A DNA stretch of 34,561 bases from an uncultured Oscillospiraceae bacterium (GTDB lineage Bacteria > Bacillota > Clostridia > Oscillospirales > Oscillospiraceae), in contig CALWXG010000026.1 in the NCBI GenBank assembly GCA_944385435.1, forward strand, positions 1 through 34,561, in the 5' to 3' direction. Below the pieces are notes generated by a model. That model was not told the DNA's origin. It saw only the letters and a list, made by a program, of their open reading frames with translations, and ran no database searches. The position numbers and the translations under genes are program-made. The first letter of the stretch is position 1. Every line of letters begins with the position of its first letter. Below are positions 1 through 34,561 of the stretch, piece after piece.

Positions 1-151
1 CCTTTTCTCCGGACCGCATGCTCTGTACCGGAGCAATTCGCGAATGCTTCCCTCTCCCAAAAACAGGGGGTTCTCCTCTGCGTGTACAGGCGAAAGCTGC
101 TTCCTGGAACTATTGTATCATGTCTAGTTTTGGACGCCAAGAGGCATTTTT
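1..151. other. Edge region without a recognised gene
   Basis: I see no gene in this stretch. Together with the terminator that follows, it fills the 303 bases between the window edge and the end of the cardiolipin synthase gene. Open frames across it run into the antisense of that gene and have no ribosome site or recognisable protein. Confidence 0.5.
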
Positions 152-204
152 AAAAAAACAGCAATTTCGTTCTCATTTTGTAAATGAGTGTGAAATCGCT
201 GTTT
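152..204 (-). terminator. Rho-independent terminator after cls
   Basis: Read on the minus strand, arms at 192-204 and 156-168 pair over 13 positions with one G-T pair. An inner 7-bp stem (CTCATTT/AAATGAG, 172-188) sits inside. Seven T residues (complement of 152-158) follow directly. It lies about 100 bases past the cls stop and would end the murB-to-cls transcription unit. Confidence 0.8.
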
Positions 205-303
205 TCAGTGTCATATTTTCTAGATTCAGGCAGATTTTTAGTCTGTATTCTGGGAGTTCCCCTCAACTCATATCGAAAACCAGTTTTCTCTTACCGCCCG
301 GCA

Positions 304-1851
304 CTACAGCAGCGGTGCCATCAGCCGCAGCACGTCCCGCAACATTCTGCGTGCAAACGGTACCTTTTGGCAGTCCTCCAGGGTAACCTCTATACTTTTG
401 CTTTGGGTATCCAGGAAGTCATTCCGGATCTCCGCCACCGTAGGCGTATCATAGAGCAGCACTCCGTTTTCAAAGTGGAGAAACATACTGCGGTAATCCA
501 GATTCACGGTTCCCACCGTGGCAAATTTACCATCCGTCACAAAGTTCTTTCCGTGAATAAAACCGGGAGCATACTCAAAGATCCGCACCCCGGCCTTCAG
601 CAGCTCCGGATAGTAGGCCCGGGTCACCTCAAAGACGGTTTTCTTGTCAGGGATATGGGGTGTGATGATCCGCACATCTACCCCGGACTTTGCCGCCGAA
701 GTGAGGGCAACCGTGAGGGAGTAATCAATCACCAGATAGGGCGTGGTGATATATACATACCGGTTGGCCCGGTTGATGAGGTTGAGATAGACCGTCAGGC
801 CCACCGGCTCATCGTCCCAGGGGCAATCATGATAGGGCTGTACATAGCCGCTTGCCCCCCCGGGGGCAGGGGGCGGACAGTAAGGGGTAAACCGCTCCTC
901 CTCGCTGCGGGTGAAGTCCCACATAGAGAGGAAAGACACCGTCATGGACCACACCGCATCCCCCTCCAGCCGGACAGCAGTATCCTTCCAGTGTCCGAAC
1001 CTGGGCTTGACATTGATGTATTCATCGGCCATGTTGATGCCTCCGGTGAAAGCCACCTGGCCGTCAACGATCATATACTTCCGGTGATCCCGGTTGTTCT
1101 GCCGCAGGGACACCACCGGCACCAGCCGGTTGAACACCCTGCAGTGGATGCCGAACTTCTCCAACTGGGCGGGATAGTTCGCCGGCAGGGTGAAAATGGA
1201 GCCGATGTCGTCATAGATGACCCGCACCTCCACACCGGCCGCCGCTTTTTCTTTCAGGATGGCCAGCACTGAATTCCAGAGTTTTCCCTCTTCAATGATA
1301 AAATACTCAATGAAGATGTAGCGCCGGGCGGCACGCAGCGCCTCCAGAATATCGTCATAACACACGTCGCCCAGCGGGTAATATTTGGTTTTGGTGTTGC
1401 CGTACACCGGGCAGTGGACCGTATGCTCCAGATAGGCGGCCATTCGCCCTGCATCCTCTCCCTCCAGCAGAGCCAGTGATTTTGATTTCCCGCACTCATC
1501 CCCCAGTTGCTGCTCCATTCTCCGTTCCATGGTGCGCAGCCGTCTCTGGTTGAACTTGGACAGATGGTTGCCGCCCAGCAGCAGGTAGGCCAGAGATCCG
1601 AAGGGAATCAGGGCCAGCACAATGATGATCCAGCCGATCTTATAGCCTGGGTTGCTGGAGCTCCCCACAATCCACAGCACCGCTACCACAGATAAGGTCA
1701 GTGCCACGCCCCAGTACACGCCATAGTATTCACTGTCCTGAAGCCAGAGCAGCAGCATGATATACAGGGTAATCTGGGCAATGATCATGGTCAGCATAAT
1801 GCCCATGCGGTGAAACAGCAGTTTTCCGATTTTACTCAGCAGATGGTACAT
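304..1851 (-). CDS. cls: Cardiolipin synthase (phospholipase D family)
   Basis: This 515-residue membrane enzyme is expected to condense two phosphatidylglycerol molecules into cardiolipin and glycerol. Two N-terminal membrane segments (about residues 15-38 and 42-75) form the usual Cls anchor. Two HKD phospholipase D motifs follow: HRKYMIVDG in the middle and HGKNFVTDG near residue 430, each trailed by the expected GG/GTxN serine/asparagine region. The length fits the bacterial ClsA type. The start has AAAGGA seven bases upstream. It is the last gene of the minus-strand run, 29 bases after dnaE, and is followed by a strong terminator. Family assignment is firm; substrate detail is from the family. 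Confidence 0.95.
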   Translation of the reverse strand: MYHLLSKIGKLLFHRMGIMLTMIIAQITLYIMLLLWLQDSEYYGVYWGVALTLSVVAVLWIVGSSSNPGYKIGWIIIVLALIPFGSLAYLLLGGNHLSKFNQRRLRTMERRMEQQLGDECGKSKSLALLEGEDAGRMAAYLEHTVHCPVYGNTKTKYYPLGDVCYDDILEALRAARRYIFIEYFIIEEGKLWNSVLAILKEKAAAGVEVRVIYDDIGSIFTLPANYPAQLEKFGIHCRVFNRLVPVVSLRQNNRDHRKYMIVDGQVAFTGGINMADEYINVKPRFGHWKDTAVRLEGDAVWSMTVSFLSMWDFTRSEEERFTPYCPPPAPGGASGYVQPYHDCPWDDEPVGLTVYLNLINRANRYVYITTPYLVIDYSLTVALTSAAKSGVDVRIITPHIPDKKTVFEVTRAYYPELLKAGVRIFEYAPGFIHGKNFVTDGKFATVGTVNLDYRSMFLHFENGVLLYDTPTVAEIRNDFLDTQSKSIEVTLEDCQKVPFARRMLRDVLRLMAPLL

Positions 1852-1880
1852 GCAATATCCTTTCGCGCGAGGTTTTCTTT

Positions 1881-4800
1881 TCAGGTTTCCTTCAGCACCA
1901 CGTTGGCCCGGCCCAGCACTTCGTTCAACTCAGCCAGCAGCGCCTCATGGATCAGGCACCGGGTGCGCAGTTTCCGCCGGGTATCCTCCAGATAGACAAT
2001 GGCGGTGTCCTCCCCCGGAAACATATTCAACAGTTTTTTCAGCCAGGTGAACGGCTCCCCTCCGTCCGGAAGCCGGATCCAGAGCGTCTGGCTCCCGTTT
2101 TTCTCCGGCGCGGCAGACACGGCGCCCAGCGGGATGATCCGATCCACCATCAGCTGGGGATCCTTTTCATCCCGGGCAGAGACCCGTCCCGCCACCACCA
2201 GGGGCTGGCCCGCCTTCAGGTAAGGTCCGCTCTCCGTCAGCGTTCTGGAAAAGACCAGCAGCTCCATAGATCCGGTGGCATCCTCCAGCGTGACATAGGC
2301 CATCAGGGAGTTGTTCTTTGTGGTCTTGGTCCGGGCCGCAGACACCACACCGGCCACATTCAGCCGCTGGCCGTCCCCATAGGGATTCTCCTTCTCTCCG
2401 TCAGACCCGGACACAATGGCGGAAATGGGGACCACATTGTATTTTTGCACCTGGCTGCGGTATTCATCCATAGGATGACCGGACAGATACAGCCCCGTCA
2501 CCTCTTTTTCCATCTTCATCAGCTCACTGCGTGGAAATTCCTCCAGGTCGGGCAGAACCATCCCGGGCACCATACCGGATGTGCCCTGTCCGCCGAAGAG
2601 GTCAAACTGCCCCTCCAGATTCTTCTTCCGGTCCCGGGCGATGGAGTCCAGCACCTGTTCATACACTGCCAGCAGCTGACTGCGCCGGTATCCCATGCTG
2701 TCAAAGGAACCTGAGCGGATCAGGCTGTCCACCACCCGCTTGTTCATATCCGCGGCGTCGTACATCCGGCTGCAAAACTCCGGGAAAGACGTAAAGGCGC
2801 CTCCCTGTTCACGCTCTGACAACAGAGCGTTTACGAAGCTCTTTCCCACTCCTTTCAAGGCGGCCAGACCGAAGCGGATGTTCTCCCCGGACACGGTGAA
2901 GGCCGGCCCGGACTCGTTGATGTCCGGGGGCAGCAGGGCAATGCCGTTGTCCCTGCACTCGGCAATGTACTCCGCCACCTTGTCCTGGGAGTCCAGAACT
3001 GAGGTGAGCAGGGCTGCCATATACTCCCTGGTGTAATGGCACTTGAACCAGGCGGTCTGATAGGCCACCATGGCGTAGCTCATGGCGTGGGCCTTATTGA
3101 AGGCGTAATTGGCGAAGTCGTAGATCTCGTCGTAGATGGACTGGGCCACCGCCTCCGGAATGCCGTTGGCCATACACCCGGCGATGTTCCGGGCCGGGTC
3201 TCCGCGGAGAAAGGTCTCCCGTTCCCGCTCAATGTCCTTCACCTTCTTTTTGGACATGGCCCGGCGCACCATATCCGCCTGGCCCAAAGAGTATCCGGCC
3301 AGGCGGCGGAAGATCTCGATGACTTGCTCCTGGTAGACAATGCAGCCGTAGGTGACGGACAGGATAGGCTCCAGCATGGGATGCTTATAGGTCACCAGAT
3401 TGGGGTTCTGGGCGCAGGCCAGGAATTTGGGTATGGAGTCCATGGGGCCCGGACGGTACAGGGCAATGATGGCGGTGATATCCTCAATGCTCTTGGGCTT
3501 CAGACCCACACACACGCCGGTCATGCCGGCGGACTCCATCTGGAACACGCCGCTGGTGCGCCCCTCGGAGAGCATCCGGAATACCTCCGGATCGTCCTCC
3601 GGAATCTGGGAGGGGTCGAAATCCGGCTGACGCCTGCGGACCATCTTCACCGCGTCGTCCAGAATGGTCAGGTTTCTCAGGCCCAGAAAGTCCATCTTCA
3701 GCAGGCCCAGCTCTTCCAGTGTGGTCATGGTATACTGGGTCACTGTCACCTCGTCGTTGGTGGCCAGGGGAACGTATTCATAGACCGGCTTGCGGGTGAT
3801 GACCACGCCGGCGGCGTGGGTAGAGGCGTTTCTGGGCATCCCCTCCACCTTCCGGGCCAGATCCACCAGACGGCACACCTTCTCGTCCCCCTGGTACAGG
3901 TCGGACAGGCCTTTGGACAAGGTCAGGGCCTTGTCCAGCGTCATCTTCAGGTCGAAGGGCACCTGTTTGGCAATGGCATCCACCTCGGAGTAGGGCATGT
4001 TCAGCACCCGGCCCACATCCCGGATGGCCGCCTTGGCCTTCATGGTGCCGAAGGTGACAATCTGTGCCACATGATCCTGGCCGTACTTCCGGGCCACATA
4101 GTCGATGACCTCCTGCCGGCGGCGGATGCAGAAGTCAATGTCGATATCCGGCATGGTCACCCGCTCCGGATTCAGGAACCGCTCGAAGTACAGGGAGTAC
4201 TTCATCGGGTCAATGTTGGTGATATTCAGGCAATAGGACACCATGGATCCGGCAGCGGATCCCCGCCCCGGCCCCACCGGAATACCCTGGGATTTGGCAT
4301 AGCCAATGAAGTCGGAGACAATGAGGAAGTAGTCCACAAACCCCATCTGCCGGATGACCCCCATCTCCATCTCCAGCCGGTCCCGGTATTCCTGAGCTGC
4401 GTTTGGGTAGCGTCTGGCAAATCCCTCCCGGCACAGCTTTTCAAAATAGGCGTCCCCATCAGTCTCGCCGGGGGGCAGCTTGAACTCCGGCAGCTTGCGC
4501 ACCCCGAACTCAAACTCCAGGTTGCAGGCGTCGGCAATGATTCCCGTGTTGTCCAGTGCCTCCGGGCAGTTGGGGAACAGAGCCCGCATCTCCGCCTCGC
4601 TTTTCACATAGAACTCCTGAGTCTCAAAACGCATGCGCTGGGTATCCTCCAGCAGCTTGCCTGTCTGCACGCACATGAGTACATCCTGCATCTCCGCGTC
4701 TTCCCGGGTGAGGTAATGGGCGTCGTTGGTGCACACCAGGGGGATACCGGTATCCTCATGCAGGCGCAGGATACCGGAAATCACTTTCTGCTGGTCCGGC

Positions 4801-5336
4801 AGCCGGTGATTCTGCAGTTCCAGATAGTACCCGTCCTCCCCGAACAGCCGCCGCATCTCCAGAGCGTGAGCCTTGGCCCCCTCATAGTCCCCGGCCAGCA
4901 GCCGCCGGGGGATCTCCCCGCCCAGGCAGGCGGACAGGGCGATGAGCCCATCGCAGTGGGCGGACAGCAGCTCCAGATCAATGCGCGGTTTTACGTAAAA
5001 GCCCTGAAGAAAGGACATGGACACCATATAGGAGAGATTCCGGTACCCGGTCTCATTCCGGCACAGCAGAACCAGGTGCCGGGGAGAACTGTCCAGTTCA
5101 TGAACCCGGTCAAACCGGGTCCTGGGCGCCACATACACCTCGCAGCCGACAATGGGCTTGACCCCGGCTGCCTTGCACGCCTTATAGAAGTCCACCACCC
5201 CATACATCACCCCGTGATCGGTGATGGCCACGCTGTCCTGGCCTAATTCCTTCACCCGCCGGACCAACTGCTCAATGCGGCAGGCCCCATCCAGCAGGGA
5301 GTACTCCGTATGCAGGTGCAAATGTGTAAAGCTCAT
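1881..5336 (-). CDS. dnaE: DNA polymerase III alpha subunit
   Basis: This is the 1151-residue replicative polymerase subunit of the DnaE type. The N-terminal PHP domain is clear (THLHLHTEYSLLDGA at residues 4-18). The polymerase core contains GRGSAAGS and the catalytic palm motif PDIDIDFC with its aspartates. KAHAMSYAMVAYQTAWFKCHY marks the fingers and helix-hairpin-helix region. A C-terminal OB fold runs from about residue 1000 (LNVAGVVSAARTKTTKN onward). The length is close to the roughly 1160 residues usual for DnaE. No separate 3'-5' exonuclease domain is present. The start has AAAGGAT upstream. It lies 73 bases downstream of whiA, so the two probably share a transcript. Confidence 0.97.
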   Translation of the reverse strand: MSFTHLHLHTEYSLLDGACRIEQLVRRVKELGQDSVAITDHGVMYGVVDFYKACKAAGVKPIVGCEVYVAPRTRFDRVHELDSSPRHLVLLCRNETGYRNLSYMVSMSFLQGFYVKPRIDLELLSAHCDGLIALSACLGGEIPRRLLAGDYEGAKAHALEMRRLFGEDGYYLELQNHRLPDQQKVISGILRLHEDTGIPLVCTNDAHYLTREDAEMQDVLMCVQTGKLLEDTQRMRFETQEFYVKSEAEMRALFPNCPEALDNTGIIADACNLEFEFGVRKLPEFKLPPGETDGDAYFEKLCREGFARRYPNAAQEYRDRLEMEMGVIRQMGFVDYFLIVSDFIGYAKSQGIPVGPGRGSAAGSMVSYCLNITNIDPMKYSLYFERFLNPERVTMPDIDIDFCIRRRQEVIDYVARKYGQDHVAQIVTFGTMKAKAAIRDVGRVLNMPYSEVDAIAKQVPFDLKMTLDKALTLSKGLSDLYQGDEKVCRLVDLARKVEGMPRNASTHAAGVVITRKPVYEYVPLATNDEVTVTQYTMTTLEELGLLKMDFLGLRNLTILDDAVKMVRRRQPDFDPSQIPEDDPEVFRMLSEGRTSGVFQMESAGMTGVCVGLKPKSIEDITAIIALYRPGPMDSIPKFLACAQNPNLVTYKHPMLEPILSVTYGCIVYQEQVIEIFRRLAGYSLGQADMVRRAMSKKKVKDIERERETFLRGDPARNIAGCMANGIPEAVAQSIYDEIYDFANYAFNKAHAMSYAMVAYQTAWFKCHYTREYMAALLTSVLDSQDKVAEYIAECRDNGIALLPPDINESGPAFTVSGENIRFGLAALKGVGKSFVNALLSEREQGGAFTSFPEFCSRMYDAADMNKRVVDSLIRSGSFDSMGYRRSQLLAVYEQVLDSIARDRKKNLEGQFDLFGGQGTSGMVPGMVLPDLEEFPRSELMKMEKEVTGLYLSGHPMDEYRSQVQKYNVVPISAIVSGSDGEKENPYGDGQRLNVAGVVSAARTKTTKNNSLMAYVTLEDATGSMELLVFSRTLTESGPYLKAGQPLVVAGRVSARDEKDPQLMVDRIIPLGAVSAAPEKNGSQTLWIRLPDGGEPFTWLKKLLNMFPGEDTAIVYLEDTRRKLRTRCLIHEALLAELNEVLGRANVVLKET

Positions 5337-5409
5337 ATCCTTTCCCCTTTTCTGCGGGACCTGTATTTGATTTCAATTCGCCGCGGCCGGACCCGCCTGT
5401 GCGCCGATC

Positions 5410-6321
5410 CTACGCGCTTCCCTCTGCCACGCTTTCTGCCAATTCCATCAGCCGGCGCAGGCGGTGGTTCAGCGCCGACTTGCTCACCGGAGGATCGCAC
5501 AGCTGGGCCAGCTGGGCCAGTGTGAGCTCCGGGTTGTCCACCCGCAGCCGGGCCGCCTCCTGCAGCCGGGCAGGCAGAGCTGCCAGCATACCGGCCTGCT
5601 CCATACGGCGGATGCCCTCAATCTGCGTCTGGGCGGCGGCCACCACTTTGTCCAGATTGGCCGCGTCACAGTTCGCCCGGCGGTTGACACTGCCCCGGAG
5701 ATCCCGCTCCATCTTGGCCATCATCACCGACATGGCGGACAAAGGGGCGCCGATCTTGGTGAGAAAGTCCTCAATGTGGTCAGATTGTTTGAAATAGGTG
5801 ATATAATTTCCCTTCCGGGTGGTGTCTTTGGGTATAAACCCCACCTCCCGCAGTAGGGCGGGTACCTCCCGGCCCACATGGTAGTGGGAAGTGGCCAGCT
5901 CCAGATGATAGCCTTTCATGGGATCCGTCACCGAGCCGCCGGCCAGAAACGCACCCCGCAGAAAGGCCACCTGACAGTGCTCCTCCTCCAGATGGGCGAA
6001 ATTCACGTGGATGGACACTGCGCTGCCATACTCCAGGCCAAAGGTCTCAAAGATGGTGCGCAGCTTCTCCGGATCTTCCATCAGGAAGGTACCTTTTCCC
6101 GTCTCCTCCTCCGGAATCCGGTCAAAATTCAGATGGAATGCCTTCCGGAAGAGGACCGGCAAGCGCCGCTTCAGCTGCGGAGACTCTGTGATAATCCTCG
6201 CCTGGCGGCTGTGAAAGGTATTGCAGAACAGCAGGATGCCGTAGGCCTCCGCCTGGGCGCAGCAGCGCCGGTTCAGGCTCTGGCGGCACAGCTCCTGTTT
6301 GACCTGTGCGGAAAAGGTCAT
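5410..6321 (-). CDS. whiA: WhiA DNA-binding regulator
   Basis: This 303-residue protein matches WhiA, which has a LAGLIDADG homing-endonuclease-like fold and a C-terminal helix-turn-helix. In actinobacteria it controls sporulation and division genes; in Firmicutes it affects division and chromosome segregation. FLRGAFLAGGSVTDP (about residues 120-134) is the degenerate LAGLIDADG block. RANCDAANLDKVVAAA leads into the C-terminal helix-turn-helix, which ends with SKSALNHRLRRL. The start ATG has AGGAGG about 10 bases upstream. Order rapZ-yvcK-whiA is a widely conserved Gram-positive cluster, which supports all three calls. Confidence 0.95.
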   Translation of the reverse strand: MTFSAQVKQELCRQSLNRRCCAQAEAYGILLFCNTFHSRQARIITESPQLKRRLPVLFRKAFHLNFDRIPEEETGKGTFLMEDPEKLRTIFETFGLEYGSAVSIHVNFAHLEEEHCQVAFLRGAFLAGGSVTDPMKGYHLELATSHYHVGREVPALLREVGFIPKDTTRKGNYITYFKQSDHIEDFLTKIGAPLSAMSVMMAKMERDLRGSVNRRANCDAANLDKVVAAAQTQIEGIRRMEQAGMLAALPARLQEAARLRVDNPELTLAQLAQLCDPPVSKSALNHRLRRLMELAESVAEGSA

Positions 6322-6358
6322 AAAACATGTCCCTCCTGAGAATTGCGATCTGTTTCGT

Positions 6359-6428
6359 CCGGTCCGGAGGCGGGCTGCGCCGCCATGCCGGGAAGCGGAC
6401 GCACCCCGCTACGCCCGGCCCGGACCGG
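6359..6428. other. GC-rich inverted repeat between yvcK and whiA
   Basis: A nine-base outer stem (CCGGTCCGG at 6359-6367, CCGGACCGG at 6420-6428) brackets further GC-rich pairing in the 114-base gap after yvcK. There is no T-run, so it is more likely an RNA stability or processing element than a terminator. Function is unknown. Confidence 0.35.
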
Positions 6429-6435
6429 TCAGCGC

Positions 6436-7401
6436 TCAGAATATCTTGGTGGCCGCCTTCTGATGATACAGGTCCAGAACAGCCTGGGCCACCTTCAAAC
6501 CGGAGTGGCGGGCAAAATCGGAGTGTTCATCCGTCAGCGGCCGCATCACCACCTCGGCCCCCAGCAGCTCCACCTCCCTGCGGTCCACCTTCATGGGCTC
6601 GGCGTCCTCCTGGGAGTAACGTTCCAGCATGGCCCCGCTCACCGGTGCGGAATTGCACAGGCAGAGCTTTACCAGACCCGGCCCGCCGTGTTCCAGCAGG
6701 GCGGACACATGGTCCGCCGCCGTCATGCCCTCCGTCTCCCCGTCCTGGGTCATAATGTTGCAGACGTAGATTTTCAGCGCCCGCCGGTTATCCTGGATGG
6801 CCTCGGCAATGCCGTCCACCAGCAGATTGGGAATCACGCTGGTGTACAGGCTGCCCGGCCCCAGAAGGATGATGTCCGCCCGGGCAATGGCCTCCACCGC
6901 GGCGGGCAGGGCCGGCGGGTTTTCCGGCAGCAGCCGCACGTGGTGAATCCGGCAGTTCTGCTCCTTCTTGAAGGCAAAAATCTTGGACTCCCCGCACACA
7001 CTGGTGCCGTTTTCAAACGTGGCCTCCAACTGCACATTGGCGTTGGTCACCGGCAGAATGCGGCCGGTGATGGCCAGCACCTGGCTCATCCGGGCCACCG
7101 CCTGGTCAAAGGAGTCTGATATCCCAGTCAGGGCCGCCAGCAGCAGGTTGCCGAAGGCCTGCCCCGCCAGCCGGCCCTCGGTAAACCGGTAGGCCAGCAG
7201 CTTCTGCATCAGCGACTCGGTGTCCGCCAGCGCCTCCATGCAGCTGCGGATATCGCCAGGAGGCGGCATGCCCAGGTCCTCCCGGAGCATACCGGACCCG
7301 CCCCCATCATCCGCAACCGTGACGATGGCGGTCAGATCCTCGGTACATAATTTCAGTCCCCGCAAGATGGCGGACAGGCCGTGTCCCCCGCCCAGGGCCA
7401 C
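6436..7401 (-). CDS. yvcK: YvcK/CofD-like gluconeogenesis factor
   Basis: YvcK proteins have a CofD-like fold, bind UDP-sugars and are needed for correct cell shape on gluconeogenic carbon. The visible core contains [31 protein letters not shown] and [13 protein letters not shown], all typical of the family. At least 321 residues are encoded. The start is uncertain: the GTG at 7399-7401 falls inside the first beta strand of the fold and has no ribosome site. The frame stays open upstream, and a CTG at 7438-7440 overlaps the rapZ stop as CTGA, which would give 334 residues by translational coupling. Between rapZ and whiA as in many Gram-positives. Confidence 0.93.
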
Positions 7402-7436
7402 AATGGCCGGGCCATTTTTACGTTCTTCCGTTACGA

Positions 7437-8300
7437 TCAGCCCCTTGTCATATCCCGGTGATTCTCGCCGGCCGCATAGCCCAGACTGCGGATATGTTCC
7501 GCCAGAGCATGGGTCACCGCCACTGAACGGTGGCGGCCCCCCGTGCAGCCGATGGCGATCACCAGCGCGCTCTTCCCCTCTTCCTCAAACTGAGGCAGGA
7601 GAAAATCAACCATACTCTCCAGCTTTTCCAAGAACTCCCCCGTCTGCGGATAGCTGAACACATAGTCCCGCACGCCGGCATCCAGGCCGGTCTGGGGACG
7701 CAGCTGCTCCACATAGAAGGGATTGGGCAGGAACCGCACATCAAACACCAGATCCGCCTCCAGGGGAATCCCGTATTTGAAACCGAAAGAGGTGACGGAA
7801 ATGCTCATCTCAAAGCGCCGCGCCTCCCCCGGGGCAAGGATCTCCAGTATCCGGTCCCGCAGCTTTTTGGCCGGCAGTGAGGTGGTGTCGATCACATACT
7901 GTGCCCGCTGCCGAACCGGTTCCATGGCCTGGCGCTCCCGATCCACCGCCTGGGTCAGGTTGAGCCCCTCCGCCATCAGCGGATGCGCACGGCGGGTCTC
8001 CTGGTACCGTTTGATGATGGTCTTGGTATCCGCCTCCACAAACAGGATCTGATAGTCAAACTGCATCTCCCGCAGGGTATCCAGCGCCTCAAACAGACCG
8101 TCAAAGTTCTCGCCGCCCCGGATATCACAGGCCATGGCCACCTGTTCATAGGCGCCGGTGCCCGCCAGGCACAGCTCGGCAAATTTTGGAATCAGCACCG
8201 GAGGCAAATTGTCCACACAGAAAAACCCGCTGTCTTCCAGCACTGACATCACCGTGGACTTTCCGGCCCCGGACAGCCCGGACACAATCAAAAATTCCAT
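7437..8300 (-). CDS. rapZ: RapZ/YvcJ family nucleotide-binding protein
   Basis: This 287-residue protein matches the RapZ/YvcJ P-loop family, which hydrolyses nucleotides and, in enterobacteria, acts as an RNase adapter for amino-sugar control. The Walker A motif GLSGAGKST is at residues 8-16. FFCVDNLPP follows, and the C-terminal domain has IAIGCTGGRHRSVAV. I chose the ATG at 8300 because GAGGGAGTGGCGGGG lies directly upstream and the protein then begins MEFLIVSGLSGAGKS, as expected. The open frame extends upstream only as antisense or overlap of murB. It starts 14 bases after murB and its stop overlaps a possible yvcK start. Confidence 0.95.
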   Translation of the reverse strand: MEFLIVSGLSGAGKSTVMSVLEDSGFFCVDNLPPVLIPKFAELCLAGTGAYEQVAMACDIRGGENFDGLFEALDTLREMQFDYQILFVEADTKTIIKRYQETRRAHPLMAEGLNLTQAVDRERQAMEPVRQRAQYVIDTTSLPAKKLRDRILEILAPGEARRFEMSISVTSFGFKYGIPLEADLVFDVRFLPNPFYVEQLRPQTGLDAGVRDYVFSYPQTGEFLEKLESMVDFLLPQFEEEGKSALVIAIGCTGGRHRSVAVTHALAEHIRSLGYAAGENHRDMTRG

Positions 8301-8314
8301 CCCCGCCACTCCCT

Positions 8315-9226
8315 CTATTTCACATACTTTACTTCCGGCTCCAACTCCACACCGGTCTCCCGGAACACCCGCTCCCGGATCTGATCCATCAGGGTCAGGA
8401 TGTCCAGACAGGTGGCATTCCCGGTATTGATGACAAATCCGGCGTGTTTTTCCGACACCTGAGCGCCTCCCACCCGCAGGCCCTTCAGCCCGCACTGGTC
8501 GATGAGGGCGGCGGCAAAATATCCCTCCGGCCGCTTGAAGGTGGAACCGGCACTGGGATACTCCAACGGCTGTTTTTCTTTCCGTTTGGCCATCAGCTCC
8601 GCCATCCGGGCCCGGATGGCCGCCGTATCCCCCGGCTGCAGTTCCACCGTGGCGGACAGGATAAGCCAGCCCCCCTCAGAGAATCGGGAGTGCCGGTAGG
8701 AAAAAGCGCACTCCTCCCCGCTCAGTTCCCGCACCTGGCCCTCACAGTCCATGGCCCGGACCTGACGCACCACCTGGCAGAGTTCCCCGCCATAGGCTCC
8801 GGCATTCATCACCATGCCGCCCCCCACGCTTCCGGGAATGCCATGGGCGAATTCCAGCCCGGTGAGGCCGCGGTTGGCCGCCTCCACCGCCAACTGGGCC
8901 AGTGTCAACCCCGCCCCAGCTGTCAAGGCATTCCCCTTTTCAGCGACTCGGCTCACCTTGGGCACCGTCTTCAGGACAAACGCATCCACACCGGCGTCAT
9001 CCGCCAGCAGATTGGACCCATTTCCCACACACAAGGGCTCCACGTCCGCCTCCAGGGCAGCTTGAGCCGCATGCAGCAATTCCTCTTCCGATGCCGGCAG
9101 CGCCATCAGGGCGGCCGGCCCGCCCACCCGGAAGGTGGTGTGGCGGCTCATTGGCTCGTTCCGGCGCAGCTCCAGGCAGGGCAGCTCCCGGCCCAGCCGC
9201 AGGGCCAGTCGTTCCAGCTTCGTCAT
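8315..9226 (-). CDS. murB: UDP-N-acetylenolpyruvoylglucosamine reductase
   Basis: MurB is the cytoplasmic FAD enzyme that reduces UDP-GlcNAc-enolpyruvate to UDP-MurNAc with NADPH in peptidoglycan synthesis. The 303-residue product has the FAD-binding block (HTTFRVGGPA, GNGSNLL, GIPGSVGGGMVMNAGAYGGE), the YRHSRF segment of type II MurB, the catalytic serine region PSAGSTFKRP and the C-terminal glutamate in LEPEVK. I chose the ATG at 9226 because GGAGGAACCGT precedes it. An upstream ATG in the same frame would add ten residues without a ribosome site. It is the first gene of the murB-rapZ-yvcK-whiA-dnaE-cls run. Confidence 0.96.
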   Translation of the reverse strand: MTKLERLALRLGRELPCLELRRNEPMSRHTTFRVGGPAALMALPASEEELLHAAQAALEADVEPLCVGNGSNLLADDAGVDAFVLKTVPKVSRVAEKGNALTAGAGLTLAQLAVEAANRGLTGLEFAHGIPGSVGGGMVMNAGAYGGELCQVVRQVRAMDCEGQVRELSGEECAFSYRHSRFSEGGWLILSATVELQPGDTAAIRARMAELMAKRKEKQPLEYPSAGSTFKRPEGYFAAALIDQCGLKGLRVGGAQVSEKHAGFVINTGNATCLDILTLMDQIRERVFRETGVELEPEVKYVK

Positions 9227-9290
9227 ACGGTTCCTCCTGCTCCCAAATATCCCCACACATTCAGGGTATCAGAGCTCATTCTAAACGTTG

Positions 9291-9319
9291 ATTATACCAG
9301 AATCCAGGAGAAAAGAGAA
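9291..9319 (-). promoter_or_regulatory. Extended -10 promoter of the murB run
   Basis: On the minus strand TGGTATAAT (extended -10; TATAAT is the complement of 9291-9296) lies about 65 bases upstream of the murB ATG. The -35 hexamer 17 bases further up (TTCTCT, 9314-9319) is weak, as is common when the TG extension is present. No gene reads the other way here. Confidence 0.65.
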
Positions 9320-9389
9320 TAGCTTTGCAAAATTTCCACCGGGCCTGTGAACTTCAACGGATAATCACACTTCCCGCATCACAGGAACA

Positions 9390-9419
9390 GCAGGGCCCCG
9401 GCGCCAGCCGGGGCCCTGC
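9390..9419 (-). terminator. Strong hairpin after the Cys-rich gene
   Basis: A perfect 13-bp GC-rich stem (GCAGGGCCCCGGC / GCCGGGGCCCTGC) with a four-base loop begins 39 bases past the stop of the minus-strand gene at 9459. Its T-tract is poor, so termination strength is uncertain. It separates that gene from the murB promoter. Confidence 0.55.
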
Positions 9420-9458
9420 CTCTGCGCGCCGGCACCTTCCGTTCCGGCCAGCCCCGGC

Positions 9459-10295
9459 TCAGCAGCAGGGGCTGATGTTTCTGGTCTCCTGATAGCTCTC
9501 CGGCTGAGGTGTGGTGTTGGGGGGAAAGAACTCATCCACGGGGAACTGCACCTTCCGGAAGATGGCGCAGGGATCCTCCTCCCCGCTGCCCGGGCACTCC
9601 TTGCTGGGCACGCAGTAGTCATAGGCGGGGATGAGCAGCTGGCTCTCCCGCTCCAGGCGGATGATGGAGAACTGGCCCAGGGTGACGTACACCCGTTTGC
9701 CCTCCCCGCCCATGGACAGCTCGCCGGGGAAGCAGCCGGTAATGGCTGCGGGAATGTCCGCAGCATCGCAGCAGTCCCGCACCGGAGGCTCACAGGCGTC
9801 CACCAGCTTGATGCCCAGAATCAGGGGGTCCACCGCGTCCACTACCGCCACAGGCAGATTGGTGCGCATCAGATTCTGGGCGTCCAGGTCGTTGCAGGAC
9901 AGATTGGAAGAGAACACCTTGGCGGAGCCCTCACTGCCGAACAGGATGGCCCGCTTGTCAAACACCACCAGTCCGCTGACGGACACCGGCCGGGCTCCGC
10001 CCACAAAGGCGTCTGCCGTCACCCGGTAGAAATAGCGCACGTCCACCGTGTAGAATCCCCGGTTGAAGCTCACGGGCTCCACGTCAATGTAAGCGTACAG
10101 CAGCTCTGCCCGGCCCGCCTTCAGGCTGATGGCCCGGTCGATCACCGCCTGGGAACTGGCGGTGGGATACAGACGCAGGTCCTCCACGCAGTCCTTGTCG
10201 CGGCAGCTGTCGTAAATCTTTCTGGTGTGGATGCAGACCGCCTCCCGGATACCCGCGGTATCGGAGATGGGGCCCGGCTCGATCAATTCAGCCAT
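9459..10295 (-). CDS. Conserved Cys-rich protein, function unknown
   Basis: I do not recognise a named function for this 278-residue protein, though it resembles a conserved clostridial type. It has 13 cysteines, among them a pattern in IYDSCRDKDCVEDLR near the N-terminus, a CC pair in the middle (VRDCCDAAD) and a terminal SPCC. The middle (about residues 55-140) is predicted beta-rich, with alternating patterns such as YIDVEPVSFNRGFYTVDVRY. There is no signal peptide or membrane segment. The start at 10295 is supported by GGGAGG seven bases upstream; the frame's earlier ATG lacks one. A spore or envelope structural role is possible but only a guess. A TACAAT hexamer (complement of 10357-10362) may be its -10. 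Confidence 0.8.
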   Translation of the reverse strand: MAELIEPGPISDTAGIREAVCIHTRKIYDSCRDKDCVEDLRLYPTASSQAVIDRAISLKAGRAELLYAYIDVEPVSFNRGFYTVDVRYFYRVTADAFVGGARPVSVSGLVVFDKRAILFGSEGSAKVFSSNLSCNDLDAQNLMRTNLPVAVVDAVDPLILGIKLVDACEPPVRDCCDAADIPAAITGCFPGELSMGGEGKRVYVTLGQFSIIRLERESQLLIPAYDYCVPSKECPGSGEEDPCAIFRKVQFPVDEFFPPNTTPQPESYQETRNISPCC

Positions 10296-10403
10296 AATCG
10301 TACCTCCCAATGGTTGATGGAGAGAGAAAAGGCAGATTTGCTTTTCTTCCATTCCCATTGTATGCCTGGGCCCCGGTTTGGTGCGGAAAAGCCCGCCGTC
10401 GGC

Positions 10404-10955
10404 TCAGCCGAGGCGCTTGATCACCCGGGCCGGCACGCCGCCCACCACCGTGTTGGCAGGCACATCCCGGGTCACCACGGCTCCCGCCGCCACGATGGCG
10501 TTGTCCCCGATGGTCACCCCGGAGGTGATGGTGGCATTGGCGCCGATCCACACGTTTTTCCCGATGGCAATGGCGCCCGGGATCAGCTCCTGCCGCCGCT
10601 CCGGCTCCGGGCGGTGATCCAGGGTGGCCAGCACCACATTGTGGCCGATGAGCACCCCGTCCCCCACAGTGATGCCCCCCTGGTCCTGGAAGTGGCAGTT
10701 GGAGTTGATGAATACGTCCTTCCCGATGGTGGTGTTCTGTCCATAGTCGGTATAGAAAGGTGGGAACAGACAGAACCCCTCCCCCACCGGCTTTCCGATG
10801 AGCTGGGTGAACAGGCGCACCACTTCCTCCGGCTCATGGTAGGCACAGTTCAGCTCCATGGTCAGTTTCAGCGCCCGCTGACTGGCCTGACGCATGTACT
10901 GGTAGATGGGCAGGCCCAGCTCCTGCGCCCTTTGCTCAAAGACTTCATAACCCAT
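10404..10955 (-). CDS. Maltose/galactoside-type O-acetyltransferase
   Basis: This 183-residue enzyme belongs to the left-handed beta-helix acetyltransferases of the LacA/Maa/NodL group, which move acetyl from acetyl-CoA to a sugar hydroxyl. The N-terminal helical Maa-type segment is followed by hexapeptide repeats ([70 protein letters not shown]). The catalytic histidine is in LDHRP, and the C-terminus [11 protein letters not shown] is typical. The start at 10955 has AAGGAGG upstream. The natural acceptor cannot be read from sequence. It stands alone behind its own promoter, 108 bases before the Cys-rich gene. Confidence 0.9.
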
Positions 10956-11055
10956 GACGTAATCCTCCTTGTACCTTCTGTGCATTCAATGCAAGGGTGC
11001 GGCATCTCCCATTTTTCAGGGATTCGCCGCACCGCCGCACCATTCTTTCAAACCC

Positions 11056-11084
11056 ATTGTATCGGATGAGCCGGAAAACCGCAA
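11056..11084 (-). promoter_or_regulatory. Promoter of the acetyltransferase gene
   Basis: On the minus strand a TTGCGG -35 (11079-11084) and a TACAAT -10 (11056-11061) are separated by 17 bases, about 100 bases before the acetyltransferase ATG. The -35 is only half-matching. Confidence 0.5.
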
Positions 11085-11161
11085 GCGCAATGCCGGAACA
11101 GACCGTGAACACTGTCTTATTGTTTCTCTCTCCTGTATATAGAAAGTTTTCCGGCTGCAAA

Positions 11162-11203
11162 AGCAACCGCCTTCGGGATATTGTGACCCCCCAGGCGGTT
11201 GCT
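11162..11203 (-). terminator. Terminator of the 11215-11667 gene
   Basis: An 11-bp perfect stem (AGCAACCGCCT at 11162-11172, AGGCGGTTGCT at 11193-11203) with a 20-base loop starts just past the stop codon. It is followed on the minus strand by a short T-run. The T-run is brief, so efficiency may be moderate. Confidence 0.6.
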
Positions 11204-11214
11204 CTGCCATCCTC

Positions 11215-11667
11215 TTAATGCAGATACTCATCTTCCAGCAGTTCCATCATTTCAAAGGGAAACCGCTCTGCACCATGATCCGGAATCTCCCCGAGACGTT
11301 TCAGGAATAACCTCACAAGCATCAGACCCTCTCTGCTGTGTTTCCCTGTTTCTGAACCGCGTCTCGCCAACCAGATTTGATCATAGATTTCGATCTGATG
11401 AACCAACATGTCTGTATCTGATTCAAACGCAAACTCATTTTCCTCGGTAGCCTCACGATAACGCGCTATTACATCGTCCAGCCTTCTGAGAATGGCCTCC
11501 TGGCTTAAATCCAATGGCACATAAATTCTGATGTTGTCCTTTGCATACCCCGTATCTTCGCCACAATCTTCCTGCTTTTGGAGCGAGCCGTCAATGAGCC
11601 AAGGCTCATTGAAATACAGTGCGTCTTTCTCCGGGAAAATCGGTTCTTTGTCGATATGGTAATTCAT
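11215..11667 (-). CDS. Small acidic protein, function unknown
   Basis: This 150-residue acidic protein is not recognised. It has no signal peptide, membrane segment or known motif. It is probably soluble and mostly helical in the second half (about residues 55-150, e.g. EAILRRLDDVIARYREATEE). GGAAGGAG lies 11 bases before the ATG, and a hairpin terminator follows the stop, so it looks like a real gene. Its base composition is visibly more AT-rich than the neighbours, suggesting it may have arrived separately. It could be an immunity-type or accessory protein, but nothing in the sequence proves this. Confidence 0.65.
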   Translation of the reverse strand: MNYHIDKEPIFPEKDALYFNEPWLIDGSLQKQEDCGEDTGYAKDNIRIYVPLDLSQEAILRRLDDVIARYREATEENEFAFESDTDMLVHQIEIYDQIWLARRGSETGKHSREGLMLVRLFLKRLGEIPDHGAERFPFEMMELLEDEYLH

Positions 11668-11753
11668 ATTTCTTCATGCTCCTTCCATCGTCCTCATCAT
11701 TTACAGAACCTGAAAGCGCAGTCTCTCCCCTGGCTTTGAGGCCATGCATTTCA

Positions 11754-12098
11754 TCACACGCTGAGCAGCGGCGCACCGGTCTGCAAAAGTTCGGTGAGGG
11801 GCGGCCCCCAGGGTTTGAGTTCCACCCCCAGCGCCTCCAGCTGTTCCACCACCCCCAGTTCCCTGGCGCAGGTGATGCAGCCCACGAACTCCACGCCGTA
11901 GTCCCGGCGCAGCCGGGCCATCTCCCGCTGCATGTCCCCGTTCTCCGCCATGAGTCTGGTGGTGGCGCCCCACAGGATGACGGTGACCTTGTCCCACCAC
12001 CGGTTCTGAATACTGTATTTGGCATACATCATTACCATCAGCTTTCCCGTATCCGGGTCGGCGTTGGTCCAAAGAATGTGCAGATGCCGTTTGTCCAT
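11754..12098 (-). CDS. DsrE-like small protein
   Basis: This 114-residue protein resembles the DsrE/DsrF-like alpha/beta fold found in sulfur-relay and related proteins. It starts HLHILWTNADPDTGKLMVMMYA, then has WWDKVTVILWGATTRLM and VEFVGCITCARELG, whose CxxC lies where DsrE-type proteins often carry a cysteine. I chose the ATG at 12098 because GAGGAGG lies upstream. It begins only about 33 bases after the purA terminator, so there is little room for its own promoter, and its expression may depend on read-through from purA. The sulfur role is family knowledge and not shown here. Confidence 0.75.
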   Translation of the reverse strand: MDKRHLHILWTNADPDTGKLMVMMYAKYSIQNRWWDKVTVILWGATTRLMAENGDMQREMARLRRDYGVEFVGCITCARELGVVEQLEALGVELKPWGPPLTELLQTGAPLLSV

Positions 12099-12131
12099 AG
12101 ATGCTCCTCCTCGCAGCAGCGCAGTTCCTGC

Positions 12132-12165
12132 AAAAACGGGCGGCGGCAATTCTGCCGCCGCCCGT
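12132..12165 (-). terminator. Rho-independent terminator after purA
   Basis: A perfect 13-bp stem (ACGGGCGGCGGCA / TGCCGCCGCCCGT, 12136-12148 and 12153-12165) with a four-base loop is followed on the minus strand by TTTTT. It starts 14 bases past the purA stop and ends about 33 bases before the DsrE-like start codon. Confidence 0.9.
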
Positions 12166-12178
12166 CACAGGGGTTTAT

Positions 12179-13462
12179 TCAGGTTCTGAACGCGTTCTCG
12201 TGGCGCTTGGGACCGGTGGATACGATGGTGATGGGTACCCCGATCTTAGACTCCAGGAACTCCACATAGGCCTTGGCCTGGGCAGGCAGGGCGTTGTAGT
12301 CGGTGACACCCCGCACATCGCTCTTCCAGCCGGGCAGAGTCTCGAACACGGGCTTGGCCCGCAGCAGCCTGGGGGTGACGGGGAACTGATCGGTGACCTG
12401 GCCGTCAATCTCATAGCCCACACACACCTTGATCTCATCCAGATAGCCCAGCACATCCAGGCAGGTCAGGGCCACCTGGGTGGCGCCCTGCACCATGCAG
12501 CCGTATTTTGTGGCTACGGCGTCAAACCAGCCCACCCGGCGGGGCCGCCCGGTGGTGGCGCCGAACTCGCCCTTGTCGCCCCCCCGGCGGCGCAGCTCGT
12601 CCCCCTCGGGACCGGTGAGCTCGCTGACGAACGGCTCAGTCTTGGAGCCAACGCAGGAGGAGTAGGCCTTGGTGACGCAGATCACATCCTCCACGGCAGT
12701 GGGGGGCACCGGAGCGCCCACGCAGCCGAAACCCGCCAGGGTGTGGGAGGAGGTGGTCATGGGGAAAATGCCCAGATCCGGATCCTTCATGGCACCAAGC
12801 TGGCCCTCCAGCAGAACCGTCTTGCCCTGCTTCAGCGCATCGTGGAGGAAGCCCACCGCATCGCCCACATAGGGCCGGATCAGCTCCCGGTATTCCAGCA
12901 GCTGGGCGTAAAGCTGATCCACATCCAGCCTGGGTTTGTGATACAGATGCTCGAACAGGATATTCTTCACATCCACCGCCCGCTCCAGGCGCTCCCGCAG
13001 GCGGGCGTCATCAAACAGATCACACACCTGGATGCCGGTCTTGGCGTATTTGTCGGAATAGAAGGGGGCAATGCCGCTCTTGGTGGAGCCGAAGGCCTTG
13101 CCGCCCAGCCGCTCCTCCTCGTAGGAATCCTGGAGCACGTGATAGGGCATGAGGATCTGTGCCCGCTCCGAAATGATCAGATTGGGAGCCGGCACGCCCT
13201 GGTCGGTGATGCTTTTGAGCTCACCCACCAGTTTGATGATGTCCAGAGCCACTCCGTTGCCAATGATATTGGTCACATGGGGGTAAAAGGTGCCGGAGGG
13301 CAGGATGTGCAGGGCAAACCGCCCGTAGTCGTTGATGATGGTGTGACCCGCATTGGCGCCGCCCTGAAAGCGGACCACCACATCGGAAGTCTCCGCCAGC
13401 ATGTCCGTGATTTTCCCCTTGCCTTCGTCGCCCCAATTGGCGCCCACAATTGCTTTTACCAT
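12179..13462 (-). CDS. purA: Adenylosuccinate synthetase
   Basis: PurA joins IMP and aspartate using GTP to make adenylosuccinate, the first committed step to AMP. The 427-residue product shows the N-terminal GTP/IMP loop GANWGDEGKGKITDML, RFQGGANAGHTI and, late in the chain, the guanine-binding region near IVSTGPKRHE. The length is typical (about 430). I chose the ATG at 13462 because GGAGG lies eight bases upstream; longer open frame upstream lacks this and does not fit the family. It has its own promoter and a strong terminator, and is divergent from yerC. Confidence 0.97.
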   Translation of the reverse strand: MVKAIVGANWGDEGKGKITDMLAETSDVVVRFQGGANAGHTIINDYGRFALHILPSGTFYPHVTNIIGNGVALDIIKLVGELKSITDQGVPAPNLIISERAQILMPYHVLQDSYEEERLGGKAFGSTKSGIAPFYSDKYAKTGIQVCDLFDDARLRERLERAVDVKNILFEHLYHKPRLDVDQLYAQLLEYRELIRPYVGDAVGFLHDALKQGKTVLLEGQLGAMKDPDLGIFPMTTSSHTLAGFGCVGAPVPPTAVEDVICVTKAYSSCVGSKTEPFVSELTGPEGDELRRRGGDKGEFGATTGRPRRVGWFDAVATKYGCMVQGATQVALTCLDVLGYLDEIKVCVGYEIDGQVTDQFPVTPRLLRAKPVFETLPGWKSDVRGVTDYNALPAQAKAYVEFLESKIGVPITIVSTGPKRHENAFRT

Positions 13463-13551
13463 TTTTGTTACCTCCGCTGCCCGGGATTCGCAACCGCCTT
13501 TGCGGATTTGCCTTTTCCGCAGCTCCGAACTGCTGTGCATACAGCTTTTTT

Positions 13552-13580
13552 ATTATAGCCTCTTTATCGGAGAAAAGCAA
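13552..13580 (-). promoter_or_regulatory. purA promoter
   Basis: On the minus strand a consensus TATAAT (complement of 13552-13557) lies 17 bases from a half-matching TTGCTT (13575-13580), about 85 bases before the purA ATG. Confidence 0.6.
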
Positions 13581-13744
13581 CCACTTTCCCGGCAAAAAAT
13601 CCGCATCGGAAAATCTCTGCTGGTTTCATCCCGCCGTACCTCCACCCCCTGTTCCCATCCGGCACAGAGGGACAATCCGTATCTCCATGTTCTTTCTGTC
13701 CGCCGCAGGCGGACAATCCCCCCGCTTTTTGTTGTCTTTTGCTC

Positions 13745-13773
13745 TTTACATTCCTGAAGTATCATAGTACAAT
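13745..13773 (+). promoter_or_regulatory. Promoter of yerC-methyltransferase-hslO
   Basis: TTTACA (13745-13750) and TACAAT (13768-13773) are separated by exactly 17 bases. The start of transcription would fall near 13781, giving a leader of about 107 bases before the YerC start codon. Confidence 0.7.
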
Positions 13774-13887
13774 ACAGTCTGTAATGGCCGTGCCTGTCCG
13801 CGCGGCCCTGTTTTCCCCACGGCTGTCCCGGGCGTCATTCAAGTCCGTGCCGCGCCGTGTAAAATACACAGACCGGAGGACTGCACC

Positions 13888-14172
13888 ATGCAAAAAAATG
13901 ACCAGGGACAGTGTGAACTGCTCTACCAGGCCGTCTTATCCCTGACCTCGCCGGAGGAGTGCCGGGCCTTTTTCCAGGACCTGTGCACCGTGGCGGAACT
14001 GCGGGCCATGGCACAGCGGCTGGAAGTAGCCCAGATGCTGGACGGCGGCATGATCTACAACGACATTCTGGAGCGCACCGGCGCTTCCAGCGCCACCATC
14101 AGCCGGGTGAACCGGGCACTGCAGTACGGGGCCGGCGGCTACAAGGCCGTGCTTCCCCGTCTGGGAACCTGA
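13888..14172 (+). CDS. YerC/YecD TrpR-like DNA-binding protein
   Basis: This 94-residue protein matches the YerC/YecD group, small helical proteins with a TrpR-type helix-turn-helix. The region AELRAMAQRLEVAQMLDGG precedes the helix-turn-helix segment NDILERTGASSATISRVNRAL (about residues 57-77), as in the family. These proteins are taken to be transcription regulators, but their targets are not settled. CGGAGGA is seven bases before the ATG. The stop overlaps the next start in TGATG, so the next gene is probably translationally coupled. Confidence 0.9.
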   Translation: MQKNDQGQCELLYQAVLSLTSPEECRAFFQDLCTVAELRAMAQRLEVAQMLDGGMIYNDILERTGASSATISRVNRALQYGAGGYKAVLPRLGT

Positions 14173-14912
14173 TGGACGCCTACACCGTGCTGGCCCGGTA
14201 CTATGACCAGCTCACCGGCGACGTGGCATATGAGAAGTGGGCTGACTATATCCAGCGCCAGTTCCGCCGCCACAAGGGCGAGATTCACCGGGTGGCCGAA
14301 CTGGCCTGCGGCACGGGTAGTCTGGCCCGGCTGCTGGCCCAGCGGGGCTATCAGGTGACGGCGGTGGACCGTTCGGCAGATATGCTGTGTCAGGCGGATC
14401 AGAAGTGTCAGGGGCTGGATGTCTTCTTTCTGTGCCAGGACCTGACCCGGCTGCGGCTGCTGGAGCAGGCGGACGCTGTGGTATGCTGCCTGGACAGCTT
14501 CAACTACATCACCCGTCCCGCCCTGCTGCGCCAGGCTTTCCGGCGGGTGCATCAGGCGCTGTGCTCCGAAGGTCTGTTTCTCTTTGATGTAAAGACTCCC
14601 CAGGCCCTGGAGGAGGCGGACGGACAGGTCTACCTGGATGAGACAGAGGATCTGTACTGTGTCTGGCGCGGGGCATACTCCCGCCGACGCCGGATCTGCG
14701 GCTACGGCATCGACCTGTTTGCCCGGCAGGAGGACGGCAGCTGGATGCGCGGCGAGGAATATCATGAGGAGTATGCCTACACCATGGACGAGCTGACCGC
14801 CTGGCTGGAGGAAGCCGGATTTACCGATATCCGGCAATTTGGAAACCTGCGCATGACTCCGCCCCAGGAGGACGAGCGCCGGGTATTTTTCACTGCGACA
14901 AAGAAAGGATAA
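14172..14912 (+). CDS. Class I SAM-dependent methyltransferase
   Basis: This 246-residue protein has the Rossmann fold of class I methyltransferases. Motif I is VAELACGTGSLARLL at about residue 41, followed by the acidic end of strand 2 (TAVDRSADML). DAVVCCLDSFNYI forms the next motif. The opening, YTVLARYYDQLTGDVAYEKWADY, is typical of small stand-alone methyltransferases in Clostridia. The substrate is unknown. The ATG overlaps the yerC stop by one base and hslO follows nine bases after its own stop, so the three genes form one unit. Confidence 0.88.
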   Translation: MDAYTVLARYYDQLTGDVAYEKWADYIQRQFRRHKGEIHRVAELACGTGSLARLLAQRGYQVTAVDRSADMLCQADQKCQGLDVFFLCQDLTRLRLLEQADAVVCCLDSFNYITRPALLRQAFRRVHQALCSEGLFLFDVKTPQALEEADGQVYLDETEDLYCVWRGAYSRRRRICGYGIDLFARQEDGSWMRGEEYHEEYAYTMDELTAWLEEAGFTDIRQFGNLRMTPPQEDERRVFFTATKKG

Positions 14913-14920
14913 CGTTTTCT

Positions 14921-15802
14921 ATGGATCAATTAGTTCGCGCGATTGCGAAAGACGCCCCGGTGAAAGCGGTGGCCATCTCCGGCACTGCTCTGGTGGAACG
15001 GGCCCGGCAAATTCACGACACCTGGCCGGTGGCCACCGCCGCCCTGGGTCGGCTGCTTCTGGCCGCCTCCATGATCGGCAACTCCCTCAAGGAGGAAAAC
15101 GGCTCCGTCACCCTGCGGGTAAAGGGAAACGGGCCTCTGGGAACGGTGCTGGCCGTATCCGACAGCCAGGGCAATGTGCGCGGGTATGTGCAGAATCCCG
15201 GAGTGGATATACCCCGGAAGGCCCCGGGCAAGCTGGACGTGGGGGCCGCCGTGGGCCCGGACGGCAGTCTCACCGTCATCAAGGACATCGGCTTGAAAGA
15301 GCCCTACGTGGGCTCCATCCAGCTGGTGGGCGGGGAAATCGCCGAGGACGTGGCCGCCTACTTTGTGGAGAGCGAGCAGATTCCCACCGCCTGCGCTCTG
15401 GGTGTTCTGGTGGCCCCGGATCAGACCGTCCAGGCAGCGGGAGGCTATCTCATCCAACTGCTGCCCGGCGCGGAGGACGACGTGATCACCGCCATTGAGC
15501 AGGGCATTGCCCGGGTAGGCGCTGTGAGCGCCCAGCTGGACCGCGGCCTGGGCCCTGAGGAATTGCTGCGGGAAGTGCTCTCACAGTTCCAGTTGGAGAT
15601 TCTGGAGACACAGCCGGTGGAATACCGGTGCTACTGCTCCCGGGAGCGGGTCAGTCGGGCGCTGATCAGCATGGGAAGGCAGGAATTAGAGTCCCTGATC
15701 CGGGAACAGGACAGCGCAGAGCTCACCTGCCAGTTCTGTGACAAGGTGTATCATTTCAGCCGAGCCGATCTGGAGGCTCTGCTCCGGGAAGCCACTTCTT
15801 GA
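14921..15802 (+). CDS. hslO: Redox-regulated chaperone Hsp33
   Basis: Hsp33 is a cytoplasmic holdase that is activated by oxidative stress when its zinc-bound cysteines form disulfides. The 293-residue product has the N-terminal domain (LLLAASMIGNSLKEE, GYVQNPG) and the C-terminal redox switch. The four cysteines are CYC near residue 240 and CQFC near residue 269, which matches the conserved CxC and CxxC pattern, so the sensor looks intact. AAAGGAT lies upstream of the ATG. It is the last gene of the yerC unit; I see no clear terminator after it before the tRNA promoter. Confidence 0.96.
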   Translation: MDQLVRAIAKDAPVKAVAISGTALVERARQIHDTWPVATAALGRLLLAASMIGNSLKEENGSVTLRVKGNGPLGTVLAVSDSQGNVRGYVQNPGVDIPRKAPGKLDVGAAVGPDGSLTVIKDIGLKEPYVGSIQLVGGEIAEDVAAYFVESEQIPTACALGVLVAPDQTVQAAGGYLIQLLPGAEDDVITAIEQGIARVGAVSAQLDRGLGPEELLREVLSQFQLEILETQPVEYRCYCSRERVSRALISMGRQELESLIREQDSAELTCQFCDKVYHFSRADLEALLREATS

Positions 15803-15903
15803 GGCTTTCCCCGTCGAAATGTGCCTTGATTTCCTGAGATCTGCTCTTATTCATCCTGCTTTTCCTGTTTTCGAAAAAGAATAGAAAAATTTCGAATTTG
15901 GGG

Positions 15904-15933
15904 TTGACATTTGCCTCCCAGCTTTGCTATAAT
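15904..15933 (+). promoter_or_regulatory. Strong promoter of the tRNA array
   Basis: A consensus TTGACA (15904-15909) and TATAAT (15928-15933) are 18 bases apart, with an extended TGC before the -10. The -10 lies 35 bases before tRNA-Val. Confidence 0.88.
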
Positions 15934-15968
15934 AGCTTTCGCCGTCTGACAAACGGCACACGCCTGTC

Positions 15969-16044
15969 GGGAGCATAGCTCAGCTGGGAGAGCACTTGCC
16001 TTACAAGCAAGGGGTCACAGGTTCGAGCCCTGTTGTTCCCACCA
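15969..16044 (+). tRNA. tRNA-Val (TAC)
   Basis: The 76-base cloverleaf includes an encoded CCA. The acceptor GGGAGCA pairs with TGTTCCC, the anticodon stem is CTTGC/GCAAG, and the loop CTTACAA gives anticodon TAC, reading GTA. Confidence 0.95.
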
Positions 16045-16065
16045 CACTCTTCAAGAGTCTTCTAT

Positions 16066-16142
<77 letters not shown>

Positions 16143-16147
16143 TATAT

Positions 16148-16223
<76 letters not shown>

Positions 16224-16226
16224 TTT

Positions 16227-16302
16227 GCGAGTGTAGCTCATCTGGTAGAGCGCCACCTTGCCAAGGTGGAGGTAGCGAGTTCGAGCCTCGTCACTCGCTC
16301 CA
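16227..16302 (+). tRNA. tRNA-Gly (GCC)
   Basis: The 76-base cloverleaf has acceptor GCGAGTG paired with CACTCGC, loop TTGCCAA for anticodon GCC, and an encoded CCA. Three bases follow tRNA-Phe before it starts. Confidence 0.95.
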
Positions 16303-16308
16303 TAAAAA

Positions 16309-16348
16309 ATTCCAAAAAGAAGTGTGATATCACACTTCTTTTTGGAAT
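16309..16348 (+). terminator. Perfect 40-bp palindrome between tRNA-Gly and tRNA-Cys
   Basis: The two 20-base arms (16309-16328 and 16329-16348) are exact reverse complements. The core stem GAAGTGTGAT/ATCACACTTC is flanked by AAAAA and TTTTT, the form of a bidirectional terminator. It sits inside the tRNA array, 14 bases before tRNA-Cys, so it may attenuate tRNA-Cys or act as a processing hairpin. Confidence 0.75.
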
Positions 16349-16362
16349 ATCATAAAGCATAC

Positions 16363-16437
16363 GGCGCCATAGCCAAGTGGTAAGGCAAGGGTCTGCAAAA
16401 TCCTGATGCCCCAGTTCAAATCTGGGTGGCGCCTCCA
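16363..16437 (+). tRNA. tRNA-Cys (GCA)
   Basis: The 75-base cloverleaf has acceptor GGCGCCA paired with TGGCGCC, loop CTGCAAA for anticodon GCA, and an encoded CCA. Its last seven bases are also the left edge of the following terminator stem. Confidence 0.94.
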
Positions 16438-16480
16438 AAAAGAAACACCAGCCGACAGGCTGGTGTTTCTTTTTGGAGGC
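16431..16480 (+). terminator. Terminator overlapping the 3' end of tRNA-Cys
   Basis: A perfect 23-bp stem (16431-16453 with 16458-16480) closes on a GACA loop. Its inner part GAAACACCAGCC/GGCTGGTGTTTC is flanked by A5 and T5, so it should terminate the array. The outer end uses the GCCTCCA 3' end of tRNA-Cys. Confidence 0.88.
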
Positions 16481-16596
16481 ACGGATGTTCTGAGCTGCCC
16501 GGGCAAACTGGATCTTTCCTGCGCCGCGGCCCCGGTTCTGACCGGTCTCTGCAGTACCCAATGCGGGAAGCTCGGAATATACACGGCTCTTTTCTC

Positions 16597-16625
16597 TTGC
16601 CACGGGGCGGGTTTTCTGCTACAGT
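16597..16625 (+). promoter_or_regulatory. Promoter of the orphan sensor kinase
   Basis: TTGCCA (16597-16602) and TACAGT (16620-16625) are 17 bases apart with a TGC extension, about 30 bases before the kinase ATG. The 174 bases between the terminator and this kinase hold no gene. Confidence 0.6.
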
Positions 16626-16654
16626 GGTACTTGAAGCAGTGAGGTGTTTTACTG

Positions 16655-18301
16655 ATGAAAAAACGACTGATCCAGGTCGGGTACATTCTGGCGTTTCTGG
16701 CAGTGTGCGCCGGATTGCTGCAGTTTCTCAGCCATTTTACCCAGTCGGATCCCATTGTCTACCTCACATGGGAGTCCGGCACAGTGGTTTCCGCCCAGGG
16801 AGAGGAGACCGACTTTGACCCTGCCTCTTCCCTACCTTCCCTGGAGAGCGGAGAGCATTATCGTTTCACCCTCCGACTGCCGGACGACCGCGAAAACGGA
16901 TTTTATCTGATCGTTTGGACCACAGGTCTTGAGGCTACCATCCTTCTGGACGGCGCAGAACTATGGTACTCCGTCTCCAAAGAACCGGAAGAGGCGGCGA
17001 ATCTGAGCCTCAGCGAAATTCCCCTGCCCGCCGGCGGGAGCGAAACCCTGACGATGGAGGTGCGACCTCTGTCGGACAGATCCCTGCTCCCCCCCTTGCT
17101 CCAGCTCACCACCGATCCCACCGATCAGGCGGGAACCATCGCCTATGCCAACTACTACGGGTTGCCTGCCGGAGCCTCCGCCCTGGCCCTGGCGCTGCTG
17201 TGGGGCCTGTTCCTGCTGGGAGCCTCTCAGGGAAAACGGAACTGGACGCTGCTGCTGCCCGCCTTTGCGGCTGCGGCGCTGACCTTGCAACGGCTCACCT
17301 CCGGCTACGGCGCGTACTTTCTGCACCCTGATCTTCTGAACCTGTTGAGCAGCCGATGGTTGGAGTGGCTGTCCCTCCTGGCCCTGGTGCTGTTTCTGGT
17401 CCTTCAGCGGGGCCGCACGTTCTGGAAGGCCTTGGGCCTCATCACCGCCTGGAGTGCCGGAGCACTGACCGTGCTTGGATTGATCTCCCGTCTTCGGGGC
17501 GGTTATCTGTCCAGGCGTCTGGAAAGTCTGATCTCCGAACTGGACGCAGGGATCTGGAGCGGTACGCTGTACTGGCTGATCTGGTGGCTTGTACTGGTGT
17601 GCGCCGCCCTCTCTGCCTGGGAACTGGCCCGCTCTCTGGCCCAAGCAAAGAGCGAGGCCCAGGCTCTGACCCTGAAAAACCGGTTGGTGATGGATAACTA
17701 CCGCTCCATGGATAAAAAGCTGCGGGAAACTGCCCAGCTGCGCCATGAGTTTGCCCATCAAATTATCGCCCTGAACTCCATGATTCAGGCCAGGGACTGG
17801 GATGGATTGGATCAGTGGATGGCCGTCTGGCATCAGGACAGCGTAAATCGTTCCATCCGCTATACGGAAAACATCACCGTCAACGCCATTCTGCAGGACG
17901 CCGACGAGCGGGCCAGAAAGGCGGGAATCTCCTTCCATGTCTCCGTTCTGTTGCCCCAGGCCCTTTCCGTTCCGGATGAGGACCTGTGTGCACTGCTGAT
18001 GAATATGCTGGACAACGCTTTGGAAGGGGCCGGGCGCACCCCGGAAGGCCAGGAGAAATCCATCCGCTTCCGGATGCGGGTTTCAGGCAATTTTCTTCCC
18101 ATTCACTGCGAAAACAGCTTCGACGGCCACGTGGAAACGGACGGGCGAGGAGTCATCCGGACAACCAAGGCAGATCCGTCCGCCCATGGCTTCGGACTGG
18201 CGCAGATGCGCACCGTGGCGGAGAAATACGGCAGCATTTTGGAGGTAAACTGGACGGAAGATCGGTTTACTGTACAAACCGCCCTTCAAATACGAAATTG
18301 A
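16655..18301 (+). CDS. Orphan GHKL-type membrane sensor histidine kinase
   Basis: This 548-residue protein has an N-terminal membrane segment (residues 5-26), an extracytoplasmic domain (about 30-165) and five or six membrane segments (about 165-325). A coiled region leads to the kinase core. The phosphoacceptor region is LRHEFAHQIIALNSM near residue 363, in the style of AgrC/YesM-like kinases. The ATP-binding part shows the N box LLMNMLDNALEGAG and GFGLAQMRTVAEKYG. GAGGTG lies ten bases before the ATG. No response regulator is next to it, so its partner must be elsewhere. The extracytoplasmic part resembles sugar- or ligand-binding jelly-roll domains of 7TMR kinases, but the signal is unknown. 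Confidence 0.85.
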   Translation: MKKRLIQVGYILAFLAVCAGLLQFLSHFTQSDPIVYLTWESGTVVSAQGEETDFDPASSLPSLESGEHYRFTLRLPDDRENGFYLIVWTTGLEATILLDGAELWYSVSKEPEEAANLSLSEIPLPAGGSETLTMEVRPLSDRSLLPPLLQLTTDPTDQAGTIAYANYYGLPAGASALALALLWGLFLLGASQGKRNWTLLLPAFAAAALTLQRLTSGYGAYFLHPDLLNLLSSRWLEWLSLLALVLFLVLQRGRTFWKALGLITAWSAGALTVLGLISRLRGGYLSRRLESLISELDAGIWSGTLYWLIWWLVLVCAALSAWELARSLAQAKSEAQALTLKNRLVMDNYRSMDKKLRETAQLRHEFAHQIIALNSMIQARDWDGLDQWMAVWHQDSVNRSIRYTENITVNAILQDADERARKAGISFHVSVLLPQALSVPDEDLCALLMNMLDNALEGAGRTPEGQEKSIRFRMRVSGNFLPIHCENSFDGHVETDGRGVIRTTKADPSAHGFGLAQMRTVAEKYGSILEVNWTEDRFTVQTALQIRN

Positions 18302-18303
18302 AA

Positions 18304-18345
18304 AATGGCTGTGCCGCAAAACTGCAGTTTTGCGGCACAGCCATT
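18304..18345. terminator. 42-bp palindromic terminator between convergent genes
   Basis: The 21-base arms (18304-18324, 18325-18345) are exact reverse complements. The minus-strand side is followed by TTTTT, so it mainly serves the Nramp-like gene. It begins two bases after the kinase stop. Confidence 0.85.
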
Positions 18346-18374
18346 CTCATTTCTCGTGACAAACAGAGCAGATA

Positions 18375-19637
18375 TTATGCGAAAATCCCTTGAATTATCG
18401 TGATAAGGTTGTTGATGACTGTGATCATAATAAATACATAGGAAATGGTGAGGGCAACGGTGAACCCCTTGCCAATCTTGTAGCGGCCCATCTCATCCTT
18501 CCGATTGCACAGCAGGATGGTCATAATGCCCAGAATGGGGGTGTTGATAACGCCGCCGATCTGAGCCAGAGTCATCAGCTGGGCAGGAGCGCCGCCGTAG
18601 AGCAGGGCAATCACCATGCCAAAGACCAGCATTAGAATGCTGATGTAGTTTTCGGTCTTGTTCTCCATACCGGAATCTTTGTCCATGGCCTGCAGCAGCA
18701 GATTGATACCCAGTTTGGGCGCCATCATCAGGGAAGAGATCGCGGCGGCCAAAAAGCCGATGCCAAAGATAGGCCGGATGAAGTTGCCCAGCAATCCGCT
18801 GAGCGCGTTGAGCAGGTCCATACCATTACTGATCGGCTGACCAGGCAGCAGATTAGCCCCCACAAAGAAGCAGCACACGCTGATCACACCGATGGCAATC
18901 ACGCCCACCACCACATCGGTACGCAGTCCGCCGTGGTCGATGTCTTCACTGGTGTATCCCTTTTCCTTGGCCAGCGAAGAGCCCCATGCGCATGTACCCA
19001 AAGAGGCGGTGGTGCCCAGCAAAGAGAGCATGATGGCCATACTGCCGGAGGGCATGCCTACCAAGCTGTGGGAGACAGTGCCATCGTAGGGAATACCGAT
19101 GGTGCCGATGAGGGATACCGCAAAGATGGCCGCCATCACCACCACAAGAACCTTCATGACGTTCTCAATTTTACGGTACAAACCCTTGAGGAAATACAGG
19201 GCCACACAGAGGATCAGGGCAATTACGCCGCCCACCTTTACTGGAATGCCCGGGAAAAGCATGGATATACCCAAACCGCAGCCCATAAAATTGCCGATGC
19301 CATAAATGCACTGGCCAACGAAGGCAAAAATACCGGCCAGCAGGGCCACAACCTTACCGTATTTTTCCCGGATTCCCACCATCAATGGACGACCGGTGAC
19401 CACGGTGTAGCGGTTCATAGCCAGGGAGAATACCGCGCGGAAAACCAGCATAACGATAAACCACCAGAACAGGGTATAGCCATAATTGGCTCCGGCGTTG
19501 GTTGCTGAGACAATCGAGCCGGGACCAATGGTAGTGGAAGCCAGAATAAAACCTGGCCCTATTACTGCCAAGAAGTATTTCAAGCCATCTTTGCGGAAAC
19601 CTGTGCGTTCTTTTTCCAACTCATTCACCTCTGTCAT
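18375..19637 (-). CDS. Divergent Nramp-fold transporter lacking metal-site motifs
   Basis: This roughly 420-residue protein has about 11 membrane segments and overall Nramp similarity. The first membrane segment reads IGPGSIVSATNAG where metal-transporting Nramps have DPGN. The sixth region reads TTASLGTCAWGSS where they have the AxxMPH block. Both metal-coordinating sites are therefore changed. It may carry magnesium, another ion or an organic substrate. It is divergent from the fumarase genes, which may hint at a carboxylate link. The start is uncertain: the ATG at 19637 suits the family but lacks a good ribosome site. An in-frame ATG at 19727 would add 30 residues and also lacks one. Confidence 0.82.
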   Translation of the reverse strand: MTEVNELEKERTGFRKDGLKYFLAVIGPGFILASTTIGPGSIVSATNAGANYGYTLFWWFIVMLVFRAVFSLAMNRYTVVTGRPLMVGIREKYGKVVALLAGIFAFVGQCIYGIGNFMGCGLGISMLFPGIPVKVGGVIALILCVALYFLKGLYRKIENVMKVLVVVMAAIFAVSLIGTIGIPYDGTVSHSLVGMPSGSMAIMLSLLGTTASLGTCAWGSSLAKEKGYTSEDIDHGGLRTDVVVGVIAIGVISVCCFFVGANLLPGQPISNGMDLLNALSGLLGNFIRPIFGIGFLAAAISSLMMAPKLGINLLLQAMDKDSGMENKTENYISILMLVFGMVIALLYGGAPAQLMTLAQIGGVINTPILGIMTILLCNRKDEMGRYKIGKGFTVALTISYVFIMITVINNLITIIQGIFA

Positions 19638-19773
19638 TTTAATCGGGGAAGTGTCATCCCGGTTCAGCGCGCTTAGCCATGGTACCAGTATAAACACCCA
19701 CTCCCCCAGAGGCAAATGATACATCATTGCACATAGCTATACCTCTGCTTATGCTTGTATACCCGTGTATTGA

Positions 19774-19802
19774 TTGACATGTTTCCCGCCGGCTTTTACA
19801 AT
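19774..19802 (+). promoter_or_regulatory. Fumarase promoter with adjacent operator-like dyad
   Basis: A consensus TTGACA (19774-19779) and TACAAT (19797-19802) are 17 bases apart. Just upstream, CTTGTATACCCGTGTAT (19754-19770) contains a broken dyad that resembles GntR-family half-sites; this part is tentative. Confidence 0.72.
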
Positions 19803-19899
19803 GAAATTGCTGCGGCAGGCACTTGCGTGATGGATAGCCCATTCATCTGCAAATTTCGTTGCAGCACACATGGTTCATACAAAGGAGCTGAGATCAACT

Positions 19900-20733
19900 A
19901 TGCGGGAACTTTCAGCCAATGCGATTACCGAGACGGTGGCCCGGCTTTGCATTACAGCCAATACCCTTCTGCCGCAAGACGTAAAGGACGCCATCACCGC
20001 GGCCCGCCGGTCAGAACCCTGGCCGGTAGCCCAGGAAGTTCTGGACAGAATCATCGAAAACGATTCCATCGGCGGAGACATTCCCATCTGCCAGGACACC
20101 GGCATGGCCTGCGTCTTTCTGGAGGTGGGCCAGGAGATTCACATCATCGGGGACCTGTCCCAGGCGGTGGATGAGGGCGTGCGCCGGGGGTATACTGAGG
20201 GCTATCTGCGCAAGTCGGTGGTAGCCGACCCCCTGGACCGGGTGAACACCGGAGACAACACGCCCGCTATGCTGTACACCCGCCTGGTGCCTGGAAATCA
20301 GGTCAAGATCACCGTGGCTCCCAAGGGGTTTGGCAGTGAAAACATGAGCCGCATCGCCATGCTCAAGCCCTCCGACGGTCTGGCGGGAGTCAAGGCCTTC
20401 GTCCTGGATACGGTGGAACAGGCCGGACCCAACCCCTGCCCCCCCATTGTAGTGGGCGTGGGCATCGGCGGCACTTTCGACAAGTGCGCCCTGCTGGCCA
20501 AGCAGGCTCTGCTGCGGGAGATTGGCTCTCACCACCCCAAGGCCTTCTATGCCGCTTTGGAAGAGGAACTTCTGGAAAAAATCAACGACACGGGCATTGG
20601 CCCCCAGGGCTTTGGCGGGAAGACCACCGCTCTGGCCGTCCATATTGAAACTCTGCCCACCCATATCGCCGGCCTGCCCTGCGCGGTAAATATCAACTGT
20701 CACGTGGCCAGGCATGTTAGTGAGGTGCTTTGA
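19900..20733 (+). CDS. Fumarate hydratase class I, alpha subunit
   Basis: This 277-residue protein is the N-terminal half of an iron-sulfur class I hydro-lyase. It would interconvert fumarate and malate together with the next gene. Three conserved cysteines are visible: in ICQDTGMA (residue 64), in NPCPPIVVGVGIGG, and in NINCHVARH near the end. These match the [4Fe-4S] ligands of the family. KGFGSENMS is the conserved substrate region. L(+)-tartrate dehydratase alpha is a close alternative that sequence alone cannot exclude. The ATG at 19900 has AAAGGAG 12 bases upstream; an upstream ATG is less suitable. Confidence 0.92.
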   Translation: MRELSANAITETVARLCITANTLLPQDVKDAITAARRSEPWPVAQEVLDRIIENDSIGGDIPICQDTGMACVFLEVGQEIHIIGDLSQAVDEGVRRGYTEGYLRKSVVADPLDRVNTGDNTPAMLYTRLVPGNQVKITVAPKGFGSENMSRIAMLKPSDGLAGVKAFVLDTVEQAGPNPCPPIVVGVGIGGTFDKCALLAKQALLREIGSHHPKAFYAALEEELLEKINDTGIGPQGFGGKTTALAVHIETLPTHIAGLPCAVNINCHVARHVSEVL

Positions 20734-20734
20734 C

Positions 20735-21331
20735 ATGGCAAAATACATCACCGCCCCTCTGACCCTTGAGGTAAGCCGTACCCTCCGCGCCGGAGAGAGT
20801 GTCTATCTCACAGGCACCATATACACGGCGCGGGACGCCGCCCATAAAAGGCTGTGCGATCTGGCGGCAAAGGGTGAGCCGCTGCCGTTCCCCATCGAGG
20901 GATCTGTGATCTACTACGTGGGTCCTACGCCAGCCCGGCCCGGGCGGCCCATCGGCGCGGCCGGCCCCACCACCAGTTACCGGATGGACGCTTACGCCCC
21001 CACCCTGTTGCGGCTGGGGGAACTGGGCATGATCGGGAAAGGCAAACGCAGCCAGGAGGTTGTCGACGTGATGAAGGCGACTGGCGCGGTCTATTTCGGC
21101 GCCATTGGCGGCGCCGGAGCCCTGTTGGCGCAGTGTGTCAAATCTGCCCGGCTGGTGTGTTATGAGGATCTGGGCGCCGAGGCAATCCGGGAACTGAAAG
21201 TAGAAAACATGCCGCTCACCGTGGTAATCGACAGTCTGGGAAACAACCTCTATGAAACCGGACGCGCCGACTACCTGCGTCAGTACGTACATAAGAATCC
21301 CATGGATGCCCAGGCCGGCCCACAGCTGTGA
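20735..21331 (+). CDS. Fumarate hydratase class I, beta subunit
   Basis: This 198-residue protein is the C-terminal half of the class I hydro-lyase. It shows YVGPTPARPGRPIG, GPTTSYRMD and GMIGKGKRS, the typical substrate-binding blocks, followed by the YFGAIGGAGALLAQ region. It starts one base after the alpha stop, with GAGG about 11 bases upstream, so the subunits are translated as a pair. As for the alpha subunit, a tartrate dehydratase assignment cannot be ruled out. A nearby inverted repeat shared with the convergent MATE gene follows it. Confidence 0.92.
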   Translation: MAKYITAPLTLEVSRTLRAGESVYLTGTIYTARDAAHKRLCDLAAKGEPLPFPIEGSVIYYVGPTPARPGRPIGAAGPTTSYRMDAYAPTLLRLGELGMIGKGKRSQEVVDVMKATGAVYFGAIGGAGALLAQCVKSARLVCYEDLGAEAIRELKVENMPLTVVIDSLGNNLYETGRADYLRQYVHKNPMDAQAGPQL

Positions 21332-21366
21332 CTCTGGCCGCAAACCATTCCGTTCCGGCAGAAAAT

Positions 21367-21402
21367 GACAATGACCGCCCCATCTTACGGGCGGTCATTG
21401 TC
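21367..21402. terminator. Terminator between fumarase and MATE fusion genes
   Basis: A 14-bp stem (GACAATGACCGCCC at 21367-21380, GGGCGGTCATTGTC at 21389-21402) has an eight-base loop. The T-run is on the minus side, so it best terminates the MATE gene, though both convergent genes end here. Confidence 0.78.
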
Positions 21403-21404
21403 CA

Positions 21405-23375
21405 TCAGGGCGCCCGGCAGAACGCCCCTCTCTCATCCAAATACTGCAGGATCTCTTCCACTGCCGGCCGGACTCCCTGGGAAGAATCGATCACCAGATC
21501 ATAGTTGGCCGCCTCACCCCAGCGCTTTCCGGAAATATGGTGGTAGTAAGCGGCCCTGGCCCGGTCGGAACGGCGGATGTTTTCTTCCGCGTCTTCCCTG
21601 GTGTCTCCGTAGACCTCCATTGCCCGGCCAATCCGGTATTCCCTGTCCGCACGGATAAAGATTTTTACCACATTGGGATGATCCCGGAGCACATGGTCCG
21701 CAGCCCTTCCCACGATGACACAGCTGCCGTTCTCCGCGATCTTTTCAATGATCTGGTGCTGGGCTGCCACTGCAAACCGGACAACTCTGGTACTCAGATA
21801 TAAGTTGTAAAGCGCCTTGGGGGCGTTGCGGTTCAGGCCGGAGATGAACTCCCGGTCCAATCCGCTCTCCTGGGCGGCCAACGCCGTCATCTCCTTGTAA
21901 TAGAAGGGTATGCCCATCCTCTGCGCCACCTGCCGCCCGATCTCTTTCCCGGAGGAGCCGTGCTCCCGGGCGATGGTGAGAATAACCCCGGGATGTGAGG
22001 GCTGGATCACCGCCGCGGCGCGCCTTTGATCCAGCAGCGGTGCGTCTTTTACATATGGATGGTCCAGGAACTGCCGGTAGTACACCAGACCCAGCAGACT
22101 GGTCAGCGTCTCCGTCACCGGGAAGGTCAGCCAGAAACTGGCCAGCCCGAACCGGGCAAACAACGCGCCAAGCGGGACAAACAGCACCACGGTCCGTACT
22201 ATGGTCAGCATGGAACTCTTGACTGCGGCGCCCACAGCCTGGAAAAACACAGGAAACACCAGGGAGGTCACCATGGGAATAAAGCTGATCCCGATCAGGC
22301 GGAAGCCCCAGCGCCCGATCTCGATGACCCGTTCATCTGAGGTAAACACCCGCAGCATAAGCCCCGGAATGCTCTCATAGCACAGCGTCCCCATGGCCAT
22401 CAGCACCATGCCGAACAGAATGGCGGTGATCAGCGTCACCTTGCAGCGCCGGATATGCCTGGCGGCGTAATTAAAGCTGACAATGGGGACAATACAGGTC
22501 TGCATCGCGTTGAGCGGGATAAAGAAAAAGGTCTGCCATTTGTAGTACAGTCCCAAGGCGGTCACTGCCTGGTCGGAAAACCCGGACAGAATCAGGTTGA
22601 GTCCGAATATATAAAAGGTATAGGCGGACTGCATCAGGATATTGGGAATCCCCAGGCGAAAAATTTCCGCGATCCGGCGGGGGTAGACCGCTCTGGGGGG
22701 AGATTTCCGGTACCCTTTTTTCATCACCACCAGAGCCGCCACCATCTGTCCCGCTACGGTAGCTATGGCAGCTCCAGCAATCCCCAGCTCAGGAAGGCCA
22801 AACATGCCGAAAATCAGCAGCGGATCCAGCACGATGTTGGTAACCGCCCCCAGGATCTGAGCCACCATAGGCGTCTTCATGTCACCCTGGGCCTGGAGAA
22901 TCTTGGTCCAAATGCTCTCAAAAAACAGGCCGAAGCTGAACAGGCACACGATGCGCCCGTAGGTCACCACCTCTGCCACCACCTCCGGGGAAGGCGAGGA
23001 CAGCCTTGCATAAGCCGGCATTATCAGCCAGCTAACCGCGGCAAAGACAATCCACAACACGCCGGCCAACGGCGTCCCGATCCCTGCGAATTCCTGGGCT
23101 GATTTCTGATTGCCCACTCCAAACCGGGCTGCCATGGCCGAATTGATGCCCACACCGGTGCCTACGGCCAGCGCCATCATCAAAAGCTGGATGGGATAAA
23201 TGATGGAGAGGGCTGTCAGACCGGATTCGGTATATCGTCCCACAAACAAACTGTCCACAATATTGTAAAGGGCTTGGATGAGCTGTGCCAGCATAACGGG
23301 CGGCGCAATTCTCAGCAGGATTTTCCAAATTTTCTCCTGCCCGAAAAACTGTGCTTCTGCGCTTGTGTGCTCCAT
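21405..23375 (-). CDS. MATE transporter fused to cytidylate-kinase-like domain
   Basis: This 656-residue protein joins two domains. Residues 1 to about 445 form a 12-segment MATE (multidrug and toxic compound extrusion) transporter, recognisable by the duplicated bundles and the conserved LALYNIVDSLFVGR-like opening. Residues about 460-656 resemble the cytidylate-kinase-like family: TIAREHGSSGKEIGRQVAQ looks like the P-loop region, and IVGRAADHVL and NIRRSDRARAAYYHHI follow. The tail would face the cytoplasm. I chose ATG 23375 because GGGGAG precedes it by seven bases. It follows marR with overlap of coding ends, so regulator and transporter share a transcript. Similar fusions exist in Clostridia; the kinase substrate is unknown. 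Confidence 0.9.
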   Translation of the reverse strand: MEHTSAEAQFFGQEKIWKILLRIAPPVMLAQLIQALYNIVDSLFVGRYTESGLTALSIIYPIQLLMMALAVGTGVGINSAMAARFGVGNQKSAQEFAGIGTPLAGVLWIVFAAVSWLIMPAYARLSSPSPEVVAEVVTYGRIVCLFSFGLFFESIWTKILQAQGDMKTPMVAQILGAVTNIVLDPLLIFGMFGLPELGIAGAAIATVAGQMVAALVVMKKGYRKSPPRAVYPRRIAEIFRLGIPNILMQSAYTFYIFGLNLILSGFSDQAVTALGLYYKWQTFFFIPLNAMQTCIVPIVSFNYAARHIRRCKVTLITAILFGMVLMAMGTLCYESIPGLMLRVFTSDERVIEIGRWGFRLIGISFIPMVTSLVFPVFFQAVGAAVKSSMLTIVRTVVLFVPLGALFARFGLASFWLTFPVTETLTSLLGLVYYRQFLDHPYVKDAPLLDQRRAAAVIQPSHPGVILTIAREHGSSGKEIGRQVAQRMGIPFYYKEMTALAAQESGLDREFISGLNRNAPKALYNLYLSTRVVRFAVAAQHQIIEKIAENGSCVIVGRAADHVLRDHPNVVKIFIRADREYRIGRAMEVYGDTREDAEENIRRSDRARAAYYHHISGKRWGEAANYDLVIDSSQGVRPAVEEILQYLDERGAFCRAP

Positions 23376-23392
23376 AGTCTCTCTCCCCATTC

Positions 23393-23830
23393 TCACGTTT
23401 TCATGGCGCGCTCCATCGCCTGGTCATAAGCGAATACTGCCTCCACCATGGAGCGGATATTATCCCGTCCCAACGCCTCCAGAGCCTGCAGTTCCACTTG
23501 GTTCAGGACTTCCAGCAGGGGCTGGGCGTACTGTTTTCCCTGCCGGGAGAGCACAAAGGCTTTTTCCCTCCCAACGCAGTGGGCAGGACTCAGTTCCAGC
23601 AGTCCTCGCTCCCGCAGATCCAGGAACACATGGTTCATGGTTTGTCTCGGCAGCAGGTAACTGTCACATATTTGCTTTTGTGTGCAGAACCCCTGTTCCC
23701 GGATGGTGTAGAGCACCAACAGCTCATGATAGCTGATGCCGTGCTCTTTCGACCACGCGGCATACAGTCCGCGAAAGTGAATGATTGCACGATTGATCTC
23801 AGACAGCAGTTTTAACGATTCCTGATCCAT
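23393..23830 (-). CDS. MarR-family regulator of the MATE fusion
   Basis: This 145-residue protein has the winged-helix pattern of MarR regulators: helices in YHELLVLYTIREQG, the helix-turn-helix TQKQICDSYLLPRQTMNHV and the wing LSPAHCVGREKAFVLS. The family are usually dimeric repressors released by small ligands. The ATG at 23830 has GGAGG seven bases upstream; the longer frame is upstream noise. A 44-bp palindrome overlaps its promoter, so it probably represses its own unit together with the MATE gene. The ligand is unknown, but efflux of a toxic compound is the usual case. Confidence 0.9.
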   Translation of the reverse strand: MDQESLKLLSEINRAIIHFRGLYAAWSKEHGISYHELLVLYTIREQGFCTQKQICDSYLLPRQTMNHVFLDLRERGLLELSPAHCVGREKAFVLSRQGKQYAQPLLEVLNQVELQALEALGRDNIRSMVEAVFAYDQAMERAMKT

Positions 23831-23866
23831 AGCGATCCTCCAAATTGCTTTCTTTCGCCTGGCAAC

Positions 23867-23922
23867 GAGGCGCGGCCTATAATCCCATTTGGGATTATAG
23901 GCCGCGCCTCTCCACATGTCAA
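23867..23922 (-). promoter_or_regulatory. marR-MATE promoter overlapped by 44-bp palindrome
   Basis: A perfect TTGACA (complement of 23917-23922) and TATAAT (complement of 23894-23899) are 17 bases apart. A perfect inverted repeat, 21-base arms at 23867-23887 and 23890-23910 with a two-base centre, spans the -10 and the likely transcription start. This fits a MarR operator. Confidence 0.88.
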
Positions 23923-24032
23923 TCCTTTTTTCTGAGCTGCCGGCATGACAGCGGGCCCTCCGCCGAAACAGCAGCAACGGACATTTTGAACGGAACCGTT
24001 TGCCGTCCCCCATAAAAACAGATGGCGGGACT

Positions 24033-26714
24033 TTACAGCGTCACAGTCAGGTCGTTCTCGCCGTTCTCATACCGATACCCCGTCTCAGTGAAGTACCCCC
24101 GCAACAGCTTCATGGACAGCGCTTCGCCCTCTTCCAGAGGATTAAAAGCCTCGCCGCCCCAGGTGAAGCGCATCTGAGCCTTTCCAGTTTCCTCGGAGTA
24201 CTCGGCGGTAACGTGCAGCTCATAGTCACCGGCACTGCGGGGAATCACGTTGGTAGCGCAGATCTCCTCGAAAGCCCGGCGCATATTGTCCAGCTGGCGG
24301 CGCGGCATGAGCTGCTTCTCGCCAAACCGCTGGAGCTGCTCGGTGACGGCGATGAAGTCGTAGTTCGGATTGGTAATGGTTAGCGTGAGCATTTTCAGGC
24401 GGTGGACGAAGGCCCGGGTGCGCTCCCGCCTGGGGTGGTCAAAAATCTCCTCAGGTGTACCGTCCTCGTAGATCACTCCCTGGTCCATATAGAACACCCG
24501 GGTGGATACATCCCGTGCGAAGCGCATCTCGTGGGTAACAATCATCATGGTAAGCCCTTGAGATGCCAGCTGGCGGATGACCGTGAGGACTTCCCCCACC
24601 ATGGTGGGGTCCAGGGCGGAGGTGGGCTCGTCAAAAAGGACGATCTCAGGCTCCATGGCCAGGGTCCTGGCAATGGCAGCCCGCTGCTTCTGGCCGCCGG
24701 AAAGCTCGTCGGGGTAGCTCATGGCCTTTTCCGCCATGCCCACCTTCTTCAGAAGTCCCATAGCCCGTTCATAGGCCGCCTGCTTGGGCACCTTCCGGAT
24801 CAGGGTAGGCGCAAGCATAATGTTCTCAAGGATAGTCAGGTGACCGAAGAGGTCAAACTGCTGGAATACCATGCCCATCTGGCGGCGCAGGGTGTTGAGA
24901 TCTGCCCTTTTGTCACACACGTTCTCTCCGTGGACAAAGATTGCCCCTGCCGTTGGGGTCTCCAGCCGATTGATGCACCGCAGCAAAGTGGATTTTCCGG
25001 TTCCGGAGGGACCGATGACGGTAATGACTTCTCCCCGGCGGATGGAGGTGTTCACATCCACGAGCGGAGTAACGTTGGAGAAGGATTTCTTCAGGTGTTC
25101 GATGCGGATCAGCTCTTCCTGTTCAAATATCCGGGGCGGAGCGTCGGAAACTGCCGGGTGCTCGGTCTCAACCACACCCCTGGGCAGCCGCCGTGGACGG
25201 CGGCGGGGGTCGATGTTCAGCTCAATCCTGCCGATGGCGCCTGCCACGGCGGAGGAGATGGCAAAATAGATAACCGCCGTGGTGATAAGAGGGAAGAATG
25301 CCTCAAAGATGCGGCTGCGGATCAGGTCCCCGGCCCGGGCCAGATCCTGGATGGAGATATAGCCTACGATGGAGGTCATCTTGATCATGGCCACCACTTC
25401 GCTCTTGTAAATGGGCAGGACATGCCGGACGGCCTGCGGCAGCACCACATGGAGGAAGCTGGAAACCCGCCCGAAACCCAGGGCCGACGCAGCCTCCCAC
25501 TGCCCGGTGTCCACAGCCTGGATGCCTGCGTTCAGGGTTCCAGCCACAGATACGGCAAAGATCAGCGAGAAGGAGATCACCGCCACAGCCACCGGGTCAA
25601 TGTCCGAGGAGGCGAAAATGACAAAGTTCACAATGAGCAGTACCACCAGGTTGGGCACGCCCTCCATGACCTTGCAGAACACCCGCCCTGCGCCGGCCAC
25701 TGCTCTGCGGCGGCTGCGCAGCACCAGGCACAGGCCAAAGCCCAGGGCCGTGCCGAACAGGCCGGTGAGCAGGGAGATCTCCAGCGTCACCAGCAGCCCG
25801 CTGAGGATCATCTTCCAGCGGCTTTCCCGGATGAAGGTCTTCTCAAAGTTGGACACGATACCGTCCCAGAAGCTCTCTGTGCCAGCCGTCTCCCTGCTGG
25901 CCACCACCATGACGGTCCGCACCGTCTTGTAGGGGTTGGAAAAGTCCATGGCTTCCCGCCGCTCTTCCGTGGCGAAGAGATTGGACATGATGTAGTCCAC
26001 CTTGCCGGAAGTACAGGCGGGCATGATGCCGTACCAGTCGTAGACGTCGATGATAAGCTCTGCATTGCACCACAGGGCAAAGCGGTACATGAGCTCCAGG
26101 TCAAACCCCACCAGCTCATTGTCCTGATAGAAGGAATAGGGTTCGGCGGCGCCGGTGGTGCCCACCCTGATAACAAAATCCGGATCCTCCGGCACGGGAA
26201 TGTCCGGCATGGTATAGTCGTGCTCTGTCTCCCACCGACGGTTCATGTCCTCCAGGGTGCCGTCTGCCTGGATCTCGGCGATAAAGCCGTTGATCAGCCC
26301 CGCAGCATCGGGCAGCTCTGTCACGGGACTGATGCCCACTGCCACATCGCCCCCCTCCCCCACTACGCCGTCGGGGTGAATTGCCACATCGCTGCGCTGG
26401 GGCTCCACACTGCTTTCATAGGCAGTAAGGTTCATGGCATAGGCATCGGCCTTGCCGGAGGTGACGGCCAGGAGACCGTCGGTGGCGCTGTTGACATACA
26501 CAATCTGGGCGTCTGGATAGGCGCTGCGGGCATCGCTCTCCGTGGTGGTGCCCACCTCGGCGGCAATTACAGCGTCCGGGGCGCTCAGGTCAACCATCCC
26601 TCCCCCTTCGCTTTCCGGCCCGCTGTTCCCGCTGCCGCAGGCGGCCAGCATCAGGCAAACCGCACACATCAGCAGTGCAATCGCCCCTTTTCTCCAGGTT
26701 CCACTCATTCTCAT
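24033..26714 (-). CDS. Amino-acid ABC importer fusion: SBP, permease, ATPase, RsbW-like tail
   Basis: This 893-residue polypeptide contains nearly a whole importer. A lipoprotein signal with lipobox LAAC (Cys26) starts it. The substrate-binding part has lobe 2 (about 45-150) before lobe 1 (about 183-262), the reverse of normal. The permease (about 295-500) has five segments and the EAA loop. The ATPase (about 535-771) has GPSGTGKST near 568, LSGGQKQR near 671 and DEPTSALD near 698. The last ~120 residues resemble an RsbW/GHKL ATPase, with [12 protein letters not shown] in the N-box region. Amino-acid uptake is inferred from the family. ATG 26714 has AGGAGG seven bases upstream. It is divergent from STAS 1 and shares a palindromic operator. 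Confidence 0.88.
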
Positions 26715-26759
26715 GCCGACTCCTCCTCGTATCCCTCGCAAAAACTTTCCTTCGTTCAA

Positions 26760-26768
26760 ACTATACCA
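26760..26768 (-). promoter_or_regulatory. Promoter -10 of the ABC fusion
   Basis: On the minus strand TGGTATAGT forms an extended -10, 25 bases from the palindrome at 26791-26812. No consensus -35 is present, which suggests activator dependence. Confidence 0.55.
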
Positions 26769-26790
26769 TATTGGCAGGAGGCCCCGGCTT

Positions 26791-26812
26791 ACTTTACAAT
26801 TTTGTAAGGTTC
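26791..26812. promoter_or_regulatory. Palindromic operator shared by ABC fusion and STAS 1
   Basis: The core TTACAA-TT-TTGTAA (26794-26807) is a perfect dyad. The full 22 bases recur exactly, inverted, at 31423-31444. The copy sits 25 bases from the -10 of the ABC gene on one side and 23 bases from the -10 of STAS 1 on the other. Confidence 0.75.
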
Positions 26813-26832
26813 CCCGCCCGCTTCTCTTTTGA

Positions 26833-26841
26833 TGGTAAGAT
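26833..26841 (+). promoter_or_regulatory. Promoter -10 of STAS 1
   Basis: TGGTAAGAT gives an extended -10-like site with TAAGAT at 26836-26841. It is 23 bases beyond the palindrome, with no clear -35. Confidence 0.5.
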
Positions 26842-26943
26842 ACAAGCGGTATTTTGTTCCGGCAATGCCCGCTCCAGCCCACTGGGACACACCCCCTCCG
26901 AGCGGGCAGACCACATCCGATATCTCTATGGGAGGACATTACC

Positions 26944-27240
26944 ATGACCATCACAAAAAGCGCTGCCGATGGAACCATGTACATGGCTCTGGACGGGCGG
27001 CTGGACACCAGCACTGCACACCAGCTGGAGGAGGAGCTGAAGGCCTCCCTTCCCGGGACCACAGAACTTACCCTGGATTTTTCCGGTCTGGACTATCTCT
27101 CCTCCGCGGGTTTGCGGGTGCTGTTGGCAGCCCAGAAGACCATGAACGGACGGGGAAAGATGACTATCTGCCATGTCAACGAGGCTATTATGGAGGTCTT
27201 TGAACTCACCGGTTTCGTGGACATCCTGAACATTCTCTGA
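26944..27240 (+). CDS. STAS-domain anti-sigma antagonist-like protein 1
   Basis: This 98-residue single-domain protein has the SpoIIAA/RsbV STAS fold. [18 protein letters not shown] opens it, [20 protein letters not shown] holds the Ser-Ser-Ala-Gly motif (residues 53-56) that contains the phosphorylated serine in the family, and [12 protein letters not shown] closes it. In known partner switches an RsbW-type kinase binds and phosphorylates such proteins. GGGAGG lies eight bases before the ATG. It is divergent from the ABC fusion, whose tail is RsbW-like, and 58 of 98 residues match the second STAS gene. No sigma factor is beside it. Confidence 0.92.
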
Positions 27241-27575
27241 TCTGAATCAAACCGTCCTCATACACAGCATCCGGACTCCGGTCCGAGCTGCCGGCCAGAG
27301 AATTGCAGCTTTTGTTTTGAGCCGCCGGTGGTAGCTTCCGTTTTCCAGCGCTGACACGCAGGTGCCGACCTTCACACAGACAAACAATAAAAAATGCTCC
27401 CTCCACGTTTGACAGCGCGTTCCTTCACTGTTTCTCATGGAGGGAGTATTTTCTTTCACACGTTGCCGCTGCCAGTTCGTACATATGGCCGAAGTGTCCT
27501 GTATGACCAAGCCTGCCACCCGCGCGCTCGCCGGCATCGGGATCCTATCCCTTTATGTAGTCGTTGCGTGTGCGC
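27241..27575. other. Gap between convergent STAS genes
   Basis: This 335-base gap has no gene. It contains the bidirectional terminator at 27391-27452. The remainder, 27241-27390 and 27453-27575, shows nothing recognisable. Confidence 0.6.
27391..27452. terminator. Bidirectional terminator between STAS genes
   Basis: A 15-bp stem (27391-27405 and 27438-27452) with one wobble pair closes a 32-base loop. A T-run follows on the plus side (TTTTCTTT) and a longer one (TTTTTTATTG) on the minus side. It would end both convergent STAS genes. Confidence 0.82.
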
Positions 27576-27872
27576 TCACTGGATGGTGAGGATATCCACA
27601 AATCCAGTTACCTCAAAAATTTCCTGGATCACATCGTTCACATTATGTATGACCATGCTGCCCTGCTTGTTCATCACCTTCTGAGCAGACAACAGTACAC
27701 GAAGGCCGGCAGAAGACAGGTATTCCAGTTTGGAAAAGTCCAATACGAGTTCCGTCACCCCATCCATGGATTGCCTCAGCTCCGCCTCCAGCTGGGGGGC
27801 GGTGGTCGTGTCGAGGCGGCCCTCTATGCCAAGTGTAAGCTTCGTTCCCTCTACGGTTTTATTGACTGTCAT
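27576..27872 (-). CDS. STAS-domain anti-sigma antagonist-like protein 2
   Basis: This 98-residue paralogue of STAS 1 keeps the full core: [37 protein letters not shown] and EVTGFVDILTIQ. I counted 58 identical residues of 98 in an ungapped alignment. The Ser-Ser-Ala-Gly motif (53-56) is intact, so it should be switchable by phosphorylation. The ATG at 27872 has AGGGGG eight bases upstream. It has its own leader of about 115 bases and no copy of the palindromic operator, so it may be controlled differently from STAS 1. Confidence 0.92.
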   Translation of the reverse strand: MTVNKTVEGTKLTLGIEGRLDTTTAPQLEAELRQSMDGVTELVLDFSKLEYLSSAGLRVLLSAQKVMNKQGSMVIHNVNDVIQEIFEVTGFVDILTIQ

Positions 27873-27992
27873 TGATTGATCCCCCTGACGTTTTGGCAGC
27901 CAAGGCTGCCGGAAATATTCAGCGTGTTTAAAAAGACAAACCCTCAGGGCCGTTTCCGACCCTGCGTGCCTCAATATGACTTATTGTACCCC

Positions 27993-27998
27993 ATTATA
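27993..27998 (-). promoter_or_regulatory. Candidate STAS 2 promoter -10
   Basis: A TATAAT on the minus strand lies about 120 bases upstream of STAS 2. The -35 is not consensus. Confidence 0.45.
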
Positions 27999-28092
27999 CC
28001 GCAGATATCAATCAGTTCTTTTCCAAAAAACGCAAAGAAAGCGCCACTCCCTGCCCATGTGCTTCCCGGGGTGCGCGGGGCAGCCAGCAGAG

Positions 28093-28133
28093 AAAAGGGA
28101 TGGAACCTTTCCAGGAAAAGTTCCATCCCTTTT
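28093..28133 (-). terminator. Terminator of the SLH hydrolase gene
   Basis: A 14-bp stem (AAAAGGGATGGAAC / GTTCCATCCCTTTT) with a 13-base loop lies 88 bases past the hydrolase stop and is followed by T residues on the minus strand. Confidence 0.85.
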
Positions 28134-28220
28134 CGATCGCGGTTTTCCCCTCACTCCGCGCCCGGCAGTATCACCGGAACGGAAACCGCGGAGGCCGCGC
28201 TCCCAGCCTTGAGGATCGTC

Positions 28221-31200
28221 TCACAGGACAAACTGGCAGAACCGCAGAAGCATGGCGGCAACCTCCGCCCGGGTAGCCTCGTCCCGGGGGCTGAGCTTGG
28301 TGTTTGTGGTACCATTGAGGATACCCTGTTCCACACACCAGGCCACGGCTTGCCGGGCCCAGCTGCTGACGCTCATAGCGTCGGTGTAGCCGCCGAGATC
28401 CGAAGCTGCGTCGGGGCTGCCCGCGTACCGCCAAAGCATGGCGGCCAGCTGCTCCCGGCTCAGATTCTGTTCCATGGCAGAGCCGTCGGAGATGCCGTTG
28501 GCCATGGCCCACTGCATACCGGCCTCATACCAGGTGCTGCCGGTGGTGGTATCCGCGCCGTCCAGACGGGCCAGCACGGTGACGATCATGGCCCGGGTCA
28601 TGGCTGTTTCCGGTTCAAAGGAGTTGGCGCTGGTTCCATGGAACAGTTCACGGCTGCTGGCAAAGGCCACTGCCTGCGCCCCCCAGTAGTCGTCGGACAC
28701 ATCGTCAAAGTTCTTGCTGTTGTCCACGATTTTCACCGTGTCTCCATCCGTGAGGGTGACGGCTACGCCGTTTTCCGTGCTCAGGCTGGTTCTGATGACC
28801 GCCTCCGTGCCATCGGCCTTGACGATCACCGCCACAGTGCCGGCAGTGACATTCTCCACCGGAATCTCCACTCTGACAGAAGTTCCGCCAGGCAGATCCA
28901 CGGTGACCGTGGAGGCGTTCTCCCAGTCCGCACAGGCAAGCACCTCCGGCATGGGCAGAGCCAAGGTCTCGCCCTCCGCCTCTTCCACCACAGCGGCAGG
29001 CAGCCTTACAGAGCTCTCGGTCCGGCCGTTTTCATCCACCTTGGTAGCGGAGGAAGATCCGTCCCGGTTGTCTACGGTAATCTGGCCGGAACCGTCGGCG
29101 CTCTCCACCACCTCGGTCCGGTTTCCGTCCGCATCAGTGGTGGTTGTCGTGATGTTGCCTTCTTTGTCCGTCTCCACAATCTCCTGGGAACCGTCCGGAT
29201 TCCTGGTGGTCTCGGTGGTGGACCCATCGGGTTTGGTCACGGTGGTTGTGGTGGAGCCGTCCGGGTTGGTGACTGTCTCAGTAGTGGAGGAAGGACGACC
29301 CCCTTGTCCGCCGGAGGGATCGTCCGGGGTAGGCTCGGGTTCAGGTTCAGGTTCAGGTTCAGGTAAAAACTCAGGCTCTTTCAGGGTCACGCTGGTGGCC
29401 GCGCCGGCGAGGATATCAGTGCTGCTACCGCCTAGTATATATTCGTATGTATAAGTGACCTCTGCCCCATCCTCAGCGATGGTGTAAATATCATCGTCCG
29501 CATCGCAGGTGTTGAAAACCTGCCGGATGCTGTAGCCCTCGGGCAGATAGCTGTCGGGGACGGTTATGCTGTTATACGCCCGGACGGCGGCCATCCAGCC
29601 TTCAGCAGAAAGCACCGCGCCCTGCTCTATCACCATATTGAAGCCTTCAACTCCGACGCCGCCCTCGCATAGGGCGGTTGCGGTGACGGCGGAATCGCCT
29701 GAAACGATCAGATCGCCTATAGACGATTTCAGCCCGGCATAATAAGAGTAAATGGTATAGGTTCCTGTACTGTGCGCATACACGATACTATCCGTAATTG
29801 TGAGGTCGTAACTCGCGTCTATGCCGGCCCCTCCGCCGGTGGCGGAGACGGTGCTGTCGCTGATAGATATATAGCTGTTCCCGATGGCGGGGCCGCCTGC
29901 GCTGTTCACGGTGACATTGCTGCCGCTGATTTGCGTGGTAACCTTGCCGGTGCTGCTGTTGTTATACAAACCATTCCCTGCGGCGTTGACTGTAAGCGTG
30001 CAGTCTGTGATGTGCAGGTTGGATCCGGCGTGGTTGATGCCGGTACCGCCGCTGGTGATTTTCAGCGAGCTGTTGCCAATGAAAAGTTCTCCGTTGGTCC
30101 GGATGCCGGTACCGCCGCTGGTGATTTCCAGCGAGCCATTGGAAGCGCTGCTGATGGAAAGTTCTCCGTAGGGGTAAATGCCCATGGAATTTTCGCCGCC
30201 AACGAGGATTGAATTCTCGCCCTCGAGGACGATATTCAATCCGCCATCCACGCTGATGCCGGAGATTTCACCGGGATAAGCGGTTTTCCCATTGGTGATT
30301 TCGGCGTTGTCCAGCGTCAGGGTGTTGGTGACCGGGTCATAGACTGCGGTGCCGTCGCCGCACTGAACGGTGTGGTTCTCCGCCGCCAGAACATCTTTCC
30401 CATTCACCCACAGGCTGTCCACCAGGGGCTCAGGGGTTTCATCCCCGCCCTCCGGCGGGGTCCAGCCTTCCAGCAGGCGGAGGACCTCATCCGCGATCAG
30501 CTCATGACCGTAGGCATTGGGGTGGAAGTCCAGGTTGATTTCCGGTACGAGGCCATTCATCGTAATTGAGGCATTGCAGGGATTCTGATCTGCCTCCTCA
30601 AAGACAGTATACACGTCCGCCACACTGTAGAGATTGGGGCTCAAAAAGTCAATCTCCCAGTTCAGCTCGCTCAAAACTACGTCAAAGGCCTCCACCACCG
30701 AGCCCATACCGGCCGCTGAACCCATGCCGGCGGCAAGACGGCTGTATGGGTTGTACTGATTCATTACGATCATGTGGACGTCATGATTCAGGCGCTGGAG
30801 GAAGTAAATGCAGGCGGTAAAATTGCTTGAAATATTATCAAGTGCTGCGTCATACTGTTCAGAATTGATAAAGCCGCCGATCTTGTCAATGGCGGCGGTC
30901 AGTGTAGCTACATTGCCTTCCATGAGGGCTGTCTGTATGGCTTCGGAAGTGCTGCCTGTTGCCTCGGCCAAATACGCATACAGCGCCTCCATCAGGTCGT
31001 TGCCGCCGATGGTGATGGTGATGAGGTCGGCGCTGGCCAAAACATCTGTATTTTCTCCACTCAGAACAACCTCCAGCAGATCCTCCGAGGTAGCGCCGTC
31101 TTCCGCCAGGTTGGTCAGGTCATAACCGTTTTTCTCGGCGACTATTTCAGCGAAGGATGGTTCGCCCTCATTCAATCCATACCCGGCGGAGATGCTGTCC

Positions 31201-31304
31201 CCCAGGGCCACGTAGCTGATGGTATCCTGGGCAAAGGCCGCCGTGGGCAGCAGGCCAAGCAGGAAGCACAGGCTGAGCAGCAGTGTAAGGATCCGTTTTT
31301 TCAT
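28221..31304 (-). CDS. Secreted SGNH hydrolase with beta-helix and SLH domains
   Basis: This 1027-residue surface protein has a signal peptide (1-25, cut near AFA). The SGNH/GDSL esterase domain (about 27-275) shows GDS with Ser37, ITIGGNDLME and DFHPNAYGH, giving the catalytic Ser-Asp-His set. A right-handed beta-helix-like repeat region follows (about 290-620). A proline-glutamate linker, then about eight PDGS/TTT-type tandem repeats, lead to three SLH motifs (about 855-1027) that would bind the cell wall. AAGGAGGT is eight bases before the ATG. A palindromic operator and -10 lie upstream. It is likely to cleave ester bonds on host or plant glycans or lipids; the substrate is unknown. Confidence 0.92.
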   Translation of the reverse strand: MKKRILTLLLSLCFLLGLLPTAAFAQDTISYVALGDSISAGYGLNEGEPSFAEIVAEKNGYDLTNLAEDGATSEDLLEVVLSGENTDVLASADLITITIGGNDLMEALYAYLAEATGSTSEAIQTALMEGNVATLTAAIDKIGGFINSEQYDAALDNISSNFTACIYFLQRLNHDVHMIVMNQYNPYSRLAAGMGSAAGMGSVVEAFDVVLSELNWEIDFLSPNLYSVADVYTVFEEADQNPCNASITMNGLVPEINLDFHPNAYGHELIADEVLRLLEGWTPPEGGDETPEPLVDSLWVNGKDVLAAENHTVQCGDGTAVYDPVTNTLTLDNAEITNGKTAYPGEISGISVDGGLNIVLEGENSILVGGENSMGIYPYGELSISSASNGSLEITSGGTGIRTNGELFIGNSSLKITSGGTGINHAGSNLHITDCTLTVNAAGNGLYNNSSTGKVTTQISGSNVTVNSAGGPAIGNSYISISDSTVSATGGGAGIDASYDLTITDSIVYAHSTGTYTIYSYYAGLKSSIGDLIVSGDSAVTATALCEGGVGVEGFNMVIEQGAVLSAEGWMAAVRAYNSITVPDSYLPEGYSIRQVFNTCDADDDIYTIAEDGAEVTYTYEYILGGSSTDILAGAATSVTLKEPEFLPEPEPEPEPEPTPDDPSGGQGGRPSSTTETVTNPDGSTTTTVTKPDGSTTETTRNPDGSQEIVETDKEGNITTTTTDADGNRTEVVESADGSGQITVDNRDGSSSATKVDENGRTESSVRLPAAVVEEAEGETLALPMPEVLACADWENASTVTVDLPGGTSVRVEIPVENVTAGTVAVIVKADGTEAVIRTSLSTENGVAVTLTDGDTVKIVDNSKNFDDVSDDYWGAQAVAFASSRELFHGTSANSFEPETAMTRAMIVTVLARLDGADTTTGSTWYEAGMQWAMANGISDGSAMEQNLSREQLAAMLWRYAGSPDAASDLGGYTDAMSVSSWARQAVAWCVEQGILNGTTNTKLSPRDEATRAEVAAMLLRFCQFVL
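29338..29361. repeat. Hexanucleotide repeat coding for Pro-Glu linker
   Basis: Four perfect GGTTCA units encode part of the proline-glutamate linker before the tandem repeats. Being six bases long, slippage would change linker length without shifting the frame. Confidence 0.9.
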
Positions 31305-31393
31305 GGTCGTTAACCTCCTTAAAACATGTCGTCTGCCCAAGCAGGCGCAGACAGGCTGGAGCGCTCCCGGGCTGTGTGAAATACTCGCAATTT

Positions 31394-31444
31394 ATGATAT
31401 ACCCATAAAAGGCACAGGCGGCGAACCTTACAAAATTGTAAAGT
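31394..31444 (-). promoter_or_regulatory. SLH hydrolase promoter with second palindromic operator
   Basis: The second operator copy (31423-31444, core TTACAA-AA-TTGTAA at 31428-31441) lies upstream of TATCAT (complement of 31394-31399), 23 bases apart, or of the overlapping TATATC at 21. Beyond the 22-base motif, six of eight further bases match the STAS 1 copy. No consensus -35 is present. Confidence 0.7.
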
Positions 31445-31459
31445 CCGCCGCCCGCGGTC

Positions 31460-32128
31460 TTATATCTGCTCCAAGGTATATCCGTCGCCCCGCCGGGAGG
31501 AGATCTCCAGACGGGAATGCTCGCTGTCCAGCTTCCGCCGAAGCCGGGAGATAAGCGTCCAGAGGGCCCGGTTATCCTCCTCTGCGTTTAGGTTCCACAC
31601 CTCCCGCAGCACCTCTTGTTTTGAGACCGTCTCACCGGCGTGCTTTACCAGCAACAGCAGCAGCGCAAACTCTTTCTGCGTCAACATCAGGTCTGTGTCC
31701 CCCAAATAGCCCCGGCCGGAAAAGACATCCAGACGCAGGGGGCCGTAACTCACGTAACGGCTACGGGCGCGCTCCTGCCGCAGCCGCGCCTCAATCCGGG
31801 CCGCCAGCACCTCCAGATCATAGGGTTTGGCCAAATAGTCGTCGCCCCCCGCCCGCAAACCCTCCACCACATCACGGCTCTCGCCCAGGGCGCTGAGAAA
31901 CAGGATTGGGACCCGGTAGTTCTCCTTCAGCTCCCGGCACAGCTGCACGCCGTCGCCATCGGGCAGCATGATATCCAGCACCACCAAATCCACCGGGTGC
32001 CACCGCATGACCTCCCGGCAAGCCTTGGCGGTGGTCGCCTGCAGGATTTCATAACCGTACATGGTCAGAGCCTCAGAATTGATTTTCATAATGTGAGGAT
32101 TGTCTTCCACCAGCAGGATCGTACTCAT
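31460..32128 (-). CDS. OmpR-family response regulator
   Basis: This 222-residue protein has a receiver domain with acidic pocket near residues 8-9, phosphoacceptor Asp52 (VLDIMLPDGDG), the conserved threonine/serine in FLSA and Lys101 (LAKPYD). The C-terminal winged helix (about 128-222) includes LTQKEFALLLLLVKHAG and RRKLDSEH, so it binds DNA. Its ATG overlaps the kinase stop as ATGA, so the two are translationally coupled. It ends 16 bases before the palindrome upstream of the SLH hydrolase, which makes it the obvious candidate to bind that motif, but that is inference; OmpR-type proteins often prefer direct repeats. Confidence 0.94.
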   Translation of the reverse strand: MSTILLVEDNPHIMKINSEALTMYGYEILQATTAKACREVMRWHPVDLVVLDIMLPDGDGVQLCRELKENYRVPILFLSALGESRDVVEGLRAGGDDYLAKPYDLEVLAARIEARLRQERARSRYVSYGPLRLDVFSGRGYLGDTDLMLTQKEFALLLLLVKHAGETVSKQEVLREVWNLNAEEDNRALWTLISRLRRKLDSEHSRLEISSRRGDGYTLEQI

Positions 32129-34071
32129 GGCTCCAGCTCCCTTCTCGGCACCGTAAAGGCGAAGACCGTCCCCTCGGGGCCGGTGCGCTCCACCTCCAGC
32201 ACTCCGCCGTGGGCTTCCACAACTTCTCGGCAGATGGCCAGGCCCAGGCCGCTGCCGCCGTCTCCGCTGAATCCCTTTTCAAAAATACGGGGCAGCAGAT
32301 CCGCATCAATGCCGTCTCCGGTGTCCTCCACCCGGAACACCACGTGCTCAGGGTGCTCCCCGTCCGAGGCACTGACGGAGATAACCCCGTTTTTCGTGTG
32401 GCGGTTGGCATTGACCACCAGATTAATAAGTATCTGCAGCAGCATCTCCCCGCTGCCGTAGACGTCCGTGCAGTTCTCTCCCCGGATCTCCACCCGGTTG
32501 CCGTTTTTCAGACACATGGGGGTGCAGATGGCCCGCACGTTTTCCAGCAAAGGCTTCACTCCCACCGTGCCCAAAAGGAGCTCACGCTCCAAGCCGTGAG
32601 AATAGTCCATGAGCTTGTTCACCATATCTGCCAGCCGCAGAGCCTCATCCCGGATAGTTCTCAGATTTTCCGGCGTCTCACTGGTGACGTGGCCGGTGGA
32701 CATCTGCATCCGCGTGAGCTGGGCATAACCGGAAATAACGGTGAGAGGGGTTTTCAGCTCATGGGCCACCTGGTGGAGAAAGTCCAGGTTCATGGCATTC
32801 ATCCGCTCCAACAGCTCGCTGCGGCTGCGGCTCTCTGCCAAAGCCGCCTCCTGCGCCCTGGCCCGAAGACTGATCGACGCTGCAATAAGCAGGTCAAAAA
32901 TCAGCATCCCCGCTGGCATGATCCCGTTATGGCTGACCGACGAACTGTTGTTGACATAGACCGCCTCCAGCAGAATGGAGAGGATGAGTACGGCCGCGCC
33001 GCACACGGTCAGCGCGTCGGCGGTCCGGAACGCCTTCTGCCGCAGATAGTAGCGCACCATACACCAGACGAGGTAGGCCAGATAGGGGAGCGCACAGACC
33101 CAGGCGATGGTACACACCATCACCAGCCAGATGGTGGGCAGTGTGGCTATGAGCACTGCGGCCAGCCCCATGGCCGTCCCGTAAACCAAGGTCGGACCGG
33201 TTCTTACTGTGCTGGGATACAGACTTCCCAGCAGCAGGAGCACCATCCCCGGCAGCAATGCAGTCACAATCATAAAGAGCCGGTAGGCGAAGTACCAGGA
33301 GGTGTCCGGAGGCAGAAGGTGAATGACCAGAAAGTTCTGGTCCCGGAGGGCCATCATCAGGCAGCAGACAGCCAGCAGCAGGAAACCGCCCCGCCGCTGC
33401 AGCGCGGCACACAGCAGAAAATACAGAAACAGCACCAGCAGCCCGCCGCTCAGGCTCAGAGAAACCAGATCATTACCCGCTTTAAATACCTCCATATTCT
33501 GGGGTGCGGACAGATAGGTAGGCTGGATGAACCCTCCGTCCTTGTGGACGAAGTTGGAAAACTGGTAGATGATCTCAATTTCCCCCATCTCCCCGGACCA
33601 AAGAGGGATCGTCATATAGCCGATCCGGGGCACGCTCTCCTCCGCATTGTCCGCTACCACGCCGTAATTGGCGGCCTCCACGCCGTTGACAAACACCCGG
33701 GTGCTGTAGTCGACGGAATAGGAGCAAAGTGTATAGTACTGCTCCGGCCGGGCCCGGATGACCAGGCGGTAGGTGCCGCAGCGGGCCTCGCCGCCTTTCT
33801 CCCCCAGGTGCAGAAGGTCCCGGCCGCCGAGGGCGAAATCTTCCGGGGTGTACAGAACACCAGGGTAAAAATCCCAGCTGTTCTGGATATTGACCACCTC
33901 TTGGGACAAGTCAATCTCAGTGAGATCCAACACACCGTCCACAGGAATGGTCACGCGGAGATGGCCGGATATTCTGGCGAAAAACAGCTGGGCAAGCAGC
34001 GCGGCCAGCAGCACAATGACAACCGGAACCTGCCACCGCAGATGGCGGTCCCGTTCCTTCTCAGTCTGCAT
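32125..34071 (-). CDS. 7TMR-DISM sensor histidine kinase
   Basis: This 648-residue kinase has one N-terminal membrane segment (14-32), an extracytoplasmic jelly-roll-type domain (about 40-200) of the 7TMR-DISM kind (note WDFYPGVLYTPEDF), then seven membrane segments (about 205-405). The cytoplasmic core has the H box FLHQVAHELKTPLTVISGY near residue 437, N box LLQILINLVVNANRHTKNG, G1 DTGDGID and G2 GSGLGLAI, so it is intact. Extracytoplasmic 7TMR-DISM domains often bind carbohydrates, fitting a link to the surface hydrolase. GGGGAGGT precedes the ATG. Response regulator follows with ATGA overlap. Confidence 0.94.
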   Translation of the reverse strand: MQTEKERDRHLRWQVPVVIVLLAALLAQLFFARISGHLRVTIPVDGVLDLTEIDLSQEVVNIQNSWDFYPGVLYTPEDFALGGRDLLHLGEKGGEARCGTYRLVIRARPEQYYTLCSYSVDYSTRVFVNGVEAANYGVVADNAEESVPRIGYMTIPLWSGEMGEIEIIYQFSNFVHKDGGFIQPTYLSAPQNMEVFKAGNDLVSLSLSGGLLVLFLYFLLCAALQRRGGFLLLAVCCLMMALRDQNFLVIHLLPPDTSWYFAYRLFMIVTALLPGMVLLLLGSLYPSTVRTGPTLVYGTAMGLAAVLIATLPTIWLVMVCTIAWVCALPYLAYLVWCMVRYYLRQKAFRTADALTVCGAAVLILSILLEAVYVNNSSSVSHNGIMPAGMLIFDLLIAASISLRARAQEAALAESRSRSELLERMNAMNLDFLHQVAHELKTPLTVISGYAQLTRMQMSTGHVTSETPENLRTIRDEALRLADMVNKLMDYSHGLERELLLGTVGVKPLLENVRAICTPMCLKNGNRVEIRGENCTDVYGSGEMLLQILINLVVNANRHTKNGVISVSASDGEHPEHVVFRVEDTGDGIDADLLPRIFEKGFSGDGGSGLGLAICREVVEAHGGVLEVERTGPEGTVFAFTVPRRELEP

Positions 34072-34138
34072 TCCGCCCGCACCTCCCCTCTCCCCTGCCG
34101 CTCCGGGACTGTCTTACCCCGGCAGGCCAGCCATGGGA

Positions 34139-34181
34139 ATACTGTTTCTATCAGTATAGCGTTTCTCTCCCGCCATTGCAA
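34139..34181 (-). promoter_or_regulatory. Promoter of the kinase-regulator operon with dyad
   Basis: On the minus strand TTGCAA (34176-34181) and TATACT (34153-34158) are 17 bases apart. A dyad ATACTG-N7-CAGTAT (34139-34157) overlaps the -10, so binding there would compete with polymerase. Confidence 0.62.
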
Positions 34182-34211
34182 TGGAATGGAATGGCCATCA
34201 CAGCGGCCCTC

Positions 34212-34561
34212 TTACAGGATCAGCCGGACACTGTTTTCCCCCTGAACGATGTCAGTGCACACCGCCTGAAGCATGGTCAGGGAGAGTTCGTCCCCGCCCT
34301 GGTCCTCCAGGACAAAGGGCTGGTCCGCGGCCGCATGGACGGAAAGAATGCTGTCCTTCATGCTGTAGGCCACGGTCACGTCAATGGCAAAGCGTTCCCC
34401 CTTCATCTGGGGAAGCAGGATATTGACCAGCAGCTCCTCCAGAGCCAGCTGCACCCGGTAGATCTGCTTCTCCGTTGCGAACTGCCGCCGGCAGAACTCC
34501 ACCACCGCACCGTTGAAGCCGTAGATGTCGCAGAACCGGTCGGAGACGGGCCGGCGGAAGG
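34212..34561 (-). CDS. C-terminal part of RsbW-like protein, cut by window edge
   Basis: The frame remains open to the window edge (upstream residues FRRPVSDRFCDIYGFNGAVVEF), so the start lies outside. The visible 116 residues resemble an RsbW/GHKL-type ATPase: VQLALEELLVNILLPQ is an N-box region with Glu and Asn. The glycine boxes are weak. The part resembles the tail of the ABC fusion: EE-N-P spacing near the front and an LS-(M/T)-L-(R/Q) block near the end align. It may be a separate anti-sigma-type protein or the end of a larger transporter-like protein. Its orientation suggests a gene upstream of the kinase pair. Confidence 0.7.
   Translation of the reverse strand, partial: FRRPVSDRFCDIYGFNGAVVEFCRRQFATEKQIYRVQLALEELLVNILLPQMKGERFAIDVTVAYSMKDSILSVHAAADQPFVLEDQGGDELSLTMLQAVCTDIVQGENSVRLIL

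Follow-up and report, generated by a model that had tools for sequence, protein, structure and literature searches.

Many sites of OmpR-family regulators are direct repeats, and such a direct-repeat site is described for PhoP of M. tuberculosis. For BceR-type regulators, the published operator consensus is TNACA-N4-TGTAA (PMC9020739), and BceS-like kinases are described as having no extracellular sensing domain (PMC10858260). We analysed a stretch of 34,561 nucleotides (the window) from an uncultured Oscillospiraceae bacterium, in which a two-component system with an OmpR-type regulator lies beside a 22-base element that occurs twice. The element and the genes around it are as follows.

26791-26812, + strand: candidate operator copy 1, ACTTTACAATTTTGTAAGGTTC, between the divergent ABC fusion and STAS1
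31423-31444, - strand: candidate operator copy 2, the exact reverse complement of copy 1, between the stop codon of the response regulator and the hydrolase
31460-32128, - strand: OmpR-type response regulator (RR), proposed binder on co-occurrence (Pfam Response_reg and Trans_reg_C)
32125-34071, - strand: sensor histidine kinase (HisKA and HATPase_c; a 7TMR-DISM_7TM match falls below its cut-off)
28221-31304, - strand: secreted SGNH/GDSL hydrolase with SLH domains, proposed target
26944-27240, + strand: STAS1, anti-sigma-antagonist-like, proposed target
24033-26714, - strand: ABC importer fusion (binding protein, permease, ATPase) with an RsbW/SpoIIAB-like C-terminus, proposed target
34212-34559, - strand: last part of a second ABC fusion, which lies upstream of the kinase and is cut by the contig end

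A previous sequence-only reading had described the element as a palindromic 22-mer present at both places in inverted form. The two inverted copies are indeed exact, but the 22-mer is not fully palindromic: it is a single element in two opposite orientations, each copy being an imperfect palindrome that forms 8 of 10 pairs over the centred 20-mer. The reported eight-base continuation with two mismatches was also recovered (CCCGCCCG / GCCGCCTG). In the window, the core at up to two mismatches has 3 matches versus 0.29 expected, and the exact core, TTACAANNTTGTAA, occurs at two places in the 2.87-Mb assembly, both in the window, versus none for the reversed control. A third copy of the element, with one mismatch, lies on a different contig. 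With its flanks, the core was found at copy 1, copy 2 and this third place, C102 (at most one mismatch), and at one further place with three mismatches. Because the looser core TTACANNNNTGTAA shows no excess at one mismatch in this genome (17 places, 15 of them read, versus 32 for the reversed control), the rarity of the element depends on the full core and its flanks. Frequent occurrence away from promoters would have spoken against a regulatory site; the flanked core, allowing one mismatch, is found at only three places, and at each a -10-like hexamer lies 28 bp away on one side or both. An Rfam scan of the window returned tRNAs and nothing else.

The element stands at a fixed distance from candidate promoters, listed below.

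26833-26841, + strand: extended -10 TGGTAAGAT of the putative STAS1 promoter, 28 bp from the core end
26760-26768, - strand: extended -10 TGGTATAGT of the putative ABC-fusion promoter, 28 bp from the core end
31394-31399, - strand: -10-like hexamer TATCAT of the putative hydrolase promoter, 28 bp from the core end; it has no TG and is not a strict extended -10

The -10 distances given earlier for these three directions thus hold, as does the absence of a good -35, a consensus scan having paired none of the three hexamers with one. The same scan gave one promoter-like pair (26771-26800, + strand), whose second hexamer falls within copy 1. Across sites oriented beforehand by their downstream gene, a strict extended -10 (TGNTANNNT) lies 26-30 bp from the site in 30 of 35 scored directions (mode 28), a fixed position relative to the promoter such as is looked for in an OmpR-family operator; shuffled controls reached a mean of 0.34 and a maximum of 3 of 35 in 2000 trials, and the background at random positions was 91/44,000. 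The five directions lacking it include the hydrolase direction of the window. Left out of the 35 were L024:7166 (one mismatch; strict -10 at 28), L030:10695 (none), L030:17426 (one at 30, in the reverse direction), L159:3316 (none) and the sites of the RR-negative genomes L160, L161 and L164 (none); restoring the four RR-positive sites gives 32 of 39 directions. A flanked-core scan of orthologue genomes found 25 sites, of which 16 were read, and 14 of these have the strict -10; among similar sites read in RR-negative relatives, none of 17 has it at that spacing.

Occurrence of the element follows the response regulator. At up to one mismatch, the core is present at all 17 related loci that hold an RR orthologue, usually before the kinase gene or directly after the RR gene, and the flanked core is found in 14 of 15 RR-orthologue genomes (L016-L030) and in only 16 of 394 RR-negative genomes of the family, the linkage to a cognate regulator expected of an OmpR-family operator. 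In L028 the site is seen only at one mismatch, and in L018 only at the STAS/ABC position, between genes where it is also kept in L017, L186, L189 and L190. The kinase-regulator operon itself regularly carries the site in relatives; in the genome studied here, the promoter of that operon falls outside the assembly, at the contig end. Moreover, the second base after TGTAA tracks the regulator subclade: all 4 sites of the divergent subclade have A there, and 27 of the 28 others have G. Since kinase and regulator move together with neighbouring genes, co-occurrence cannot separate the regulator from other proteins of the cluster.

The core taken alone was rejected as a marker: exact TTACAANNTTGTAA is present in 12 of 42 genomes of the genus, just 3 of which have an RR orthologue. 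Six exact-core loci (L005-L008, L011, L013) share a context resembling a replication-origin region, a putative assignment; L012 and L015 adjoin RR, kinase and ABC matches, and the other two loci are L003 and L009.

Because the site is found at 17 of 17 loci and keeps its spacing to the -10, whereas none of the 17 sites read in RR-negative relatives shows that -10, the best reading is an operator of a two-component activator, and we are confident that this two-component system is the one encoded at 31460-34071. Comparative genomics favours the earlier proposal that the neighbouring RR binds here as an activator: the binding protein is very probably this regulator, and the effect very probably activation, not repression. 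MarR-type proteins bind palindromes, and a MarR-like gene (23393-24013; MarR_2 match just under the cut-off) directly follows the ABC fusion, so that the element might instead serve a different regulator, for instance this one, with the two-component genes as bystanders. This appears very improbable, as a MarR-like match at E <=1e-10 was found in only 4 of 18 RR-positive genomes, on which ground this neighbour was rejected as the binder, and its best match outside its own genome reaches 41% over part of the protein.

The core of the element also conforms to the published BceR-type consensus, with an AT-rich centre (PMC9020739), and in 13 of the 16 RR-negative genomes with a flanked core the site adjoins an ABC ATPase or else an RR/kinase pair of Bce-like appearance. 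We nevertheless consider it highly unlikely that the site of the window belongs to a BceR-type regulator and a peptide-antibiotic resistance module. None of the flanked-core places of this genome is at a Bce-like module, as far as they were read. In a tree without a reference BceR, the RR did not group with the Bce lineage, as labelled from gene context: its clade (22 rows, 100/99) stands apart from 8 of 9 Bce-labelled regulators (99/97), L015 being the one outside the clade of eight. The tree left out L137, L032 (broken frame), L010 (sequence identical to L024) and four near-copies of generic regulators, and L100 was reassigned to the Bce group from its sequence. The predicted structure of the kinase has an extracellular beta-rich domain (residues 39-188) followed by seven membrane helices; BceS-like kinases are described as lacking such a large extracellular domain (PMC10858260). 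Finally, Bce-linked main sites differ in geometry, with 44-54 bp to a -10 in 9 of 15 scored sites and an extra half-site in 9 of 15.

Copy 2 has a further property, in that it forms part of a hairpin.

31413-31456, - strand: terminator-like stem-loop of 20 pairs, its upper part being copy 2, followed by CCTTTTATGG

The hairpin stands behind the stop codon of the RR gene and has 11 GC pairs among its 20, with a weak T-run; copy 2 thus looks like a transcription stop signal as well as an operator, and may act as an intrinsic terminator. With thresholds of a stem >=13 and >=5 T in 8 (L030:10695 and L024:7166 left out), 8 of the 13 sites that follow a regulator gene qualified; L019, L021, L031 and L158 have no long stem, and L024 has a stem but no T-run. 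Could the palindromes act purely in termination or as RNA hairpins, without being bound as DNA? Copy 1 is positioned upstream of two divergent genes, and none of 19 upstream or divergent sites qualified, though core and -10 spacing are kept there; a terminator-only reading was rejected on this ground and has hardly any probability. The difference in T-runs taken alone is modest (p 0.027), outer arms are somewhat complementary in other classes too, and the third site of this genome, of the upstream class, also folds strongly (-28 kcal/mol). Swapped flanks reached the observed mean in 70/2000 trials for upstream and 51/2000 for Bce-linked sites versus 3/2000 for sites behind the regulator. The operator behind the regulator gene probably doubles, as a rule, as the stem of an intrinsic terminator.

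Among the candidate targets, the ABC fusion has a C-terminus with a GHKL/anti-sigma-kinase fold, RsbW/SpoIIAB-like, and sits opposite a STAS gene. At the sequence level the match is weak: HATPase_c_2 is present in 7 of 8 members and absent from the fusion of the window. The 5' part of the second ABC cluster was not found in this genome, in a search that had no positive control.

The repeat, its rarity, its co-occurrence with the regulator, the spacing and the hairpin are computed features. In the mechanism we propose from them, a dimer of the phosphorylated regulator would bind the TTACA-N4-TGTAA palindrome and its flanks, with the centre some 47 bp upstream of the transcription start. The bound dimer would recruit RNA polymerase to promoters that have an extended -10 but lack a good -35. 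In this genome the SGNH-SLH hydrolase, STAS1 and the ABC fusion are the likely targets, and a GNAT/eCIS-core gene pair on another contig is a less certain one; in relatives, where the site also precedes the kinase gene, it would allow self-activation. More speculatively, and with the odds against it, the bound regulator could, from within the terminator of its own operon, start the surface-protein gene while limiting or ending its own transcript, a compact feedback. On this reading it could also determine how much of a transporter-borne anti-sigma switch and of its STAS partner is made, and a single sensor would then join nutrient uptake, sigma-factor control and cell-surface remodelling.

From sequence alone, a little-studied two-component system thereby gains a candidate operator, promoter geometry and target set. 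A BceR-type core beside a regulator of another clade, apparently distinguished by spacing and flanks, bears on how cross-talk between related regulators is avoided. An operator placed within a terminator and an ABC importer that ends in an anti-sigma-like tail are both unusual arrangements; we found no description of either in the open-licence literature searched, judged by title and abstract.

Compared with OmpR/PhoB-family activated promoters, the system shares a winged-helix regulator, a site just upstream of the -35 position and, in relatives, probable self-activation, whereas its repeat is inverted rather than direct and its spacing to an extended -10 unusually fixed. With BceRS-BceAB operators it has in common the inverted-repeat core with an AT-rich centre and an OmpR-family regulator, and several sites in both groups lie in a terminator-like hairpin; it differs in regulator clade, kinase architecture and targets, and in having one site only, placed 28 bp from an extended -10, where the Bce main site stands at 44-54 bp with a further half-site. 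The pairing of a STAS protein with an anti-sigma-kinase-like fold encoded opposite recalls the SpoIIAB/RsbW-SpoIIAA/RsbV partner switches, a likeness that bears on a target gene and not on the 22-base element; unlike in those switches, the fold is here the C-terminus of an ABC importer, and the switch is a putative one, recognized from its fold.

An inverted pair of 22-nt palindromes had been proposed as the binding site of a neighbouring OmpR-type response regulator (RR), and the two copies are indeed exact reverse complements. Copy 2 stands between the RR stop and the start of a hydrolase gene, as follows:

24033-26714, minus strand: ABC fusion, on one side of copy 1
26791-26812: copy 1, 22-mer ACTTTACAATTTTGTAAGGTTC
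26944-27240, plus strand: STAS1, on the other side of copy 1
28221-31304, minus strand: secreted SGNH/GDSL hydrolase with SLH domains, starting beyond copy 2
31413-31456, strand of RR and hydrolase: stem-loop of 20 pairs, proposed operator core on top, then CCTTTTATGG
31423-31444: copy 2, reverse complement of the 22-mer
31460-32128, minus strand: RR, its stop codon adjoining the gap that holds copy 2
32125-34071, minus strand: kinase gene, overlapping the RR gene
34212-34559, minus strand: tail of a second ABC fusion, upstream of the kinase, at the contig end

Both ABC fusions have an anti-sigma-kinase (RsbW/SpoIIAB) fold as terminal domain (24036-24440 and 34212-34559, both minus strand), and STAS genes at 26944-27240 and 27576-27872 adjoin fusions with such ends; together these could form a transporter-borne partner switch. 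The gene at 21405-23396 (minus strand) encodes a fusion of a MatE transporter and a cytidylate-kinase-like domain.

In the whole assembly (2,870,206 bases), of which the window is the complete contig C26, the core TTACAANNTTGTAA was found at two places, both inside the window, and its reversed control at none. Searching the same genome for CYTTACAANNTTGTAARGTT with up to three mismatches gave two further sites, a good one at 3916-3937 of contig C102 with a single mismatch and a poor one on contig C27 with three. The looser TTACANNNNTGTAA, allowed one mismatch, showed no excess, occurring at 17 places in this genome against 32 for its reversed control, which places the signal in the full core plus flanks. 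In locus L156 (3970-6040) the C102 site precedes two genes, one for a GNAT acetyltransferase and the other for an eCIS-core-domain protein, and farther along lies an ORF that by appearance resembles an IS110-like transposase. GTTACAATTTTGTAAC occurs in six same-genus genomes (loci L005-L008, L011 and L013) in a common context resembling a replication-origin region, with unrelated flanks.

The proposal that the element is an activator site for the adjacent regulator was essentially borne out, as far as comparison across genomes can indicate. Eighty loci were retained, and the first 17 (L016-L032, 53-85% identity) were treated as orthologues. The core, with at most one mismatch to YTTACANNNNTGTAAR, was present in 17/17. 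It lay 5' of the kinase (L016, L022, L023, L025-L027, L029-L032), 5' of an ABC2-kinase-regulator cluster (L017, L020), directly 3' of the regulator (L016, L019, L021, L024, L025, L027-L029, L031, L032) or in the interval separating STAS from ABC genes (L017 and L018, in L018 as the sole position). The flanked core occurred in 14 of the 15 genomes behind L016-L030, at 25 sites in total. Within the genus, an RR orthologue (E < 1e-90; next best match 2e-36) was found in 3 of 42 genomes (G000, G005, G017), and the core adjoined it in all three. Among 400 family genomes, six carried an RR orthologue (E <= 1e-55), 19 carried CYTTACANNNNTGTAARG and three carried both (G000, G005, G256). The other three RR-positive genomes (G295, G177, G409) represent a divergent subclade with an altered flank; the altered-flank site lies 5' of the kinase in G295 and G177, and G409 was examined near the regulator only. 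In 13 of the 16 RR-negative genomes with CYTTACANNNNTGTAARG, the site adjoins a match to either an ABC ATPase or an RR/kinase (L132-L138, L140, L144-L148; Bce-like as judged from layout alone). Two RR-negative loci (L131, L141) have it within apparent coding sequence, and in L139 (G416) the site resembles the ABC2 promoter of L017, the orthologue being absent within 9 kb.

Spacing to the promoter was rigid. In 30/35 directions at sites linked to the regulator, the core is followed 26-30 bp on by the start of a strict extended -10 (TGNTANNNT, a hexamer with TG), and shuffling each 60-base downstream region (2000 trials) gave a mean of 0.34 and a maximum of 3/35. Spacings within 15-45 bp were 21 (1), 23 (1), 27 (5), 28 (19), 29 (4), 30 (2), 32 (1) and 41 (1). 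The window's hydrolase direction, L028, L157:4991, L017:5156 and L020:5181 are the five that lack a strict -10 in that range; each has a TG-less -10-like hexamer at 27-28 bp. Restoring four RR-positive sites excluded from the 35 gave 32/39. Among 15 one-mismatch places read in the window's own genome, only copy 1 (both directions) and the C102 site had a strict -10 at 26-30 bp, and in the genomes of L016-L030 it was seen at 14 of 16 sites read out of the 25. In the family genomes (22 rows, 21 distinct sites) it was confined to RR-positive G000, G005 and G256, with 0/17 distinct RR-negative sites having one at that spacing; random positions gave 91/44,000. Taking the -10 start as -12, the palindrome centre would fall near -47.

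Copy 2 is best described as the same operator overlapping a terminator-like hairpin, which is probably the terminator of the operon. The uninterrupted stem had a median of 15 pairs at 13 sites behind a regulator gene versus 8 at 19 other sites (Mann-Whitney p 1e-5), and stems of at least 13 pairs with at least five T in eight were seen at 8/13 versus 0/19. Behind the regulator the outer arms vary between genomes, yet pair at 6.2/10 compared with 5.2 for swapped flanks (permutation test, 3/2000); the effect was weaker but still present in the other site classes (70/2000 and 51/2000). Because of these stem lengths and arm pairing, the hairpin seems to be built around the operator in most cases, though not all. 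Bce-like modules of the family (L133, L137, L145) likewise have their operators within long hairpins, so the arrangement may be a wider habit.

The kinase is predicted (pLDDT 81) to combine a beta-rich extracellular part with seven membrane helices. Of 17 kinase members, 16 match 7TMR-DISM_7TM, the best at E 2.7e-8; the match of the window's kinase falls under the curated cut-off.

When 53 regulators were placed in a tree, the 22 orthologues formed a single clade (100/99), the nearest regulators to RR being Oscillospiraceae and Oscillibacter records. Eight of nine regulators labelled as Bce-linked formed a separate clade (99/97), with L015 elsewhere, and the recognition helices are unlike (RALWTLISRLRRKL in RR orthologues versus NTLSVNMTRLRAKL in Bce-linked regulators). 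The second base past TGTAA is A in 4/4 sites of the divergent subclade (L031 twice, L162, L163) and G in 27/28 sites of the main group: the site varies along with its regulator. Of 15 Bce-linked sites, nine have the main site 44-54 bp from a -10 and one has it 79 bp away, with no good -10 in the other five; an additional half-site comes after it in nine. Dintner 2011 and Fang 2017 are reportedly the primary papers on the BceR-type motif. PMC9020739 gives the BceR-type consensus as TNACA-N4-TGTAA with an AT-rich centre, and PMC10858260 gives a related one for PsdR/ApsR. The most fitting description of the element is an activator operator of the OmpR family that has a BceR-type core, a regulator clade of its own and a rigid distance to an extended -10: its core agrees with the TNACA-N4-TGTAA consensus as reported there, whereas the RR clade is distinct from eight of the nine Bce-linked regulators.
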